Shown piece after piece: positions 1 to 64,000 of a stretch of 64,000 nucleotides of DNA. The stretch is from Clostridia bacterium. GTDB taxonomy: Bacteria > Bacillota > Clostridia > Oscillospirales > Acutalibacteraceae. The notes beneath the pieces are model-generated. The model searched no databases and had not been told where the DNA came from. It was given only the letters and a program-made list of their open reading frames with translations. Numbering within the stretch: the first letter of the stretch is position 1; every line of letters begins with the position of its first letter. The DNA is taken from assembly GCA_017516745.1 (NCBI GenBank), contig JAFXBF010000014.1:146187-210186 (forward strand), read 5' to 3'. A program made the position numbers and the translations under genes.

Positions 1-2
1 CG

Positions 3-290
3 GGTGCTCTTGTGCTTGATACCGAGGCGCACGAGGTTACCGTTGAGGGCGAAGCGGTTAAGCTGACCGCAACGGAATACAAAATCCTCGAGTATCTTAT
101 GATAAATCTCGGCAGAATTCTTACCACAACGCAGATTTACGAGGCGGTGTGGAATGAGCCGTCCTACTCAACGGACAGAACGGTTACGGTACATATCAGA
201 AGAATTAGGGAAAAGATTGAGCTTGACCCGAAAAACCCGAAATATCTGAAGGTGGTGTGGGGACTTGGATACAAAATCGAAAAAATATAA
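3..290 (+). CDS. Response regulator, OmpR/PhoB-type DNA-binding domain (5' truncated by window edge)
   Basis: The open frame runs in from the window edge and ends at 290, so only the C-terminal effector domain is visible. It reads as a winged-helix DNA-binding domain: the segment with LTATEYKILEYLM, the recognition-helix region (DRTVTVHIRRIREKIE) and the terminal wing VWGLGYKI are all typical of OmpR/PhoB regulators. The phospho-acceptor receiver domain must lie upstream. It overlaps the histidine kinase by 26 bases, so the two are translationally coupled and almost certainly form one two-component system. The stimulus and target genes cannot be read from this window. Confidence 0.93.
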   Translation, partial: GALVLDTEAHEVTVEGEAVKLTATEYKILEYLMINLGRILTTTQIYEAVWNEPSYSTDRTVTVHIRRIREKIELDPKNPKYLKVVWGLGYKIEKI

Positions 291-2757
291 AATTATACGG
301 ATTATCTGTTTTTTGTTTTGCATAGTCTGCGTTTGCACAAGCGGTGTTGCCGTTTCCCGTGTGGCGGATTTCGGAATTCAGGCAGGCTATTACTACGGTA
401 TGGATACCATCATAAAAAGTAGAGGTGATGTTGAGCGTTCCGTCAGCTTTCTTTACGAGGTGGGTCTTTCTTATTATGCCTTGCGCCGTGCCTTTGTAAC
501 CTATAACGACGGTGCAATTTTCGAGGACGAGGCTTTTAAAAAGCACCTTGAAGAAAAAACCGCCGAGCGTATTGAAGAATACGTAAATGACCGGGCAAAA
601 GAATTTAAACAGTATGCCGATGAATATAACGACTGGCTCTTGACTGATTATGACGAACATTATGACAATTATTACTGGCTTGAGGGCTACGGTCAGATCT
701 CTCCGAGTGAGACGAATCCGTTTGTTGGCAGTAATTTTGTGCGTAATGATGACGGTACGGTAGGCGTTAATTACGAGAGGCTTCGCAGGGAAGCCAAAGA
801 TAACCTCGGCTATGATTACGACCCCGACGTTTACAAAAATGAATATAAGCACCTGAAATCCTATATTTCAACGCTTGGTGCGCTTCAATATTTCCTTGTG
901 GATAACACAACGGGCAAGGTTTACACCAACAGCGGCTTTGAAACCGCAGAAGAATTTAAAGAAGCCTATGCCGAGAAAAACTGGTTTGTTTCTTCAACAG
1001 ATAATTTTGAAACGGTAACCGTCGGCAATAAATTCAAGAAATTCAGCGAAACCTCGCCGTCAGCTCTTCGTTACTCCTACGGTGAGGAAGCGGATATCGT
1101 GCAGACGCAGGATGGAATAATTCTCAGCCCGTCCGCCTATACTTATGAATTTTTCACGGCGATTCGCTACGGCTATTCGCATTATACAGACCGTTACGGA
1201 TATATCGTCGGTTCAACGAGCCTTTTTGAGGCAGGCCCTTGTACGGTTTATCTTGGCTACGAAAGTGCCAAAGCAAGTGCAAACGACCCGTTTATTGCGA
1301 TTGAAAAGGAATACGGTGAAGCCGTATCGGGTCTTGAGGCTTACGCTGAGTTGGGCCTTGTGTCGCTTGCGCTGCTTATAATTCTTACTTTGGTTATTCT
1401 CTTTCTTGCGGGCAAAAAGCCTGTGCACCTCAACTGGCAGAATAAAATTCCGGGTGATATTCATTTAATTGTGTCAATCGCTGCGGCAATAGGAATGGGC
1501 GTGCTTGCTTTCTGGTGTGCGGTGTACACATTGGAATATTACTACCGCAGGGAATGGATTTATCCTCTCGGCAGTGCAGGATGTATAGCTTCGGCTGTTG
1601 TTTGCTATTCCTTCTTGATTAACGGACTGGTTACGCTTATTCAGAACATAGCAGGCAAGGTCTTTGTAAAGCGGCTGTTTATCCTGCTGCCGATAAGGCT
1701 GATAAAGCGGCTTGCACAGCGCCTTGCTGCAAACAGAACTAATCTTAAAAACGGCGTAAGACGCCGCTTTGTGATAGTTGTTCCGATTTATGCCGTTATA
1801 TTGGCGGCGTGCTGGTTGACTCTGGCAGCAACAACATGGGAAGTAGGACTTGCTATATTTATCGGAATTGTGCTTCTGCTTGTAAGTGTTGCGTTTTTCG
1901 TGTTAATCTACTATTACGCAAAGGCACTCGACAAAATCCGTGAAACGGTTGCCAAAACACAGCAGGGCGATTTCGACGTGCAGTTTGACTGCAACAGTAT
2001 GCCCAAGGCTATGGTCGATTTCGCTTCGGATATTTCTGAAATGAGAAGCGGTATGAAGCTTGCGGTTGATTCCGCCGTGCGTGAGCAGAAGGCAAAAACA
2101 GAGCTTATCACAAACGTTTCGCATGACCTTAAAACTCCGCTCACGTCAATTATCACCTATGCCGACCTTATTGCACGCAGCACCGAAGGCAACGAGGAAG
2201 TTAAGGAATATTCCGAGGTACTCACAGAAAAATCAATGCGCTTAAAGCACCTTATTGAAGACCTGACGGAAGCCACACGAGTTTCAACGGGCGCAATTGA
2301 GCTTCACCCGACGAAGGTTGACCTTTGCGAGCTTGCGGCACAGGCTGTCGGTGAAAACACGGGTGCGTTTGAAAAAAGCGGCGTTGAGCCGATAATAAAC
2401 AACAACGGCACAAAACCCGTCGTATTTGCGGACGGACAAAAGACCTACCGTGTGCTTGAAAACATTATATCAAATATAACAAAGTACTCTCTGCCCGGCA
2501 CGAGAGCCTATGTAACCGTAGGCGAGGAAAACGGTATGGGTATGGTAATGTTCCGCAACATTTCCGCCGCACCGCTTAATATTTCCGCCGACGAGCTTAT
2601 GGAACGCTTTGTAAGGGGCGATTCCGCCCGAACAGGTGAGGGCAGCGGCCTTGGTCTTTCAATAGCCAGGGATTTGTGCGAGCTTCAGGGCGGAAGATTT
2701 GAAATCAGTATTGACGGCGATATGTTTACTTCGAGGGTTTATCTGCCTATGAGGTGA
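265..2757 (+). CDS. Sensor histidine kinase, multi-pass membrane
   Basis: An 830-residue membrane sensor kinase. An N-terminal membrane segment (about 10-30) is followed by a roughly 330-residue extracellular region rich in Tyr and Asp, then several membrane spans between about 365 and 555, a HAMP-like linker, the dimerisation domain with the phospho-acceptor in SHDLKTPLTS (His620), and an ATPase domain with N-box ENIISNITKYS (about 732-742) and G-box GEGSGLGLSIA (about 790-800). The start is TTG at 265, inside the regulator gene, preceded by a G-rich GGTGGTGTGGGG site. The long extracellular part and the extra spans make it much larger than a minimal kinase; its ligand is unknown. A repeat element begins a few bases after the stop codon. 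Confidence 0.93.
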   Translation: MDTKSKKYKIIRIICFLFCIVCVCTSGVAVSRVADFGIQAGYYYGMDTIIKSRGDVERSVSFLYEVGLSYYALRRAFVTYNDGAIFEDEAFKKHLEEKTAERIEEYVNDRAKEFKQYADEYNDWLLTDYDEHYDNYYWLEGYGQISPSETNPFVGSNFVRNDDGTVGVNYERLRREAKDNLGYDYDPDVYKNEYKHLKSYISTLGALQYFLVDNTTGKVYTNSGFETAEEFKEAYAEKNWFVSSTDNFETVTVGNKFKKFSETSPSALRYSYGEEADIVQTQDGIILSPSAYTYEFFTAIRYGYSHYTDRYGYIVGSTSLFEAGPCTVYLGYESAKASANDPFIAIEKEYGEAVSGLEAYAELGLVSLALLIILTLVILFLAGKKPVHLNWQNKIPGDIHLIVSIAAAIGMGVLAFWCAVYTLEYYYRREWIYPLGSAGCIASAVVCYSFLINGLVTLIQNIAGKVFVKRLFILLPIRLIKRLAQRLAANRTNLKNGVRRRFVIVVPIYAVILAACWLTLAATTWEVGLAIFIGIVLLLVSVAFFVLIYYYAKALDKIRETVAKTQQGDFDVQFDCNSMPKAMVDFASDISEMRSGMKLAVDSAVREQKAKTELITNVSHDLKTPLTSIITYADLIARSTEGNEEVKEYSEVLTEKSMRLKHLIEDLTEATRVSTGAIELHPTKVDLCELAAQAVGENTGAFEKSGVEPIINNNGTKPVVFADGQKTYRVLENIISNITKYSLPGTRAYVTVGEENGMGMVMFRNISAAPLNISADELMERFVRGDSARTGEGSGLGLSIARDLCELQGGRFEISIDGDMFTSRVYLPMR

Positions 2758-2760
2758 TAA

Positions 2761-3030
2761 ACTACAGTTTGTCGGGGACAAACAATGCAAAATGCAAAGT
2801 TCAAAATGCAAAATTGTGGGAGGGCTTCGCCCTCACCCGATTGTAATTATGAAGAACAAAAAGTGATGTCATTCTGAGGCGAAGCCGAAGAATCTTAAAA
2901 GCCCCAAAGATTCTTCACTTTCGTTCAGAATGACCCGCCGTAAGGTTTCATATTATAAATCGGAGCGAAGCGACCCTTAACTTTGCACTTTGCACTAATT
3001 CCAGTTTTGAGAGGAACTCGCAAAACTGGA
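2761..3030. repeat. Composite intergenic repeat: family A element with a family B palindrome inside
   Basis: No gene is seen in this 302-base gap. The left arm has reiterated TGCAAA-type heptamers and the hairpin GAGGGCTTCGCCCTC. The right arm has GGAGCGAAGCGACCC and TTTGCACTTTGCACT in the opposite sense. A separate 67-base palindrome, with ends GTCATTCTGA / TCAGAATGAC and inner arms AAGAATCTT / AAGATTCTT, lies between the arms at 2868-2934. The same A element without the insert is at 26906-27026. The left flank carries ACAGTTTGTCGGGGACAAAC, also found at 53789. Confidence 0.85.
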
Positions 3031-3059
3031 ATTTATATAACCAAGAAAGGTAAAATCAA

Positions 3060-3461
3060 ATGAAAAAGAAGGTTCTTTCTGTCGTCTTGATTTTGTTCTG
3101 CGCAGTAATTCTGATACTTAATTTTACGTTTGTAAAAGTTAATAACAGGGATACTGCAATTGCACGATATATTTACGCTGATAAAAACATTACGGCAGAA
3201 ATCTCGGAAGAAGATACGAAGGATATAGCCGAAATTCTGGACGGAAAACATATAAGCCTTTTTGATTTACCCTCCTGCGGTTTCAATGAAAACGTTGCTG
3301 TGGTTATCGGCAATAAAACATTTTGTATAGCTTGCGATGATTGCGCAACTATATTCTATAAGGATAAAGTGAAAAAGGGATATATAAATTTAGAAGCTGA
3401 CGAGAACGAAAAAATCAGAACGATATTAGAGGATTACGGCTTTGCCTGGCCGTGTGTATGA
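3060..3461 (+). CDS. Hypothetical secreted or membrane-anchored protein
   Basis: A 133-residue protein that I do not recognise. A basic start (MKKK) is followed by one hydrophobic segment (residues 5-24) that fits an uncleaved signal anchor, since there is no lipobox Cys and no clear AxA site. The exported remainder has several Cys residues (FCIACDDCATIF, about 90-102) and a C-terminal WPCV. An AGAAAGG site sits about 10 bases before the ATG. It is followed at once by an intrinsic terminator, so it looks monocistronic, cut off from the two-component genes by the repeat element. No function is assigned. Confidence 0.7.
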   Translation: MKKKVLSVVLILFCAVILILNFTFVKVNNRDTAIARYIYADKNITAEISEEDTKDIAEILDGKHISLFDLPSCGFNENVAVVIGNKTFCIACDDCATIFYKDKVKKGYINLEADENEKIRTILEDYGFAWPCV

Positions 3462-3465
3462 CAAA

Positions 3466-3495
3466 AAGAGCTTTCCCGTTTATCGGGAAAGCTCT
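3466..3495. terminator. Bidirectional intrinsic terminator
   Basis: A perfect stem, AAGAGCTTTCCCG with a TTTAT loop, is flanked by A-rich and T-rich tracts on opposite sides. It lies between two convergent genes and can serve both strands. Confidence 0.85.
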
Positions 3496-3509
3496 TAATT
3501 CTTATTCAG

Positions 3510-4052
3510 TCAATTAAATTCCGCTGCATTGATATAATATCCGACTATAAAATTCTTTTTGTCTGCGGCAAATTCGGCGGAGCTGAATTCGTAGCGCTTA
3601 GCCGCAGTCGGAAAGCGGTTATAGATATAAATTCTGCCGTTGTCGTTTTCTATAGCGGCGGCGTGGGGAATTGAAAAAATACCGCCCGTTTTGCAGATGA
3701 TAATTCCGCAGTAGCCTTCCTTGAATTTTTCGCAGAAGGAATTAAAATTCCTGTCGAGGTTTACGGGAATATAGTGTGCGGAAAAGTAGCGAAAAACCTT
3801 CAATGGTCTTGCGCCCCGAAGCCCGAGCGGTGAACGTGCACGGATGTAGAGCTCTCTTGCAATATCTGCAAGCACGGCAGGGCGGTTGAGCAGAAGCAGA
3901 AGGTTATAAACGGCTATAACCGCACTGCCTACGGCGGAAAACGGGCGCAGACCAAAGCGCATTCTGCCGCAGCGGTGCACCGCCTGCCCGTTTATAAGGG
4001 CGTGTGGGTCACCGAGGGTTTTGTTGTGTTTGTGGTTGCTTTTTTCGAGCAT
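3510..4052 (-). CDS. Hypothetical protein, possibly papain-like (C39-type) fold
   Basis: A 180-residue soluble protein translationally coupled to the dCMP deaminase gene (its ATG lies one base past that gene's stop). The arrangement resembles C39-like cysteine peptidase domains: a short N-terminal stretch, then VGSAVIAVYNLLLLL (41-55) where such domains have the nucleophile at the start of the helix, and later IPHAAAIEN (His130) followed by an aromatic-rich strand. The nucleophile position appears to be Ser43 rather than Cys, so it may be inactive or the resemblance may be superficial. The fold assignment is inference only. Confidence 0.65.
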   Translation of the reverse strand: MLEKSNHKHNKTLGDPHALINGQAVHRCGRMRFGLRPFSAVGSAVIAVYNLLLLLNRPAVLADIARELYIRARSPLGLRGARPLKVFRYFSAHYIPVNLDRNFNSFCEKFKEGYCGIIICKTGGIFSIPHAAAIENDNGRIYIYNRFPTAAKRYEFSSAEFAADKKNFIVGYYINAAEFN

Positions 4053-4053
4053 A

Positions 4054-4551
4054 TTAAACCGATTCTTCCTTGAGGTTGAGTGTGATTGTGTCGTGGTTGA
4101 GCTTTAATTTTGTCAGCTTTATGCCTGCGGCGTTGAACATTCTTTTGGAGGCTCTTGTGCCGGGTGTGTCGGCATACTTGTCCGAAAGATAAACAACCTG
4201 CGTGATACCGCTCTGGATAATTGCCTTTGCGCACTCATTGCAGGGGAAGAGGGCAACATAAATCTTGCAGCCTCTCAAATCGCCGCCTGCGTTGTTGAGA
4301 ATTGCGTTGAGCTCTGCGTGGCAGACATAGGGGTACTTCGTGTCGTACTCGTCGCCCGTGCGCTCCCACGGGAATTCTTCGTCGCTGCAGCCTGCAGGGA
4401 AGCCGTTGTAGCCTACGGACATAATCTTGTTAGCATCGTTAACTATGCAGGCACCGACCTGCGTGTTGGGGTCCTTACTGCGCTTTGCGGAAAGCAGAGC
4501 AATACCCATAAAATATTCGTCCCACGAGATGTAATCCTGTCTTTTAGGCAT
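4054..4551 (-). CDS. dCMP deaminase (ComEB-like)
   Basis: A 165-residue zinc-dependent deaminase converting dCMP to dUMP for thymidylate synthesis. The zinc site is visible as CHAE (His78, Glu80) and PCNEC (Cys104, Cys107), and the N-terminal WDEYFMGIALLSAKRSKDPN is characteristic of dCMP deaminases rather than cytidine or guanine deaminases. Length fits the family. It starts at ATG 4551 after a GGGAG site, with an AT-rich upstream region. It is the first gene of a two-gene unit with the downstream 180-residue protein. Bacillus comEB is the closest named homologue, but a role in competence cannot be inferred here. Confidence 0.92.
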   Translation of the reverse strand: MPKRQDYISWDEYFMGIALLSAKRSKDPNTQVGACIVNDANKIMSVGYNGFPAGCSDEEFPWERTGDEYDTKYPYVCHAELNAILNNAGGDLRGCKIYVALFPCNECAKAIIQSGITQVVYLSDKYADTPGTRASKRMFNAAGIKLTKLKLNHDTITLNLKEESV

Positions 4552-4618
4552 TGGAAAATCTCCCTTATTATATAATAATGTATTTAATTAATATTACCAT
4601 ATAATATTATAAAAGTAA

Positions 4619-4652
4619 ACAATTTTGCATTTTGCACTTTGCATTTTGCATT
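4619..4652. repeat. Fragment of family A repeat (TTTGCA heptamer arm)
   Basis: Four reiterations of TTTGCA-type heptamers match the right arm of the element at 26906-27026. The hairpin core is missing. Confidence 0.7.
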
Positions 4653-4687
4653 AAAAAAGTTCAGCGGTTTTGCCGCCGAACTTTTTT
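4653..4687 (-). terminator. Intrinsic terminator of the SCP2/transketolase operon
   Basis: The stem AAAAAAGTTC...GAACTTTTTT with a GC-rich upper part stands immediately after the SDR stop codon on the minus strand and is followed by a T tract. Confidence 0.85.
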
Positions 4688-4688
4688 G

Positions 4689-5708
4689 TTATTCGCCCTT
4701 CATTTCAAGGAGCTTGACCTTACCGTCGTAGGAAGCCTGGCTGACCTTGATTGAATCGAAGATAGCTGCTCTGATATCGTCCTCTGTTGCGCCGAGCTCA
4801 ACGGAGTACTTGCGGTCGATAAACAGGTTGAGAGCCATAATATCTGCAAGTCCGTCAACATCGATACCGCTTTCAATGCCCTTTTCGGCATATTCCTTCT
4901 TAACGCCGCCGAGACCCATACGCATCATCCAGGGAGCAACGCTGATAACCTTGCGGTTTGCGCCCATACCACGTGCTTCATAAACTATCTTGAGGAATTC
5001 CTTCCAGGTCTGGTTGTACATACTGATGGGCCATGCTGTTGCGCCCTTGGACTTTTCAGCCGCACCGACAATAACCTCACCGACCTGACGGACTGTGAGC
5101 ATAGCTGTACCGCCGCCGGGGTACATTGTGAAGGGAAGCTTATCCATCATCTTAATCTGCTCGATAAGGATAACCCAAACGGGCTTTCTGCCGGGCTGTG
5201 TGCCGAAGATGTAGGGAAGCTCGAGAACAGCAACATCAAAGTTTTCATCAGCAAAGGAGAAGGCAACCTCTTCCTGGTCGATTCTGCTGCGGATGTAGGG
5301 GTGCTTTTCTGTGAGCTTCATATCGGGACGCTCCTTTGCAAGGTATGCAAAGTAGGAGCCGAGGATAACGGCGTTCTTCATTCCGATTTCCTTACATATG
5401 GGGAGAAGTCTCTTAAGGGGAGCAATGTTGCACTTGTAGTAAAGGTCGTAAACAGGTGCGGGAGCTTCAACTCTTTCGTCAACGCCTGCGGCGAAAACAA
5501 AGCAGTCGCAGCCTGTCATCATTTCCTTGATTTCCTCATCGCTCTTTTCGTAGAGGTTGCAAAGCTCAATTTCCATCTCTTCGGGGATGGGAGCTCCTTC
5601 GGGGAGAGGGGGAAGAGCAACGCTCTTTACCTGATGGCCTCTCTCAATGAAAATTCTTGCGGCCTCACAGCCCAGAAGACCTGTGCCGCCAATCATAAAT
5701 ACTTTCAT
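4689..5708 (-). CDS. NAD(P)-dependent epimerase/reductase (extended/atypical SDR)
   Basis: A 339-residue Rossmann-fold protein with the nucleotide-binding loop GGTGLLG at residues 7-13. The SDR active-site region shows Ser118 (ILGSYF) and Tyr138, but the expected YxxxK is YIRSR, so Arg142 replaces the catalytic Lys. This is seen in some atypical SDRs and leaves the reaction uncertain (reduction, epimerisation or a non-catalytic role). It is the last gene of a six-gene minus-strand operon with two tandem-SCP2 proteins, an aminotransferase and a split transketolase, so the substrate is probably a product of those enzymes. The start has a GGAAA-type site. Confidence 0.85.
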   Translation of the reverse strand: MKVFMIGGTGLLGCEAARIFIERGHQVKSVALPPLPEGAPIPEEMEIELCNLYEKSDEEIKEMMTGCDCFVFAAGVDERVEAPAPVYDLYYKCNIAPLKRLLPICKEIGMKNAVILGSYFAYLAKERPDMKLTEKHPYIRSRIDQEEVAFSFADENFDVAVLELPYIFGTQPGRKPVWVILIEQIKMMDKLPFTMYPGGGTAMLTVRQVGEVIVGAAEKSKGATAWPISMYNQTWKEFLKIVYEARGMGANRKVISVAPWMMRMGLGGVKKEYAEKGIESGIDVDGLADIMALNLFIDRKYSVELGATEDDIRAAIFDSIKVSQASYDGKVKLLEMKGE

Positions 5709-5790
5709 CGCAGTGAAGTTTCCTTTCGTGGAATATTCTTTTTAACATCAAGCAGAGCAGTAGGTTGTACTGCTCTGCAAATTAGTTTTA

Positions 5791-6609
5791 TTAACCCTGT
5801 GCGTATGCGCCGACCTGCATCATAAAGTCGCCGAGCTGTGCACCGAATTCGGGAGCACCGTCCATAATCAGCTTGCCTGCCTTAACGGATTCAAGCATAT
5901 CAGCTGTCTGCATAAGAATGCCCAGTGCGCTGTCGAAATTGTCGAAACGCATTGTGAAGAACGGCATGGCTCTCTTGTATTCGCCACGGCCTGCTCTTGA
6001 CTTACCTGCCTTGATGCGGATGTATGCGCTGACCTCGGGATAGCCGTTGACAGCCCATGAGTAAACACGGTCGGGGCTCTTTGAGGTCCAGTCGTGAATA
6101 GCATCGTGGCCGTTCTTGTTAAGTGTGCTGATACCGCTGGAAAGCAGGTAGAAGTAGCACTTGACAAGCAGCTTCTTTGTTTCCTCGTCCTCGGGTGCTT
6201 CCTTAGCTGTGAGGAGGGAGGACATCTTGAGCAGAACCATCATAAAGGATGCAAAAGCGCCTGTGTGCTTTGCAATACCCTTCATTTTGGGGATGTACTG
6301 CGGCTTAATCTGACCCTTGAAGAAAGCGTTGAGTGCCTCGATGCTCTTGAATTCAAGCTCAACGTGTGCGTTGTTGGTCAGCTTATCTGTGTGAACAATC
6401 CACTCGCCGTTGTTTACAACAAGATGTGTGCCAACCTTGCCTTCGGGAACGTCGGGGCACAGCGCACTTATCTGATAGATTGTGTGAGCGTGCTCAAACT
6501 TCTTTTTAAGGTTGGGAACATCGTTTGCGATGACCTTGATGAGCGGGATTGCAGCACAGAGGAAAATTTTATTGGTAAAAACGTCGTCTCTTGTGGACAT
6601 AAAAATCAA
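5791..6609 (-). CDS. Tandem SCP2-like lipid-binding protein B
   Basis: A 272-residue cytosolic protein without signal or membrane segments. It contains two half-repeats resembling the sterol carrier protein 2 fold. The N-terminal half has a strand-rich part ending in the helix-forming LEFKSIEALNAFFKGQIKP, and the C-terminal half has MRFDNFDSALGILMQ and LIMDGAPEFGAQLGDFM, which mirror the usual SCP2 ending (activation of binding groove, then a long helix). It is a diverged paralogue of the first gene of the operon (9832-10608). It probably binds or presents a hydrophobic substrate to the enzymes encoded around it. The ligand is not known. Confidence 0.72.
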   Translation of the reverse strand: MIFMSTRDDVFTNKIFLCAAIPLIKVIANDVPNLKKKFEHAHTIYQISALCPDVPEGKVGTHLVVNNGEWIVHTDKLTNNAHVELEFKSIEALNAFFKGQIKPQYIPKMKGIAKHTGAFASFMMVLLKMSSLLTAKEAPEDEETKKLLVKCYFYLLSSGISTLNKNGHDAIHDWTSKSPDRVYSWAVNGYPEVSAYIRIKAGKSRAGRGEYKRAMPFFTMRFDNFDSALGILMQTADMLESVKAGKLIMDGAPEFGAQLGDFMMQVGAYAQG

Positions 6610-6638
6610 TCCTTTCTGCCGTGAAGTTTAATTTTGTA

Positions 6639-7649
6639 TTAAACTTCGTCGTCCCAATCGTCGTCAAGCTCAAAGTCTGCGTTCATTGCTTCACGAACGG
6701 CGGCGATGATGCCGTTGGAGTCAATGCCGAGTGAGGACATAATGTCTTCGTGCAGACCGATGGGTGCAAACTGATCCTGAATACCAAGGCGCTTGAATGC
6801 ACAGCCCTTACCTGTTTCGGCAATGACCTCTGCAACTGCTGCGCCGAGACCGCCGATAACGGAGTGGTCTTCAACAGTGATGATACGGCGTGTGTCCATA
6901 ATAGCCTTTACAACAGCTTCCTTATCAAGGGGCTTGATTGTATGCATATTGATAACACGAACCTTAAGACCGTCTGCGTTCTCAAGGAAGTTGGCAGCCT
7001 GAAGTGCCTGGAAAGCACAGGAACCGCAAGCGATAACCGTGATGTCTGTACCTTCCTTAAGCTGAACAGCCTTGCCTACCTCGAAGCCGTAGTCTGTCGT
7101 TTCGTAGAGAACACGGTCGAAGCCACGGTTGATACGGATATAGTAGGGGCCGGGGTTCTCGTATGCTGCACGGACTGCGTTGACTGTCTCAAGACCGTCA
7201 GCAGGGCAGATAAGAGTGATGTTGGGCATTGAGCGTACAACAGCCATATCGCAGATTGCGTGGTGTGTTGAGCCTGCCTGGCCGAAGGATGTACCTGCGT
7301 GTGTAGCAATAATCTTTGCGTTAACGTTCTGGTAGCAGATATCTGTGTGGAGCTGGTCTGCACTTCTGAGTGAAGCGAAAACGGAGAAGGTGGAAAGGAA
7401 GGGAACAAGACCTGCCCTTGCCATACCTGCTGCAACGCCGAACATATTCTGCTCTGCGATACCTACGTTGAAGTATCTGTCCGGGAAAGCTTCGCCGAAC
7501 ATACCGATTTTTGTTGATTTACCAAGGTCAGCCGTGAGAGCGACAACATCGTCGTGCTCCTGACCGAGTTCTACGAGCGTTTTGCCGTAGTATTCAGCTG
7601 TTGAGAAAGCTGTAGATTCAGTAGCTGTGTAAGTAAGTCCACCTGCCAT
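6639..7649 (-). CDS. Transketolase, C-terminal subunit
   Basis: A 336-residue pyrimidine-binding (PP) plus C-terminal transketolase-domain subunit. Seen in the sequence: AVTADLGKSTKIG near residue 38, the cofactor-activating Glu in NVGIAEQNM, the AGTSFGQAGSTHHAICDMAVVR segment, and the C-terminal Rossmann-like domain ending in IQDQFAPIGL. It pairs with the thiamine-diphosphate-binding subunit encoded just upstream (3-base gap), so the two act as one heteromeric enzyme transferring two-carbon ketol units. Split transketolases occur both in pentose metabolism of archaea and clostridia and in secondary-metabolite clusters; the operon context here favours a dedicated biosynthetic role. Confidence 0.92.
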   Translation of the reverse strand: MAGGLTYTATESTAFSTAEYYGKTLVELGQEHDDVVALTADLGKSTKIGMFGEAFPDRYFNVGIAEQNMFGVAAGMARAGLVPFLSTFSVFASLRSADQLHTDICYQNVNAKIIATHAGTSFGQAGSTHHAICDMAVVRSMPNITLICPADGLETVNAVRAAYENPGPYYIRINRGFDRVLYETTDYGFEVGKAVQLKEGTDITVIACGSCAFQALQAANFLENADGLKVRVINMHTIKPLDKEAVVKAIMDTRRIITVEDHSVIGGLGAAVAEVIAETGKGCAFKRLGIQDQFAPIGLHEDIMSSLGIDSNGIIAAVREAMNADFELDDDWDDEV

Positions 7650-7652
7650 GGC

Positions 7653-8522
7653 TTATGCACCCTCCTTTTCTGCTCTTTCGCAGCGCTTCTTGTAGAACGC
7701 CTCGAGGCTCTTCTTTGCAAGCTCGTACTTTTCTTCGTTAAGTGCGCCGTAGTGCCACTTGTAGTCGTTTTCCATATAGTCAACGCCGCAGCCCTTGACT
7801 GTGTTTGCAACAATCATAACGGGCTTCTCTGTGTTTTCGTATGCGTAGTCAATAGCTTCGCAAAGCTCCTTGATGTTGTTACCGTCAACCTCGATAACGT
7901 GGAAGCCGAAGGAGCGCCACTTGTCGCAGAAGGGCTCAAGCTTCATAACTTCTTCTGTCGGGCCGTCAATCATGCACTGGTTACGGTCAACAAAAGAGAT
8001 AACGTTTGTGATGTTGTAGTGAGCAATTGTCATTGCAGCTTCCCAGTTGGAGCCTTCGTCGCATTCGCCGTCGCCGAGGATGCAGAAGGTCTTGTAATCC
8101 TTACCCTTGATTCTTGCTGCGAGAGCTGTACCTGCAGCAATTGAAAGGCCGTGGCCGAGAGAGCCTGTGGAGGCGTCTGCGCCCTTAACCTTGTTGGAGT
8201 CAAGGTGAATACCCATCTTGGAGTTGGAAAGGTTGAAGGTCTTGAGCTGCTCGGGGTTATTGTAGCCGTAGTCGCAAAGGACTGCTGCATAAGCAACGCC
8301 TGCGTGACCCTTACTGAGGATAAAACGGTCTCTGTCCTCCCAGTTGGGGTCTTCTTTGTCGAGGTGCATATACTTGTGGTAGAGAACAGTCATCATATCC
8401 ATGACGCTCATACCGCCGCCGATGTGAGCGGAGCCTGCCCAGAAGGTTGTATCGAGGCAGAGTTTACGCAGCTCATGAGCCTTTTTTTCGAGTGCAAGCC
8501 ACTCTTGTTTGGTCAATGGCAT
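7653..8522 (-). CDS. Transketolase, N-terminal (thiamine diphosphate-binding) subunit
   Basis: A 289-residue subunit carrying the thiamine diphosphate/Mg motif GDGECDEGSNWEA...NRNQ-type (here VDRNQ) at about 149-181, and the substrate-site His residues in GSAHIGGGMS, SKGHAG and GSLGHGLS. Length fits split N-terminal transketolase subunits. It lies between the aminotransferase gene (31-base gap) and the C-terminal subunit gene (3-base gap). All key residues are present, so an active enzyme is expected. The donor and acceptor sugars cannot be deduced. Confidence 0.93.
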   Translation of the reverse strand: MPLTKQEWLALEKKAHELRKLCLDTTFWAGSAHIGGGMSVMDMMTVLYHKYMHLDKEDPNWEDRDRFILSKGHAGVAYAAVLCDYGYNNPEQLKTFNLSNSKMGIHLDSNKVKGADASTGSLGHGLSIAAGTALAARIKGKDYKTFCILGDGECDEGSNWEAAMTIAHYNITNVISFVDRNQCMIDGPTEEVMKLEPFCDKWRSFGFHVIEVDGNNIKELCEAIDYAYENTEKPVMIVANTVKGCGVDYMENDYKWHYGALNEEKYELAKKSLEAFYKKRCERAEKEGA

Positions 8523-8553
8523 TTTGTTTTCCTCCTGTATTAAAAATTTTCAA

Positions 8554-9816
8554 TTAAAAGAGTTCGGGGTGATTTGCGGCAACAACCTTGAATGCTTCGT
8601 CAGCAACCTCGAGTGTGAGGTTGATGTCCTTGTCGCTCATTGCGGCATTCATGAAGTGGTTGTGGTGGCTGGAGAAGAAGATACCTCTCTTGACACACTC
8701 TGCAACCCACTCCTGGTGGAGCATCATGGAGTTGTCGTTTGCAATTCTGAGGTAGAAGAGTGCAGGCTCACCGGAAACGACAAGGTTGAAGCCGTTGTTT
8801 TCGGCGGCAGCCTTGAGGCCGTTTGTGAGCATGAGACCCTTTTCACGGAACAGCTTGGGAGTGTCAAGTTTCTTCATCTTTTCGATACAGGCCATACCTG
8901 CTGCGAAGGGAACGGAGCTGAGCCAGTAGCTGCCGGTGTAGCTGAGTGAGCTGACAGCGCTCTTGAGGGACTCCTTACCGCAAAGGCAGGAAACGTTCCA
9001 GCCGTTTGCAATGGCCTTACAGAAGCAGATAAGGTCAGCCTCAAAGCCGTAGTAGTGGTCGGAGCCTGCAAGGTCAAGACGGAAGCCGCAGCGAACGTCA
9101 TCAACGATAAGAACGATGCCCTTGCGTGTGCAGAGCTCACGAACCTTCTGCCAGTAGCCCTCTGCAGGTGTTTCGTTGTCCTTGTAGTTGCCGTGCATAT
9201 AGGGTGTGGAAATGAAAGCGGCGATTTCGCCTTCGTTTTCTGCAACTAACTTTTCGAGTGCCTCGAAATCGTTCCAGTCAACATAGAGGTTGTTTGCAAC
9301 ATCCTCGGGGATAACGCCGGGGTAGTCAACCTTCTGTGTCCAGGGAGAAACGCCGTGATAGAAGCCGTTAACGAAGATGATCTTCTTGCGGTGTGTGGCT
9401 GCACGTGCAGTCATGATAGCGGCTGTTGTAACGTCGTTACCGTTCTTTGCGAAGAATGCCCAGTCTGCACAGTTGACTGTGTCAACCATAAGCTCTGCAA
9501 AATCAACGGTGATTCTGCTGGGAGAGGTTGTGCAGTTGCCCATCTTGGACTGTGCAATAGCTGCTGCATCGACATCCTTGTCGCAGTAGCCGAGAACGTT
9601 GGGGCCGTAGGCACACATATAGTCGATGTACTTGTTGCCGTCAACATCCCAGAAGTATGCGCCCTTTGCCTTGTCGCCGAAAAGCGGCCAGTCGCAAACG
9701 GGGATGAAGTTACCCTCTGCCGGGCCGAGGTGGCCGTAAACACCTGAGGGGATTACCTTTGTTGCTCTGTCGAAGAGCTCACGGCTTACTTTATGTTCGT
9801 AAATGGGAAAACTCAT
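8554..9816 (-). CDS. Class III PLP aminotransferase (glutamate-1-semialdehyde aminomutase-like)
   Basis: A 420-residue fold-type I aminotransferase. The PLP Schiff-base lysine is Lys267 in FCKAIANGW, preceded by the cofactor-binding Asp in LIVDDVRCGFR. The N-terminal part with PSGVYGHLGP and YIDYMCAYGPNVLGY is GSA-aminomutase-like. True haem-pathway HemL is unlikely because no other tetrapyrrole gene is nearby and the flanking genes encode transketolase and SCP2 proteins. A plausible role is amination of a keto group made by the transketolase, comparable in logic to HpnO in hopanoid side-chain amination. That comparison is inference. Confidence 0.88.
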   Translation of the reverse strand: MSFPIYEHKVSRELFDRATKVIPSGVYGHLGPAEGNFIPVCDWPLFGDKAKGAYFWDVDGNKYIDYMCAYGPNVLGYCDKDVDAAAIAQSKMGNCTTSPSRITVDFAELMVDTVNCADWAFFAKNGNDVTTAAIMTARAATHRKKIIFVNGFYHGVSPWTQKVDYPGVIPEDVANNLYVDWNDFEALEKLVAENEGEIAAFISTPYMHGNYKDNETPAEGYWQKVRELCTRKGIVLIVDDVRCGFRLDLAGSDHYYGFEADLICFCKAIANGWNVSCLCGKESLKSAVSSLSYTGSYWLSSVPFAAGMACIEKMKKLDTPKLFREKGLMLTNGLKAAAENNGFNLVVSGEPALFYLRIANDNSMMLHQEWVAECVKRGIFFSSHHNHFMNAAMSDKDINLTLEVADEAFKVVAANHPELF

Positions 9817-9831
9817 TGTCGTGCACCTCCG

Positions 9832-10608
9832 TTATGCTAAGTACAGAGCTACTCTGTCGAGTATTCTGTTAAGGTTATCGATCATATTGATCATGCCCTT
9901 CATCGTGATTGTACCTTCACCGATGCAGGCAACGGCATTGACCTTGCCGTCGAAAAGGTCACGTGCCAGGTCGAGGTTTGCAAATTCCATAGCGGCACGG
10001 GGATTTTCGCTTGCCTTCTTGATTGTGACAAGGCGGTGATCCTTTACACGGATAGTTGCCGCAACACAGTCCTTGATGCCGAAAGCGATTTCGCCGTCGG
10101 GAATAAGGTGGGCGGAGAACTTACCGATCTGGTCGTTGTTTGCAATCTGTGCAAGAGCAACGGCGATTGTGTAGAACATCAGCTTTGTGCTGGTCTCAAA
10201 GAACTCTCTGTCCTCAAGGTCCTTCGGGTCGGGACGCATAAGAGCGGAAAGTCTGTCAGTAAGCGGTGTGAAGACCTTGAGCAGGAACTTGATGTGCTGG
10301 AAGCCCTTTGAGGGGATGGGTGTTACCGTGCCGTCGATAAGACCGTTGAACTTATCAACTGAGCTGAACGGAAGCTTAACGTCACAGTTTGTGCAGCCCT
10401 GCTCCATGCGGCAGCGGCCGTTTTTGAAATAAAGTGTGGCCTTGGGGCCGTCGGCAACGTCGAAGCCAATTGAAATGGGCTTCTGGTTTGAAAGCATTGC
10501 GGAAGCGACGGGGTCGATTTCGCAAAGGTTTTCAAGCGTACCGAGAACGGCGTACATGTTTATGTAGGCCATTGTCTTTGAGTCTGTCAATGTGATATGA
10601 TCTGTCAA
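9832..10608 (-). CDS. Tandem SCP2-like lipid-binding protein A
   Basis: A 258-residue soluble protein, first gene of the operon. The C-terminal half (about 150-258) has the SCP2 pattern: strand-rich IAFGIKDCVAATIRVKDHRL, a helix (ENPRAAMEFANLDLARDLF), then GKVNAVACIGEGTITMKGMI and a long terminal helix. The N-terminal half has a second, weaker copy. It starts at TTG 10608, eight bases after a perfect TAAGGAGG; the nearby ATG is out of frame, so the TTG start is well supported. It is paralogous to 5791-6609. It is expected to bind a hydrophobic ligand; the ligand is unknown. Confidence 0.72.
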   Translation of the reverse strand: MTDHITLTDSKTMAYINMYAVLGTLENLCEIDPVASAMLSNQKPISIGFDVADGPKATLYFKNGRCRMEQGCTNCDVKLPFSSVDKFNGLIDGTVTPIPSKGFQHIKFLLKVFTPLTDRLSALMRPDPKDLEDREFFETSTKLMFYTIAVALAQIANNDQIGKFSAHLIPDGEIAFGIKDCVAATIRVKDHRLVTIKKASENPRAAMEFANLDLARDLFDGKVNAVACIGEGTITMKGMINMIDNLNRILDRVALYLA

Positions 10609-10680
10609 AGCACATTCCTCCTTAGATAGGCGAGAAACTTGAATTTGCCCGCAGGCACTGCGCCTATATTAAATCACCTT

Positions 10681-10710
10681 ATTTTAACAAAATATTATAA
10701 TACTTGTCAA
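10681..10710 (-). promoter_or_regulatory. Promoter of the SCP2/aminotransferase/transketolase operon
   Basis: On the minus strand TTGACA (10705-10710) and TAAAAT (10681-10686) are separated by 18 bases, about 70 bases before the TTG start of the first gene. The leader between them and the gene contains a GC-rich segment (GGCGCAGTGCC...GGGC). The rest of 10711-10862 is AT-rich with no gene seen. Confidence 0.7.
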
Positions 10711-10862
10711 TCATTTTTTACCGCAATTAACAAATATTTAATTTATGGAAATTTAATTTTAGATAATCTGCACAATATTAATCTGCTGTTATAGTTACAA
10801 ACATACAAAAACAATTTTGCTGTTAAGAAGATTTAATTTTCTTGCGCAGAAAATAAAAGCTA

Positions 10863-10891
10863 TTGACAAGCATTTTTTTAAGGATTATAAT
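10863..10891 (+). promoter_or_regulatory. Consensus sigma-A promoter for the ECF S-component
   Basis: TTGACA (10863-10868), a 17-base spacer and TATAAT (10886-10891) give a perfect match. It also shows that a TTG codon at 10863 cannot be the gene start. Confidence 0.88.
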
Positions 10892-10916
10892 ATCAGAAAA
10901 TAAAAAGACGAAAGAG

Positions 10917-11435
10917 ATGAACCAAATGAAAAACAAAACAAAAAAGCTCGTGCTGGCAGCACTTCTGGCAGCGCTTACCTGTGTGGCGACAATGGTGATA
11001 CGTATTCCGTCACCGCTTCACGGCTACATAAATCTGGGTGACTGTATAGTTCTTGTTTCGGGTTGGCTTCTCGGCCCTGTTTACGGTCTGCTTGCCGCAG
11101 GCATAGGCTCAGCCCTTGCGGATGTCTTTGCAGGTTATTTTGTCTATGCACCTGCAACCTTTGCAATAAAAGGTCTTATGGCGCTTGCCGCATATTTCAT
11201 ATTCAAGGCATTGTCAAACACCAAAATGTCCAAAGCAGGCTACATAATCAGCGGTATCGTTGCAGAATTAATAATGATAGGCGGCTACTTCATTTTTGAA
11301 GGCTTTATGTACGGCTTCGGTGCGGTGCTTGTCAATATTCCGCCAAACGCCGTCCAGGGCGTTGCAGGCATAATCGTCGGCACATTGCTGATAACGGTTA
11401 TCAACAAAACACATATTGCAAAAAGACTGATGTAA
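10917..11435 (+). CDS. ECF transporter S component (substrate-binding membrane subunit)
   Basis: A 172-residue integral membrane protein with about six spans: a basic N-terminus (KNKTKK), then the hydrophobic LVLAALLAALTCVATMV, and the loop INLGDCIVLVSGWLLGPVYG followed by AAGIGSALADVF, a hallmark of vitamin-type S components. It partners with a shared energising module (EcfA, EcfA', EcfT) encoded elsewhere to import a vitamin or cofactor precursor. The exact substrate cannot be told. The start is ATG 10917, or ATG 10926 nine bases later. It is monocistronic, with a strong promoter and a terminator. Confidence 0.88.
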   Translation: MNQMKNKTKKLVLAALLAALTCVATMVIRIPSPLHGYINLGDCIVLVSGWLLGPVYGLLAAGIGSALADVFAGYFVYAPATFAIKGLMALAAYFIFKALSNTKMSKAGYIISGIVAELIMIGGYFIFEGFMYGFGAVLVNIPPNAVQGVAGIIVGTLLITVINKTHIAKRLM

Positions 11436-11441
11436 AATCAA

Positions 11442-11473
11442 CGGGACTGCATTGCATACGCAATGCAGTCCCG
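11442..11473. terminator. Bidirectional intrinsic terminator
   Basis: CGGGACTGCATTGC pairs perfectly with GCAATGCAGTCCCG across a short loop, followed by AATTTTT on the plus strand. It separates the S-component gene from the convergent HEPN gene. Confidence 0.88.
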
Positions 11474-11478
11474 AATTT

Positions 11479-11877
11479 TTAGTTTATTGCTTTCAAATAG
11501 TTTTCAATGCACAAAATAAATGCTTTTGCGTTTTCCAATTGTTCGCAAACCTCTTCTTTGGACACTATATAAAAATCGTCATAGTCACTGCCTTGTCTTA
11601 TCTCGACGAGTGAATCGATTGTTTGGGGAAGCTCTTTAGGTAATTTTCCCGTTTTTAAATAGTTCTTTCGGAATTCTGAAATTATTCCCGAGTGCTTTTT
11701 TGAATCGTATCCGTCTAACGCCAGAACAGCACGCATTGCAGAAAAAACTGCGTAGTACGAACGGTTTGCAACGGTTTTGTAATCGCCTAATTTTAATATT
11801 TCATCGGCAAACGATATACGCTCTTTGGCTATATCAAGTCGGGTTTTTGATAAATAAATCCTATCTTCAGACAGCAA
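11479..11877 (-). CDS. HEPN-domain protein of an MNT/HEPN (type VII) toxin-antitoxin pair
   Basis: A 132-residue all-helical HEPN protein; the helix NRSYYAVFSAMRAVLALDGY (about 37-57) and the later VEIRQGSDYDDFY segment are typical of the family found beside minimal nucleotidyltransferases. In characterised type VII systems the HEPN partner is the RNase toxin. The canonical R-x4-6-H RNase motif is not obvious here, so toxicity is uncertain. It starts at TTG 11877, eight bases after GGAGGG, overlapping the MNT gene by 11 bases, so the two are co-translated. Confidence 0.85.
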   Translation of the reverse strand: MLSEDRIYLSKTRLDIAKERISFADEILKLGDYKTVANRSYYAVFSAMRAVLALDGYDSKKHSGIISEFRKNYLKTGKLPKELPQTIDSLVEIRQGSDYDDFYIVSKEEVCEQLENAKAFILCIENYLKAIN

Positions 11878-12208
11878 TTTTTATACCCTCCCTGTTGACG
11901 TTAGTGTAAAAAGGAACAACGTCAAGATAACGGTAAAAGGTTTTTGCGTCCTTCAGAGTAACCGTTATAAGCACGTCGTGCTCCAAGCCCAGTTCAGAAG
12001 TAAGCTTTATAAACGGCTTTTTGTAGGAGGAAAGAGTTTCACGGGACACATCGGCGAGAACCATAATGTCAATGTCCGATTCGCTTGTCTGTTCATTCCG
12101 TGCATAAGAACCGTATAAGAGAACAGTATCAAGCTTGTCGCCAAAAACAGATTTTGACAGCTGTGCAATTTTTTGTGTTATGTCATATAGCTGATTTTTT
12201 GTACACAT
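11867..12208 (-). CDS. Minimal nucleotidyltransferase (MNT), predicted antitoxin
   Basis: A 113-residue nucleotidyltransferase with the signature GSYARNEQTSESDIDIMVL (about 32-50), which gives the GS and the two metal-binding Asp residues of the polymerase-beta fold. In type VII systems such a protein inactivates its HEPN partner by adding AMP to it. It is the first gene of the pair, after a strong GAAAGGAG site and its own consensus promoter. Confidence 0.88.
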   Translation of the reverse strand: MCTKNQLYDITQKIAQLSKSVFGDKLDTVLLYGSYARNEQTSESDIDIMVLADVSRETLSSYKKPFIKLTSELGLEHDVLITVTLKDAKTFYRYLDVVPFYTNVNREGIKIAV

Positions 12209-12240
12209 AAATTCCGTTCTCCTTTCATAGTTCTGTTTTT

Positions 12241-12269
12241 ATTATATCCAACTTACGCAGAAATGTCAA
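12241..12269 (-). promoter_or_regulatory. Promoter of the MNT/HEPN operon
   Basis: On the minus strand TTGACA (12264-12269), 17 bases and TATAAT (12241-12246) are present, about 35 bases before the MNT start. Confidence 0.85.
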
Positions 12270-12321
12270 ACGCAATCCTTTATGCAGATTGCTTGCTGAA
12301 TATAGCGGCAGCTCGGATATT

Positions 12322-14559
12322 TTATTTAAACAATTTTGCAACCGCACCGATTACCGTTACGAAGAATGCCGAAATGTATTCAAAAATATTATCGGCGTTT
12401 GCAATGCTGATGTCAAAGCGGTTAACTTCTTCGTCGGTTGCAGGTGTGAAGCGGATGTGGTCAAGGCTGATATCGGCGTTTTCGCCCGAGAAGCAGAAAA
12501 CAATGTCACGCACAAGACCCAATTTGTCGTTGGCAAAAAGTATGCCGCACTCATTGCCCCACAGGCAGAGCTTATCAAGGTTGAGGGTGATGAGGTGCCA
12601 CTCGCCGTCTGCAGGGATTACCGATTCGGGCTGTCCCGTAGCCGTGTCGGCAGGGGAATACCACAGTGCCTTGTTTTCGTAAAGCCTCAGCCCGTCAAAG
12701 GTGATGTCTGCCGTGCCGTTGTTACGTACATAGAAGCTTACTGTGCCGTAATTTTTGAAGCAGGTTTCAGCGTCCTTGAAGTTTGAAGGCTCAAAACTAT
12801 CCTCATGAATTCTTGACGGAGAAACGGAGAAGGATTTTTCGTTTGCCTTTATATTCATACCGTTGCTGCCGCTGTAAGCGTCGGCAGAATTGAAAGTGAT
12901 TTCGGCGTTTTCAACGGACCAGCTGCTGTAATTACCTGTCTGAAATTCGTTGTTGTAGTGCCATACCGTGCCGCTTTCACATTCTGCCCACGGCTTTTCA
13001 ATCCAGTACTGCTCGCTGTAGGTCGGGTCTGTTACAAACAAACTGACAGGCATAAACTTTTCGCCGGACTTGACGGAATATAGGTTAGCGTTGCCGTTGC
13101 TGACGCAGTAGCCGTAGCTTGCCGAAACGGGGCTTTCAACGCAGTCTGCCCAAATCTTAACAGTATTTGCGGAAACAATTTCGGCTTCGGCTTTAACGTA
13201 AACGCCGTTACTGCCGCAGATTGCAAAGCCGTCGGGAGTACCGTCAGCGGCAATGCCGTCAGCAAAGTTTGTGAATGTCGCATAAATACTGCCGTCACGG
13301 ATTTCGGCGGAGTCAAGGCTTGCCGCCGTATAAGCTGCGTTGCCGCCGTAGAGCATATCAACTGCACTCTCTGCCATACGGTCGCCGATTTCCTCCTTGT
13401 GCTCGGGGTGAATCGGGCCCGCTTCGGGAATGTAGGTTCCGGGCAGGTCGTTGATTGTCACCATTGCCCTTGAGTCGGGGCGTGCTTTCTGTAAATCGGA
13501 AAGAGCAAGGTTCCACTCGGGCAGCTGCCAGCCGCCGTTTACCGAATAGTAATAAGGTGCAAGCTGTGTGAAAATTATCGGCATAAGCCCGTCTTGGTAT
13601 TCAAAAAGCTCAGTGTAGGAGCGCTGGAAAAGGTCGAAGGCTCTTGCATAGCGCTCCGGTGACCACAGACCCATAATATCGGATTCGCCCTGATACCACA
13701 CTATGCCCGAGGGTCTGAAATGCTTTACCGCCTGCATACGCAGGTTGTAATTAACTGTCATATCAAAGCCGTAGTCGACTTCGGTTTCAACCCAGCTCTC
13801 GGCGGGAATGTATTTTGTTACATATTCATCGGAAAGGAAATCGTTCTTAACCTGTTCGTCGCTGTCAATAGCCTCACGGGAAAGCCAGGTGCCGATTGAA
13901 GTGCCGCCGAGAGAAATGTTGAGTATGCCTATGGGCATATCGAGCGCTTCAAGCAATTCCTCCGCAAAAAAGAAGCCTACGGCACTCATGCCGTAGATTC
14001 CGGGGTCTTCGCCCGTAATCCAGTTGGCGTCGGGTATATCCTCGTGCGGTGTGGCGGAGACCTTGCCGTCAGCCGCATAGGCTTCGGAAAGCATAGCCCT
14101 TATCCATTTGCTCTGCTTAACGGAGTTTTCAAAGTCCTCCCTTGCGGAAAGAGCCTGACCGAGAGGATACATCATATTACTCTGACCGCCGGCAAGCCAC
14201 AATTCGCCGAAAACAACTCTTTCAAGGGAGGCAAACTCAACGGAATTGCACTTGAGCACAACGGTGTATTCCTCAAAGCTGCCCTTGGGAGCGACAAAGG
14301 AAACGGTAAATTTTCCGCTTTCGTCGGCAACGGCTTCGCCCGAAGCCACACTCCTGCCGTCAGCACTGAAAAGCTCGGCAGAAACTGTGCTTCCTGCAGG
14401 CGCTTTGCCTGCAAAAACAGCCTCCTTTTCCTGCTCAAAGAGCATATCGTCATCATAAATCTTGTAAAGCTCTGCTCCCGTTTCGGCTGCAAATGCCGTA
14501 GCCGTGCAGGAGAATAAAATGCAGATACTGAGCAATAAAGCAATAACTTTTTTCTTCAT
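12322..14559 (-). CDS. Secreted sialate O-acetylesterase-like SGNH esterase
   Basis: A 745-residue exported enzyme. A signal peptide (residues 1-25, ending TAFAA) is followed by an Ig-like strand domain (to about 115) and an SGNH/GDSL esterase domain with the nucleophile Ser127 in LAGGQSNMMYP and the distal catalytic block IPEAGPIHPEHKEE (His near 383). A C-terminal jelly-roll-like region resembles a carbohydrate-binding module. The last 25 residues include a hydrophobic stretch (FEYISAFFVTVIGAVAKLF) that could anchor it to the membrane. The family removes acetyl groups from sialic acid or xylan-type sugars. It fits a glycan-degrading lifestyle; the precise substrate is unknown. Confidence 0.88.
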   Translation of the reverse strand: MKKKVIALLLSICILFSCTATAFAAETGAELYKIYDDDMLFEQEKEAVFAGKAPAGSTVSAELFSADGRSVASGEAVADESGKFTVSFVAPKGSFEEYTVVLKCNSVEFASLERVVFGELWLAGGQSNMMYPLGQALSAREDFENSVKQSKWIRAMLSEAYAADGKVSATPHEDIPDANWITGEDPGIYGMSAVGFFFAEELLEALDMPIGILNISLGGTSIGTWLSREAIDSDEQVKNDFLSDEYVTKYIPAESWVETEVDYGFDMTVNYNLRMQAVKHFRPSGIVWYQGESDIMGLWSPERYARAFDLFQRSYTELFEYQDGLMPIIFTQLAPYYYSVNGGWQLPEWNLALSDLQKARPDSRAMVTINDLPGTYIPEAGPIHPEHKEEIGDRMAESAVDMLYGGNAAYTAASLDSAEIRDGSIYATFTNFADGIAADGTPDGFAICGSNGVYVKAEAEIVSANTVKIWADCVESPVSASYGYCVSNGNANLYSVKSGEKFMPVSLFVTDPTYSEQYWIEKPWAECESGTVWHYNNEFQTGNYSSWSVENAEITFNSADAYSGSNGMNIKANEKSFSVSPSRIHEDSFEPSNFKDAETCFKNYGTVSFYVRNNGTADITFDGLRLYENKALWYSPADTATGQPESVIPADGEWHLITLNLDKLCLWGNECGILFANDKLGLVRDIVFCFSGENADISLDHIRFTPATDEEVNRFDISIANADNIFEYISAFFVTVIGAVAKLFK

Positions 14560-14721
14560 TATTTATCAGTCTCCTTTTAAAATTTTTATTTATTGGTGCT
14601 AATATATGAGCATTTTAATTTTATCATTTTTTATTTGGAAAATAAACGACACCTTTAGTTCAAAAAAGTGTCTCGATTTGCTCCGGATGTTAAGCTGACC
14701 TTGGCAGTTTATTTATAAGTG

Positions 14722-15234
14722 TTAGTCTGTCGGAATTGATATAATGTACTTTTCTTCTTTAAAATCTCTGATTATTTTTCCACCGTTTTTAATCATAATT
14801 TTTACGGTTGCTTCATTTGTTTTTAGCGGAAATAATTTTATTTCGGTATATCCGAAATCTTTGCATTTCTTTAATAATTCCTTGAACAGAATGCTTCCGT
14901 ATCCCTTTCTGCGATATGCTTTTGAAATTCCGTACCCGAGGTTTCCTGCACCGACAACATTTTCTAAATATTCGGATGACGAGTGCCTTATTCTGCCGTA
15001 TCCTACAGGGACGTCATCGATATATAAAATATAAGTAGTGTACGGTATCCACCCATCGGGTAAATCCAAACCTTTGGAATGGTTGTCTGCGGTTTTCAGC
15101 CATTCTTTATATTCTTCATAGGACAGGTTGTATGCCGGATTCATAAATCCGTTTTCTTTGTCAAGAATACCTTGCAGCATTTCGTATTCTTGTTCAGACA
15201 TATTAGCATTTAACTGATTTAATTCTATTTTCAT
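14722..15234 (-). CDS. GNAT family N-acetyltransferase
   Basis: A 170-residue acetyl-CoA-dependent acetyltransferase. The acetyl-CoA-binding motif is YRRKGYGSILFKELL (about 117-131), after a beta strand containing LGYGISKA. It overlaps the upstream YjbR gene by 4 bases (ATGA-type), so it is the third gene of a minus-strand operon of two acetyltransferases and a YjbR-type protein. The acceptor substrate is unknown. Confidence 0.87.
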   Translation of the reverse strand: MKIELNQLNANMSEQEYEMLQGILDKENGFMNPAYNLSYEEYKEWLKTADNHSKGLDLPDGWIPYTTYILYIDDVPVGYGRIRHSSSEYLENVVGAGNLGYGISKAYRRKGYGSILFKELLKKCKDFGYTEIKLFPLKTNEATVKIMIKNGGKIIRDFKEEKYIISIPTD

Positions 15235-15605
15235 TTTACAACTTCACCCAATAATTTCTTTTGTTTGTACTTAGGAAGTTTACCAACCACAGTTACATAA
15301 CTGTGGTCAGTCATTTCAAAAATAAGTTCATCAGGAACGCTGTCAATAGGGAAACTGTTAAAATACGGTTGCTGCACGGGAGGACAATGATATCCTCTGA
15401 CGATAACGCCCGGATACAGATGCCTGTATAAATCTCCCGTCATACGCTCACAGTTTAAGGTTGCAGTTTCTGTTCCTTTGAGAATAAATAACTGTGCAAA
15501 AATTTTACCCTCAACCTTAATTATATCGCTTTCCGGACCAAACGGATGGTCAATATATGCACCGTTTTTTGAAAGACAATAATCAAGCAACTCTGAATAT
15601 TTCAT
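15231..15605 (-). CDS. MmcQ/YjbR family protein
   Basis: A 124-residue protein with the YjbR pattern: an N-terminal helix, then YIDHPFGPESDIIKVEGKIFAQ, a middle CERMTGDLYRHLYPGVIVRGYHC and a C-terminal segment with DHSYVTVVGKLPK. The fold resembles phosphotransfer or DNA-binding cytosolic proteins, but no reaction is established. It sits between two GNAT genes in one operon (12-base gap upstream, 4-base overlap downstream). Confidence 0.85.
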   Translation of the reverse strand: MKYSELLDYCLSKNGAYIDHPFGPESDIIKVEGKIFAQLFILKGTETATLNCERMTGDLYRHLYPGVIVRGYHCPPVQQPYFNSFPIDSVPDELIFEMTDHSYVTVVGKLPKYKQKKLLGEVVK

Positions 15606-15617
15606 TAGAAATCACCT

Positions 15618-16055
15618 CTAAAAAATATATCTCATTTCTTCCGCATTGTTTTCAACAAGCCCTGTTGCCTTAAATCCGACAGAAGAGTACAACTGTTTTG
15701 CTACAACGTTTTCCGAAGAAACTCCGACATAAATTTCTTTGGCACCAAGTGTATCTGTTAAGTATTCTATTCCCTTTTTGAGCGCAATTTTTCCATACCC
15801 TTGGTTTTGATAATTTTTATCAATCAGAAATTTCCAAAGGGTGTATTGCTTTTTCTCTTCATAATAACCAAGCATTATAAAGCCAATCACGGTGTTATCA
15901 GCATAAATTGCAAACGGAAAAGCTGTATCCCGATAAATATATGCCTGTGCAAGTGAGTGAGCGGTTGAAGATACAAACGCTTTTTGATGTTCTGATACAT
16001 TTAAGCTGATGACGTCTTCAAAATTATCTTTGGTTATTGTTCGCAGTTCAACCAT
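15618..16055 (-). CDS. GNAT family N-acetyltransferase, diamine/polyamine type
   Basis: A 145-residue acetyltransferase. The block LWKFLIDKNYQNQGYGKIALKKGIEYL (with acetyl-CoA loop NQGYGK near 86-91) and the ending SSVGFKATG resemble spermidine/diamine acetyltransferases of the PaiA/BltD type. It is the first gene of the three-gene operon, with SD AAGGTGGG and a sigma-A promoter just upstream. Polyamine specificity is a family-level guess. Confidence 0.85.
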   Translation of the reverse strand: MVELRTITKDNFEDVISLNVSEHQKAFVSSTAHSLAQAYIYRDTAFPFAIYADNTVIGFIMLGYYEEKKQYTLWKFLIDKNYQNQGYGKIALKKGIEYLTDTLGAKEIYVGVSSENVVAKQLYSSVGFKATGLVENNAEEMRYIF

Positions 16056-16093
16056 ACACAGCCCACCTTCTTTAACTATAAATTGTTTGTATA

Positions 16094-16122
16094 ATTATAT
16101 CACAACAGATTAATTGAGTCAA
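16094..16122 (-). promoter_or_regulatory. Promoter of the GNAT/YjbR/GNAT operon
   Basis: On the minus strand TTGACT (16117-16122), 17 bases and TATAAT (16094-16099) lie about 40 bases before the start. Confidence 0.8.
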
Positions 16123-16156
16123 AATTATTCATTCTTCATCAGCGAAGCGGCTGTTG

Positions 16157-16185
16157 TTGACATTTATCAGAGGAGTGTTTATAAT
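16157..16185 (+). promoter_or_regulatory. Promoter of type I toxin locus 1
   Basis: TTGACA (16157-16162), a 17-base spacer and TATAAT (16180-16185) stand about 70 bases before the toxin ATG. The transcribed leader starts near GTAAGGTGTTACC. Confidence 0.85.
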
Positions 16186-16256
16186 CTAATTCGTAAGGTG
16201 TTACCTATAACGGATAGGCGGTTTCACTCTTTGCCCTCGTAAGGGGGTGATTGCGT

Positions 16257-16331
16257 ATGGAATATCTTGTAATGTTTGCGCTGATTTTAGTGCTTGCTAC
16301 AGGCTACATATACACAATAAAAAAGAAATAA
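16257..16331 (+). CDS. Small hydrophobic peptide, Hol_Tox-like type I toxin 1
   Basis: A 24-residue peptide: MEYLVMFALILVLATGYIYT followed by a basic tail IKKK. One membrane helix with Lys at the C-terminus is the usual design of short membrane-acting type I toxins (putative holin-like toxins, TxpA-type). SD AAGGGGGTGA lies 7 bases upstream. The gene has a structured 5' leader and is opposed by a convergent transcript covering its 3' end, the standard antisense arrangement. A second locus of the same design is at 55463-55790. No homology search was possible. Confidence 0.78.
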   Translation: MEYLVMFALILVLATGYIYTIKKK

Positions 16332-16417
16332 CCGCCCTGCCTGCAAAACACGAGCGGTTATTTTCTTAAATAATCCAATTGTTTGAGGGCGAAACCGTCT
16401 GTCGGTAGCGCCTTACA
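16318..16417 (-). ncRNA. Antisense antitoxin RNA of type I locus 1
   Basis: A minus-strand transcript of about 90 nt is predicted from the promoter at 16423-16451 to the hairpin AATAACCGC...GGCGGTTATT with a T tract at about 16318-16362. Its 3' half is complementary to the end of the toxin reading frame and its 3' UTR. Its 5' end (GTGTAAGGCGCTACCGACAG) nearly matches that of the RNA at 55497. Confidence 0.78.
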
Positions 16418-16422
16418 CCTTT

Positions 16423-16451
16423 ATTATATTCAACAAATTACATTTTGTCAA
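16423..16451 (-). promoter_or_regulatory. Promoter of antitoxin RNA 1
   Basis: TTGACA (16446-16451), 17 bases, TATAAT (16423-16428). The -35 box lies within the last codons (EIDKM) of the gene at 16438-16917. Confidence 0.85.
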
Positions 16452-16917
16452 TTTCTTTTATTCTTATTTCAGCAATTTTTTTCAAAGTGGTTAAGTCGTT
16501 GCTGTTGGGGTTATCAAACCTGAATGTACAGCCGCAGACATTGTCGAATGTTTTGCCGAAAATTATCTTCTTTCTTCCGCCGCCGCAGCTGCCGCATTTT
16601 CCGCATAAATCAACGTGAGTCCAAGCCGATTGCTTTAAGGAAACATCTTCTTCCTGTATTGAAAGAAAATCCGAACTCATATCGTCCGACCACACCGTCC
16701 AACGGTTGTGAGGCTCGTCGGGGTCTTTTATCGCAATAAAGCAAACATATTTGTTCTGCCACTTTACAAGATAGTATATTTTGTTTTTCCAGTAGCCGTT
16801 GTCCTTAATAAGCTCGCAGCCCTGATTTTTGAGAAAATCAACAAAGTCAAGGGCAATTTTTTTGTCATGCAATGACAGATTTTCGGTTATGAAATCGGAA
16901 ATATATTTTTCATCCAT
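16438..16917 (-). CDS. Hypothetical protein with Cys-rich zinc-ribbon-like segment
   Basis: A 159-residue soluble protein not assigned to a named family. The N-terminal half is a helix plus a beta-rich part with many aromatic residues (NGYWKNKIYYLVKWQNKYVCF). The C-terminal third has CGKCGSCGGG and, about 18 residues later, VCGC, which could bind a metal. ATG 16917 is preferred over GTG 16926 because GAAGGTGA is correctly spaced for it. The 3' end of the gene carries the promoter of antitoxin RNA 1. Confidence 0.75.
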   Translation of the reverse strand: MDEKYISDFITENLSLHDKKIALDFVDFLKNQGCELIKDNGYWKNKIYYLVKWQNKYVCFIAIKDPDEPHNRWTVWSDDMSSDFLSIQEEDVSLKQSAWTHVDLCGKCGSCGGGRKKIIFGKTFDNVCGCTFRFDNPNSNDLTTLKKIAEIRIKEIDKM

Positions 16918-16964
16918 CAAAATCACCTTCTTAAAATAATTGTATCACAAATAAATTTACTTTT

Positions 16965-17125
16965 CAATGAAGTATCGCTATGCGATATGATATACGGCTA
17001 TGCCGTATGATATACTTGCTGTGCAAGTATGATATAATATCCGTTCCCATCATACGCAAAGCGTATATCATCGCTTGAAGAGCGATATCATAGCGAAGAT
17101 GTATCACCCGTTTCGGGAGGAACGG
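16965..17125. repeat. Hairpin-ladder repeat 1 (ATGATATA-spaced stem-loops)
   Basis: Successive short stem-loops (CGCTATGCG, CGGCTATGCCG, CTTGCTGTGCAAG, ACGCAAAGCGT, CGCTTGAAGAGCG) are separated by the same ATGATATA-type spacer. Each stem has a different sequence, but loop size and spacing are constant. It occupies the space between the 159-residue gene and the tRNA. No gene is seen here. Confidence 0.8.
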
Positions 17126-17134
17126 ATATCATTG

Positions 17135-17164
17135 AAAAAACCACTTCCGAAGAAGTGGTTTTTT
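17135..17164 (-). terminator. Terminator after tRNA-Thr
   Basis: AAAAAACCACTTC pairs with GAAGTGGTTTTTT around a 4-base loop, directly 3' of the tRNA on the minus strand. Confidence 0.85.
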
Positions 17165-17165
17165 C

Positions 17166-17240
17166 TGGAGCTGGTGACGGGAATCGAACCTGCAACCTGC
17201 TCATTACGAATGAGCTGCTCTGCCATTGAGCCACACCAGC
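17166..17240 (-). tRNA. tRNA-Thr (anticodon CGT)
   Basis: The cloverleaf reads on the minus strand: acceptor GCTGGTG/CACCAGC, D-arm GCTC/GAGC, anticodon stem GCTCA/TGAGC with loop TTCGTAA (anticodon CGT, reads ACG), and T-loop TTCGATT. A discriminator T and CCA are encoded at the 3' end. The T-stem GCAGG/CCCGT has a G-T pair and an A-C mismatch. The gene is followed by its own terminator. Confidence 0.9.
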
Positions 17241-17417
17241 AAATATTTAAGTTACCGATATATTATAAACAAAGTTTCGGTTATTTGCAAGTGTTTTTTA
17301 TAATTAGAGGGAAAAATATTTGAAATCACAAAAATCTTTATATAAAAAACGGGCTTTTGCTTGCAAAAAAGCATATTAGCAATTATAATATTATGAGTAA
17401 CTTTTTTAAAAGGACGG

Positions 17418-17936
17418 ATGAACAAAATGAAGAAAATACTTTGTGCGCTGCTTGTACTTTCAATGGTGTTCTGCTTTGCCGCCTGCGGTGACAAGACCCC
17501 CGACGTCAACACCACCGAAAGCACGAAAAAAGCCCCCGGCTTTGATTGGCCCGACAACCTTCTTTTCGGCGATGTTCCGGGCCCGGTTGACCGTGTTGAC
17601 CTTTACAACGAAAAGAAGAACGACCAGGGTTATGTTTATGAGTTTGCCGTTAAGGATATGAGCTACGAGGATTACAGAGCATATATTCTTGAGCTTGAAA
17701 AGGCAGGCTTTGAAATTTACGACCCGAGCGGTCTCGGCCTTGTAAAGACCGAGGACAGACTGCCCGAAACACTTGGTGAGGATACCTTCAATTCTTCCTG
17801 GGCAGGCGACAGAAAGGGTCTGTACGTTGCAACCTTCTGGTTCGGCGATGAATACTACAAAGAGCACGACCTTGCCGATGACGTAAACTTCAGAATGACT
17901 TTCTACACATATAATGCATTTGACGCAGTAAAATAA
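17418..17936 (+). CDS. Hypothetical lipoprotein
   Basis: A 172-residue exported lipoprotein: basic start (NKMKK), hydrophobic core and lipobox FAAC (Cys near residue 22), then a Thr/Asp-rich linker and a globular domain containing YEFAVKDMSYEDYRAYILEL, which looks like a small alpha/beta domain. I do not recognise the family. It is 12 bases upstream of the cyclophilin gene and probably co-transcribed. An alternative start is ATG 17427. Confidence 0.8.
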   Translation: MNKMKKILCALLVLSMVFCFAACGDKTPDVNTTESTKKAPGFDWPDNLLFGDVPGPVDRVDLYNEKKNDQGYVYEFAVKDMSYEDYRAYILELEKAGFEIYDPSGLGLVKTEDRLPETLGEDTFNSSWAGDRKGLYVATFWFGDEYYKEHDLADDVNFRMTFYTYNAFDAVK

Positions 17937-17948
17937 AGGAGAATTAAA

Positions 17949-18545
17949 ATGATTTCACAGCTTGCAAAGCCCGTTTCGGGCGAAACCGTAGCAACAATGA
18001 AAACCTCTATGGGCGATATCAAAATCCGTCTTTTCCCCGAGGCGGCACCCAAGACGGTTGAGAATTTCACAACACACGCAAAGAACGGCTATTACGACGG
18101 CCTTATTTTCCACCGTGTAATCAACGATTTTATGATTCAGGGCGGTGACCCGACAGGCACAGGCTGCGGCGGCGAAAGCATCTGGGGCAGCACCTTTGAG
18201 GATGAATTCTGCACAGACCTTCATAACCTGCGTGGTGCTCTTTCAATGGCAAACGCAGGCCCCGGCACAAACGGCAGCCAGTTCTTCATCGTTCAGGCAG
18301 ATGAGGTCAGCCGTGACCTTGTTGAGCAGATGGAACAGCTTTCCGACAGAGGCTTCCCCACCGAAACAGTCGAGAATTACAAGGCTGTCGGCGGCACACC
18401 GTGGCTCGATTACAAGCACACCGTTTTCGGCCAGGTTTTCGAGGGTATGGATGTTGTCGATGCTATAGCAAACGTAAAGACAGCCCGTGGCGACAAGCCC
18501 GTTGAGGATGTTGTAATCAACACAATCGTTATCGAAACACTTTAA
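17949..18545 (+). CDS. Peptidyl-prolyl cis-trans isomerase, cyclophilin type
   Basis: A 198-residue cytosolic cyclophilin that speeds proline isomerisation. The active-site block [19 protein letters not shown] (about residues 56-74) carries the catalytic Arg, and GTNGSQFFI (about 107-115) completes the pocket. There is no signal peptide. The insert between about 120 and 150 is slightly longer than in minimal forms. AAGGAGAA precedes the ATG, and a terminator follows. Confidence 0.94.
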
Positions 18546-18555
18546 AAAATCAAGG

Positions 18556-18595
18556 ACAGCCGTATTAGATATAATCTGATATGGCTGTTTTTTTT
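18556..18595 (+). terminator. Intrinsic terminator after the cyclophilin gene
   Basis: ACAGCCGTAT/ATATGGCTGT stem followed by eight T residues. Confidence 0.85.
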
Positions 18596-18616
18596 GTGTG
18601 TTTGATATAACCTGTG

Positions 18617-18645
18617 TTGACATTGTGCGCATAATGCGTTACAAT
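18617..18645 (+). promoter_or_regulatory. Promoter and overlapping palindromic operator of the RelB/YafQ operon
   Basis: TTGACA (18617-18622), 17 bases and TACAAT (18640-18645). The spacer and -10 box form an imperfect palindrome, ATTGT...GCAT / ATGC...ACAAT (18622-18645), a likely autorepression site for the antitoxin. Confidence 0.75.
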
Positions 18646-18675
18646 ATGCATAGAATGATAACGGAGGTGTATTGT

Positions 18676-18948
18676 ATGGAGTCCACTAATCTGAATATCC
18701 GCACGGATAAAGAGGTTAAAGCTCAGGCTGAAAAGATTTTTGATGCGCTTGGGCTTAATATGACTACTGCTGTTAATATCTTCTTAAGACAGGCTATAAG
18801 GGAAAACGGCATACCCTTTGAAGTGAAACTGAATGTTCCCAACGAAACTACTGCTGCCGCAATCCGTGAGGGCAGAACGCTTGCTCATGATAAAAATGCT
18901 GTCGGGTACGACAATATGGCAGATTTAAGGGCGGCACTTGAGGTATGA
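18676..18948 (+). CDS. RelB/DinJ family antitoxin
   Basis: A 90-residue antitoxin. The ribbon-helix-helix N-terminus is visible as NLNIRTDKEVKAQAEKIFDALGLNMTTAVNIFLRQ, matching DinJ/RelB. The C-terminal tail (about 50-90) would wrap the toxin. The start is ATG 18676 after ACGGAGGTG; upstream in-frame codons overlap the promoter. It overlaps the toxin gene by 4 bases. It is expected to repress its own promoter through the palindrome at 18622-18645. Confidence 0.9.
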   Translation: MESTNLNIRTDKEVKAQAEKIFDALGLNMTTAVNIFLRQAIRENGIPFEVKLNVPNETTAAAIREGRTLAHDKNAVGYDNMADLRAALEV

Positions 18949-19223
18949 AGTACGAGGTCAGATTTACAACGCAGTTCAAAAAGGATTTGAAGCTCGCCAA
19001 GAAGCAGGGCAAGGACACGGAAAAGCTTTTTGCCGTTATTGAAAAGCTTGCAAACGGAGAGCCTCTTGAAGAAAAATACCGTGACCACGACCTTACAGGT
19101 AATTATAAGGGTTGCCGTGAGTGCCATATTGAGCCCGATTGGTTGCTTGTATATGAGGTAATTGACGATGTGCTTGTTTTGATGCTTTACAGAGTAGGCA
19201 GTCATTCGGACTTGTTCCGATAA
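18945..19223 (+). CDS. YafQ-type mRNA interferase toxin (RelE/ParE superfamily)
   Basis: A 92-residue RelE-fold toxin. The layout YEVRFTTQFKKDLKLAKKQG, HDLTGNYKGCRECHIEPDWLLVYEV and the C-terminal RVGSHSDLF match YafQ, including the His and Asp residues used for ribosome-dependent mRNA cleavage (HDL, CHIEPDW, GSHSDLF). It is co-translated with its DinJ-like antitoxin. All expected catalytic positions appear intact. Confidence 0.91.
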   Translation: MKYEVRFTTQFKKDLKLAKKQGKDTEKLFAVIEKLANGEPLEEKYRDHDLTGNYKGCRECHIEPDWLLVYEVIDDVLVLMLYRVGSHSDLFR

Positions 19224-19230
19224 AATGAAT

Positions 19231-19275
19231 TTAACCCCGTTCAGACAGTCAACAGGGCTGTCCGAATGGGGTTAA
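19231..19275. terminator. Bidirectional terminator-like hairpin
   Basis: TTAACCCC...GGGGTTAA with inner ACAG/CTGT pairing lies between convergent genes. Confidence 0.75.
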
Positions 19276-19288
19276 TTGTTGCTGATTT

Positions 19289-20788
19289 TTATATCATCTC
19301 AAAAGTTTCGCCGTTTTCGGAAATTTTGAACGTGAATTTTTTGTCGCCGAAGCGGTAGGTCATTTCACCCTTGTTGCCGAGAAATTGCGACACAGCTTTT
19401 TTGAGCATTTTGGAGTCGAAGCGGTTGGTTACTATCCAGCAGCCCTTGCCGTCATTTATCTTTGTGAAGCTGCCCTTTGCCTTGATGTGTTCGGGTGCAA
19501 AGCGTTTGGAGGTAACGACAGTGAGCCCGTTTTCTTTTACAAGCTCGCCGACTGCTTTAAGCGTTTTTTCGCTTATGTGATAGCCGCACAGGAAGCAGAG
19601 CTTTAAAGATAAGAGCTTGTCTTTTTCCACTCTGTCATCGAAAACTGCCGTGCCGTTCATTGAGGCAAACGAACGGTGGGGCTTGAGCGACCACGGCGAA
19701 ATTCTGTTCCAGTTTATGGCGTGCCTGCTCGTTTCCCTGTGGGTTATCAGGCGAAAAACACGCACCCATTCCTTTGCCCGTTTGTCGGGCTTTATTTTTT
19801 TGTTGCCGAAAAGGATTTTGCGCCAGGCTATCGGGTCACCCTGACCCCAGTAGGTGTCGTCGTAGCGGATGATGCCGATTTCGGGCTTGTAATCTCTTAC
19901 GGTATAGCTGCGTGCCTTGTTTTTGTATTCATCTATGAATTTTTTATAGGCTTTGCCGTAATCGGTGAGCTTGTCCCCGTCATAGAATTGATTGGAGGCT
20001 TCGACATAAACCCTGTCAACGCCCATCATATAGGAGAAAACGAGGTTGTGGTACATTTCGTCTGCCGTGTGACCGGGGTAGGTGAGCTTGTGCCAAAGGT
20101 CGATGCAGTTCCACAGCTCGGTGCCGTACTGCATTGCCGCACCTGCCGCAACGGAAAACTGCAGGTTGGAGTAGCTTTCCTTCTGCGATTTGAAGTTGGG
20201 AATTATTCCGTTTCTTGCAAAGGTGTGGTACAGCACGGGGAAAACGTGTTCACCGCCGAAAACGGGTGCTCCCATTGAGCGGAAGCTGTCCGCATATTCC
20301 CTGAACTGTCTGCTGCAAACTTCACCCTGCTCAACTACGTCTGTTGTGTTGGCAGGCAGGAACATCGGCAGGCGGTTTCTGGCGTTTTTGTTGAGCGTTA
20401 TGGAAAGGTTGTTGTTAATCAGTATATGCTCCATTTCGTCATGGGTGATGCCGATAAGGTTGCCCTGACTTGCAAGAGCCCTGACATATTCTTCGGGCAG
20501 GTTGAGGCGGTGTGTGCCGTCGGGGTTGTTGCACCAGTCAAAGCCGTCTGTTGTCTGATTGTAATCGGAAAAGTTAGGGAACTCAAAATTTGCAATGAAA
20601 TCAAGCCCCATATCCTTTATATGCTTTGCAACATCGGCAGCAAATTCGCACTCTTCTTTGAGTGTTTTGCCTATCGGGTCAAAGTGGCAGAAAATAAAGT
20701 CGGCTCCCATTTTTGCAGGGTCGCAGAACTCCGTTTTGCCAACTTGGCCTGAGAAATTGTTGTAGCCTATGTGAATAAAGTTGTCCAT
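19289..20788 (-). CDS. Uncharacterised protein, possible TIM-barrel glycan hydrolase
   Basis: A 499-residue soluble protein that I cannot place in a named family. The pattern of strands followed by acidic residues (FIFCHFDPIG, FIANFEFPNF, IGITHDEMEH, VFGGEHVFPV, ELWNCIDLWHK, DRVYVEASNQF) suggests a beta/alpha barrel of glycoside-hydrolase type with candidate acids in THDEMEH and YVEAS. It is followed by a flavodoxin-like or beta-sandwich C-terminal part. There is no signal peptide. ATG 20788 follows GGGAGTGA; the longer upstream frame lacks a ribosome site. It is divergent from the feo operon. Confidence 0.75.
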   Translation of the reverse strand: MDNFIHIGYNNFSGQVGKTEFCDPAKMGADFIFCHFDPIGKTLKEECEFAADVAKHIKDMGLDFIANFEFPNFSDYNQTTDGFDWCNNPDGTHRLNLPEEYVRALASQGNLIGITHDEMEHILINNNLSITLNKNARNRLPMFLPANTTDVVEQGEVCSRQFREYADSFRSMGAPVFGGEHVFPVLYHTFARNGIIPNFKSQKESYSNLQFSVAAGAAMQYGTELWNCIDLWHKLTYPGHTADEMYHNLVFSYMMGVDRVYVEASNQFYDGDKLTDYGKAYKKFIDEYKNKARSYTVRDYKPEIGIIRYDDTYWGQGDPIAWRKILFGNKKIKPDKRAKEWVRVFRLITHRETSRHAINWNRISPWSLKPHRSFASMNGTAVFDDRVEKDKLLSLKLCFLCGYHISEKTLKAVGELVKENGLTVVTSKRFAPEHIKAKGSFTKINDGKGCWIVTNRFDSKMLKKAVSQFLGNKGEMTYRFGDKKFTFKISENGETFEMI

Positions 20789-20866
20789 AGAATCACTCCC
20801 GTTAAATACAATAACATAAGAGGGCATATATTTCAAGCAGATGGTCGAAATATACAAACGGCAGAG

Positions 20867-20882
20867 GTTAGCGTGGGCTAAC
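20867..20882. promoter_or_regulatory. DtxR-like box 1
   Basis: GTTAGC-GTGG-GCTAAC, 6-4-6 palindrome, 44 bases upstream of the feo -35 box. Confidence 0.65.
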
Positions 20883-20925
20883 TTTTCGGCATACTGCCGA
20901 AATTTAAAAACACCCGTCAAATGCG

Positions 20926-20954
20926 TTGACTTTCGCAAGCCGTAACTGTATAAT
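20926..20954 (+). promoter_or_regulatory. feo operon promoter
   Basis: TTGACT (20926-20931), 17 bases, TATAAT (20949-20954). The second metal-regulator box begins 7 bases downstream, over the transcription start. Confidence 0.85.
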
Positions 20955-20961
20955 TTAGGTA

Positions 20962-20977
20962 GTTAGCATTGGCTAAC
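20962..20977. promoter_or_regulatory. DtxR-like box 2 (feo operator)
   Basis: GTTAGC-ATTG-GCTAAC has the same geometry as box 1 and overlaps the predicted start of transcription. It fits repression by an iron-responsive DtxR-family regulator. Confidence 0.75.
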
Positions 20978-21001
20978 GACTATAATAATGGCGGTGATGA
21001 T

Positions 21002-21223
21002 ATGAATCTGCTCTCGGTACAGCAAGGAAAAGAATATGTAATTGACCGTATCGACACCGAAGACGAAGAGCTTGATGCTTTTTTGTTTTCGCTGGGCTGT
21101 TACAGCGGTGAGCCCGTAACGGTTGTGACACGTCAGCGCAGCACCTGCGTAATGTCTGTCAAGGACAGCAGATACTGTATCGACCGTCAGCTTGCCGAAG
21201 CAATCAGAGTTTTTGATATATAA
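21002..21223 (+). CDS. feoA: Ferrous iron transport protein A (FeoA)
   Basis: A 73-residue SH3-like cytosolic protein that supports FeoB function. The features are the LLSVQQGKEYVIDRI start, LFSLGCYSGEPVTVVTRQ and a final block DSRYCIDRQLAEAIRV typical of FeoA. ATG 21002 after GGCGGTGA is preferred; the frame extends upstream over the operator box and is unlikely to be translated. It is the first gene of feoA-feoB-FeoB-associated peptide. Confidence 0.9.
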   Translation: MNLLSVQQGKEYVIDRIDTEDEELDAFLFSLGCYSGEPVTVVTRQRSTCVMSVKDSRYCIDRQLAEAIRVFDI

Positions 21224-21276
21224 ATTTGATATATAAAACAGTAAGTAATCGTATGATTGCTTTTTTGCAGAATACG

Positions 21277-21292
21277 GTTAGCCTTAACTAAC
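21277..21292. promoter_or_regulatory. DtxR-like box 3 (between feoA and feoB)
   Basis: GTTAGC-CTTA-ACTAAC keeps the 6-4-6 geometry with one mismatch. It lies in the 106-base feoA-feoB gap, suggesting internal regulation of feoB. Confidence 0.55.
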
Positions 21293-21329
21293 CGAAAGCA
21301 AACAGTATTTTATTAAGGAGGAGCACCGA

Positions 21330-23345
21330 ATGCGTATAGCTTTGGCGGGAAATCCCAACAGCGGTAAAACTACAATGTACAACGCCCTTACCGGTCAGAA
21401 TGAAAAGGTCGGCAACTGGGCAGGCGTTACCGTTGCCAAAAAGGAACACGCAGTCAGAAAAAGTTTATACGGCGGTGCGGCGCTCACGGCGGTTGATTTG
21501 CCCGGCGCATATTCTATGTCACCCTTTACCTCCGAGGAGAGTGTGACAAGCACATACATCAAAAACGAAAAGCCGGACGTAATTATAAACACGGTCGATG
21601 CAACAAATTTAAGCCGAAGTCTTTTCTTCACAACGCAGCTGCTTGAACTCAATATTCCCGTTGTTGTTGCGCTGAATAAAAGCGATGTAAACGAGAAAAA
21701 GGAAACCGATATTGACACAAGGGCTCTTTCGGCTAAGCTCGGCTGTCCCGTGTTTATGACGGTTGCCACAACGGGTGAAGGACTTGAAGAGGCTGTAAAA
21801 GCTGCCGTTGAGCTTGTCGGCAGGGGACAGAAAGCCCCATATAACGAGGGCTATGTCAACATGAACGATAGGGCATCCGTCAAAGCGGCGGACAGAAGGC
21901 GTTTTGAGTTTGTAAACGGAATTGTTAAGGCTGTTGAAAAGCGCAAGGTTTTCACAAGGGACAGAAATATTCACGATAAAATAGATTCCGTGCTTACAAA
22001 CAAATTTCTCGGCATACCGATTTTTGCCGTGATTATGTTCCTTGTTTTCTGGATTTCGCAGGCAGGCCCGGGTGTGTGGATAGCCGATTGGCTTACCGCT
22101 TTGCTCGAAAAGGGTCAGGAGGCTGTCGGCGGTATGCTTTCAAACGCAAATGAGCTTCTTTACGCTCTCCTCGTAGACGGTGTAATCGGCGGTGTAATTG
22201 CCGTCATCGGCTTCCTTCCGCTTGTTATGGTTATGTACTTCCTCATTGCTCTGCTTGAGGATTGCGGATATATGGCACGTGTTTCCGTCGTGCTTGACCC
22301 GATTTTCAAAAAGGTGGGCTTAAGCGGAAAATCCGTCATTCCATTTGTTGTGGGTACAGGTTGTGCCGTGCCGGGCGTTATGGCCTGCCGCACAATCCGA
22401 AACGAGCGTGAGCGCAGGGCAACAGCCTTGCTTGCGCCCTTTATGCCGTGCGGAGCAAAGCTGCCCGTTATCGGCCTTTTTGCAGGCGCATTCTTTGAGG
22501 ACGCCTCGTGGGTAGGCCCGCTGATGTATTTTGTGGGCATAGTAATAATTTTCTTTGGTGCACTTGTTATAAACAAAATCACGGGCGCAGGCGCAAAGAG
22601 GTCGTTCTTCATTATCGAGCTTCCCGAATATAAATTTCCGAGTTTTGCAAGGGCAGCATCGGCAATGCTCAGCCGTGGTAAGGAATACATAATTAAGGCG
22701 GCTACAATAATTCTGCTTTGCAACACAGCCGTTCAGGTTATGCAGAGCTTTAATTGGAATTTTGCTCCTGCCGAAACTGCGGACACATCAATCCTCGCTT
22801 CAATTGCAGGCCCGTTTGCATATCTTCTTTTGCCTGTTGTGGGTGTGCTTTCGTGGCAGCTTGCTGCGGCGGCAATTACGGGCTTTATAGCAAAGGAAAA
22901 CGTCGTCGGTACGCTTGCCGTGTGCTTTGTCGGGCTTGAAAACCTGATCGATGCCGAAGAGCTTTCGATGCTGGACGGTGCAGGCGGCGAGGTTGCAGGC
23001 GTTATGGCAATTACAAGGGTTGCCGCTCTGGCTTACCTTATGTTCAACCTCTATTCACCGCCCTGCTTTGCGGCAATCGGCGCAATGAACAGCGAGCTCA
23101 AAAGCGCAAAGTGGCTCTTCGCAGGCATAGGTCTTCAGCTCGGCACCGGCTTTACGGTTGGCTTCCTTGTATATCAGCTTGGTACACTGATTACAACGGG
23201 TGCTTTCGGCGCAGGTGTTGCAGGCGGATTTATAGCCGTTGCGGTGTTTGCCGCAATTCTTGCCGTGCTCGGAATAAAAGCGGAGAAATCGGCAAAAAAA
23301 GAAAACGCTGAAAAAGCCGTGAAGGCTGTTACAGCAAAGAAATAA
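21330..23345 (+). CDS. feoB: Ferrous iron transporter FeoB
   Basis: A 671-residue inner-membrane Fe(II) transporter. The N-terminal G domain has GNPNSGKTT (7-15), the switch DLPGAYSM and the guanine-specificity motif NKSD. It is followed by the helical GDI-like region and a membrane domain with two Gate motifs (GCAVPGVMACRTI and the second around SPPCFAAIGAMNSE), including the conserved Cys residues. Length is typical. SD AAGGAGGAG. The C-terminus is Lys-rich. Confidence 0.95.
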   Translation: MRIALAGNPNSGKTTMYNALTGQNEKVGNWAGVTVAKKEHAVRKSLYGGAALTAVDLPGAYSMSPFTSEESVTSTYIKNEKPDVIINTVDATNLSRSLFFTTQLLELNIPVVVALNKSDVNEKKETDIDTRALSAKLGCPVFMTVATTGEGLEEAVKAAVELVGRGQKAPYNEGYVNMNDRASVKAADRRRFEFVNGIVKAVEKRKVFTRDRNIHDKIDSVLTNKFLGIPIFAVIMFLVFWISQAGPGVWIADWLTALLEKGQEAVGGMLSNANELLYALLVDGVIGGVIAVIGFLPLVMVMYFLIALLEDCGYMARVSVVLDPIFKKVGLSGKSVIPFVVGTGCAVPGVMACRTIRNERERRATALLAPFMPCGAKLPVIGLFAGAFFEDASWVGPLMYFVGIVIIFFGALVINKITGAGAKRSFFIIELPEYKFPSFARAASAMLSRGKEYIIKAATIILLCNTAVQVMQSFNWNFAPAETADTSILASIAGPFAYLLLPVVGVLSWQLAAAAITGFIAKENVVGTLAVCFVGLENLIDAEELSMLDGAGGEVAGVMAITRVAALAYLMFNLYSPPCFAAIGAMNSELKSAKWLFAGIGLQLGTGFTVGFLVYQLGTLITTGAFGAGVAGGFIAVAVFAAILAVLGIKAEKSAKKENAEKAVKAVTAKK

Positions 23346-23377
23346 TTTCAAGGACATTTTTAGAAGGGAGTGTACGG

Positions 23378-23530
23378 ATGGAAAACTATATTATAATTGC
23401 AGTTGTTGCAATAATTGTTGTGCTTGCCGCCTTGTATATCTATAAGGCAAAGAAAAGCGGCAAAAAGTGTATAGGCTGTCCGTATGCGGACTCCTGCCAA
23501 GGCGCTTGTAATAAATCTTCTCCTTATTAA
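23378..23530 (+). CDS. FeoB-associated Cys-rich membrane protein
   Basis: A 50-residue peptide with one N-terminal membrane helix (YIIIAVVAIIVVLAALYIY), a basic stretch and a Cys cluster KCIGCPYADSCQGAC. This layout is that of the small FeoB-associated family found after feoB in Firmicutes. The role is not established; a metal-handling or FeoC-like function is possible. It lies 32 bases after feoB with SD AAGGGAG. Confidence 0.85.
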   Translation: MENYIIIAVVAIIVVLAALYIYKAKKSGKKCIGCPYADSCQGACNKSSPY

Positions 23531-23544
23531 TGCATACATACCTT

Positions 23545-23584
23545 AAAAAGCTCTCTCCGTATCCGATACGGGGAGAGCTTTTTT
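23545..23584 (+). terminator. Terminator of the feo operon
   Basis: AAAAGCTCTCTCCGTATC pairs with GATACGGGGAGAGCTTTT, followed by T residues. It is symmetrical enough to serve the convergent lipoprotein gene too. Confidence 0.87.
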
Positions 23585-23596
23585 GTGAATGTTATA

Positions 23597-24517
23597 TTAT
23601 GAATACATAATTCTTTCTGCACCGTTTTGCATATGGTAATAAATTTGCAGGGAGTAGCGGTAGTAATTCTGGAAATCCTCATAGGTTGCAAAGAAAGCCT
23701 TGGACGGTTTTTCGCCTTCCGTGCCTCTTACAACACCCATAAATACGGCGTATCTGTCAGCGGCTTCGACCATATAGTCGTACCACATCTGCAAATTCTG
23801 ATTGCCGACATATTTGTACAGCTTTTTGTCTTCCTTGATGCGTCTTACTGCGTTTTCAATGCTTGCAAGGTAGTCGGGCAGCTTTTCTTCCGCAAAGTAG
23901 AAATCGCCTGAACTGAGTGCTGCATCAAAGGGATTGGGGATATTGAGTATGCCAACCAGCTTTTGTGCATCTTCCTTTGAAAGTGTACCGTTGAGGGCGT
24001 AGGTTTCACCCTCGGGAATTTCCTTGAGTGTGGTGGGCTCCTTGTCGGTGTTGGGGGTCTGGAGTGCACCGCCGTCGGATTTTGTTGAGGTTTCGGCAGG
24101 CTTTGTGGTTGTTTCTTCTTTGTTTGTTGTTGTGTCAGCTTTGGTTGCGGTTTCGTTTAAAGAGGTTGAAGAGGGTGCCGTGGTGTCAAGGTCAACGATA
24201 TCCTGGTCAACAACAACACTCTGTGCAACCGTTGTCTGCGATTGCTTTATTGTTTCACCCTCGGGAGTGGTTACGATGTAGCCGCCGTCCTCGGTTACGG
24301 GCGGGTCATAGGGTGCAAGCTCGGTAATACCGTCCTTGTCGGTTACGGGCTCACCCTTTTCGTTAGTCACAACCTCGTAAACGGCACTTTCACCGTCCTC
24401 AAAGGTTATAACCTCTGTGTGGGGCGGTGTGTAAATTTCGCCCTTGTTGTTTTTGCCGCAGGCTGCAAGGCAGAAAATTACGGCAAAAACAAGCAGAATA
24501 CAAAGTCCTTTTTTCAT
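23597..24517 (-). CDS. Lipoprotein with Thr-rich linker and VTNExGEPVTD motif
   Basis: A 306-residue lipoprotein (lipobox LAAC, Cys near 20). An N-terminal segment contains VVTNEKGEPVTDKDG, the same motif as in the surface protein at 48712. A long Thr/Ser/Lys-rich spacer (about 95-165) is followed by an alpha-helical C-terminal domain (180-306) rich in Tyr. It probably reaches out from the membrane. Function unknown. It is 17 bases after the PHP gene on the same strand, so it may be the last gene of that operon. Confidence 0.83.
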   Translation of the reverse strand: MKKGLCILLVFAVIFCLAACGKNNKGEIYTPPHTEVITFEDGESAVYEVVTNEKGEPVTDKDGITELAPYDPPVTEDGGYIVTTPEGETIKQSQTTVAQSVVVDQDIVDLDTTAPSSTSLNETATKADTTTNKEETTTKPAETSTKSDGGALQTPNTDKEPTTLKEIPEGETYALNGTLSKEDAQKLVGILNIPNPFDAALSSGDFYFAEEKLPDYLASIENAVRRIKEDKKLYKYVGNQNLQMWYDYMVEAADRYAVFMGVVRGTEGEKPSKAFFATYEDFQNYYRYSLQIYYHMQNGAERIMYS

Positions 24518-24534
24518 TTTTCTCTTTCCTTTCT

Positions 24535-25245
24535 TTATCTGTTTTTAAGGTGTCGGATTATGCTTTTTATGTTGTTTTCCGTATGCAGGCTCAATTCTGC
24601 CGGGCGCAGGCTTTCAAGCCTGTGAGCGTCCGACGAGGTGAGAATTTTCATATTGTTCAGCACGGGGAATTTCTCTTTCAGAGCGTGCACATCGCCCATA
24701 GGTGAAACCTCGGCAACCTCAAAGCCCATTTCGGGTGTAATCATACCGAGGTTGGAAATAACGCTGTAGCTGCTTCGGTCTATATGTGCAGGATAGCATA
24801 CTCCGCCATAGCCGTCAACCAGTTTCTCAACGTCATCAATTGAAATACTGCTCGCCATTGTCAGCAGTATTTCCTGCTCGCCGAGAATTTTGTCGGTTTC
24901 ATCCATTATTAACTGCGTGCCGAAAATTTCGGGTCTGTTCTTAATCTGCGGAGCACCACGCAGAACAAAATCGGAAAACTCCTCTGCCGCCTTCAGCTCT
25001 TCAAAAAGGCAGACTACGTGCACCTCCTCGCAGGTGCAAAGCTCCATTCCGGGTATTACGGTTATGCCTGCCTGCTCGCCTGCTCGCATTGCCGCGCCGC
25101 AGTTCTGGCAGGAGTTGTGGTCGGTGAGAGCTATAGCCTCCATACCCATAATAGCCGAAAGGTTTACGAGGTTGTACGGTGTCATATCCTCCTCTGCACA
25201 GGGGGAGAGGCAGGAGTGAATGTGAAAATCGTAAAACAGGCTCAT
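24535..25245 (-). CDS. PHP-domain phosphoesterase
   Basis: A 236-residue metal-dependent phosphoesterase. Metal-binding motifs are visible: DFHIHS at 6-11, ALTDHNS, the Glu and His residues in IPGMELCTCEEVHVVCLF, and the C-terminal SSDAHRLE. It overlaps the preceding DRTGG gene by 4 bases. In this context (hydrogenase-like sensor, DRTGG proteins, RsbW-like ATPase) it may act in signalling or nucleotide turnover rather than in histidine synthesis. The substrate is unknown. Confidence 0.88.
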   Translation of the reverse strand: MSLFYDFHIHSCLSPCAEEDMTPYNLVNLSAIMGMEAIALTDHNSCQNCGAAMRAGEQAGITVIPGMELCTCEEVHVVCLFEELKAAEEFSDFVLRGAPQIKNRPEIFGTQLIMDETDKILGEQEILLTMASSISIDDVEKLVDGYGGVCYPAHIDRSSYSVISNLGMITPEMGFEVAEVSPMGDVHALKEKFPVLNNMKILTSSDAHRLESLRPAELSLHTENNIKSIIRHLKNR

Positions 25246-25574
25246 ATCAGCTTTGCTATCTTTGCGCCCAGGTCAAATGCGCTTTCCTTGCTACGCAGTA
25301 CGATTACGCCGTTCTGCTTTGCACGGGTGAGGGCGTCATCGTCAAACACGGCGTTTTCCGTGAGCAGTATGCAGGCAACATCGGCAAGCACGGCAACGCC
25401 TACGGAGTTGACGTTACCCATAACGGTCAGCCAGCAATCGCCTTCCTTTGCCTTGGACATAACCCAGCTCAAAAGGTCGCCGCAGTAGCCGCCCGTAATC
25501 TGCTTTTCCTCTGCAAGCTCACCGCAGCAGAGAACCTCAAGCGAAAATTCATCAATAAGATTTTTGACATTCAT
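25242..25574 (-). CDS. DRTGG-domain protein 1
   Basis: A 110-residue protein with the DRTGG-type core: ITGGYCGDLLSWVMSKAKEGDCWLT (about 28-52), then a strand-helix repeat ending VLRSKESAFDLGAKI. This domain occurs alone or next to CBS domains and phosphotransacetylase and is thought to be a ligand-binding module. It is coupled to the PHP gene (4-base overlap) and lies 2 bases after the hydrogenase-like gene. Confidence 0.82.
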   Translation of the reverse strand: MNVKNLIDEFSLEVLCCGELAEEKQITGGYCGDLLSWVMSKAKEGDCWLTVMGNVNSVGVAVLADVACILLTENAVFDDDALTRAKQNGVIVLRSKESAFDLGAKIAKLI

Positions 25575-25576
25575 AA

Positions 25577-26875
25577 TTATTCGTCCCTTTCTTTTGCTCT
25601 GTAGGGTGCAGGGATAAGCTCACGGTCAACTCCGCTGAGCTGGTCACGCAGCCTGAAAACGCAGTCCTTTTCCGAAGCAAAGCCCCTGACTATATCGTCC
25701 GCAAGTGCCGCACATGAGGGCGCACCGCAGGTGCCGCAGTCAAGACCGGGCAGCTTATCGAGAATTTCACGCTTTTGTGCCATCTTTCTCATAGCCTCGG
25801 GCACGGTGTCCGCCAGCTTCATAACGTCTGTTGCCTGAAGTGCCTTGTGCCAGAACATACTGTCGGGCACGTCTGACGTGTCAAGGCGGTTGCAGGAAAC
25901 GGGCAGATATTTGCGAAGGCGCTTAATTCTTGCCTTTGCAACATAGGGGTTTTCATAGGTCAGCGCACCGCCCACACAGCCGCCCGTGCAGGCATTGAGC
26001 TCGATAAAATCAATATCGGGCAGCTTTTCGTCCTCAAGCTCGTTGAGAATGTTTATTACGTTGTCAATTCCGTCCGCCGCAAGGCAGTTGTCCTTGAGAA
26101 GTGAGTTTGCCTCACCGCCACCCGTAGCCCAGCCGACACCGATAACCCCCGAATCTTTAATTGACTGTGTTTCGGTCAGGTGGTTCATCTCGTGCACAAG
26201 GGCAGGGTAGATATCCTTAATCGCAATTGCGCCGTTGAGGTTGGATTTTTCAAGGCAGACGGGGGATTTGAGCGCCGTGATTTTAGCAGGGCACGGCGAA
26301 ATGAAAAACACGCCGATATCCTCATCGCTTAAGCCCGTTTCCTTCCTTGCCTTTTCTCTTGCTATTCCTCCTGCAACCTCCATAGGTGAGGTCAGCGGTA
26401 CAACGTGTTCGATAAGGTTGGGGTAATTTACCCTTATCAGCCTTACTACCGCAGGGCAGGCGGAAGAAATTACCGGCTTTCTGAGTATACCCTGCTCAAA
26501 AAGCTTCCTCGTGGCATCGCTTACAAGCTCTGCCGCCTTTGCAACCTCAACAACGTCGTCAAAGCCGAGCTTTTTAAGCGCGGTCAGCACGTAGTCCACG
26601 TCGTCAAGGTTGTTGAACTGGCCGTAAAGCGCAGGCGCAGGCACGGCAACCTTGTATTTGAATTTATGTATTTCTTCAAGTGAATCGTATTCGGCTGATT
26701 TTGCGTGGTACGGGCACACACGGATACATTCGCCGCAGTCAATACAGCGTTCTTTGATTATATGCGCCTTACCCTCACGCACTCGGATTGCGCCCGTGGG
26801 ACAACGCTTGATGCAGTTTGTACAGCCACGGCACTTTTCCGAATCCAACCGAACGGAGTGGTAAAAATCCGACAT
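25577..26875 (-). CDS. [FeFe]-hydrogenase-like protein with ferredoxin domains (sensory-type)
   Basis: A 432-residue iron-sulfur protein. Two 4Fe-4S sites lie at the N-terminus (Cys15/18/21/25 and Cys44/47/50/54). The hydrogenase core has SSACP (Cys140), SPCPAK (Cys195) and NACTGGC (Cys296, Cys300), the four H-cluster ligands. A C-terminal four-Cys motif (380, 383, 388, 405) adds another cluster. The proton-relay Cys of catalytic enzymes is Ala139 here, as in putative sensory groups. ATG 26875 after AGGAGG is preferred; further upstream the frame runs into a repeat. Partners: RsbW-like ATPase, two DRTGG proteins and a PHP protein. Confidence 0.88.
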   Translation of the reverse strand: MSDFYHSVRLDSEKCRGCTNCIKRCPTGAIRVREGKAHIIKERCIDCGECIRVCPYHAKSAEYDSLEEIHKFKYKVAVPAPALYGQFNNLDDVDYVLTALKKLGFDDVVEVAKAAELVSDATRKLFEQGILRKPVISSACPAVVRLIRVNYPNLIEHVVPLTSPMEVAGGIAREKARKETGLSDEDIGVFFISPCPAKITALKSPVCLEKSNLNGAIAIKDIYPALVHEMNHLTETQSIKDSGVIGVGWATGGGEANSLLKDNCLAADGIDNVINILNELEDEKLPDIDFIELNACTGGCVGGALTYENPYVAKARIKRLRKYLPVSCNRLDTSDVPDSMFWHKALQATDVMKLADTVPEAMRKMAQKREILDKLPGLDCGTCGAPSCAALADDIVRGFASEKDCVFRLRDQLSGVDRELIPAPYRAKERDE

Positions 26876-26905
26876 TTCTTCCTCCTGAATTGCAGCATTT
26901 TTGAA

Positions 26906-27026
26906 GTGCAAAATGCAAAGTGTAAAGTGCAAAATTGTGGGAGGGCTACGCCCTCACCCATTATAAAATTATAATCGGAGCGTAGCGACCCTTAATTTTG
27001 CATTATGCATTTTGCACTTTGCATTT
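26906..27026. repeat. Family A intergenic repeat, uninterrupted copy
   Basis: The left arm has TGCAAAR heptamers, then GAGGGCTACGCCCTC, a short AT spacer, GGAGCGTAGCGACCC, and the right arm of TTTGCA heptamers. It separates the hydrogenase-like gene from the ATPase gene. The same architecture is interrupted by other repeats at 2761-3030 and 53784-54048. Confidence 0.85.
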
Positions 27027-27035
27027 ACTTAAAAT

Positions 27036-27461
27036 TTACTTAACGTAAATTTTAAGTGTCATAACCGTGCCTTTCCCAAGGACGGTATCAATTTTCATTT
27101 CATCTGTATATTTTTTAATGTTGGGCAGGCCCATACCTGCGCCGAAGCCCAGCGCACGCACCTGGTCGGGGGCGGTGGAGTAGCCCTCCTGCATTGCAAG
27201 CTCAACGTTTTCAATGCCCGGGCCGTGGTCGGTGAGAACAACCTCAACGTAGTCGGGGGCGATTTCAACGTCAATTTCGCCGCCGCCTGCGTGAATTACA
27301 AGGTTGATTTCCGCCTCGTAAACGGCAATTGCCGTGTTGCGGATAATTTCGGGCGGAAAGCCTATATCCTTAAGCGTTTTTTTGATTTTGCCGGAAGCCT
27401 CACCTGCACGTGTGAAGTCCCTGCCGTCAACATCGTAATGCAACTTTATAGCTTCACTCAT
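27036..27461 (-). CDS. RsbW-like ATP-binding protein (GHKL fold)
   Basis: A 141-residue stand-alone histidine-kinase-type ATPase domain: N-box EAEINLVIHAGG (about 49-60), DHGPGIENVELA and the G-rich GFGAGMGLPNIKK (about 103-115). Such proteins act as anti-sigma factors or Ser/Thr kinases. It is the second gene of the hydrogenase-like sensor operon, between DRTGG protein 2 and the hydrogenase-like gene. It may relay the sensor state by phosphorylation; the target is not visible. Confidence 0.88.
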   Translation of the reverse strand: MSEAIKLHYDVDGRDFTRAGEASGKIKKTLKDIGFPPEIIRNTAIAVYEAEINLVIHAGGGEIDVEIAPDYVEVVLTDHGPGIENVELAMQEGYSTAPDQVRALGFGAGMGLPNIKKYTDEMKIDTVLGKGTVMTLKIYVK

Positions 27462-27476
27462 ACCGTCTGCCCTCCC

Positions 27477-27833
27477 TTATTCGGGTCTGTGTGCGCCGCC
27501 GCGCAGACCGTTTTCGTAAAGAATACCGCAGGAGGTGAACATTTCACGCTTGGTTTTGAGCAGGGGAATTCCGTTTTCCTCGGCAAGGTCAATCATACCG
27601 AGGTCGGGGCTTTTGCCGCGGACAAAAACGATGCACTTCATATCCATCATTTCAGCCGTGCGTACAACCTGCGGATTAACAAGACCCGTCAGCAGTACAG
27701 CCTGCTCCTTGACGTAAGCCAGCACGTCGCTCATCATATCGCTGCCGCAGGCGGAATGAACCTCTCTGTCCAGAAATTCCTCGCCGTAAACCAGCTCGGC
27801 ATCAAGCACTTTCATAATTTCGGAAACCTTCAT
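27477..27833 (-). CDS. DRTGG-domain protein 2
   Basis: A 118-residue protein resembling DRTGG protein 1: VYGEEFLDREVHSACGSDMMSDVLAYV followed by alternating strand and helix, then IPLLKTKREMFTSCGILYENG. It is the first gene of the sensor operon, 15 bases before the ATPase gene. It is probably a small-molecule-binding module, with ligand unknown. Confidence 0.8.
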   Translation of the reverse strand: MKVSEIMKVLDAELVYGEEFLDREVHSACGSDMMSDVLAYVKEQAVLLTGLVNPQVVRTAEMMDMKCIVFVRGKSPDLGMIDLAEENGIPLLKTKREMFTSCGILYENGLRGGAHRPE

Positions 27834-27885
27834 AACGGTTTCTCCTTTCGGTAATAGATTTATATGTTGAAATTAAATTGTTTAA

Positions 27886-28233
27886 TTAATACATCTTTTT
27901 CATGTTGCCTTTTTTCCATTCTTTATAGAAGAACTCCATTGAAAAGGCAAATACACCCTTGTTTTTTATAACGGATTTAAGTACTTTTTTACACTCTCTT
28001 TTATAATCAAAAATTAGCAGGGAAGCAGTCGTGGCAGCAACATAAAAATCCTCATTATAAAGCTGTGCCTTTGCAAGGGTTATGCCTTCTTCGCTGGACA
28101 TTAGTATACCAATATTTTTAATTATAACAGAGTAAGCTTTGTTGACAAGTTTATGATCTTCTCCATGCTCTAAGCCGCTTCCGTAGATATGGCAGGCTTC
28201 AATATATTGCTGGAGTACGGCTTGCAAATCCAT
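27886..28233 (-). CDS. DUF2019-like protein
   Basis: A 115-residue helical-repeat protein. The spacing of helices and the ending FAFSMEFFYKEWKKGN match the DUF2019 pattern (HEAT-like). ATG 28233 after GAGGA is preferred. The longer frame would overlap the ABC permease gene. Such small proteins are often immunity-like or accessory; there is no toxin next to it here, so function is left open. Confidence 0.75.
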   Translation of the reverse strand: MDLQAVLQQYIEACHIYGSGLEHGEDHKLVNKAYSVIIKNIGILMSSEEGITLAKAQLYNEDFYVAATTASLLIFDYKRECKKVLKSVIKNKGVFAFSMEFFYKEWKKGNMKKMY

Positions 28234-28243
28234 ATTATTATCC

Positions 28244-29089
28244 TCAACAACAATTCTTTTTAGATAACCTTTGCTTGATTTTTCCTGCAATGCTGAACAG
28301 CACGAACATAATTGCGTTTACGGCAACTACGCTTGCGCCTGTCGGCAAATCGAAGCGGTAGGCGGCAACAAAGCCGAGGAAAAAGCCGAGCGTTGATACG
28401 ACCGCCGAGCAGAGCACAACGCCTCTGAACGAGCGGAAAAAGCGCATTGCGGTAAGCGACGGGAAAATGAGAAGTGAGGAAATGAGAATTGCACCCATCA
28501 GGCGCATACCCACAACTATCGTAACAGCAGTCAGCAGAGCTATGACCGTGTTGTAAAACGAAACCCTTGTGCCCGTTGCCTTGGCAAAGCTCTCGTCAAA
28601 GGTTACGCTGAAAACGGTTTTGTACATCAGCGCATACATCAGTATTACAACGGCGGAAAGAATTATGCTCACCGTCACGTCGCTGCTGTTTACCGCAACG
28701 ATACTGCCGAACATATAGCTGCCGACATCTATATTCACATTGCCTGCGAGCTTGACCGTCAGCACGCCCACGGCAATGGCTGTGCCCGAAATAAGCGCTA
28801 TTGCGCTGTCGCCGTTAATGCGGCTGTTTCGGCTTATGCGAAGCAGAAAATACGCCGCAACGATAACTACGGGTATGGCGATTTTAAGCGGAGCAATTCC
28901 TGCCGCCGCCGCAACGCAAAGCGCACCGTAGCCGACATGTGAAAGTCCGTCACCAATCATTGAAAAGCGCTTGAGCACAAGCACCGACCCGAGCAACGCC
29001 GCACAGAGCGACACAAGTATGCCCACCAATAACGGTGTGCGCAAAAACGGATATGAAAATATTTCTGTTATTGCTGTAATGAATGACAT
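28244..29089 (-). CDS. ABC-3 family metal (Zn/Mn) transporter permease
   Basis: A 281-residue membrane protein with about eight spans. The block GDGLSHVGYGALCVAAAAGI (about 46-65) and SYMFGSIVAVNSSDV are characteristic of ZnuB/MntB-type permeases for divalent metals. No ATPase or substrate-binding lipoprotein gene is adjacent: upstream lie a repeat region and the uracil-DNA glycosylase gene. It must use partners encoded elsewhere, or the operon has been broken. Confidence 0.88.
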   Translation of the reverse strand: MSFITAITEIFSYPFLRTPLLVGILVSLCAALLGSVLVLKRFSMIGDGLSHVGYGALCVAAAAGIAPLKIAIPVVIVAAYFLLRISRNSRINGDSAIALISGTAIAVGVLTVKLAGNVNIDVGSYMFGSIVAVNSSDVTVSIILSAVVILMYALMYKTVFSVTFDESFAKATGTRVSFYNTVIALLTAVTIVVGMRLMGAILISSLLIFPSLTAMRFFRSFRGVVLCSAVVSTLGFFLGFVAAYRFDLPTGASVVAVNAIMFVLFSIAGKIKQRLSKKNCC

Positions 29090-29124
29090 TATAAAAGCCT
29101 CAGTTATCTGTTGAGTTAAAACAA

Positions 29125-29220
29125 TTATTATCTTTCAAATACTATCTCTTATCTATCATCTAATCGGTATTTTAAAATCAATGTAAGATAAGAGATATAA
29201 AGATAATAAATATGAGATAG
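29125..29220. repeat. Family C repeat (TATCTCTTATCT palindrome)
   Basis: A 96-base AT-rich palindromic element with ATCTCTTATCT/AGATAAGAGAT arms around AATCGGTATTTTAAAATC. A close copy in reverse orientation is inserted in the family A element at 53878-53972. Confidence 0.8.
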
Positions 29221-29236
29221 TAGTTTTTTAAAAATT

Positions 29237-29279
29237 CGGCTGAGGGCGAAGCCCTCCCACAATTTTACACTTTGCACTC
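29237..29279. repeat. Half of a family A repeat
   Basis: GAGGGCGAAGCCCTC hairpin plus a TTTACACTTTGCAC arm, directly 3' of the glycosylase stop codon on the minus strand. Confidence 0.75.
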
Positions 29280-29283
29280 GAGC

Positions 29284-29862
29284 TTAAATCTCGTAAGTTT
29301 CAGGACACACTTCCATAATCTTCTCTCGAAGCGCAATAAAGTCCTCCAGCGCTTCCGGCTTCTGGTTGGGATTACGAAGCAAGGCTGCCGGGTGAAACGT
29401 GCCCATCATAAGGGTTCCGTTTTTATCGAAGAACTGACCGTGCTGTTTTGTTACCTTGAAATCGGGTGAAATGAGTCTTGTTGCCGAAATTCTGCCAAGG
29501 CAGACTATGATTTTCGGCTTGAGTAGTCTTGTCTGCTCACGAAGCCAGCCGATGCACTCGTTCTGCTCCTCGGGGGAGGGGTCACGGTTTTGCGGCGGAC
29601 GGCATTTTACCATATTTGCAATGTAGATGTTCTTTTTTCTGTCAAGGTCAACTGCGGCAAGGAATTTGTCGAGAAGCTGACCGCCTCTGCCGACAAAGGG
29701 CTCACCCTGTAAATCCTCGTTTGCGCCTGGGCCTTCGCCAATGAAAAGCACCTTTGCGGTTTCGTTGCCTACGCCGAAAACAAGCTTTGTTCTCGTTGCG
29801 GCAAGGGGGCATTTTGTGCAGCCCATACAGTCGTTTTTAAGCTGTTCCCAATTATCGTACAT
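29284..29862 (-). CDS. Uracil-DNA glycosylase, family 4 type
   Basis: A 192-residue DNA repair enzyme that removes uracil. The N-terminal Cys group (CMGCTKC) with Cys87 in KCRPP and a later Cys would hold a 4Fe-4S cluster. Motif A is GEGPGANED (about 42-50), followed by [11 protein letters not shown], and the distal motif [10 protein letters not shown] carries the catalytic-site His. It is 3 bases after recF, so the two are co-transcribed as DNA maintenance genes. Confidence 0.93.
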
Positions 29863-29865
29863 AAT

Positions 29866-30960
29866 TTATTTCTCCAACTGTTCAAGTCGTTCTACTTTAA
29901 CATTTAAGCCTTCCATGTGGACAAGGTTTTCCTCGTCACAGCAGGTGATGAAAACCTGCCTGTTCTGCAGGCGGCTGACAACGTATTTCTGCCTTAACGG
30001 ATCAAGCTCGCTGAAAACATCGTCCAGCAGAATTACGGGCTCTTCACCCGTGGCTTTTGCGATTAAATCCGCTTCCGCTAATTTGAGCGAAAGTGCGGCA
30101 CTTCTCTGCTGACCCTGCGAGCCGAAATTACGGGCGCTTTTGCCCGAAAGCTCAATTGAAAACTCTTCTCTGTGTGCGCCTACGCTTGTAACGCAGCGTT
30201 CAACGTCGCTCTCACGCTTTTCACGCAGAGCGTTGATAAGGCTTTCGTATATCTCTTGTCGCCCCTGCGCCTTTTCACGGGTGTACTCCTTGTAGCGCAG
30301 GGCAAGTGCTTCCTTGCCAGAGGAAATTTCATCGTAGGCAGGGCAGGCAAACTCCTTCAGGCTTTCAAGGCAGCGCATACGGCTGTCGATTATAACCGCA
30401 CCCTTCTGCGCAAGCTCCTCGTCCCATATATCGAGCATTGCAAGGAAAGAAGGGTTATCTCTTGCCGCACGGAGTGTGGCGTTGCGCTGGGCTAAAATCT
30501 TGTTGTATTCAAGTAAGTTTTTTGCGTAATTAGGCTTCAACTGGCTCAAGGCAATGTCAAGAAATTTGCGTCTTTCCTCGGGGCCTTCCTTGACAATGGA
30601 CAGGTGAAGCGGAGTAAACGCAACGCAGGTGAATTCGCCGTTCATTTTCCTGCCCGAGGGCAGAGAAATGCCGTTAAGCTCTGCGTGGCGCTTCTCATCA
30701 ACCGTTATAACGGCGTTTTTGACACGGTTGCCCGAATAAAATTCCATTTCAAGCCGTGCCTGCTGTGTGTCGAAACGCACAACGTCCTTATCCTTCAGGC
30801 TTCTGAAGCTGCGGCAGCCCGTGAAAAGCCATATACTCTCTATTAAGTTTGTTTTTCCCAGGCCGTTTTCGCCGCAGATTATGTTCACACCCTCGCCCGG
30901 GGTATAATCCAGCCGGGCAAGGTTGCGGTAATCATAGGCTTTAAGGTTAAGAACTCTCAT
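29866..30960 (-). CDS. recF: DNA replication and repair protein RecF
   Basis: A 364-residue SMC-like ATPase that loads RecA at gaps. Walker A is GENGLGKTN (30-38), the ABC signature region is [19 protein letters not shown], and Walker B is [12 protein letters not shown] (about 315-326). Length is standard. Unusually, it is not next to dnaA/dnaN or gyrB. Here it follows an N-acyltransferase gene (11-base gap) and precedes the glycosylase gene. The rpmH-rnpA-yidC cluster is about 18 kb away. Confidence 0.95.
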
Positions 30961-30971
30961 TTAATCTTCGA

Positions 30972-31895
30972 TTATCTTACGATGTGGTCTTTGTCAAACA
31001 GAATTACGCCGAAGCCGTGGCCTGTTTTGCCGCCTGCCTCAACATATTCTGCAAAGGCACGGCGCATCGAGGTATCTCTCGGCCACTGCTCGACAGGCAG
31101 GTCGGAGAAGCGGTCGAAAATTCTCCAGCCGTCGTTGAATTCTTCCTTCTCGCCCTGCTCAAGCAGCTCAAAATCACGGATGAATTTTGCCGTGTTGCTG
31201 TTTTCGGGCAGGAATGTGAGGTACTTGTCGTAAAGCAGCCATGAGCCGCAGCCGAAAAGCACGGGGCCGCCGCCAAATTCATCCTTGAAGAATTCATAAG
31301 CCTGGCGGTAGGAATCGAAACGGATTTCGTCTGTAAGCGGAACGCCTGAGGACGGAATGTGGAAGTTGACATATTTATCACCTGTGTGTACAACGTGGCC
31401 GCTTGAAAGCACTTTTCCGTCATGTTTTTCATCAAGTTCACGCAGTTCAAACTGGAAGCGACCAAGGGCAAAACGGTCAACCTCGTACTGGCCGTGGAAC
31501 CAGCCGCCGACGAAGGTACCCCAGCAGTTTTCGCAGTTGCGGCACTCGATAAGCTTGTACTTGAGGTCGCACATATGGTCGTAGTACATCTTGTCGGAAA
31601 GACCCTTTTCACGGTAACGGTTGAGAAGCTCCTCACTGCAGCAAAGCAGGAAAACCATGTGCATTGTCTGCTCGGGCTTGCCCATTTTCTTTGCAAGCTC
31701 GGTTACTCTGTCGAGCTTTTCGCCCAGCTCGTTTGCCTTGGGGAACATATAGTCCTCGTAAATCTTGTCGAACTCGTCGCCCCACTCCTTGTTTTCATCA
31801 AGGAGCTTGAACATTTTGATAAAACAGTCCTGTGCCTCCTGCGGAAAGCCGATTTTCTGCATAACGTCTCTGGTGTGTTCTGAATTGTGAAGCAT
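30972..31895 (-). CDS. GNAT-like N-acyltransferase (NAT_N / GNAT_C two-domain type)
   Basis: A 307-residue protein that resembles the two-domain acyltransferase-like family of gut clostridia: an all-helical N-terminal domain (about 1-120, with EQTMHMVFLLCCSEELLNRY), then a GNAT-like C-terminal domain with GGWFHGQYEVDRFALGRFQFELRE and VVHTGDKYVNFHIPSSGVPLT. The substrate is unknown. It is the first gene of a unit with recF and the uracil-DNA glycosylase. Family memory is imperfect, so the name is provisional. Confidence 0.75.
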   Translation of the reverse strand: MLHNSEHTRDVMQKIGFPQEAQDCFIKMFKLLDENKEWGDEFDKIYEDYMFPKANELGEKLDRVTELAKKMGKPEQTMHMVFLLCCSEELLNRYREKGLSDKMYYDHMCDLKYKLIECRNCENCWGTFVGGWFHGQYEVDRFALGRFQFELRELDEKHDGKVLSSGHVVHTGDKYVNFHIPSSGVPLTDEIRFDSYRQAYEFFKDEFGGGPVLFGCGSWLLYDKYLTFLPENSNTAKFIRDFELLEQGEKEEFNDGWRIFDRFSDLPVEQWPRDTSMRRAFAEYVEAGGKTGHGFGVILFDKDHIVR

Positions 31896-31967
31896 GGTTG
31901 TTACGTCCTTTCAATTAATGAATTTATGTTATTCGGATTACAGTTCAGTATGGGAATAAATTGTTGT

Positions 31968-32116
31968 GAATGAATAATGAATAGTGAATAATGAAAAATG
32001 AATAATTGATGGCGGGACACCCGCACCCGAATTATATAATATGGGTAAGGGCGTAGCCCATCCTTTATTATTCATTATTCATCAGCGTATGCGACTTCAT
32101 TATTCATTTTTCATTT
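31968..32116. repeat. Family E repeat (AATGAATA arms around hairpins)
   Basis: A left arm of reiterated AATGAATA/ATGAAAA units and a right arm of TATTCATT units enclose GC-rich hairpins (GGCGGGACACCCGC, GGGTAAGGGCGTAGCCC). The design parallels family A with a different heptamer. No gene is seen in 31896-32138. Confidence 0.78.
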
Positions 32117-32139
32117 ACAGTTTGTCGCCGACAAACTGT
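32117..32139. repeat. Family D palindrome at the GH127 stop codon
   Basis: ACAGTTTGTCG-C-CGACAAACTGT is a perfect 23-base palindrome abutting the stop codon. The same half-site bounds the composite repeats at 2761 and 53784-54048. Confidence 0.8.
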
Positions 32140-33944
32140 TATTTCCTTGTCAGCCAAATAAGCATATCCGTTTCCCCTCTGTTTGCGTATGCGTAGTAGG
32201 GGATGAGCTTTATTTTCTGCTCAACGAAATTCTCGTCATAATCATAATAAAGCTCGTCGCTTGCAGGGCGGATATAGCCGTCAAGCTCAATTGCGCTAAC
32301 GCCGTATTCGGGTGCATCAACAAGTGTTGCGCCGTTTTTCGGTTCAACATAAAGGCCCTTGAGCGGAAGGGGATTGTCAACACCCTCGGCGCAGTAAACA
32401 ACGGGGCCTCTCTGCACAGCAACTCTGCCGCAGCACTGGCGCACCTGCGGATTTGCCTGAACAAAGCGTACGGGCATATCGAGCGTGTATTCAATAACCT
32501 CGCCGTCGGTTACGTCAACGTAGATAAAGCCGTCGTCCTTAAGCACGGCGTTTTTGCCGCCGTTGAGAGTGTAATTTCTGCACCATACGGGCAGACGCAG
32601 AGCAAGCGTGAAACTGCCTGAGCAGGTGATTTTCATCTTACCGTTTTCGGGGTAAAGGGTTTCAACGCTGATTGCCTTGCTTTCGCCCTTGAATTCACCG
32701 TTCATAAAATGGTGAAGCCAGAGTGTGTTATCACTCTCGGAGCAGGCAAATTCGCCTATGTTTGCAATAAGCCTTGTAACGTTGGGCGGACAGCATGAGC
32801 AGTCAAACACCTCAAGCCTCTGTGTTATCGGGTAAAAAGGCTTGTGTCTGCCGTCCTTGGGATTGCTGATACCGATGAGGTCTACCTCAATTGAGTTATC
32901 GTAGAAGAAACCCTTGCCGTCCAGCGACAAACCGCAGAGGAAGCCGTTGTAAAGTGCAAGCTCAGCCGCATCGTCGTACTTCCTGTCGGGTTTGATGGCA
33001 CTCATTCGCTGCGCAAAAAGAATGTAGCCGATGTCGGCGCAGGTTTCACAGTAGGAGGAGGTTTCGGGCAAATCGTAATCGCCCAAAAATGCTTCGCCGA
33101 CACAGGTCTGACCCAGGCCGCCCGTAATGTACATTTTTTTCTTTGCCATACTGTCAAAGAGCTTGTCAGCGGCGGCAAAAAGCGTTTCGTCGCCGTATTC
33201 TGCGGCAAGGTCTGCCATACCGCTGTAAAGATAAACTGCACGCACGCTGTGGCCGACTGCCTCGTCCTGCTCTCGCACGGGCTTGTGTGCCTGGGTGTAG
33301 GTATCTTCTTCCTGACCCCTTACATCCACAAAATACTTGCTAAGCTCAAGATATCTCTTTTCGCCCGTGGCGTGGTAGAGCTTTACGAGAGCAAGCTCAA
33401 TTTCCTCGTGGCCGGGTGAGTCAAACTCCGCCCACTTATCTGTCACAAACGCCTTCTCAATCATATCCGCATAGTCACACATAATTCTTAGGAATTTATC
33501 CTTGCCTGTGGCGTTATAGTATGCAACTGCAGCCTCCATAAGGTGGCCGGCGCAGTAAAGCTCGTGGTTGTATCTTGCTGTAAAGCGGTCGTCGGGCTCA
33601 AAAAGCGTGTAGCAGATGTTGAAATAGCCGTCGTCCCAGCGGTTTTTGTCTATCAGGTCAACCGTTTCGTCAATAATTTTTTCAAGCCCGGCATCGGGAG
33701 TTTTTGCAATTATGTACGCCGCACTTTCAAGCCACTTTGCAACGTCCGAATCCCAGAAGATGTGCGGCTTGTTGGGCTCACCCTGCTTCCAGTTGAGCTT
33801 GAAGGCTTCAAATCTGCCTGTTTCGGCAAAGCGGTCGTAAACGCTGTGAATGGTAACCTCACGGTTGAGCTTTTGCTTGTCTGCCCAGAAGCCGCCCGTG
33901 ATTTCGGTGTTCTTAAGAGGGATGATTTTACTGATTTGTTTCAT
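32139..33944 (-). CDS. GH127 beta-L-arabinofuranosidase
   Basis: A 601-residue cytosolic glycoside hydrolase. The N-terminal TEITGGFWADKQKLNREVTI, the alpha/alpha barrel (YNHELYCAGHLMEAAVAYY) and two metal-site motifs, ETCADIGYIL (near 300) and CSCCPPN (near 379), match GH127, in which a Cys is the nucleophile next to zinc. It removes terminal beta-L-arabinofuranose from plant glycans. There is no signal peptide, so it acts on imported oligosaccharides. SD GAGGA; it overlaps the upstream glycosyltransferase by 17 bases. Confidence 0.92.
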   Translation of the reverse strand: MKQISKIIPLKNTEITGGFWADKQKLNREVTIHSVYDRFAETGRFEAFKLNWKQGEPNKPHIFWDSDVAKWLESAAYIIAKTPDAGLEKIIDETVDLIDKNRWDDGYFNICYTLFEPDDRFTARYNHELYCAGHLMEAAVAYYNATGKDKFLRIMCDYADMIEKAFVTDKWAEFDSPGHEEIELALVKLYHATGEKRYLELSKYFVDVRGQEEDTYTQAHKPVREQDEAVGHSVRAVYLYSGMADLAAEYGDETLFAAADKLFDSMAKKKMYITGGLGQTCVGEAFLGDYDLPETSSYCETCADIGYILFAQRMSAIKPDRKYDDAAELALYNGFLCGLSLDGKGFFYDNSIEVDLIGISNPKDGRHKPFYPITQRLEVFDCSCCPPNVTRLIANIGEFACSESDNTLWLHHFMNGEFKGESKAISVETLYPENGKMKITCSGSFTLALRLPVWCRNYTLNGGKNAVLKDDGFIYVDVTDGEVIEYTLDMPVRFVQANPQVRQCCGRVAVQRGPVVYCAEGVDNPLPLKGLYVEPKNGATLVDAPEYGVSAIELDGYIRPASDELYYDYDENFVEQKIKLIPYYAYANRGETDMLIWLTRK

Positions 33945-34893
33945 GCTTTTTATCCTCTTTCTTTTTATTAGTTTCTCTGACTACATATATCGGTCTTTTT
34001 TTGACCTCCATATAGGTTTTGGCGAGATATTGGCCTATTACGCCCATACAGAAAAGCTGGATGCCGCCAATGAAGCAGATAAAGCACACGAGAGATGCCC
34101 AGCCCTGCACGGGGTCATCGAAAAACAGCCTTCGGATGAAAACGACTGCAACGCCGACAAAGGACATAACGGTGAAGAATATGCCTATCCACGAGGCGAT
34201 GTTCAGCGGAGTCTGCGAAAAATTGATTATGCCCTCAAGCGAATATTTGAACAGCTTCCAGAAGCTCCACTTTGTTTCGCCTGCGGCACGTTCAACATTC
34301 TGAAACGGCAGCCAGTAGGTTTTAAAGCCTATCCAGCCGAAAATACCCTTTGAAAAGCGGTTGTACTCGCACATATTGACGATTGCTTCAACCATATCTC
34401 TTTTCATCAGGCGGAAATCCCTTGCGCCGTCAACAATGTCGGCATCGGAAATTCTGTTGATGATTTTGTAGAACATACGGGCGAAGATTGAGCGGATTTT
34501 CGGCTCACCTTCACGGGTTACCCTGCGTGTTGCAACGGAATCGTAGCCGTCTTCCTTGATTATGCGCAGCATCTCGGGCAGAAGCGAAGGCGGATCCTGC
34601 AAATCGGCATCCATAACGGCTACGTAGTCGCCGTCTGCCTCACAGAAGCCTGCGTACATTGCCGCCTCCTTGCCGAAGTTACGGGAAAAGGAAATGTATT
34701 TTACTCTTTCGTCTTCAAGAGAATAGCTTTTGATTATTTCGAGTGTTTTGTCCTTTGAGCCGTCATCGACAAAAAGGAACTCAAAGCTGTTGTCTTCCAT
34801 CTTTTCCGCCACGGAGCAAAGCTCTTTGTAAAGCAGGGGCAGAACTTCCTCTTCGTTGTAGCAGGGGATAATCAGGCTTAGCTTTTCTTTCAT
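33928..34893 (-). CDS. Family 2 glycosyltransferase (polyprenyl-phosphate sugar transferase type)
   Basis: A 321-residue GtrB/DPM1-like enzyme. The N-terminal GT-A domain shows LIIPCYNEEEVLP (about 6-18), FVDDGSKDKT and the metal motif DADLQDPP (about 97-104). Two C-terminal membrane helices (about 230-255 and 265-290) anchor it. It is expected to transfer a sugar to a polyprenyl phosphate for cell-surface glycan assembly. ATG 34893 is chosen because the upstream extension is in an AT-rich promoter region. It overlaps GH127 by 17 bases, an odd pairing with a degradative enzyme. Confidence 0.9.
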   Translation of the reverse strand: MKEKLSLIIPCYNEEEVLPLLYKELCSVAEKMEDNSFEFLFVDDGSKDKTLEIIKSYSLEDERVKYISFSRNFGKEAAMYAGFCEADGDYVAVMDADLQDPPSLLPEMLRIIKEDGYDSVATRRVTREGEPKIRSIFARMFYKIINRISDADIVDGARDFRLMKRDMVEAIVNMCEYNRFSKGIFGWIGFKTYWLPFQNVERAAGETKWSFWKLFKYSLEGIINFSQTPLNIASWIGIFFTVMSFVGVAVVFIRRLFFDDPVQGWASLVCFICFIGGIQLFCMGVIGQYLAKTYMEVKKRPIYVVRETNKKKEDKKHETNQ

Positions 34894-34948
34894 TCTTTTC
34901 ACTTCCCTTTTAAAACCGTATTTGTGGTAAAAATTAACAAAAATATGA

Positions 34949-34977
34949 TTGACTTTTATCTCATAATACCCTAATAT
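34949..34977 (+). promoter_or_regulatory. Promoter of the GH106-like gene
   Basis: TTGACT (34949-34954), 17 bases, TAATAT (34972-34977), leaving a leader of about 70 bases. Confidence 0.65.
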
Positions 34978-34995
34978 AACTATATACACTTTTAA

Positions 34996-35024
34996 AGTAT
35001 AAAATAATATATTGCATTTGTCAA
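34996..35024 (-). promoter_or_regulatory. Promoter of the GT2/GH127 genes
   Basis: On the minus strand TTGACA (35019-35024), 17 bases, TATACT (34996-35001), divergent from and close to the GH106-like promoter. Confidence 0.75.
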
Positions 35025-35052
35025 TGAATATTATTAACAGGAGGCGTAATTT

Positions 35053-38000
35053 ATGCTGTATAAAAAGAACTCCAAGCCCTTGACGGCTGAACTGTTCGCA
35101 AACCCCACCAGTGAGTACAGAGCCACCCCCTTCTGGGCGTGGAACTGCGAGCTCAATCAGGAGCTTCTCGACAAGGAAATCGGTTATATGCAGGATATGG
35201 GCTTTGGCGGCTTTCACATGCACGTTCGTGTCGGTATGTCCACCGAATACCTTTCCGATGCCTTTATGGATTTAATCAAGGGCAGCGTCGAAACCGCCAA
35301 GGATAAAAAGATGCTTGCCTGGCTTTACGACGAGGATAAGTGGCCTTCGGGCTTTGCGGGCGGTCTTGTTACAAAGAAAAAGGAAAACAGAGCAAAATAC
35401 CTTCTCTTTACCCGTAAGGGCTACGGTGCAGGCACGGGCAGCTCAAATGACAGCTCTGCAAGGGCTGTGCGTGAGGAAAACGGCTATCTGCTTGCCAGAT
35501 ATACGGTTAAACTCGACAAGAACGGCTGTCTTGAAAGCTACCGCCGCCTTGCAGATGATGAGGAATGTGCGGATTGCTGGTACGCCTACTGCGAAACCCA
35601 GGGTGAGAGCGATTGGTTTAATTTGCAATCTTATGTCGATACTCTTTCTCCCGAGGCAATGAACGAATTTATCAATATTACCCACGAGCGTTATAAGGAG
35701 TGCATCGGCGGCGATTTCGGCGAGGCTGTGCCTGCAATTTTCACCGATGAGCCTCAGGTTACACGCAAAAAGATGTTCGGCAAGGCAATAGGCGACAGAG
35801 ATGCCTTCCTGCCCTACACAACGGATTTTGCCGATACATATAAAGAGATGTACGGCGAGGAGCTTTTTGATAAATTGCCCGAGCTTTTCTGGGAGCTTCC
35901 CGACGGTAAGGTTTCCGTAACACGCTATCACTACCACGACCATGTTGCCGAGCGATTTGCGGTTGCCTTTGCGGATAATATCGGCTCCTGGTGCGAGAAA
36001 AACGGCATTATGCTAACAGGTCATATGATGGAAGAGTCTTCGCTCGAAGCGCAGAATGCCGCAGTCGGTGACTGTATGCGCTCATACAGAGGCTTCCAGC
36101 TTCCCGGTATAGATATGCTCTGCGACTGGCGTGAATTTACAACCGCCAAGCAGTGCCAGTCTGCCGTTCATCAGTACGGCAGAGAGGGTATGCTCAGCGA
36201 GCTTTACGGCGTAACCGGCTGGGACTTCACGTTCCGAGGCCATAAGCTTCAGGGCGACTGGCAGGCAGCACTCGGTGTAAGTGTGCGTGTGCCGCACCTT
36301 TATTGGGTATCGATGAAGGGCGAGGCAAAGCGTGACTATCCTGCCTGTATCGGTCATCAGTCACCGTGGTATAAGGAATACCCCTATATTGAAGACCACT
36401 TTGCAAGAGTGAATGCAGCTATCACAAGGGGCAGACCCGTAGTGCGTGTCGGCGTAATTCACCCGATTGAAAGCTATTGGCTGCGCTTTGGCCCCGAGGA
36501 GCAGACTGCCGCAATCCGTGACGAGATGAACGAGCAGTTTATGCAGCTTGCAGACTGGCTTCTTTTCAACCTTATCGATTTCAACTACATCTGCGAAGCC
36601 AACCTTCCTGCCCAGGCAGACGGCACAAGAGTGGGTCAGATGCAGTACGATACAATTATTGTTCCCAATCTTCTTACTATCCGTTCATCAACCCTTAAAT
36701 TCCTTGAGAGATTTAAGGCAAACGGCGGCAAGGTTATTTTTGCAGGCAGTCAGCCTGGTTATGTTGATGCACTTGAAAGTGACGAAGCAAAGAAATTCGC
36801 CGCAGACTCAACGGTTATAGGCTGGTCAAAGGGTCAGCTTCTCAATGCACTCGAACCTAACCGTGAAATAGACCTTCGTGACGACGGCGGAGAGAGAACG
36901 AGAAACCATATGTATCAGTTGCGTGACGAAAACGGCACACGCTGGCTGTTTGTTGCGCCCGTTGACCATACGGACGACTACTATGCCTGCTACAGTGAAG
37001 ATTTTACCCTTATTCTCAAGGGCGAGTATGCACCCGAGCTCTGGAACACAATGGACGGCTCGGTAAAACCGCTTGCGGCAGAGTATAAGTACGGCAATAC
37101 ATATATTGATTTTGAGCTTTATCCGCAGGACAGCCTGCTTCTTAAGCTCGTGCCCGGCAAGTCCGACATTGCTCCCGAAAAGAAGAAGGAGAGAACCGTT
37201 GTCGGTCTGCTTCCCGAAAGGGGAGAAATTGAGCTTGCAGAGCCCAATGTTGTTGTGCTTGATATGCCCGAATACAGCCTTAACGGCGGTGAGTGGAGAA
37301 AGAACGAGGAGATTCTCCGCATCTGCGACACTCTTAAAGCGGAGCTCAAGATGGAGAACGCCATTGCAGGCGGTGCACAGCCGTGGCTGTTCGGCGTTGA
37401 AAAGGAAACCGAAACGGTTGACCTTAAATATACCGTTTATTCAGATGTTGAGGTTGACTGTGTCAGCTTCGCACTTGAGGATATGGACAAGAGCACCCTT
37501 ACCTTCAACGGCAAGGCTGTTGATATGGTCAGCACAGGCAAATATGTTGACGATTCAATTGATATCGTTAAGCTCGGCAAGCTCGAAAAGGGTGAAAACG
37601 TCATCGTCCTCAGCCGTTCCTTCGGCAAGGTTTCAACGCTTGAAAGCTGCTTCCTTCTCGGCGATTTCGGCGTAGAGCTCAAGGGCAGGTCAATAAAGGT
37701 AACTGAGCCCGTGCGTGAGCTCGAATTCGGTGACTGGACACGTCAGGGTCTCCCCTTCTACGGCGGCAATGTTACCTACAAGCTGAAAGTACAGGGCGGC
37801 GACGATAACCTGAGCGTTATGATTCCGCACTTCTCACAGCCTGTATGTACCGTTTCGGTTGACGGCAAGAGAATGGGCACAATTGCTCTTTCTCCCTACA
37901 GCGCACCCCTGGGTAAGCTCGGTGAGGGTGAGCACACGGTTGAAATCACAGCCTTCGGTAACCGCTACAACACCTTCGGTGCACTGCATATGTACGATGA

Positions 38001-38118
38001 TGCAGCACGCTGGTACGGCCCCAATGCGTGGAGAAAGACAGAAACACGCTGGTGCTATGAATACAACATCCGCAAGAGCGGCATTACCGCAACACCCATG
38101 CTTGTTAAGTATGAGTAA
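35053..38118 (+). CDS. GH106-like glycoside hydrolase (putative alpha-L-rhamnosidase)
   Basis: A 1021-residue cytosolic enzyme. The beginning (FWAWNCELNQELLDKEIGYMQDMGFGGFHMHVRVG, then WLYDEDKWPSGFAGG) is the pattern of the GH106 rhamnosidase group. The barrel continues with AIFTDEP and LTGHMMEESSLEAQ, which offers candidate acidic residues; a Rossmann-like and several beta-sandwich domains follow (from about 600 on). There is no signal peptide. AGGAGGCG precedes the ATG. It is divergent from GT2/GH127, which suggests shared control of plant polysaccharide use. The exact sugar specificity is inferred from family only. Confidence 0.8.
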   Translation: MLYKKNSKPLTAELFANPTSEYRATPFWAWNCELNQELLDKEIGYMQDMGFGGFHMHVRVGMSTEYLSDAFMDLIKGSVETAKDKKMLAWLYDEDKWPSGFAGGLVTKKKENRAKYLLFTRKGYGAGTGSSNDSSARAVREENGYLLARYTVKLDKNGCLESYRRLADDEECADCWYAYCETQGESDWFNLQSYVDTLSPEAMNEFINITHERYKECIGGDFGEAVPAIFTDEPQVTRKKMFGKAIGDRDAFLPYTTDFADTYKEMYGEELFDKLPELFWELPDGKVSVTRYHYHDHVAERFAVAFADNIGSWCEKNGIMLTGHMMEESSLEAQNAAVGDCMRSYRGFQLPGIDMLCDWREFTTAKQCQSAVHQYGREGMLSELYGVTGWDFTFRGHKLQGDWQAALGVSVRVPHLYWVSMKGEAKRDYPACIGHQSPWYKEYPYIEDHFARVNAAITRGRPVVRVGVIHPIESYWLRFGPEEQTAAIRDEMNEQFMQLADWLLFNLIDFNYICEANLPAQADGTRVGQMQYDTIIVPNLLTIRSSTLKFLERFKANGGKVIFAGSQPGYVDALESDEAKKFAADSTVIGWSKGQLLNALEPNREIDLRDDGGERTRNHMYQLRDENGTRWLFVAPVDHTDDYYACYSEDFTLILKGEYAPELWNTMDGSVKPLAAEYKYGNTYIDFELYPQDSLLLKLVPGKSDIAPEKKKERTVVGLLPERGEIELAEPNVVVLDMPEYSLNGGEWRKNEEILRICDTLKAELKMENAIAGGAQPWLFGVEKETETVDLKYTVYSDVEVDCVSFALEDMDKSTLTFNGKAVDMVSTGKYVDDSIDIVKLGKLEKGENVIVLSRSFGKVSTLESCFLLGDFGVELKGRSIKVTEPVRELEFGDWTRQGLPFYGGNVTYKLKVQGGDDNLSVMIPHFSQPVCTVSVDGKRMGTIALSPYSAPLGKLGEGEHTVEITAFGNRYNTFGALHMYDDAARWYGPNAWRKTETRWCYEYNIRKSGITATPMLVKYE

Positions 38119-38131
38119 CATATAATATTTA

Positions 38132-38177
38132 TCGCCCATATCTGATAGGGAAAATTTCCTTTGTCAGATATGGGCGA
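38132..38177. terminator. Bidirectional terminator
   Basis: TCGCCCATATCTGA pairs with TCAGATATGGGCGA, then TTTTTATT on the plus strand. It lies between the GH106-like gene and the convergent rpiB. Confidence 0.87.
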
Positions 38178-38185
38178 AGTTTTTA

Positions 38186-38611
38186 TTAATCTAACATATT
38201 CACTCTGTCAAGGTGTCTGCCGCCTTCAAATTCTGCGCCCAGCCACGCATCGACAATCATTTTTGCAAGCTCAATTCCGATTACCCTTGCACCCATTGCA
38301 AGAATGTTGGTGTTATTGTGCTGCTTTGAAAGCATTGCCGAATACGGCTCGCTGCACACAACGGCACGGATACCCCAGGTCTTGTTTGCGGCAATCGAAA
38401 TGCCGACGCCCGTACCGCACACAAGTATTCCGCAGTCAGCCTCGCCGCCTATTACCGCCTTTGCAACAGCCTTACCGTAAACGGGATAATCCGTTCTTTC
38501 CTCGCTGTGTGCGCCGAGGTCTGTCACCGTGTGACCCTTGCTTTCAAGATATGCCTTGAGTTCATTTTTCATTGCATATCCAACGTGGTCGCTGCCCAAA
38601 GCTATTGTCAT
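38186..38611 (-). CDS. rpiB: Ribose/allose-6-phosphate isomerase RpiB
   Basis: A 141-residue sugar-phosphate isomerase. Visible motifs are IALGSDHVGYAMK, ADCGILVCGTGVGISIAANK (catalytic Cys and anion hole) and NILAMGARVIG. In E. coli RpiB (AlsI) also interconverts allose-6-phosphate and allulose-6-phosphate, which fits its place as the last gene of the D-allose operon. It overlaps alsB by 4 bases. Confidence 0.94.
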   Translation of the reverse strand: MTIALGSDHVGYAMKNELKAYLESKGHTVTDLGAHSEERTDYPVYGKAVAKAVIGGEADCGILVCGTGVGISIAANKTWGIRAVVCSEPYSAMLSKQHNNTNILAMGARVIGIELAKMIVDAWLGAEFEGGRHLDRVNMLD

Positions 38612-39621
38612 TTTACGTTTTCCTTTGTGACGATATATGAGTCAACGGGAATTGTCTGCGGAGTTTTGTTCGGGTCAAAGCCGGGCTTGTCCTTTACGGC
38701 TTCAACCATTTTTCTCAGTGATGTTGCACCGATTTCGGCAGGGTCCTGTGCAACTGTTGCGGAAAGCTGACCAGCACGGATTGATTCGAGCGCTTCTGCC
38801 GAGCCGTCTGTGCCGACAACGATAATTTCGCCGAGCTTATCTGCGTTGATAACCGCCTGAAGTGCGCCGAGTGCCATAGTGTCATTGCAGCAGTAAATTG
38901 CTTCAAGGTCGGGATACATCTGGATATATCCCGTTGCAACGTCAAGAGCCTTCTGTCTGTCCCAGTCGGCAGGCTGTGAGGCAACAAGGTCAATGTCGTC
39001 TGCCTTTTCAAAGGCTTGCGTTGCGCCCTGCTTTCTGCTTTCACCCGAAGCGTTACCTGCCTTGCCCTCGATGATTGCAACGTCACCGCCGTCTTCACCG
39101 AGCTGGTTTATGATAAACTGTGCGCCCTTTTCGCCGACTGCAACGTTATCCGTTGTCGCAAAGCCGATTACGCTGCCGCCTGCGTTGCCGAGTGACTGAA
39201 TATCAATTTTTTCATCGATATTCATAACGTAAATTCCCTTTTCGTTTGCCTGCACAATGCCGTTGATAAGGTTTGTGGGGGAAAGGGGAGCGACACCGAT
39301 TGACTTGTAGCCCTTTGTCAGGCAGTTTTCAAGAATGGTGAGCTGACCTGCGGTGTCCTCTTCATTCTGTGCGGCAAAGATGTCAACCGTAATGCCCAGC
39401 TTCTTGGCTTCGTCCTCAATACCCTTTTTCATCGTTGCCCAGAAGTCGTTTGAAAGGGTTTTGAGAATTACTGCGTATTCAGCCTTGCCTGAGCCGACCT
39501 CCGATACGCCGTCGGCGTTGGGGTTGGTCTTGTCGGAATCGTCGCTGCCGCCGCAGGCGGAAAGTACAACCGCAAGCAGGGCAACGCAAAGAGCGAGTGC
39601 CGTAAGTTTTCTGATTTTCAT
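38608..39621 (-). CDS. alsB: D-allose ABC transporter, substrate-binding lipoprotein
   Basis: A 337-residue lipoprotein (lipobox LSAC, Cys23). The mature part (AEYAVILKTLSNDFWATMKKG, EGKAGNASGESR, VASQPADWDR, TVAQDPAEIGATS) closely matches E. coli AlsB as I recall it. It captures D-allose outside the membrane and passes it to AlsC. It is translationally coupled with alsK and rpiB by 4-base overlaps. Confidence 0.92.
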   Translation of the reverse strand: MKIRKLTALALCVALLAVVLSACGGSDDSDKTNPNADGVSEVGSGKAEYAVILKTLSNDFWATMKKGIEDEAKKLGITVDIFAAQNEEDTAGQLTILENCLTKGYKSIGVAPLSPTNLINGIVQANEKGIYVMNIDEKIDIQSLGNAGGSVIGFATTDNVAVGEKGAQFIINQLGEDGGDVAIIEGKAGNASGESRKQGATQAFEKADDIDLVASQPADWDRQKALDVATGYIQMYPDLEAIYCCNDTMALGALQAVINADKLGEIIVVGTDGSAEALESIRAGQLSATVAQDPAEIGATSLRKMVEAVKDKPGFDPNKTPQTIPVDSYIVTKENVK

Positions 39622-40535
39622 TTGGTTTTACCTCGTTTCATAATTTGTTTTTGTGCAAATATTCCGCTGCCGAAAACGCCGCTTTTCTGGTCGTGGCGTG
39701 TAAACAGCAGGCGAAGGCTCTTTTCGGGATACGGTTTGCGTGCGTAAAAATGCACCGCATCAAAAAGTATCTCCTTGGGGAAACATTCCATATCAATAAC
39801 ACCGCCTCCGATTATGCAAACATCGGGGTCGAGAATATTGATTTCGGTTGCAATCGGCACGGCAAGGTTTTGCACGAATGTTTTGAGTATTGGCTCGTTG
39901 CCGTGCGCTTTAAACACCTGTTTTATATCTGTTTCGGGAAAGTGCTTTTCGGCAAGGGCTTCAAGTGCCTTACCCGAGCAGACGGTTTCAACACAGCCCG
40001 TGTTGCCGCAGGTGCATTTAAGGTTGTTTCCGAGTATAGGAATGTGTCCCAATTCGCCTGCCGCACCGTTGCTGCCCGTGTAGAATTTGCCGTTCAGAAA
40101 AACCGAATTTCCGAAGCCTGTTCCCACATAAAAACCGAGCACATTTTCTTCGTTTATTATCCCCAGCTTTTCCATATCGTTTTGCAGAAGAAAATTTACA
40201 TCTCTTTCAATAAAAACGGGAATGCCGAGAATTTTTTCAAGCTCGTCTTTTAGCTTCAAATTGTCAAAGCCTTTTAAGTTAGGGGTAGAAAGCACGGTGC
40301 TTCTGCGCTTGTCAATCAGTGACGGCAGACCGACCGCAACCGCCGAAATCCGCTCTGTAAAGCCGTTTTTGGCTATGTGGGCGCTGATTTCTCCTGCGAG
40401 GTTTTTCGATGCGTTCTCGTGAAGAACAGAACTCGGTTTTCGGTCAAACGAAATTATTTCTCCTGTCTGCGATACAATTCCGAGCCGAAAATTTGTGCCG
40501 CCTATGTCTGCACCGAGGGTGTAAAGCGAAGACAA
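39618..40535 (-). CDS. alsK: D-allose kinase (ROK family)
   Basis: A 305-residue ROK kinase that phosphorylates allose to allose-6-phosphate. ATP motif ADIGGTNFRLG (9-19), VGLPSLIDKRRSTVLSTPNL, the catalytic Asp in ERDVNFLLQ, and the ROK zinc motif HIP...CTCGNTGCVET (near 165-180) are seen. Wording is close to E. coli AlsK. No N-terminal DNA-binding domain, so it is an enzyme, not a repressor. Confidence 0.9.
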   Translation of the reverse strand: MSSLYTLGADIGGTNFRLGIVSQTGEIISFDRKPSSVLHENASKNLAGEISAHIAKNGFTERISAVAVGLPSLIDKRRSTVLSTPNLKGFDNLKLKDELEKILGIPVFIERDVNFLLQNDMEKLGIINEENVLGFYVGTGFGNSVFLNGKFYTGSNGAAGELGHIPILGNNLKCTCGNTGCVETVCSGKALEALAEKHFPETDIKQVFKAHGNEPILKTFVQNLAVPIATEINILDPDVCIIGGGVIDMECFPKEILFDAVHFYARKPYPEKSLRLLFTRHDQKSGVFGSGIFAQKQIMKRGKTK

Positions 40536-40547
40536 ATTTATCCCTCC

Positions 40548-41222
40548 TCAAGCCGTGCAGTTTTTAAAAATTTCTTCCATTTTTCCCCACGCTTTTTTCA
40601 GGTCATTATCCAGCGAAAACAGCCCCGAAGTACCAACCACAAAGCACTCCGTACCTGCCTTGTAAAGCTTGCCGAAGGTGCGCTCGTTGCACGAGCCGTC
40701 AACCTCGATAATATACCTGTAGCCGTTTTCTTCCTTCAGCCTTTTTGCCTTCTCGATTTTGTCAAGCATGCCCGCAATAAAAGGCTGTCCCGCAAAGCCG
40801 GGGTCAACGGTCATTATTGTAATTTTGTCAAGCAGGTGCAGGTAATACCGTGCACTGTCAAGCGGTGTCGCAGGGCTGAAAACCGCACCGACCCGACAGC
40901 CTGTATCTTTTATTGCTTTTATAATTCTGAAAGCATAGTTACTGACCGCCTCTGCGTGAAAGCAGATTATATCCGCACCTGCATTTTTAAGCGGCTGAAT
41001 ATAATCCTGCGGATTTGTGACCATCAGGTGACAGTCAAGCGGCTTGTCCGCAACCCTTTTAAACGCTTCAACAAAGCAGGGGGAGAGTGTTATATTCGGC
41101 ACAAAGTGGCCGTCCATAATGTCGATGTGATAAAAGTCACAGCGGCTGTTGAGAATTTCTGCCTGGCTTTTTATATCCAGAAAATCCATACACATAAGTG
41201 AAGGGCTGAACATTGGTTTCAT
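40548..41222 (-). CDS. alsE: D-allulose-6-phosphate 3-epimerase
   Basis: A 224-residue TIM-barrel epimerase of the ribulose-phosphate epimerase family. The start FSPSLMCMDFLDIK, then HIDIMDGHFVPNITLSPCF, DCHLMV, MTVDPGFAGQPFI and EVDGSCNE match AlsE specifically (MCMD rather than the usual MCAD/SADF, and SPCF). Metal-binding His and Asp residues are present. It converts allulose-6-phosphate to fructose-6-phosphate. Confidence 0.92.
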   Translation of the reverse strand: MKPMFSPSLMCMDFLDIKSQAEILNSRCDFYHIDIMDGHFVPNITLSPCFVEAFKRVADKPLDCHLMVTNPQDYIQPLKNAGADIICFHAEAVSNYAFRIIKAIKDTGCRVGAVFSPATPLDSARYYLHLLDKITIMTVDPGFAGQPFIAGMLDKIEKAKRLKEENGYRYIIEVDGSCNERTFGKLYKAGTECFVVGTSGLFSLDNDLKKAWGKMEEIFKNCTA

Positions 41223-41234
41223 TTTTGCTGCCTC

Positions 41235-42197
41235 CTATTTTCTGCCTGCCACAAAGCGGTCAAGCGTTACCGAGCCGATAATCAACGCACCCATTACAAC
41301 CTGTTGAAGTGTACTGGAAACGGAAAGCAGATTCATACCGAAGTTGATAACACCGATTATAAGTCCGCCCATTACAACGCCGAAAATTTTACCCTTGCCG
41401 CCGAAAAAGCTCGTGCCGCCGATGATGGCTGCGGCAATTGCATAGGTTTCAAAGCCCGTTGCCGCCGCAGGCTCTGCCGAGCCGACACGGCCAAGCAGTA
41501 CAACGCCTGCAATGCCTGCGCATATACCCGAAATCACAAACACAATCAGCGTGTGAAGCTTGATGTTGATGCCAGAATACCAGGCGCTTTCCCTGTTGCC
41601 GCCAAGGGCGTAAATGTTTCGGCCGAGCTTCGTCTGTTTTGTGAGAAACGCCAGTATAAGTGCCACGGCAATTGCTATGATTGCCGCCACGGGTACGTAA
41701 AAAATACGCTGTGCCATAAACCTTGAAAAGCTCGCAGGGAAGCCGAAAACGGCACTTGAATCTGAAATGATGAGCGTGACACCACGGAAAATTGCCTGCG
41801 TGCCCAGTGTTATTATGAACGGGTGCAGACCCGTTGAATTTACGAGTATGCCGTTGATGAAACCGAGCAAAGCACCCATTAAAACGCCGAGCAGTACGGC
41901 GGCAATGGGCGAAGTGCCCGACACCATCAGCTTTGCCATAAACATACCCGAAAGCGCAACAACGCTGCCTACGGACAGGTCAATGCCTGCTATGAGTATT
42001 GCAAAAAATTCGCCGAGGGCTATGAGAATGTTAACGGAGCTTTGCGAAAGAATCTGTGTTATCGTGCTTGTTTTGAAGAAGAATGACGGACGGAGTATTG
42101 CCAGAATAACCAGCAGTAAAACCAGTATTCCGAGTGTTCCGTAGCGTTGCCACGCCTGCGAAAAGGTAAGCTCCCTTTCTTTTGTTTTTGTCGGCAT
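41235..42197 (-). CDS. alsC: D-allose ABC transporter permease
   Basis: A 320-residue membrane protein with about ten spans, of the BPD_transp_2 type used by ribose and allose importers. Motifs: AGIDLSVGSVVALSGMF (about 65-80), IYALGGNRESAWYSGI (about 195-210) and GGTSFFGGKGKIFGVVMG (near the C-terminus). It lies 4 bases after alsA and 12 before alsE. In the operon context it is AlsC. Confidence 0.92.
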   Translation of the reverse strand: MPTKTKERELTFSQAWQRYGTLGILVLLLVILAILRPSFFFKTSTITQILSQSSVNILIALGEFFAILIAGIDLSVGSVVALSGMFMAKLMVSGTSPIAAVLLGVLMGALLGFINGILVNSTGLHPFIITLGTQAIFRGVTLIISDSSAVFGFPASFSRFMAQRIFYVPVAAIIAIAVALILAFLTKQTKLGRNIYALGGNRESAWYSGINIKLHTLIVFVISGICAGIAGVVLLGRVGSAEPAAATGFETYAIAAAIIGGTSFFGGKGKIFGVVMGGLIIGVINFGMNLLSVSSTLQQVVMGALIIGSVTLDRFVAGRK

Positions 42198-42201
42198 ACA
42201 G

Positions 42202-43731
42202 TTAAATTTCCTCGCTTTCCTGTGCTGTTGATGCGTGAATTATATTTTCCTCCGTTGCTTCACGGTGGTTGAAGAATTTTACTATTTTTCCTTCACGGAA
42301 TACGGCTATCGTGTCGCAGATGCTGAGCAGCTCGGGCAGCTCCGACGATACGACGAGCACACCCTTGCCCTCGTCCGCAAGACGGCGCATAAGGGAATAG
42401 ATTTCGCTTTTTGAGCCGACGTCTATACCCTTTGTCGGCTCGTCAAAAATAATTATTTTCGAGTCGGCTGCAAGCCATTTGCCGAGTATTACCTTCTGCT
42501 GGTTACCGCCCGAAAGCTCGGACACGAGCTGTTTGGTGGAATAGCATTTTATATTGAGCTTTTCTTTTTGTTCATCTGCCCATTGTGCTTCGTCTTTTTT
42601 ACTCACAAGCCCCGATATTCCGCCTGCGCCCGAGGTCTTTACAAACGGCAGTACGGAAATATTTTCGGCAATGTCAAAGTTGTGGAAGAAGCCCGTTTCT
42701 CTGCGGTTTTCGGTTACCATTGCAAGCCCTTTTTTGATTGCGGAATAGGGTGAGGATGTTTTTATTTCCTCACCGTCAATGAAAATCCGCCCTGCGGATT
42801 TCGGCTCTGCGCCGAAAATGGCGTTCATCATTTCGCTTCTGCCCGACCCGACAAGCCCCGAAAACCCGAGTATTTCACCCTTGTGCAGCTTAAAGGAAAC
42901 ATCCCTCACCTTGTTGTCCTTTCGGGACAGGTTTGCTACCTCGAAAATTACGGGCTCGTTTTCAAAATCGAAGGTATCGTGCTGGTAGTTTTTGCTTATC
43001 TGCCGTCCGACCATCATTGTAACAAGGTCATCCTGCGTTATTTGAGAAATATTTTTTGTGCCGACATAGCCGCCGTCCTTAAGCACGGTAACCCTGTCGC
43101 CGATTTCCATAATTTCGCCCAGCTTATGCGAAATAAAAACTATACCCTTGCCGTCTCTTTTGAGCCTTCGTATAATTTTAAAAAGGCTTTCAACCTCGCT
43201 GTTTGTAAGTGAAGCGGTGGGCTCATCCATAATTATCACTTTGCTGTCGGCGGCAAGCGCTTTGGCAATTTCCACCTGCTGCTTTTCGGATATGCTCAGC
43301 TCTTCAACGGCGGTTTTCGGGTCACGGTTAAGACCCACGGTTTCAAGAATTTCCCTTGCCCTCTTGTTAATTTCGGAGTGGTCAACTGTTTCAAAAAAGC
43401 CGAGTTTTTTCATCGGCAGCCGCCCTATAAACAGGTTTTCGCCTATTGAAAGCTCGTTGATTACGCTTAGCTCCTGGTAAATTACGCTTATGCCGTTTTT
43501 GTAGGAATCGTGCGGAGTAAGGTGGTCAAACGCCTTGCCGTCAATAATTATTTCACCCGAAGTGGGCTTGTGCACGCCGCTTAAAATTTTCATCAGCGTG
43601 GATTTTCCTGCTCCGTTTTCGCCCAGAAGCACGTGCACCTCTCCCGAGCGTATATCAAACGAAATCCCGTCAAGCGCAGTTACACCGGGAAATTTCTTGA
43701 CAACGTTTTTCATTTCAACTAATGTTTTCAA
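42202..43731 (-). CDS. alsA: D-allose ABC transporter ATP-binding protein
   Basis: A 509-residue protein with two ABC domains. The first is intact (GENGAGKST near 38, LSISEKQQVEIA, IIMDEPTASLT); the second has the degenerate GFSGLVGSGRSEM loop with LSGGNQQKVILGKWL and IIFDEPTKGID, as usual for sugar importers of the RbsA/AlsA type. It is the first gene of the als operon. It is read from TTG 43731 (GGTGA just upstream); ATG 43713 is an alternative. No alsR repressor gene is seen. Confidence 0.9.
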   Translation of the reverse strand: MKTLVEMKNVVKKFPGVTALDGISFDIRSGEVHVLLGENGAGKSTLMKILSGVHKPTSGEIIIDGKAFDHLTPHDSYKNGISVIYQELSVINELSIGENLFIGRLPMKKLGFFETVDHSEINKRAREILETVGLNRDPKTAVEELSISEKQQVEIAKALAADSKVIIMDEPTASLTNSEVESLFKIIRRLKRDGKGIVFISHKLGEIMEIGDRVTVLKDGGYVGTKNISQITQDDLVTMMVGRQISKNYQHDTFDFENEPVIFEVANLSRKDNKVRDVSFKLHKGEILGFSGLVGSGRSEMMNAIFGAEPKSAGRIFIDGEEIKTSSPYSAIKKGLAMVTENRRETGFFHNFDIAENISVLPFVKTSGAGGISGLVSKKDEAQWADEQKEKLNIKCYSTKQLVSELSGGNQQKVILGKWLAADSKIIIFDEPTKGIDVGSKSEIYSLMRRLADEGKGVLVVSSELPELLSICDTIAVFREGKIVKFFNHREATEENIIHASTAQESEEI

Positions 43732-43804
43732 AAATCACCGCAACCTTTCGCAGATATTATGTGCGGCAACAATATTTTTATCACAAGAATGTTGTAAATT
43801 TTTC

Positions 43805-43835
43805 TTGACAATACGCCTATACTTAAATATATAAT
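43805..43835 (+). promoter_or_regulatory. Promoter of the cytidylate-kinase-like gene
   Basis: TTGACA (43805-43810) with TATATAAT at 43828-43835 (17 or 19 bases). Confidence 0.7.
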
Positions 43836-43857
43836 AAATATGTAAGGAGGTTTTGTT

Positions 43858-44460
43858 ATGAAAAGAGTTATAACAATAAGCCGTGAATTCGGCAGCGGCG
43901 GCAGAGAGTTTGCACGCCGGCTTGCAGATAAGCTGGAAATTGCCTATTACGACAGAGAAATTATTACGGAGCTTGCAAAGCGCACCAACCTTGCGGAAGG
44001 ATATATAAATTCACTCAACGAACAGCGTCCTGCACCGCTGTTTCCGATAACTGTAGGCCATACCATTTCGCCCGTGATGGACGCTATGTGGACACAGCAC
44101 AACACAATTTTTATCGAGCAGACAAATCTACTCAAAGAGCTTGCCGAAAAATCGGACTGTGTTATTGTCGGCCGCTGTGCAGACCATATTCTTGAAGGCT
44201 TCAATCCTTTGCGAATCCGCCTTTATGCCGATATGGAGTCACGCATCGAACGCTGCAAATCCAGAGAAAAGCAGAATGAAACCTTAAGCGACAGAGAATA
44301 CAAGCAGAGAATTAACGAAATTGACAAGGGCAGAGCAAAATATTACCAGTTCTATACGGGTAAGCGTTGGGACAATGAGCTCAACTACGACCTTTGCATC
44401 AACACAACGGGCAAGGACATCAAACAGCTTGCCGAGTATTTTGCGCAGATTCTGAAGTGA
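43858..44460 (+). CDS. Cytidylate kinase-like protein
   Basis: A 200-residue P-loop kinase. The N-terminus ITISREFGSGGREFARRLADKL has the phosphate loop, and later IVGRCADHIL and DKGRAKYYQFYTGKRW match the cytidylate-kinase-like family abundant in clostridia. The canonical Cmk of pyrimidine metabolism differs, so the physiological substrate is open. SD GTAAGGAGG. Monocistronic. Confidence 0.86.
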   Translation: MKRVITISREFGSGGREFARRLADKLEIAYYDREIITELAKRTNLAEGYINSLNEQRPAPLFPITVGHTISPVMDAMWTQHNTIFIEQTNLLKELAEKSDCVIVGRCADHILEGFNPLRIRLYADMESRIERCKSREKQNETLSDREYKQRINEIDKGRAKYYQFYTGKRWDNELNYDLCINTTGKDIKQLAEYFAQILK

Positions 44461-44489
44461 AATTTTATATTTGCAGACCCTCTGAATGA

Positions 44490-44518
44490 TTGACGGTTTT
44501 GACATTTTATGGTAAAAT
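44490..44518 (+). promoter_or_regulatory. Promoter of the AbrB-type regulator
   Basis: TTGACG (44490-44495), 17 bases, TAAAAT (44513-44518). It rules out the TTG at 44490 as a start codon. Confidence 0.78.
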
Positions 44519-44537
44519 GGTCTTCGGAGGGATGAAA

Positions 44538-44795
44538 ATGAAATCGACAGGAATAACAAGGCAGATTGACTCTGCCGGCAGAATTGTACTGCCCAAGGAA
44601 CTTCGCACCATGCTCGACCTGAAGGAAAACAGGGATTACCTTGAAATCTTTACGCAGAACGACTGTATCATCCTTCGCAAGTATTCGCCTGCCTGCATTT
44701 TTTGCGACAGCGTGGAGGATGTAATCGACTATAACGGCAAAAAGGTCTGCCGTGCCTGCGCAAGCGAGCTTTTTGACAAATCCAGACAGTTATAA
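44538..44795 (+). CDS. AbrB/SpoVT-family regulator with a zinc-ribbon-like tail
   Basis: An 85-residue transcription factor. The swapped-hairpin AbrB domain is GITRQIDSAGRIVLPKELRTMLDL (about 4-28). The tail has CIFC (about 49-52) and CRAC (about 70-73), a Cys4 arrangement that could bind zinc. ATG 44538 is 7 bases after GGAGG. It regulates unknown genes; the downstream ylmH is separated by a terminator. Confidence 0.85.
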   Translation: MKSTGITRQIDSAGRIVLPKELRTMLDLKENRDYLEIFTQNDCIILRKYSPACIFCDSVEDVIDYNGKKVCRACASELFDKSRQL

Positions 44796-44800
44796 AAACT

Positions 44801-44825
44801 AAGGTCGGTTGCTATAGCCGACCTT
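44801..44825 (+). terminator. Terminator after the AbrB-type regulator
   Basis: AAGGTCGG...CCGACCTT stem followed by TTAATCTTT. Confidence 0.78.
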
Positions 44826-44843
44826 TAATCTTTCGGAGCAATT

Positions 44844-45593
44844 ATGATTGATGATGAAATTCTTTTAAAAAAGCGTTTTGAGGAGCTTGCCTCAAGAAGC
44901 CGCAACAAGGGGATATGGGTGTTTTCCGATTTCCTGAGCACGGCTCAGCAGAGTGTGCTTATGTCAATGCGCCTGCCGTACAGCTTTGAGCTGCAGGGCG
45001 GTTATGAAGGCGCTGAACGCAGAGTTGCCTGCTTCGGCAGCGTTGAGGACTGCGGCTATGAGTGCGTGCCCGACTTTGTGTGCATAAAAATTCAGCCCGT
45101 GGCGCAGAAATTTGCGGACGAGCTCACTCACCGTGACTTTTTCGGTTCAGTTATGGCGCTTGGACTTAAAAGAGAGGTCCTCGGCGATATAATTGTTTAC
45201 GGCAACTGCGGCTACCTTTTCTGCAAAGAGGAAATAAGCGCATATATCCGTGAAAATCTGACATCCGTAAAACGGACAACTGTAAGCTGTACCGAGGTTG
45301 CCGCACCGCCCGAGATAAGTGTTGCTCCGCCCGAAATCAGCGAAATCATAGTTGCTTCGCAAAGGCTGGATGCACTTGTCTGTGCCGTTTACGGCTTTTC
45401 ACGCAGCACTGCAAAGGAGCTGATTGAGCAGGGAAAAGTCAGCGTCAACAGCGTTGTCACCCTGCGTGCCGACCTGGTTGTTGAAGAACACGGTACGGTT
45501 TCCGTTCGTGGAAGCGGAAGATTTATATTTGAGGGCATCCTGCGCAAAACAAAAAAAGACCGCCTTCGTGCGGCGGTCAGGGTATATAAATAA
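44844..45593 (+). CDS. ylmH: YlmH-like S4-domain RNA-binding protein
   Basis: A 249-residue protein. The N-terminal domain (about 1-140, DEILLKKRFEELASRS, FLSTAQQSVL) and the C-terminal S4 domain (about 172-235, QRLDALVCAVYGFSRSTAKELIEQGKVSVN) match YlmH, a factor associated with ribosome rescue and with cell-division genes in Firmicutes. It is not next to ylmF/ylmG/divIVA here. The last codons also encode a terminator-like hairpin for the opposite strand. Confidence 0.88.
   Translation: MIDDEILLKKRFEELASRSRNKGIWVFSDFLSTAQQSVLMSMRLPYSFELQGGYEGAERRVACFGSVEDCGYECVPDFVCIKIQPVAQKFADELTHRDFFGSVMALGLKREVLGDIIVYGNCGYLFCKEEISAYIRENLTSVKRTTVSCTEVAAPPEISVAPPEISEIIVASQRLDALVCAVYGFSRSTAKELIEQGKVSVNSVVTLRADLVVEEHGTVSVRGSGRFIFEGILRKTKKDRLRAAVRVYK
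45550..45578 (-). terminator. Intrinsic terminator (minus strand) embedded in the ylmH 3' end
   Basis: On the minus strand GACCGCC...GGCGGTC is followed by seven T residues. It lies in codons for KKDRLRAAV of ylmH and faces transcripts coming from the jag operon. Confidence 0.65.
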
Positions 45594-45676
45594 GTTATAT
45601 TCGCCTTGCGGCGAGTTATATTACTGCGTAGTTTTATTATGCTTCGCATAGTTATATTTGGCTTATGCCAAGTTGA
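45594..45676. repeat. Hairpin-ladder repeat 2 (AGTTATATT-spaced stem-loops)
   Basis: Stem-loops CGCCTTGCGGCG, ACTGCGTAGT, ATGCTTCGCAT and TTGGCTTATGCCAA are separated by AGTTATATT-like spacers, directly after the ylmH stop codon. It parallels the ladder at 16965-17125 with a different spacer. Confidence 0.78.
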
Positions 45677-45685
45677 AAGAAAATC

Positions 45686-45715
45686 GGCGTTGTGTTCAAT
45701 TAAGAGCACAACGCC
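45686..45715 (-). terminator. Terminator of the rpmH-rnpA-yidD-yidC-jag operon
   Basis: GGCGTTGTGTTC pairs with GAGCACAACGCC across AATTAA, 8 bases after the jag stop codon. Confidence 0.82.
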
Positions 45716-45723
45716 TATAATAA

Positions 45724-46698
45724 TTATTCTTCTGTCTCTGTTACAACGGGCTTCTTGGGTTCGATTTTGCCGTAACGGGAAGCGTTGGACAGGTCGGAAC
45801 GGGGCTGGCGTGCAGGTGCTGCGGAAGCTTCCTTGGCAGGCTTTGCCTGTCTGTTGCCGCCTCTGCCTCTGTTGTAGCCGCCGTTGCGGTTGCCGCCCTT
45901 GTTGTAGCGACCCTTTGAGTCAGGGTTGGTGGGCTTGAAGCCTTCTGCAAGGGTGATAACAACCTTACGGTCAGCATCGGAGCCTACGGAGTGGGATTCA
46001 ACGCCTTCAATCTCCTGGATTGTGGTGTGAATAATTCTGCGCTCGTAGGGGTTCATCGGGTCAAGCACAACGTTTCTGCCGTTCTTAAGAACCTTTGCAG
46101 CGTTTCTCTTTGCAAGTTCCTTGAGAGTTTCTGCTCTCTTTTCACGGTAGTTGCCGATGTTGATGGAAACACGCTTGTAGTTTTCCTTGCCCTTGTTCAT
46201 ATAAAGGCGTACGAGGTACTGGATAGAGTCGAGAGTTTCGCCTCTTCTGCCGATTACTACGCCGTAGTTTTCGCCGCAGTCAAGGTCAATTGCAATGCCC
46301 TCATCCTCTTCTGCGAAAGCTACTGTGCACTCGTCAATGCCCAGACCCTTGAGGATTGAGCGGATATAATTTTCCGTGCCTGCGAAGGCTTCGGGATTTG
46401 CAACGGGCTTTCTTACCGGAGCTGCAACGGGTGCAGGTGTAGGAGCAGCCTTGGGAGCCTTTGCCTGCTTTGCTGGAGCAGCCTTTACGGGCTGGGGTGC
46501 TTCAACGGGGTCGGGAGCTTCGTAATAAGCTCTTACCTTTGCGGGGGTTTCCTTGCCGAAAATGCCGAGAGTCTTTTTCTTGGGCATTTCGAGAATTTCA
46601 AACTTAACGTCAGCTTCAAAGGGAGCGTCGAGAACGACCTTTGCGTTTTCGAGAGCCTCCTCGGGTGTCTTGCCGACGCCGATTGCTTCCTTAATCAA
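45724..46698 (-). CDS. jag: Jag/KhpB RNA-binding protein (SpoIIIJ-associated)
   Basis: A 324-residue RNA-binding protein. Jag_N is at 1-58 (GVGKTPEEALENAKVVL, GIFGKETPAKVRAYYE), then an Ala/Pro-rich linker (60-100), a KH domain with GRRGETLDSIQYLVRLYMN (about 152-172), and an R3H domain (MNPYERRIIHTTIQEI, about 211-228). The Gly/Arg/Asn-rich tail (about 260-300) is longer than in Bacillus Jag and is probably disordered and RNA-binding. It follows yidC by 20 bases. Confidence 0.94.
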   Translation of the reverse strand: MIKEAIGVGKTPEEALENAKVVLDAPFEADVKFEILEMPKKKTLGIFGKETPAKVRAYYEAPDPVEAPQPVKAAPAKQAKAPKAAPTPAPVAAPVRKPVANPEAFAGTENYIRSILKGLGIDECTVAFAEEDEGIAIDLDCGENYGVVIGRRGETLDSIQYLVRLYMNKGKENYKRVSINIGNYREKRAETLKELAKRNAAKVLKNGRNVVLDPMNPYERRIIHTTIQEIEGVESHSVGSDADRKVVITLAEGFKPTNPDSKGRYNKGGNRNGGYNRGRGGNRQAKPAKEASAAPARQPRSDLSNASRYGKIEPKKPVVTETEE

Positions 46699-46718
46699 AT
46701 TGTTTTACCACCTTAATT

Positions 46719-47690
46719 TTATTCTTCGTTTTTCTTTGCCGCAATGAGCTTGGTGTTGGCCTCTTTTGAGCGGCGTGCAATGGTTTCTTCAACCATCTGT
46801 CTTGCAATAACTTTTTCGGGGCTGTAGAAGTGACCGACAATAAGGGTCTGAAGGAAGGAATATACGTTGTTGATAATCCAGTAAATACCGATGGCAGCCG
46901 GGAACATTGTAACGAAGTAAAGGGAGATGAGGGGCATACCAAAGGTCATACAGCCCATAGTGGGGTTGTTTGCCATAGCCGGGTTGTTGCGCTTTGAGCG
47001 GATGTGGCCGATGAATGATGTTGCAAGTGATGTGAGGCACGAAAGGATGGGGATAATTGTGAGCAGTGTAAGCGGCTTGAAGGAAGGATTCTGAGCAAGA
47101 GAGTAGCCGAAGAAATTGAATTCGCCTGAAAACTCTTTGATTTGCTCAAGTATGCTTACGTCGATGCCTGCTTCGATTGCATTGTTCCAGATTTTGTCGA
47201 TGTTATCGATTATAACAATTTCGATTGCTCTGCTGTTGTTTGTGGCTGCGCCGCCGTCCGCAGTAACTACCTTACTGACAAGCTCGGTAAGTGTTGCGAT
47301 AGCGGTTGAGGAAATGCGCACAGCGTAGGTGAGGGGCTTGTAAACTGCGCCGTAAAGACCCATAATGATGGGGAACTGAATAAGCAGCGGAAGACAGCCC
47401 TGATTCATCGGGTTGAAGCCTTCACGCTGGTAAAGAGCCTGCTGCTCTTCCTGGATTTTCTGCTGTGCGTTCTTGTCGCCCTTGTAGCGCTCCTGAATTC
47501 TGCGGAGCTTGGGCTGAAGTCTGGCCTGTCTGGCTGAACTCTTCTGCTGCTTGATTGCGCTGGGAAGAAGAATGAGCTTGAAAAAAAGCGCAAAAAGAAC
47601 AAGGGCAACAAAATAGTTGCCTACGAAATTATAGAACTGTCCGAGCAGCCAGCCGAAAGGCACGGCAATTGCATCATAAAGTGCGGTCAT
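46719..47690 (-). CDS. yidC: Membrane protein insertase YidC/OxaA
   Basis: A 323-residue insertase with five or six spans (FVALVLFALFFKLILLPSAI, PLLIQFPIIMGLYGAVY, PMISLYFVTMFPAAIGIYWIINN). The hydrophilic groove Arg may be in the KLILLPSAIKQQKSSARQAR region. The start is ATG 47690, sharing one base with the yidD stop (TAATG); the longer upstream frame overlaps yidD. No lipoprotein signal is present, unlike Bacillus SpoIIIJ. Confidence 0.94.
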   Translation of the reverse strand: MTALYDAIAVPFGWLLGQFYNFVGNYFVALVLFALFFKLILLPSAIKQQKSSARQARLQPKLRRIQERYKGDKNAQQKIQEEQQALYQREGFNPMNQGCLPLLIQFPIIMGLYGAVYKPLTYAVRISSTAIATLTELVSKVVTADGGAATNNSRAIEIVIIDNIDKIWNNAIEAGIDVSILEQIKEFSGEFNFFGYSLAQNPSFKPLTLLTIIPILSCLTSLATSFIGHIRSKRNNPAMANNPTMGCMTFGMPLISLYFVTMFPAAIGIYWIINNVYSFLQTLIVGHFYSPEKVIARQMVEETIARRSKEANTKLIAAKKNEE

Positions 47691-47926
47691 TAATCGTCCT
47701 CCGATTGGTGTTTCTTTGGCGGAACCGGGTCGTACCCGCCTGGGAACAAAACATTGCACCTCAAAAGCCGGCGTAACGCCAGCAGACCGCCTTTAAGCAA
47801 GCCGTGCACCTCTATTGCCTCCACAGCGTACTGTGAGCACGTAGGATAGTAGCGGCACATTGGCGGCTTGTGCGGCGAAATTTTCTCACGGTAGAAGCGG
47901 ATAATCCGCAATACTGCTTTTTTCAT
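47690..47926 (-). CDS. yidD: Membrane protein insertion efficiency factor YidD
   Basis: A 78-residue protein with the invariant [21 protein letters not shown] (about 22-42) and [13 protein letters not shown]. It assists YidC-dependent insertion. It overlaps rnpA by 4 bases and yidC by 1. Confidence 0.95.
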
Positions 47927-48264
47927 CGGTTTATAACACCCGCCTGCTCAAGATGCTTGAGAATAATAGGTTCAAGCTGAGTGCTTTTGAGGTATTTTGT
48001 TTTGCTTCTTGCGACAAAAACGATGTCCCAACCGCCGCCGGTAAACGGGGCAACGGCACGGTACGCCGCTCTTATCACTCGTCTTGAACGGTTGCGTTCG
48101 ACAGCGTTGCCGATTTTCTTGCTCGTAGTTATTCCGATACGACAAATACCTGCACGGTTTTTTGTTACATAAGAAACCAGTGCAGGGCTTGTGTACACCT
48201 TGCCACGCTTGTACGCACGGCGAAAATCGGTATTCAGATTGAGTGTTTTAATAGTCGAAGCCAT
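47923..48264 (-). CDS. rnpA: Ribonuclease P protein component
   Basis: A 113-residue basic protein that supports the RNase P RNA in tRNA 5' maturation. The signature [19 protein letters not shown] (about 41-59) with the RNR motif is intact. It lies 36 bases after rpmH in the usual order. Confidence 0.95.
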
Positions 48265-48300
48265 AACCGTTCCCTTGTGTCAGCTCAACTTTTCCTAAAC

Positions 48301-48435
48301 TTAGTAGGAGAGCTGCTTTCTGCCCTTTGCTCTGCGACGGGCGAGAACCTTGCGGCCGTTTCTGTCTGCCATTCTCTTGCGGAAGCCGTGTTCCATCTTG
48401 CGATGACGCTTCTTGGGCTGATACGTTCTCTTCAT
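48301..48435 (-). CDS. rpmH: Ribosomal protein bL34
   Basis: A 44-residue highly basic protein reading [20 protein letters not shown] followed by [20 protein letters not shown] and QLSY, which is a textbook L34. SD GGAGG is 9 bases before the ATG. It heads the operon. Confidence 0.97.
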
Positions 48436-48456
48436 TGGTGCATAACCTCCATTCAA

Positions 48457-48514
48457 GGGTATAGTTTGACGACTAAAGGGGGAAAAAGCATATCGGGCTT
48501 ATACCCCACTTTAG
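48457..48514 (-). promoter_or_regulatory. Structured rpmH leader with two mutually exclusive stems
   Basis: On the minus strand CTAAAGTGGGG (48514-48504) can pair with CCCCCTTTAG (48482-48473). Alternatively GGGTATA (48506-48500) can pair with TATACCC (48463-48457), close to the ribosome-binding site. The two pairings share bases 48504-48506. Confidence 0.5.
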
Positions 48515-48529
48515 ACCTTACATCGGGAT

Positions 48530-48559
48530 ATTATATAACAAAAACGCCCTCAATGTCAA
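48530..48559 (-). promoter_or_regulatory. rpmH promoter
   Basis: On the minus strand TTGACA (48554-48559), 18 bases, TATAAT (48530-48535), with a leader of about 88 bases. No DnaA-box cluster was seen in 48436-48711. Confidence 0.8.
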
Positions 48560-48711
48560 CCTTTTTTTATATTAAAAAGATTATACATATATATAGCCCT
48601 TTTGTTCATTTTGCCATCAACAGATAGTGTCGGAATAATTAGTTATTGTATTTTTCTGCGTTGTATGATATTATTTAATATAACCTATAAATTAAATTAT
48701 CGGAGGCCGAA

Positions 48712-49737
48712 ATGTCAAAACCGGTTAACAATAAAGCTGTAATGGCTGCGGCAATAATTCTGCTTGCGCTGGCAGTCATACTGTCCGTGCTTCTGCTGAC
48801 AGAGGACGGTAACGGCGGCACTTCGCAGACACAGCCGCAACAAACAACAACGCAGAGCACTACCAACGAAACAACAACGCAGTTTCAGGGGCTTATCCCT
48901 GTTGTGGACTCAAAGTTTCTGTGGCAGTACGGCTCACAGCAGATAGCAAGCGACAAGCCCGTTGAAAATCCCAGCGAGGAAGAGGAAACCTCACACGTGT
49001 CGCCGCTGTATACGCAGCGTGTCCCCGAAACCTATTATGAGGTTGTCACCAACTGGAAGGGTGAGGCTGTAACGGGTGAGGACGGCAGCGAGGTAACGGA
49101 AATCCGCACAAAGCCGCAGACCACGGTTTACACGGAATATGTCACAAACGAAAACGGTGAAAACGTAACAGACGAAAACGGTAAGCCCGTAACTCAATTA
49201 CATTCCGAGGTTGTCACAACTGCACCGCCGCCCGTATATGTAACGGGTGAAAACGGTGAGCAGCTTACCGACGAAAGCGGCAACCCAGTAACTGAGCTTG
49301 GCACAACCGTTGCCGAAAGCACAACGGCGGCAGTCGGCAACAATAACGCAGGCGAATCCAAATGGGCACAGGGCTTCAGCGACGGTGAAAGATACGTGCG
49401 CATGAAGATTTATATTGACGGCGAGTACGACATCACCAGAAGCAGTGTTATGACAATGACACTCCGTGAAAAGAGCGGACTTATTTCAATTCCCGATACG
49501 CTTACCTATAACCTTTACAAGGGCACATGCAGTCTTTCACCGACAAAGAAATACAACGAAATGGCCTACGTCACAAAGACGGGCGGTCAGACGGTTGTCA
49601 CGCTTATAATTCCCGAAGAGGCAAGACCTCTCGTTTCCCAGACAACATCTTTCAAGGCAAGCTCCACAATCAGCACATTCAGGGACGGCAACGGTGACAC
49701 TATTGATGAGTTTACCGTTTCGGTCGAACTGTCATAA
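48712..49737 (+). CDS. Surface protein with three VTxENGExxTDExG repeats
   Basis: A 341-residue membrane-anchored protein. One N-terminal helix (about 10-29), a Gln/Thr-rich spacer (38-57), then three repeats near 111-130, 143-162 and 176-195, e.g. YVTNENGENVTDENGKPVTQ, separated by Thr/Pro-rich linkers, and a beta-rich C-terminal domain (about 220-341). The lipoprotein at 23597 carries the same motif once. The family and function are not recognised. It has SD CGGAGG and is followed 19 bases later by radC. Confidence 0.83.
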   Translation: MSKPVNNKAVMAAAIILLALAVILSVLLLTEDGNGGTSQTQPQQTTTQSTTNETTTQFQGLIPVVDSKFLWQYGSQQIASDKPVENPSEEEETSHVSPLYTQRVPETYYEVVTNWKGEAVTGEDGSEVTEIRTKPQTTVYTEYVTNENGENVTDENGKPVTQLHSEVVTTAPPPVYVTGENGEQLTDESGNPVTELGTTVAESTTAAVGNNNAGESKWAQGFSDGERYVRMKIYIDGEYDITRSSVMTMTLREKSGLISIPDTLTYNLYKGTCSLSPTKKYNEMAYVTKTGGQTVVTLIIPEEARPLVSQTTSFKASSTISTFRDGNGDTIDEFTVSVELS

Positions 49738-49756
49738 ATTGAGGATGTGAAACCCT

Positions 49757-50440
49757 ATGCACGAGGGACACAGAAAGAGAATAAGAGAAAAATACCGCCG
49801 CAACGGGCTGGAAGGCTTTGCCGACCACGAGGTGCTGGAGCTGCTGCTTTTTTACGCCAACAAACGCAGCGACACCAACGAAACGGCACACAGGCTCATT
49901 CAGCGCTTCGGCTCGCTTTCCGCCGTGTTTGAAGCTCCGTATGACGAGCTTGTGCAGGTTGAGGATATAGGCGATGTTGCCGCAACACTGATTACAATGG
50001 TGCCTGCGCTTTTTCGCCGATATTCTGCCGATAAGGTGAGCAGTATCACGGAAATCAGCTCGTCACAGCAGGCCATTGATTATTCAAAGCCGAAGTTTTT
50101 CGGGCTGAGTACCGAACGGGGCGCATTGATTTTCCTCGATTCGCAGAACAGAGTAAAAAACTTCCTCTTTGTGTGCGAAGGCTCACTCAATACAACCTCG
50201 CTGGATATACGCAAATGCGTTCAACTGGCGCTGAATAACAACGCTTCGTCGGTCATACTTGTGCACAACCACCCGACGGGTGTTGCCTCGCCGTCAAGGC
50301 AGGATGTTGAAACAACACAGGCTTTGGTTGCCGCAATGGCACCGATTGGAATAACCGTTTCCGACCACATTATTTTAAGCGATTCGGATGCGTTTTCAAT
50401 GGCAGGGCATGAAAGACTGGCGACAATATTTCAGAGATAA
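49757..50440 (+). CDS. radC: RadC family protein (JAB1/MPN metalloprotein)
   Basis: A 227-residue protein. A helix-hairpin-helix-like N-terminal half (HEVLELLLFYANKRSD, LVQVEDIGDVAATLI) precedes the JAMM-type metal motif VHNHPTGVASPSRQD (about 171-185). Despite the name, a role in DNA repair is not proven for the family. It is followed by a terminator. Confidence 0.92.
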   Translation: MHEGHRKRIREKYRRNGLEGFADHEVLELLLFYANKRSDTNETAHRLIQRFGSLSAVFEAPYDELVQVEDIGDVAATLITMVPALFRRYSADKVSSITEISSSQQAIDYSKPKFFGLSTERGALIFLDSQNRVKNFLFVCEGSLNTTSLDIRKCVQLALNNNASSVILVHNHPTGVASPSRQDVETTQALVAAMAPIGITVSDHIILSDSDAFSMAGHERLATIFQR

Positions 50441-50441
50441 C

Positions 50442-50480
50442 AAAAGGGCTGGCTCACTTGTTCGGTGAGTCAGCTCTTTT
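50442..50480. terminator. Bidirectional terminator
   Basis: AAAAGGGCTGGCTCAC pairs with GTGAGTCAGCTCTTTT around a TTGTTCG loop between radC and the convergent reductase gene. Confidence 0.85.
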
Positions 50481-50492
50481 CATAATTTCATA

Positions 50493-51506
50493 TTAAAGAA
50501 GGTCATCAAACAGGCGGATGTTGGCCGCATCTAATTTGAGCTCGCCTGCCTGCTCTTTCTTGATAATTTCAACAATTCTGTCGTTGATGGGTGTGGGAAT
50601 GCCGCACTTTCTGCCCCATTCGCAGACAACGCCGTTGATTGCATCAACCTCGCAGGGCTTGCCGTTCCTGATATCCTGAAGCATTGAAGGCTCGATATCT
50701 CTGTGCTTCTTCATTGCAATAGGAACAAGGAATTGGGCAATTGCACGCTTGATGGGGTTGGTGTAGTAGAAGAGCTTTGTGATGTCCTTGCCCTGAACGG
50801 GTGCGAATTTTGCACCTGCGGCGTGACCGACATCAATACATTCCTTCATACAGCGGACTGCAACCTTCTGACCGTCTTTGTTTTCGGAAACATCGCCGAA
50901 GCGGCCGCCGACAACCGTACCGAGGCCGGAGAAGGTGGCGTTGATAAGAAGCTTTGACCAGCGTGCGCCGAGAAGATTGTCTTCAATGTGAACAGGGCAC
51001 ATTTTCTCAAGCAGCTCCTTTACAAGTGCAAGCTGCTTGTCGGTGATGCCGGGCATCTTGCCCATATGGAAGGAAAGGCTGTCGGGCTCGGAGGTGAGAG
51101 TTGCTTCACCGGGAGCGGTGAGCGCTGCACCCCATTCAACGGGACAGCCGACTGTGTGCTCGTTGCCGACGATTTCTGCAATGCCGGGCTCGGGAATACC
51201 GTTCTGCAGCGTTGCAATAACGCCGTCTTCCGTGAGGAAGGGCTTTAAGAATGTGACAACTTCCTTGTTGTGAAGCTGCTTTGTCATAAGGAAGATTACG
51301 TCGTACTTGCCCGACATTTCATCGGGCGTGATAGCCTTTACGGGTGTTGTGAAATCAACAGTACCCGTGATGTGCGCACCCTTTTCGTTGAGGGTTGCAA
51401 CATGAGCCTTGTTTCTGTTTACAAGCTCAACCTCCACACCGTTTTTGGTCATATAAGCACCGAGAACGGTACCGAGAGAACCTGCGCCGTAAATTGCACA
51501 CTTCAT
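50493..51506 (-). CDS. Ketopantoate reductase family protein (ApbA/PanE-like)
   Basis: A 337-residue NAD(P)-dependent reductase. The N-terminal loop is GAGSLGTVLG (about 7-16), and the substrate part shows MTKQLHN and LQNGIPEP with the family catalytic Lys region (KLLINATFSGLGTVVGG). ATG 51506 is preferred over GTG 51515, which overlaps the ribosome site GGAGAGTG. No other pantothenate genes are near, so the real substrate may be another 2-keto acid. Confidence 0.85.
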   Translation of the reverse strand: MKCAIYGAGSLGTVLGAYMTKNGVEVELVNRNKAHVATLNEKGAHITGTVDFTTPVKAITPDEMSGKYDVIFLMTKQLHNKEVVTFLKPFLTEDGVIATLQNGIPEPGIAEIVGNEHTVGCPVEWGAALTAPGEATLTSEPDSLSFHMGKMPGITDKQLALVKELLEKMCPVHIEDNLLGARWSKLLINATFSGLGTVVGGRFGDVSENKDGQKVAVRCMKECIDVGHAAGAKFAPVQGKDITKLFYYTNPIKRAIAQFLVPIAMKKHRDIEPSMLQDIRNGKPCEVDAINGVVCEWGRKCGIPTPINDRIVEIIKKEQAGELKLDAANIRLFDDLL

Positions 51507-51536
51507 TTTTGTCACTCTCCGTTTAAGTTTTATTTA

Positions 51537-53627
51537 TTATACATTGAATAAAAGCTCGCTGTAATTGGGGTAGGGCCAGTATTTTTCCGCAACAATTGTT
51601 TCAAGCTCGTCTGCAACACTGCGCAGCTTATTCATTGCAGGTACAAGCTTATCTCTGCAGTAAGAGGAAGCCTCAAGGCTGTCGTTCGTGCTTGAAAGAC
51701 CTGCAATGGTTGCTTCAAGTGTATCCGTTCTGCGGTAAAGCTTGTTGTAAAGGTCGGTAAGCCTTGTGCAGAGTTTAAGCGAAGCATCGCCCTCGGCAAT
51801 AATTCCGATATCCTGCTTGAGCTTTACGCTTTTGGCAACCTCGTTTGTGTAGCTGAGAACAGCCGGCATAATCTCTTTTTTAGCCATTTCAAGCATTGTG
51901 AGTGCCTCAATGTGGAGCACCTTGCAATAGCTGTCAAGCATAATTTCGCAACGGGAAGCAATTTCGCTCTTTGTGAAAATCTTGTGCTTGGTGAAGAGCT
52001 CAATATTTTTCTCGTTTACGAAGTGGGGAACGGCGTCTGCAGTTGTTTTAAGTTCGTAAAGACCTCTGCGGTGAGCCTCGTTTACCCAGTCCTGCGTGTA
52101 GTTGTTGCCGTTGAAGATTATACGCTTGTGGGCCGTAACGGTCTGGCTCATCCACCTGTCAAGCTCTGCCTCAATATCGTCTGCCGCTTCAAGTCTGTCC
52201 GCAAGGCGGTCAAAGACATCGGCAACGGCAGTGTTGATAACTGTATTTACATCGGCAATTGAAAAGCTTGAGCCGAGCATACGGAATTCAAACTTGTTAC
52301 CCGTAAAAGCAAGGGGAGAGGTGCGGTTGCGGTCTGTTGTGTCCTTCTTGAAATCGGGAAGCACGTCAACGCCCGTAACAACGGTTTCTGCCTTCTTGTT
52401 TTCGCCGTGCTCACCCTTTTCAATTGCGTCAAGAATTTCGGTCAGCTCGTCGCCGAGGAAAACCGAGATAATTGCAGGCGGTGCTTCTGCCGCACCGAGT
52501 CTGTGGTCGTTGCCTGCTGAAGCGGAGGTGATACGCAGCAAGTCCTGACTCATATCAACTGCTTCAAGTACGGCGCAGAGACAGACGAGGAAGGTCTTGT
52601 TGTCCTGCGGTTTCTTGCCGGGCTTGAAAAGGTTTTTGCCGTAGTTTGTGGAAAGCGACCAGTTGTTGTGCTTGCCGCTTCCGTTAACGCCTGCAAAGGG
52701 CTTTTCGTGAAGCAGGCAGGCAAGGCCGTGCTTGTCGGCAACCTTTTTCATTATTTCCATTGTGAGCTGGTTGTGGTCGGCGGCAATGTTTGCCGTTGCG
52801 AAAACGGGCGCAAGCTCGTGCTGTGCGGGTGCAGCCTCGTTGTGCTCGGTCTTTGCGTAAACGCCGAGCTTCCACAGCTCTACGTTGAGCTCCTGCATAA
52901 ATGCCATAACTCTGGGCTTGATAACGCCGAAATAATGGTCGTCAAGCTCCTGACCCTTGGGGGGCTTTGCACCGAAAAGTGTTCTGCCCGTGATTACAAG
53001 GTCACGGCGCTTTTTATATGTTTCTTTATCGACAAGGAAATATTCCTGCTCGGGGCCGACAGTTGTGTTAACTCGTGTTACCTGGTCGTCACCCATAAGC
53101 CTAAGCAGGCGTACGGCTTTTGCGTTGACTGCCTCCATTGAACGCAGAAGCGGAGTTTTTTTGTCAAGCACTTCGCCGCCGAAGGAACAGAATATTGTCG
53201 GAATGCAAAGGGAGTCATCCTTGATGAAGGCGTAGGAGGTCGGGTCCCATGCGGTGTAGCCTCTTGCCTCGAAGGTTTCACGAAGACCGCCCGAGGGGAA
53301 GGAGGAGGCATCGGGCTCACCCTTGATGAGCTCCTTGCCCGAAAATTCCATAATAACTCTGCCGTCGGGCTGTGGTGTCAGAAAGCTGTCGTGCTTTTCT
53401 GCGGTAATGCCCGTAAGCGGCTGAAACCAGTGTGTATAGTGAGTTGCGCCCTTTTCAATTGCCCAATCCTTCATAGCTGCGGCAACTGCGTTTGCAACCG
53501 TGATATCGAGAGCCTTGCCCTCCTCTATGGTCTTGTGAAGCGATTTGTAAATCTCCCTTGGCAGACGAGCGCTCATAACATCGTCATTGAACACAAGACT
53601 GCCGAATATCTCGGGTACATCCCTCAT
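51537..53627 (-). CDS. glnN: Glutamine synthetase type III (GlnN)
   Basis: A 696-residue large-form glutamine synthetase. Motifs: [15 protein letters not shown] at the start, [26 protein letters not shown] and [22 protein letters not shown], which carry metal and ATP ligands. It assimilates ammonia. ATG 53627 has GGTG upstream; ATG 53651 is an in-frame alternative with no clear ribosome site. The upstream region has no obvious riboswitch. Confidence 0.94.
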
Positions 53628-53783
53628 CGTGAAAGCACCATACCTTTCCATTTTAACGAAAATACATAAAAATACAGTATTCATATTAGCACAAAGAAAA
53701 ACTCTTTTCAATCGGTTAATAAAATTTCGTCGGATACACAACAGCACCCGACGAAGAGAAGAGGAGATTTATTTATTTTATAT

Positions 53784-54048
53784 AAATTACAGTTTGTCGG
53801 GGACAAACAATGCAAAATGCAAAGTTCAAAATGCAAAATTGTGGGAGGGCTCCGCCCTCACCCAAATTATAAAAATTATTATCTCATATTTATTATCTTT
53901 TATCTCTTATCTCACGTTGATTTTAAATGTCGTTTAGATAATAGATAAGAGATAGTATTGAATAGATAATAATAAATTGGAGCGAAGCGACCCTTAACTT
54001 TGCACTTTGCGTTTTGCACTTTGCATTCATTTCGGCAAACTGTAATTT
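53784..54048. repeat. Composite repeat D-A-C-A-D (nested elements)
   Basis: The 395-base gap holds no gene. Outer ends AAATTACAGTTTG / CAAACTGTAATTT form terminal inverted repeats. Inside is a family A element (GAGGGCTCCGCCCTC hairpin, GGAGCGAAGCGACCC), and inside that a family C palindrome at 53878-53972. The right end abuts the stop codon of the XRE membrane regulator. Confidence 0.85.
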
Positions 54049-55318
54049 ATCGCTTTTTCTTATACACCACGACCCCTGCCACAACTTCCGCAATATACAA
54101 AAGAACAAAGCCTGAATGAAGAAACAGGTTTTTGTAACCTCTACCTTGATTTAATTCATCAAATGTATATGTGGTTACAGGCATACCGTTTTCGCTTTCA
54201 CCCCAATGAATTTCAACAACGCTGTCGTTGAGATGAGCATAACTGAACATCTCTTTTCCGTCGGGAGAACGGAAAACTTCTTTATTATCTTCAAGTATAT
54301 CCTGCCACTCCTGCTCAAAATCTGTTATGTTGTCATCGGGTGCATATTCATCTTCATATAAACTTTGCGTGATTGCTTCTTCATAAATATCATAGTTATA
54401 GCCGCTGTAAGGACGAGGCGTTTCGATATATTCCTTGAACTCTTCAACTGTTTCGTGCACAGTGCCTTTGGCAAAAGCTGAAACAGGGAAAGCACTGTTT
54501 AAGACTGCGTGGCAAAGCATAGTTAAAAGCATAACCCCTGCGGTTATAGCGGAAACCTTTATTTTTAGCGTATCTTTTCTGACTGTATTTTCGCTCAATT
54601 TTATTTTGCCTTTTCGTGCGAGGATTACACGGACTACCCACGAAATAAATACAGCGGCAACTGCGAGTATCAGCAGAAAAACAAGGGCATAACCCAGCCA
54701 GTCTCCCTCGTCTATTCCCACGTAAACTCCGCCAAGCATAAGCGGAAGGGTTACCGTGAACAGGGTGACGATAACCGCTTCAACTGCGGTAATGATTTTC
54801 CATAGCTTTTGCTTGTGGTTTAACAGCTTTTCCTCGTCAAAATCATCTGCTTTAACTGCCGAAAAAGCGGCGACGGCAAAACAGCTTTCGCAGATAGCGG
54901 CGGCAAGGTAAAAAATACAGCCCACAAAAAATCCGAGGCTTGAACGAAGCAGGGCAGAGTTGCAAATCATAGCCGCAATAAGTCCTACCGCCGCTATGCC
55001 GGAAGAGATAATACTGCGTATTTTCAGCTTGGTGGCGTTCACTTCAAGCAGGCGGTCAAGCTGCTTTTGCGTCTTTGCCGCAGCGGCTTCTTCCGTCTGT
55101 TTGGCGGTTGACTTTTCGCCTCTTAAAAGCTCATCCGATGCAACACCGAAAATTTCCGCAAGCACGGGTATGAGCGTTAAATCGGGCGCACACTCGTCCC
55201 TTTCCCAACGGCTGACTGCCTTGTCGGACACGTTCAGCTTTTCCGCCAGCTCACGCTGGGTCATTCCGTTGGCCTTTCTTAAAACGGCAATAAAGCCGCC
55301 AATTGTTCTGCGTTCCAT
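54047..55318 (-). CDS. XRE-family regulator with membrane domain
   Basis: A 423-residue protein. The N-terminal helix-turn-helix (about 5-60) has MTQRELAEKLNVSDKAVSRWERDECAPDL. The middle has four to five membrane spans (about 100-250), a hydrophilic Asp/Glu-rich region follows, and a last span is near the C-terminus (LFLHSGFVLLYIAEVVAGVVVY). Such membrane XRE proteins respond to envelope or antimicrobial stress in some clostridia, but the signal is unknown here. Length is greater than soluble XRE proteins. SD CGGAGG. Confidence 0.88.
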   Translation of the reverse strand: MERRTIGGFIAVLRKANGMTQRELAEKLNVSDKAVSRWERDECAPDLTLIPVLAEIFGVASDELLRGEKSTAKQTEEAAAAKTQKQLDRLLEVNATKLKIRSIISSGIAAVGLIAAMICNSALLRSSLGFFVGCIFYLAAAICESCFAVAAFSAVKADDFDEEKLLNHKQKLWKIITAVEAVIVTLFTVTLPLMLGGVYVGIDEGDWLGYALVFLLILAVAAVFISWVVRVILARKGKIKLSENTVRKDTLKIKVSAITAGVMLLTMLCHAVLNSAFPVSAFAKGTVHETVEEFKEYIETPRPYSGYNYDIYEEAITQSLYEDEYAPDDNITDFEQEWQDILEDNKEVFRSPDGKEMFSYAHLNDSVVEIHWGESENGMPVTTYTFDELNQGRGYKNLFLHSGFVLLYIAEVVAGVVVYKKKR

Positions 55319-55462
55319 AATTCATTCCTCCGAGGTGTGTTTTTACACCAATTCTACAAAACCGACAGTGAAAAGTACAGCCCGTATTCCGTCAATCACT
55401 CTCGCAAAGTGAGAATGGCGGCAAGACGGGCGGTTGATTTAAATTGTAAATCATAAACAGTA

Positions 55463-55491
55463 TTGACAAAAACTTAACCAATGCATATAAT
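55463..55491 (+). promoter_or_regulatory. Promoter of antitoxin RNA 2
   Basis: TTGACA (55463-55468), 17 bases, TATAAT (55486-55491). Confidence 0.85.
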
Positions 55492-55496
55492 ATAGG

Positions 55497-55592
55497 TGTA
55501 AGGCGCTGCCGATAGACGGTTACGCCCTCAACAAGTAGTTATAAAGAATAACCGCCCGTTTTTAGAAGGACAGGGCGGTTATTTCTTTTTTG
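55497..55592 (+). ncRNA. Antisense antitoxin RNA of type I locus 2
   Basis: A transcript of about 95 nt is predicted from the promoter to the hairpin AATAACCGCCC/GGGCGGTTATT (55547-55583) with a T tract. It begins GTGTAAGGCGCTGCCGATAG, like the locus 1 antitoxin, and is complementary to the 3' end of the toxin gene. Confidence 0.8.
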
Positions 55593-55665
55593 TCAGTTCG
55601 ACAACAAGTGCTATGATTGAAACTAAAAGCGTTCCGAAAAGAAACAGTTCTTCGTATGTAACCAT
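55579..55665 (-). CDS. Small hydrophobic peptide, Hol_Tox-like type I toxin 2
   Basis: A 28-residue peptide: MVTYEELFLFGTLLVSIIAL then VVELTKKK. Polar N-terminus, one membrane helix and a Lys tail match putative holin-like toxins closely. SD AAAGGAGGG lies 8 bases upstream. A GC-rich hairpin just before it (CGGAGGG...CCCTCCG) could limit translation. The arrangement is the same as in locus 1 on the opposite strand. Confidence 0.82.
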   Translation of the reverse strand: MVTYEELFLFGTLLVSIIALVVELTKKK

Positions 55666-55757
55666 TGGCACCGCCCTCCTTTCCGGAGGGAAAAGGCGCC
55701 CTCCGAATAAAAGAGGGTGTAACCGCCTACCGTGTTATGACAACACCTTACAAAAGG

Positions 55758-55786
55758 ATTATATTTGTTTCTTGTTATCTTGTCAA
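55758..55786 (-). promoter_or_regulatory. Promoter of type I toxin locus 2
   Basis: On the minus strand TTGACA (55781-55786), 17 bases, TATAAT (55758-55763). The leader starts TTTTGTAAGGTGTTGTC. Confidence 0.85.
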
Positions 55787-55805
55787 TATATAACCATTGG
55801 CAATA

Positions 55806-56048
55806 TTATTCACGCCCCAGCAACCAATCAACAGAAACTTTTAATATATCTGCAAGTACCATAAGTTCATAATCAGCGACAAATCTTGTGCCGATTTCTA
55901 TTCTTGATATACTGTCACGTTCAATAATTATACCTCTTACCTGCAATTGTGCGGCAAGATCAGATTGTGTCAGTCTGTTTTTGCACCTCGCTTCGTGTAT
56001 TCTTGCACCACAGATATTTTTCTTACCGTTATAATTGTAAATCTTCAT
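55806..56048 (-). CDS. Small XRE-family DNA-binding protein
   Basis: An 80-residue helix-turn-helix protein: GARIHEARCKNRLTQSDLAAQLQVRG, then IIIERDSISRIEIGTRFVADYELMVLADIL. A stand-alone regulator of this type often controls itself and a divergent gene, here the membrane protein at 56158. SD CGGAGG. Confidence 0.87.
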   Translation of the reverse strand: MKIYNYNGKKNICGARIHEARCKNRLTQSDLAAQLQVRGIIIERDSISRIEIGTRFVADYELMVLADILKVSVDWLLGRE

Positions 56049-56088
56049 TAATATGTAACCTCCGATGTGCTAAAGTTAAGAAATTTTC

Positions 56089-56117
56089 TTGACATTAACA
56101 TATGGGGAGCTTATAAT
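56089..56117 (+). promoter_or_regulatory. Promoter of the 56158 membrane protein
   Basis: TTGACA (56089-56094), 17 bases, TATAAT (56112-56117). It rules out the TTG at 56089 as start. Confidence 0.85.
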
Positions 56118-56157
56118 TGTGTTAAAGATAAGAATTTACAAAAAAGGAAGTGTTGTT

Positions 56158-56664
56158 ATGGTATTTGCAATTATTGTGGCAGTTTTTATAGGTGTATTTA
56201 TACTTGCGGCTTTTCAAACCTTCTGGTGGCTGCTGATACCACTTATAGCGATAATAATTGTTTTGTCGATATTCATAAAAAAGAGAAAGAAGAAAAAAGG
56301 AACGGATGCGGTGTTGCAACTGGCGGAAGCATTTGAAGCCACGGGCTTTGTAAGATTATTGGGTGAAGAGGTTGGTCAGCGTATGGCGGATTCTTTAACG
56401 AACAAAGCAAAAGCATCGGTAGAATACAGCATAGGAAAGCATGAAGCAACGGTTGCTTTTTCAAGATACTCTTTTATTGACTATGATTTTAGAGATATTG
56501 TCAATGTCAGTGAATGTGAAGCTATGGCTTATGCAGTGCAAAAAGTAGCCAAAAACTTTATAAAAGAAAATATTGAATATGATAAAATTACATTCAATGT
56601 TAGGGAAAGTTTTAACGCTCAATCTTTATTGTATAGAATAGTTTTGATTGCAGAAATATCATAA
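56158..56664 (+). CDS. Hypothetical membrane protein
   Basis: A 168-residue protein with two close N-terminal spans (about 3-20 and 24-42), a Lys-rich stretch (KKRKKKK, about 44-51) and a cytosolic alpha/beta domain (about 55-168) with no recognised motif. It lies divergently from the small XRE gene and may be its target. ATG 56158 after AAAAAGGAAG is the supported start. Confidence 0.77.
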   Translation: MVFAIIVAVFIGVFILAAFQTFWWLLIPLIAIIIVLSIFIKKRKKKKGTDAVLQLAEAFEATGFVRLLGEEVGQRMADSLTNKAKASVEYSIGKHEATVAFSRYSFIDYDFRDIVNVSECEAMAYAVQKVAKNFIKENIEYDKITFNVRESFNAQSLLYRIVLIAEIS

Positions 56665-56667
56665 AAA

Positions 56668-56699
56668 TACGCCATCGGAAAAACGATTCCGATGGCGTA
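56668..56699 (+). terminator. Terminator after the membrane protein
   Basis: TACGCCATCGGA/TCCGATGGCGTA stem followed by TATTTTT. Confidence 0.85.
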
Positions 56700-56794
56700 A
56701 TATTTTTCCTCTTTGTTAACTAAATTGATTATTGATTCAAAGGGAATAGCAGACAAATTGTGACAATTTAACTTTTGTTTATAATACTTTAATG

Positions 56795-56823
56795 TTTACA
56801 AAAAATATTGTATATGCTATATT
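56795..56823 (+). promoter_or_regulatory. Promoter of the MATE exporter gene
   Basis: TTTACA (56795-56800), 17 bases, TATATT (56818-56823), weaker than the others. Confidence 0.55.
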
Positions 56824-56876
56824 TACAAATGTATTTCAGATAAGAAAATTTTTACAATTTCCACGGAGGAAAAACG

Positions 56877-58280
56877 GTGAAAAATAAAGCTTCTTCACTG
56901 CGGCAAAACCTGATAGGTAACAGGGCGTTTTACTCTCAGGTTTTGACAATAGTTGTTCCGATAATTATTCAGAATACAATTACAAATGTCGTCAGCCTGC
57001 TTGACAACATAATGGTCGGCCGTGTCGGTACGCTTGAAATGTCTGCAGTTGCAATTGACAACCAGCTTTTGTTTGTCTTTTCGCTGTGCATTTTCGGCGG
57101 TATGGCAGGCGCAGGTATTTTTGCAACGCAGTTTGCCGGTGCAAACGACCATACGGGCGTGCGCAACTGCTTCAGGGTAAAGCTGATGGTCGGTTTTTTT
57201 ATGCTTGCTGCCGCATTTACGCTGTTTCTTGCCCTGCCCGATAAGTTAATATCGCTTTACCTTGCCGAGGATACCGACCCTGCGGATGCTGCGGCAACGC
57301 TTCAGTTTGCCTCTGATTATCTTCGGCTTATGTTAGTAGGACTTGTGCCCTTCACAATTTCGCAGGCGTATGCAAGCACCCTGCGTGAGGTCGGCGAAAC
57401 ACGTGTGCCAATGATTTCAAGCGTAATTGCAATTGCTGTTAACCTTGTTTTCAACTACCTGCTCATTTTCGGCAAGCTCGGTTTTCCGAGGCTTGGCGTG
57501 GCAGGTGCGGCAATAGCAACCGTGCTTTCCCGTTTTGTCGAGGCGATTATAATAGTAGCCTTTACACACAGAAACTCACGTCGTTTCCCGTTTATCAAGG
57601 GCAGCTACAGCAGTATCAGAGTGCCTGCGGCACTTATGCGTGATATTATGAAACGAGGTATGCCCCTGCTTGTCAACGAATTTCTCTGGTCGGCAGGTAT
57701 GGCTACGCTTTCGCAGTGCTATTCCGTAAGAGGTCTGGAGGTTGTAGCGGCTGTCAATATTTCAACAACGGTTGCCAATCTTTTCAATGTTGTTTTCCTT
57801 TCAATGGGTAACGCTGTTGCAATTATGGTCGGGCAGTATCTCGGTGCAAACGAAATTGAAAAAGCCAAGCAGACTGCGTGGAGAATTATTACCGCCACCG
57901 TTGCGGCGAGTGTGGTTATGGGCAGTATTATGGCTGTGTGTGCACCGCTTATTCCGCAGATTTACAACACCGAGGAGTCCGTGCGTGACACGGCAAAGCA
58001 GTTGCTTATCATAGGTGCTTTTATGATGCCTGTGCTTTCTTTCACACACGACTGTTACTTTACCATGCGCTCGGGCGGAAAAACGGGCGTTGTCTTTGTT
58101 TTTGACAGCGGCTTTACCTGGGGTCTGGTTGTGCCCTTTGCCTTTGTGCTGGCGAATTTCACCTCCGTGCCGATTATTCCGCTTTACTTTGCCGTGCAGT
58201 CACTCGAAATCGTAAAAGGCATAGTCGGCTTTATACTGGTTAAAAAGGGTATTTGGGTGCGGAATATTATAAATGAATAG
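56877..58280 (+). CDS. MATE family multidrug/sodium antiporter
   Basis: A 467-residue exporter with twelve predicted spans in two homologous halves (VVPIIIQNTITNVVSLLDNIMVGRVG near 26-51; MPLLVNEFLWSAGMATLSQC in the second half). The substrate is unknown. It starts at GTG 56877, six bases after CGGAGGA; no better ATG lies in range. It is followed by a family A fragment and a terminator. Confidence 0.92.
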   Translation: MKNKASSLRQNLIGNRAFYSQVLTIVVPIIIQNTITNVVSLLDNIMVGRVGTLEMSAVAIDNQLLFVFSLCIFGGMAGAGIFATQFAGANDHTGVRNCFRVKLMVGFFMLAAAFTLFLALPDKLISLYLAEDTDPADAAATLQFASDYLRLMLVGLVPFTISQAYASTLREVGETRVPMISSVIAIAVNLVFNYLLIFGKLGFPRLGVAGAAIATVLSRFVEAIIIVAFTHRNSRRFPFIKGSYSSIRVPAALMRDIMKRGMPLLVNEFLWSAGMATLSQCYSVRGLEVVAAVNISTTVANLFNVVFLSMGNAVAIMVGQYLGANEIEKAKQTAWRIITATVAASVVMGSIMAVCAPLIPQIYNTEESVRDTAKQLLIIGAFMMPVLSFTHDCYFTMRSGGKTGVVFVFDSGFTWGLVVPFAFVLANFTSVPIIPLYFAVQSLEIVKGIVGFILVKKGIWVRNIINE

Positions 58281-58284
58281 TTGG

Positions 58285-58340
58285 TGGTGAGGGCGAAGCC
58301 CTCTCACAATTTTGCATTTTGCGTTTTGCACTTTGCATTA
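58285..58340. repeat. Fragment of family A repeat after the MATE gene
   Basis: GAGGGCGAAGCCCTC hairpin and TTTGCATTTTGCG heptamers lie immediately 3' of the stop codon. Confidence 0.75.
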
Positions 58341-58344
58341 ACAA

Positions 58345-58376
58345 AAAAGCGGTTCTGCCCGAGCAGAACCGCTTTT
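58345..58376. terminator. Bidirectional terminator
   Basis: AAAAGCGGTTCTGC pairs with GCAGAACCGCTTTT. It serves the MATE gene and the convergent permease gene. Confidence 0.87.
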
Positions 58377-58381
58377 GCTGT

Positions 58382-59764
58382 TTACTTGTCACCTTTGGAT
58401 TTCTTTGCGTTGTCGTATTCGTCTGCCTTGAAAACGTAATCCTTACCGGGAAGGATGGCGTTGAGCAGGATGCCTGCGATAGAGGCAACTGCAAGACCCG
58501 AAAGAGTGATAGCGGCTGAGCCGACGTTGAAGCTGATACCGCCGGACATACCGAGTGCTGCAACAAGGATAACTGCGGCAACAATAAGGTTGCGGCTCTT
58601 TGTGAAATCAACCTTGTTTTCAACAACGTTGCGTACACCGATAGCGGAAATCATACCGTAAAGCACGAAGGAGATACCGCCGATAACGGCTGTAGGAATG
58701 AGGTTGATGAGTGCTGCTACCTTCGGGGAGAAGGAGAGGAGAATTGCAACGATAGCCGCAATGCGGACAACCTTGGGGTCGTAAACCTTTGTGAGGGCGA
58801 GAACGCCTGTGTTTTCGCCATAGGTTGTGTTTGCAGGGCCGCCGAAGAGAGAGGAGAAGGTTGTTGCAAGACCGTCGCCTACAAGAGTCTTCTTGAGGCC
58901 GGGGTCAGCAAGGAAGTTCTTTCCTGTTGTTGCGCTGATTGCGCTGATATCGCCGATGTGCTCCATCATGGTTGCAAGTGAAATCGGAACTATGGCAATA
59001 ATTGCGCTGATAATCTTGGACTTGTCGGGAACATTGCCGAAAACAATTCCGCCCTTCTGAATCGGGAAGCCAATCCATGCAGCGTCCTTGAGAGCCTGGA
59101 TTTTGCCTGCATCAAATACGGGTGTATCGCCGACGTTGTGCATAATAACGGCAACAACGCAGGAAACGATGATACCGAGGAGAATGGGAACGATTTTGCT
59201 CATACCCTTACCCCAGATGTTGAAAATGATAACCGTTGCAAGAGCAATGAAGGCAAGCAGCCAGTTTGTTTCGCAGTTGGAAACTGCACTGCCTGCAAGG
59301 CCGAGACCGATTGCAATAATAATCGGACCGGTAACAACAGGCGGGAAGTATTTCATAATCTTTGCGGAATCAAAGATTGCAAAAAGAACTGCAAGCACGA
59401 GGTAAACGAGACCTGCTACTGCAACACCGAGGCAGGCATAGGGGAGCATAGACTTATCAATAAGTGTTTCGCCTGCTTCGTTTGTGTAGTTTGTAACTGC
59501 GGCATAACCGCCGAGGAAAGCAAAGGACGAGCCGAGGAAGGCAGGAACCTTACCCTTTGTTACGAGGTGGAAGAACAGTGTGCCCAGACCTGCCATAAGC
59601 AGGGTTGTTGCAATGTCAAGACCTGTGAGCAGCGGAACAAGCACCGTTGCGCCGAACATTGCAAAGGTGTGCTGGAAACCGAGGATAAGCATCTTGGGGA
59701 CACCGAGCTGTTTTGCGTCGTAAATAGGCTCGTTGCCTACTGCGACTTTTTGTTTTTTAGCCAT
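58382..59764 (-). CDS. uraA: Uracil permease (NCS2 family, UraA-like)
   Basis: A 460-residue membrane transporter with fourteen spans, of the nucleobase-cation symporter 2 family. The motifs EHIGDISAI (carrying the substrate-binding Glu), GGPANTTYGENTGVLA and VVENKVDFTKSRNLIVA match UraA rather than xanthine permeases. It carries uracil. No pyr attenuator or PyrR site was seen in the short leader. Confidence 0.9.
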   Translation of the reverse strand: MAKKQKVAVGNEPIYDAKQLGVPKMLILGFQHTFAMFGATVLVPLLTGLDIATTLLMAGLGTLFFHLVTKGKVPAFLGSSFAFLGGYAAVTNYTNEAGETLIDKSMLPYACLGVAVAGLVYLVLAVLFAIFDSAKIMKYFPPVVTGPIIIAIGLGLAGSAVSNCETNWLLAFIALATVIIFNIWGKGMSKIVPILLGIIVSCVVAVIMHNVGDTPVFDAGKIQALKDAAWIGFPIQKGGIVFGNVPDKSKIISAIIAIVPISLATMMEHIGDISAISATTGKNFLADPGLKKTLVGDGLATTFSSLFGGPANTTYGENTGVLALTKVYDPKVVRIAAIVAILLSFSPKVAALINLIPTAVIGGISFVLYGMISAIGVRNVVENKVDFTKSRNLIVAAVILVAALGMSGGISFNVGSAAITLSGLAVASIAGILLNAILPGKDYVFKADEYDNAKKSKGDK

Positions 59765-59821
59765 TTTTTTACCTCCGTTGTTTTTAAAAACCGAAATATT
59801 ATATATTTCGCTCTTAATTTC

Positions 59822-59849
59822 ATTTTATACTTTCATACGGCGTTGTCAA
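59822..59849 (-). promoter_or_regulatory. Promoter of uraA
   Basis: On the minus strand TTGACA (59844-59849), 16 bases, TAAAAT (59822-59827). Confidence 0.72.
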
Positions 59850-59863
59850 GCGCAATAAAGAAA

Positions 59864-59896
59864 AAAATCTTACCGCAGCAAATACGGTAAGATTTT
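59864..59896 (-). terminator. Terminator of the HPr gene
   Basis: AAAATCTTACCG pairs with CGGTAAGATTTT; on the minus strand it is followed by a T-rich tract. Confidence 0.82.
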
Positions 59897-59932
59897 ATCA
59901 TTGGCTTTTAAATTTTTGTTCCGACCGAAAAA

Positions 59933-60196
59933 TTATTCGGAGAAGCCGGACTCTACAAGACGGACAAGCTCTTCAACAGCCTGTGTTTCGTCTGCACCGC
60001 CTGCGATGATGCGGATGTCTGTGCCGCCCATAATGCCGAGAGAAAGGACACCGAGAAGGCTCTTTGCGTTAACACGGCGGTCTTCCTTTTCTACCCAGAT
60101 TGAGGACTTGAACTCATTTGCCTTCTGAATGAAGAATGTTGCGGGACGAGCGTGAAGGCCAACCTGATTCTGAACTGTTACATCTTTAACGTACAT
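59933..60196 (-). CDS. ptsH: Phosphocarrier protein HPr
   Basis: An 87-residue HPr. His15 lies in GLHARPAT and the regulatory Ser46 in AKSLLGVLSLG, so it can both carry phosphate in the sugar PTS and act as a catabolite-control cofactor. ATG 60196 follows AGGGAG at a somewhat long distance. It is monocistronic, with no ptsI gene next to it. Confidence 0.92.
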   Translation of the reverse strand: MYVKDVTVQNQVGLHARPATFFIQKANEFKSSIWVEKEDRRVNAKSLLGVLSLGIMGGTDIRIIAGGADETQAVEELVRLVESGFSE

Positions 60197-60263
60197 AATA
60201 AAACAATCTCCCTCTGATAATAAATATGAATAAAACACATAATTACGCCATTTCGTATTACAT

Positions 60264-60291
60264 ATTATACCACAAAAACCGCCCTCGTCAA
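60264..60291 (-). promoter_or_regulatory. Promoter of the HPr gene
   Basis: On the minus strand TTGACG (60286-60291), 16 bases, TATAAT (60264-60269). No other feature was seen in 60300-60430. Confidence 0.75.
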
Positions 60292-60439
60292 TGAATTTTC
60301 GGCAGTTCTTGACCCGTTTTCAAAAAATCGGCGAGGCTTCCAAACCTTGTATTTTTGATTAAACCGAGTTTGTGCAACTTGCCTACTTTTTTTTGAGATT
60401 TTTCTACATATTGCCAAGTGACCAATGCCGCTAAATCAC

Positions 60440-60468
60440 TTGTATATGTTTTGTTTTCATTCTATAAT
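60440..60468 (+). promoter_or_regulatory. Promoter of the YhcH/GH16 operon
   Basis: TTGTAT (60440-60445), 17 bases, TATAAT (60463-60468), about 35 bases before the YhcH start. Confidence 0.65.
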
Positions 60469-60504
60469 CATAATTAGTAAAAATATGAAAGGCGGACACC
60501 ACCA

Positions 60505-60969
60505 ATGATTACAGGCAAAATGACAGATTTCAACCGTTACTATTCAATCGACCCCACATTTGAAGCGGCACACAGGTTCTACAACGAATTTGTTGCCGAG
60601 CCGAAGGAAAGCGGCGAATACGTAATTATACCCGATAAGCTCAAGGCTATTGTTGCAACAAACGAGCTTGACGACGCAGACACAAAGAATTTCGAGGCAC
60701 ACCGTGCCTATGCCGACATTCAGGTTATCGTAAAGGGTACGGAGCGCATAGACTGGGCAGACCTTGACACCTGCGGTGCTGTTGTAAGCGAGGAATACTC
60801 AAAGGGTGGCGACATCGCTTTTTATGAAGACCCCGAGTTTGTAAGCGAGGTAACGCTTTACGAGGGCGGCTTTATGGTTATGTTCCCCGAGGATGCACAC
60901 AAGCCCTGCGTTAAGCCCTGCGAAAACGCTGCGCCTGCAACAAAAATCGTGTTTAAAGTAAAGCTTTGA
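60505..60969 (+). CDS. YhcH/YjgK/YiaL family protein
   Basis: A 154-residue cupin-like protein of the family called beta-galactosidase subunit beta. Visible motifs: NFEAHRAYADIQVIVKGTERIDW (about 65-87, with metal-binding His and Glu), then YEGGFMVMFPEDAHKPC (about 117-133). Members are linked to sialic acid or other sugar catabolism and may act as anomerases. It is the first gene of the GH16 operon (17-base gap), an unusual pairing with beta-glucan-type hydrolases. Confidence 0.88.
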   Translation: MITGKMTDFNRYYSIDPTFEAAHRFYNEFVAEPKESGEYVIIPDKLKAIVATNELDDADTKNFEAHRAYADIQVIVKGTERIDWADLDTCGAVVSEEYSKGGDIAFYEDPEFVSEVTLYEGGFMVMFPEDAHKPCVKPCENAAPATKIVFKVKL

Positions 60970-60986
60970 TTCAAGGAGGAATAAAA

Positions 60987-61922
60987 ATGTTTGAAAAGTT
61001 TTTAACCGAAACGCTTAAGCTTGCTCCCAGACAGATGTGGGGCGTTGAACAGATTGGAGTTTACTTCAAAAAGCTCTTTTCCGCAAAGGGCGCAAAGGCA
61101 GTTATTGCCTGCATCGTTGCAATTGCGGAGCTGCTCGGCCTTGTTGTTTTCGACTTTGCAACGACACCGCGCGGAGATGCGCTTGACCTTACGGGCTACA
61201 GCCTCGTTTTTGAGGACGAGTTCGAGGGTGATTCGCTCAACCTTGACGACTGGAGATACGTTGCGAGCGGCCCCGACAGAGGCGGCTTCAATTCACCTGA
61301 GCAGGTTTCAGTCAAGGACGGCAACCTTTTCCTGACGGGTGAATATAAGGAAGACGGTAATTACGGCGCAGGCTGGTACGGTGCCGACATAGCTCTCAAC
61401 GAGTGGTACAAGCAGGGCTATTTCGAAATCAAGTGCAAGGTAAACGCAGGCGGCGGCTTCTGGTCAGCCTTCTGGATTCAGGCAAAGCACCCGTACGAGG
61501 CGCAGTATTCACAGGGCGGTGTCGGCGGCGCAGAGCTTGACATTTTTGAAGCAATGGGTTGGAACGAATTAGGCAATCACAACGCCGTTGCACAGACAAT
61601 TCACTGCGCGGGCGTAGGCGGCGTGCAGGAGGGCTTCCAGTCGCGTATGCTCGGCTGCTTCAAGGGCAACAACATCTACGACGAATACAACACCTACGGC
61701 CTGAAGTGGACTGAGGATGAATACATATTCTACGTAAACGGTGTCGAAACCGTGCGCTCAACCTTTGGCGACGGCGTTTCGCAGGTTGAGGAGCAGGTAA
61801 GAGTTTCGCTGTGCATTCCCACTGCGGAGGAGCTTGAAAAGCTCGACAAGGAAACCTACAACAACAGCTTCGTTGTTGACTACGTAAGAATTTATCAGCC
61901 CACGCTCACGTCGGTTGATTAA
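60987..61922 (+). CDS. GH16 family glycoside hydrolase, membrane-anchored, copy 1
   Basis: A 311-residue enzyme. An N-terminal amphipathic/hydrophobic portion with one span (about 35-55, AVIACIVAIAELLGLVVF) replaces a normal signal peptide. The jelly-roll starts at GYSLVFEDEFEG (about 70-81). The catalytic motif is ELDIFEAM (Glu183, Asp185, Glu188), with WSAFWIQA before it. Expected to cut beta-1,3 or mixed beta-glucans or related galactans. ATG 60987 follows AAGGAGGA. It is the first of three tandem copies of identical length. Confidence 0.9.
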   Translation: MFEKFLTETLKLAPRQMWGVEQIGVYFKKLFSAKGAKAVIACIVAIAELLGLVVFDFATTPRGDALDLTGYSLVFEDEFEGDSLNLDDWRYVASGPDRGGFNSPEQVSVKDGNLFLTGEYKEDGNYGAGWYGADIALNEWYKQGYFEIKCKVNAGGGFWSAFWIQAKHPYEAQYSQGGVGGAELDIFEAMGWNELGNHNAVAQTIHCAGVGGVQEGFQSRMLGCFKGNNIYDEYNTYGLKWTEDEYIFYVNGVETVRSTFGDGVSQVEEQVRVSLCIPTAEELEKLDKETYNNSFVVDYVRIYQPTLTSVD

Positions 61923-61938
61923 TAATCGGAGGAACAAA

Positions 61939-62874
61939 ATGTTTGAAAAGTTTTTAAGAGAAACCCTGAAAATGGCTCCCCGTCAGATGTGGGGCGTTGA
62001 GCAGATGGGCGTATACTTCAAAAAACTCTTTTCCGCAAAGGGCGCAAAGGCGGTTATCGCCTGCATTGTTGCAATTGCAGAGTGCTTCGGTCTTGCAATT
62101 CTCGATTTGCCCACAACTCCCCGTGGACAGGAGCTTGATTTAAGCAGCTATGCCCTTGTTTTTGAGGACGAGTTTGAGGGCAACGCACTCAACACGGATG
62201 TGTGGCAGTACAGAGGAAGCGGCCCGAGAAGAGGCGGCTTTAACGCAGAAAGCCAGGTAAGAGTAGAAAACGGCAATATGATTATCACAGGCGATTATCA
62301 GTCCGACGGCACCTACGGTGAGGGCTGGTACACAGGCATGGTAAAGCTCAAGGAGCGTTATTGCAAGGGCTATTTTGAAATCCGCTGTATTGTAAACGAA
62401 GGCTCGGGCTTCTGGTCAGCCTTCTGGATTCAGGCAGATGCTCCCTATACCGCTTCCGTTTCAAAGGGTGGCCCGGGCGGCTGTGAAATTGATATTTTCG
62501 AGTCAATGAGCTACGATAATTTCATTGGCAAAAACTCCGTTGCACAGACTGTTCACTGCGCAGGCGTTGACGGTGTACAGGAGGGCTTCCAGTCACTCAG
62601 GCTCGGCGATTTCTACGGCAAGAACATATATAAGGAATATAACACCTACGGTCTTGAGTGGACTGATGATGAGTATATTTTCTACATCAACGGCGTTGAA
62701 ACAAGACGCACCTCCTTTGGTAACGGCGTTTCTGAGGTTATGGAAGACGTCATAGTTTCCCTCGAAATCCCCGAGGGTGAAAAGCTGGAGGCTCTTGATA
62801 AAGAAAACTACAGCACAGAGTTTGTAGTTGATTACGTTAAAATCTATCAGCCTACCCTTACGGCAGTAAAGTAA
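61939..62874 (+). CDS. GH16 family glycoside hydrolase, membrane-anchored, copy 2
   Basis: A 311-residue paralogue of the preceding gene, 16 bases after it. The N-terminal 60 residues are nearly identical to copy 1. The catalytic motif is EIDIFESM (Glu183, Asp185, Glu188). Changes concentrate in the substrate-binding loops (for example YCKGYFEIRCIVNEGSGFW). SD CGGAGGAA. It probably arose by tandem duplication and now has a slightly different specificity. Confidence 0.9.
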   Translation: MFEKFLRETLKMAPRQMWGVEQMGVYFKKLFSAKGAKAVIACIVAIAECFGLAILDLPTTPRGQELDLSSYALVFEDEFEGNALNTDVWQYRGSGPRRGGFNAESQVRVENGNMIITGDYQSDGTYGEGWYTGMVKLKERYCKGYFEIRCIVNEGSGFWSAFWIQADAPYTASVSKGGPGGCEIDIFESMSYDNFIGKNSVAQTVHCAGVDGVQEGFQSLRLGDFYGKNIYKEYNTYGLEWTDDEYIFYINGVETRRTSFGNGVSEVMEDVIVSLEIPEGEKLEALDKENYSTEFVVDYVKIYQPTLTAVK

Positions 62875-62887
62875 AAGAGGTAATAAA

Positions 62888-63823
62888 ATGTTTGATAAAT
62901 TCTTAACTGAAGTTTTAAAGCTTGCTCCGTGGCAGATGCACGGCGTTGACCTTCAGAGAAAGTACCTGAAAAAAGCGTTTACCGCAGGCTCCGTCAAAAA
63001 AGCAATAGCCGCAATTCTCATTGTTTTCGAGCTTATAGGTCTTACGGTTTTCGACAACCCCATCCGACCGCTTGGCGACGAGCTTGACCTTACTGGCTAC
63101 TCTCTTGTTTTTGAGGATGAGTTTGAAGGCGATGCACTCGATACAACCGTCTGGGATTACAGAGGTCTTGGCGCACGCAGAGGCGGATTTAACGCAGAAA
63201 GCCAGGTAAAGCTTGAAGACGGCAAAATGATTATGACGGGCGAATACCTTGAAGACGGTACCTACGGCGAAGGTTGGTACACAGGTATGCTCAAGCTCAA
63301 GGAGCGTTACTGCAAGGGTTATTTTGAAATCCGTTGTATTCTTAACGAAGGCTCGGGCTTCTGGTCAGCCTTCTGGATTCAGGCAGATGCACCCTACACC
63401 GCTTCCGTTTCAAAGGGAGGTATAGGCGGCGCAGAAATTGATATTATGGAAAGCTATAACGACGAAAACCACAAGCGTTACGAATCTGTTGCACAGACAA
63501 TCCATTGCGCAGGTGTAAACGGCGAAACGGAGGGCTATCAGTCCGAGCGTCTGGGCTATTACACGGGCAACAACATTCACGAGGAATACAACACCTACGG
63601 CCTTATGTGGACGGATGATGAATACATCTTCTACGTAAACGGTGTCGAAACCTGCCGCAGCTCGTTTGGCAACGGCGTTTCTGAGGTGTTCGAGGACGTT
63701 ATCGTTTCCCTTGAAATACCCGACGAAGAAAAATTGGCAGGTCTCGATAAAGAAAACTATAAAACAGAATTTATCGTCGATTACGTAAAAATCTATCAGC
63801 CCAAGCTCACAGCAGTAGATTAA
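62888..63823 (+). CDS. GH16 family glycoside hydrolase, membrane-anchored, copy 3
   Basis: A third 311-residue paralogue. The catalytic domain is closest to copy 2, with motif EIDIMESY (Glu183, Asp185, Glu188). The N-terminal anchor region (APWQMHGVDLQRKYLKKAF) is more diverged than in copies 1 and 2. It ends the operon before a terminator. AAGAGGT precedes the ATG. Confidence 0.9.
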   Translation: MFDKFLTEVLKLAPWQMHGVDLQRKYLKKAFTAGSVKKAIAAILIVFELIGLTVFDNPIRPLGDELDLTGYSLVFEDEFEGDALDTTVWDYRGLGARRGGFNAESQVKLEDGKMIMTGEYLEDGTYGEGWYTGMLKLKERYCKGYFEIRCILNEGSGFWSAFWIQADAPYTASVSKGGIGGAEIDIMESYNDENHKRYESVAQTIHCAGVNGETEGYQSERLGYYTGNNIHEEYNTYGLMWTDDEYIFYVNGVETCRSSFGNGVSEVFEDVIVSLEIPDEEKLAGLDKENYKTEFIVDYVKIYQPKLTAVD

Positions 63824-63830
63824 AAAATAA

Positions 63831-63866
63831 GAGGTTGTATCACGAGTTGATACAACCTCATTTTTG
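63831..63866 (+). terminator. Terminator of the GH16 operon
   Basis: GAGGTTGTATC pairs with GATACAACCTC around a short loop, followed by ATTTTTG. Confidence 0.87.
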
Positions 63867-63874
63867 TATATGAA

Positions 63875-64000
63875 AACCCCTGGCTGTGCCAGGGGTTCAA
63901 AAAAGCTTAAGCGGTGAGTGAAAAATAAAACTCCTTTTGGTAAAATAGAAGTGCGGCTACCAACTGCACAAAAACCAAAAGGAGGACATTCAAATGAATG
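63875..64000 (+). mobile_element. Putative left end of an IS200/IS605-type element (truncated by window)
   Basis: A terminal-type hairpin, AACCCCTGGC-TGT-GCCAGGGGTT (63875-63897), is followed by a leader in which CTCCTTTTGGT (63931-63941) is the exact complement of ACCAAAAGGAG (63974-63984), the latter containing the ribosome-binding site of the gene at 63994. An end hairpin plus a sequestered ribosome site is the design of IS200-like tnpA elements. The right end is outside the window. Confidence 0.55.
63994..64000 (+). CDS. Start of a gene, probably tnpA (3' truncated by window edge)
   Basis: ATG 63994 follows AAAAGGAGG by 8 bases. Only the first two codons (Met-Asn) are inside the window, so the transposase call rests entirely on the upstream hairpin design. 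Confidence 0.45.

Follow-up and report, generated by a model that had tools for sequence, protein, structure and literature searches.

The central question raised by this locus is what a class III aminotransferase, a split transketolase and two proteins of the SCP2 fold, a fold that binds many lipids, are doing together in one operon. Open reading frames and Pfam matches across the window (the whole 64-kb stretch of DNA that was analyzed) confirmed six minus-strand genes at 4689-10608 (Table 1). Taken from SCP2a to SDR, the gaps between them are 15, 31, 3, 38 and 82 bases by their coordinates, and inspection of the sequence revealed GGAGG- or AAAGG-like stretches ahead of the starts. The sequence-only reading had described just such a closely spaced unit with ribosome sites at this place, and in these respects it stands. 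The host genome (G000) is a 2.9 Mb draft that is 97% complete.

Table 1. Genes and candidate non-coding elements of the cassette region (positions in the window)
Feature	Position	Strand	Description
SCP2a	9832-10608	-	258 aa; protein with a tandem SCP2 fold, partner of AT
AT	8554-9816	-	Class III aminotransferase, 420 aa, FumI-like; Pfam PF00202
TKN	7653-8522	-	Split transketolase, N-terminal (TPP-binding) half, 289 aa; PF00456
TKC	6639-7649	-	Split transketolase, C-terminal half, 336 aa; PF02779, PF02780
SCP2b	5791-6600	-	269 aa; second protein with a tandem SCP2 fold, partner of the transketolase
SDR	4689-5708	-	Epimerase-family extended SDR with distant similarity to HpnA; found in the window's genus only, outside the core
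Promoter	10681-10710	-	TTGACA-18-TAAAAT, TG before the second hexamer; 11/12 consensus matches; probable sigma-70
Terminator	4653-4687 (about)	-	Hairpin and T run after the last gene; probable rho-independent; read by eye
Hairpin	5752-5778	-	11 pairs, between SCP2b and SDR; no T run on the minus strand

The operon is real, and its core consists of five genes, SCP2a–AT–TKN–TKC–SCP2b. From 111 distinct cassettes (L031-L157 plus the window) we kept the 80 with at least 5.5 kb of downstream sequence, and 76 of these show all five genes in this order on one strand, a degree of conservation far beyond chance. The gene-neighborhood search that the sequence-only reading had proposed thus finds the order kept well beyond close relatives, although not for all six genes: the SDR was found in 6 distinct cassettes, as against 78 cassettes with at least 6.2 kb downstream, and its carriers encode an SCP2a at least 88% identical to that of the window. 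The spacing at the head of the cassette is equally regular, for in 104 of the 105 distinct cassettes that had 1.5 kb of room the starts of SCP2a and AT lie 600-1300 bases apart, AT coming second.

The exceptions to the common order are informative. One cassette (L067) has its blocks swapped, and three others (L047, L072 and L076) show only SCP2a–AT; the TKN–TKC–SCP2b block lies on a separate contig in G043 (the genome of L047), in G022 (that of L076, where SCP2b is distant at 118 bits) and in G249. The swapped and separate-contig cases therefore divide the core into two blocks, SCP2a–AT and TKN–TKC–SCP2b. Across 70 loci, pairwise distances of the five core proteins correlate at 0.68-0.88, as expected from joint inheritance, with shared species history contributing.

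Within one bacterial order the cassette is widespread. In the sample of 200 genomes from the window's family, 48 encode SCP2a, and these represent 32 of 135 genera; in the order sample 9 of 245 genomes do so, while in the class sample of 291 SCP2a was found in the window's own genome only. A scan of contigs from named genomes returned 503 stretches encoding an SCP2a relative, of which 80 loci were retained. The nearest named relatives are Clostridia bacterium MAGs of sheep and goat gut, and other carriers bear the names Oscillospiraceae, Ruminococcaceae and Clostridiales; those named AS10/AS15/AS23, DTU or ADurb are presumably of anaerobic-digester rather than gut origin. All 45 genomes of the family sample with SCP2b also carry SCP2a, and just three of the 48 SCP2a genomes (G077, G188 and G198) are without SCP2b. 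Outside the family, SCP2b is missing from four of the five SCP2a genomes (G234, G239, G307 and G320).

Around the core there is little that recurs. Among 113 loci no non-core neighbor family occurs in more than 18, antisense reading frames of core genes aside; with a minority of neighbors annotated individually, the flanks gave no conserved aldehyde-forming, N-acylating or head-group gene. Genes inserted in or adjoining the cassette include an exonuclease/phosphatase-family protein, a GNAT protein and a nucleoside phosphorylase family protein, the others having been named by eye.

The assignment of both small proteins as tandem SCP2 folds holds more by structure than by sequence. Pfam SCP2 matches SCP2a below threshold (E 0.004, C-terminal half only) and does not match the window's SCP2b, though weak matches appear in 3 of 40 SCP2b members, and searches of PDB sequences with the SCP2a and SCP2b profiles found no SCP2 relative. 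The AlphaFold2 models (pLDDT 92.1 and 92.2) predict the SCP2 helix and strand pattern twice per chain, and Foldseek leads from these models to SCP2 proteins, with best E values of 1.2e-5 for SCP2a and 2.6e-4 for SCP2b and TM-scores of about 0.5-0.7 when normalized by the length of the single-SCP2 targets. Structure prediction, which had been suggested with the original tandem-SCP2 claim as a check on the cavities, is therefore in agreement with it as to the fold. UbiJ (6h6o), SCP-2L (6z1w) and the C-terminal domain of the alkylsulfatase SdsA1 share the predicted fold, but SCP2a and SCP2b differ from them in having two SCP2 units per chain, and identity is low. Profile comparison (hhalign 96.3%, E 1.7e-9) identifies the two as distant paralogues. 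The SCP2a set (A1) comprised the window and 44 of 47 references, L046 and L074 (internal stop) and L077 (short) being excluded; L076, also flagged with an internal stop, was retained, its reading frame being whole. The SCP2b set (A2) comprised the window and 39 of 41 references, without L036 (contig edge) and L056 (truncated), and sets A3 and A4 the window with 50 of 55 and 55 of 57 references.

The substrate range of class III aminotransferases can be wide. Among solved structures the closest relative of AT is FumI, the aminopentol aminotransferase of Sphingopyxis sp. MTA144 (PDB 6hbs), with 299 bits and an alignment that spans residues 12-414 of the 420 in AT; the best glutamate-semialdehyde aminomutase follows at 149 bits. 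Judged by these scores AT is nearer FumI than any other solved class III aminotransferase, and the two share a branch of that class. FumI takes the C2 amino group off hydrolyzed fumonisin B1, as described in part of PMC2933618. It belongs to fumonisin degradation, and the passages that describe it mention no transketolase or SCP2 partner, unlike the situation of the cassette AT. Passages of PMC9858248 note that fumonisins are similar to sphinganine and report that FumUPTA, a FumI homologue, uses pyruvate to form 2-keto-HFB1; they also report that with two of the three FumI homologues no 2-keto product formed, the sole product being a species of m/z 448.

The best solved relatives of the two transketolase halves are 6yak (TKN) and 6yaj (TKC), the split transketolase of Carboxydothermus hydrogenoformans, which has the same two-chain architecture. 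For residue comparison 88 TKN and 80 TKC sequences were aligned with E. coli TktA, and E. coli numbering is used here. H26, H66, H100 and H261 are invariant in all 88 TKN sequences, as are E411, H461 and H473 in all 80 TKC sequences; H26, H66, H100, H261, E411 and H473 we take to be TPP and proton-relay residues, and to judge from the alignment this machinery is complete. The residues that presumably contact the substrate phosphate (R358) and the acceptor hydroxyl (D469) fare differently, R358 being replaced by A in 76, S in 2 and T in 2 of the 80 TKC sequences and D469 by A in all 80, while R91 is N in all 88 TKN sequences. R520 and S385 are retained in every TKC. With R358 and D469 gone throughout and R520 kept, the cassette enzyme departs from the residue pattern of a sugar-phosphate transketolase, and it seems to have no need for a phosphorylated, alpha-hydroxylated acceptor. 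The C. hydrogenoformans enzyme, as read from the alignment, retains the equivalents of R358 and D469, whereas the cassette TKC does not.

Protein engineering provides some context for these replacements. According to passages of PMC6310800, D469 is salt-bridged to R91 and H100, so the joint loss of D469 and R91 is coherent, and D469T in E. coli transketolase raises activity on propanal fivefold. Passages of PMC5573996 state that D469E/T perform better on aliphatic aldehydes, that wild-type, charged transketolase sites can also accept aliphatic aldehydes, that the reaction is reversible, and that the phosphate contact R520 is R528 in yeast numbering. The substitutions reported at D469 for aliphatic aldehydes in these passages are T and E; the A of the cassette is absent from them.

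Two alternatives bear directly on these residues. An ordinary housekeeping transketolase with unrelated neighbors might come to mind, as split transketolases are common in Clostridia. The idea is extremely improbable and was rejected, contradicted as it is by gene order and residue data: the host genome has a second split transketolase (G000:C23) that retains R358, D469 and R91, the five-gene order is strict, and the distances among the five proteins are correlated. The other alternative confines the cassette to sugar chemistry: its enzymes would belong to an amino-sugar or imino-sugar pathway, and the SCP2-fold proteins would be lipid-free scaffolds. These enzyme families do also work on sugars or small amino acids, and R520 and S385 have been kept; such a pathway is nonetheless very unlikely against the replacement of R358, D469 and R91 throughout, the kinship of AT to FumI and the presence of two tandem SCP2 proteins. 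It was because of the residue losses and the AT kinship that we set the amino-sugar pathway aside as a main reading. The sequence-only reading had proposed an amino-sugar-like or amino-alcohol group on a hydrophobic carrier, perhaps an unusual aminolipid; its amino-sugar variant falls with the loss of R358 and D469 in 80 of 80 sequences and with FumI as nearest relative, and lipid-linked amino-alcohol chemistry survives as the best reading.

The best reading also refines that idea, in that the lipid itself would be the substrate: a fatty aldehyde and a C2 ketol would be interconverted with a 1,3-dihydroxy-2-ketoalkane, and this in turn with a 2-amino-1,3-diol. Sphingoid-type amino-diols are suggested by the FumI kinship, by the loss of R358, D469 and R91, and by the position of SCP2a–AT beside an SPT–KDSR pair in other genomes, and the probable role of the cassette is to make or break sphingolipid-type backbones, along a route apparently not described before. 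Our main reading, to which we would give a probability of roughly 0.45, is that it forms a self-contained module for sphingoid-type long-chain bases in which serine palmitoyltransferase (SPT) is not required. The split transketolase would take a fatty aldehyde presented by SCP2b and add to it a C2 ketol drawn from a ketose phosphate or hydroxypyruvate; SCP2a would hand the resulting 1,3-dihydroxy-2-ketoalkane to the FumI-like AT, and amination at C2 would give a 2-amino-1,3-diol such as sphinganine. Together the two enzymes would do what SPT and 3-ketosphinganine reductase do elsewhere, producing the same functional groups. SPT joins serine to acyl-CoA by PLP chemistry, whereas the cassette would use TPP chemistry on an aldehyde and has no alpha-oxoamine synthase. 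It is from the observed gene order, families, folds, residue changes and distribution that we infer substrates, products, direction and the role of each SCP2 protein as carrier for its neighboring enzyme, a specific proposal that falls short of demonstration.

A lipid ketol system of another class would share much of this logic, either as DesAB-like cleavage of a steroid or terpenoid side chain or through a non-sphingoid amino-alkanediol lipid. SCP2 folds, after all, bind lipids of many kinds. A lipid-linked split transketolase has a precedent in DesAB, the steroid-17,20-desmolase from Clostridium scindens, which has been proposed to act on a lipid ketol as we propose for the cassette (passages of PMC3735941); compared by description only, the desABCD operon differs in carrying an HSDH and a transporter, with no aminotransferase reported there. 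A linked hydroxysteroid dehydrogenase and symporter of the DesAB type are not conserved beside the cassette, where, antisense reading frames aside, no non-core family exceeds 18 of 113 loci and a minority of neighbors were annotated individually. In addition, AT is closest to the aminotransferase of a linear sphinganine analogue and SCP2a–AT adjoins SPT–KDSR, and another lipid class is accordingly quite unlikely.

The link to SPT comes from two genomes of one genus in another family (G307 and G320), where SCP2a–AT directly precedes SPT, followed by a KDSR-like SDR. The G307 SPT scores 436 bits with a solved SPT and 536 bits with its best model, NCBIfam SerpalmtaseCFB (cut-off 640), and the SDR 229 bits with its own best model, that of 3-ketodihydrosphingosine reductase (cut-off 400); for the SPT of L172 the figures are 436 bits with a solved SPT and 262 bits with the highest-scoring solved enzyme of any other name. 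This compact pair, which has the same end product as that proposed for the cassette, thus joins SCP2a–AT directly, and AT beside SPT may interconvert base and ketone. Of 398 genomes examined in the window's family, 13 encode SPT of the G307/G320 type, as do 35 of the 245 in the order sample; no match reaches 640 bits, the curated cut-off for NF047600, and full-length ones lie at 489-553. G100 was left out of the count because its match lies in a biotin operon, and G045 was kept even though a contig end truncates its SPT. Of 31 SPT loci, 26 have a KDSR-like gene no more than about 2 kb away, 24 of them on the same strand, and beyond KDSR no conserved SPT neighbor naming later lipid steps was seen.

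The host genome itself has no NF047600 match at E <= 1e-100. Within the family none of the 13 SPT genomes carries SCP2a, a query that does find SCP2a in the positive order-sample genomes; this exclusion is statistically weak (P 0.06 with 10 genomes, 0.03 with 13, 0.11 by genus). Outside the family, SPT is present in four of five SCP2a genomes, compared with 35 genomes of the 245 that make up the order sample (P about 0.002 if 225-245 genomes are assumed; a single genus accounts for two of the four). The remaining SCP2a genome, G249 (60% complete), has SCP2b but lacks SPT. Thus in these samples SCP2a–AT occurs with either TK–SCP2b or SPT and not both, save in G077, G188 and G198, which have neither; the transketolase block in the four SPT genomes was judged from SCP2b alone, numbers are small and genera are not independent.

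These associations also inform the direction of the pathway. The same chemistry in reverse would serve catabolism of dietary, host or bacterial sphingoid bases, with AT deaminating C2 and the transketolase cleaving the 1,3-dihydroxy-2-ketone to a fatty aldehyde and a C2 unit passed to a sugar phosphate. Many of the 80 named loci come from animal-gut MAGs, and the 0 of 13 SPT genomes with SCP2a would also fit consumers that are not producers; some carriers' names, that said, presumably denote anaerobic digesters and not guts. FumI itself is catabolic (part of PMC2933618), transketolase is reversible (passages of PMC5573996), and for DesAB the proposal is cleavage of a steroid side chain that feeds the pentose phosphate pathway (passages of PMC3735941). 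Against this, SCP2a–AT is joined to the biosynthetic SPT–KDSR pair in G307 and G320, and no catabolic neighbor is conserved, with a minority of the neighbors annotated individually. For these two reasons we rank synthesis as more likely than breakdown, and catabolism as rather unlikely.

Synthesis of sphingoid bases by the cassette is not free of difficulties. SCP2a–AT coexists with SPT in four genomes without SCP2b; base synthesis would not call for AT there, and a plain substitution for SPT therefore fails to explain its presence. The three family genomes in which SCP2a–AT has neither SCP2b nor SPT beside it (G077, G188 and G198) also count against this reading. Canonical transketolase, moreover, sets a C3 configuration opposite to that of natural sphinganine, which means that either face selectivity differs in the cassette enzyme or the product is a threo base. 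We advance only tentatively, and with somewhat less assurance than the main reading, the broader proposal of a second natural sphingoid route, combining TPP ketol transfer and transamination with one tandem-SCP2 carrier per enzyme and replacing SPT and ketosphinganine reductase in many uncultured gut (perhaps digester) Oscillospirales-type bacteria.

The sphingolipids that gut bacteria make find their way to the host, and the usual genome screen for them looks for the SPT gene alone. If the cassette uses transketolase chemistry to make or break sphingoid backbones, such screens have missed a large group of gut bacteria, and organisms scored as having no sphingolipids for lack of SPT might make them. 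Transketolase would also gain a natural lipid substrate, with a replacement at D469, the very residue engineered for aliphatic aldehydes. No report of the SCP2a–AT–TKN–TKC–SCP2b cassette appears among the matches listed in the open-licence PMC literature, and transketolase and aminotransferase are not mentioned in the part of PMC11765627 consulted.

Less can be said of the signals that would control transcription. An Rfam scan of the window, L079 and L094 returned tRNAs only, with no riboswitch upstream. A promoter-like site and a hairpin with a T run lie where the sequence-only reading had placed promoter and terminator, but the region holds 7 promoter-like sites against a shuffle mean of 6.2 and 7 terminator-like sites against a mean of 7.0, so that both elements are plausible, short of proven. 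Near the candidate terminator, a program scan recovered a related stem at 4664-4676, on the plus strand only.

Of the 84 distinct cassettes whose upstream sequence extends to 3.5 kb or more, 13 carry two further genes upstream of SCP2a and on the strand opposite to it, one for another aminotransferase of class III and one for a class II aldolase; L157 is one such locus, and the same arrangement recurs in 12 others (e.g. L040, L051, L074, L100 and L125). This aminotransferase, of about 490 aa, is nearer to glutamate-semialdehyde aminomutase models, the aldolase was recognized in two matched stretches, and the pair may belong to a linked pathway of C-C bond chemistry. G022, a carrier with a small genome, has an iron-dependent alcohol dehydrogenase and a PdxS-like gene, the latter named by eye, after SCP2a and the cassette aminotransferase.

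In the window itself, an 11-pair hairpin may separate expression of the SDR from that of the core. The S-component gene divergent from the operon is of the Pfam riboflavin type, its ThiW match being sub-threshold. Because a perfect TTGACA-17-TATAAT match overlaps its mechanically called start, the gene probably begins at a later ATG.

Sphingolipids are seldom expected in the window's order. Serine palmitoyltransferase (SPT) genes are present in many of its uncultured genomes (35 of 245 sampled), most of those examined having a KDSR-like neighbour.

Coordinates of features in the window and at compared loci
Feature	Position	Remark
Hairpin	window 5752-5778	between conserved core and genus-specific SDR
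Promoter-like match	window 10863-10891	
ECF-type vitamin transporter S component	window 10863-11435	divergent from operon
GH16-family proteins	window 60966-63823	three tandem paralogues
Second aminotransferase and aldolase	L157:6915-9686	strand opposite SCP2a
Alcohol dehydrogenase and PdxS-like gene	L076:4365-6542	G022
SPT loci	L207-L216, L230-L232, L234-L264
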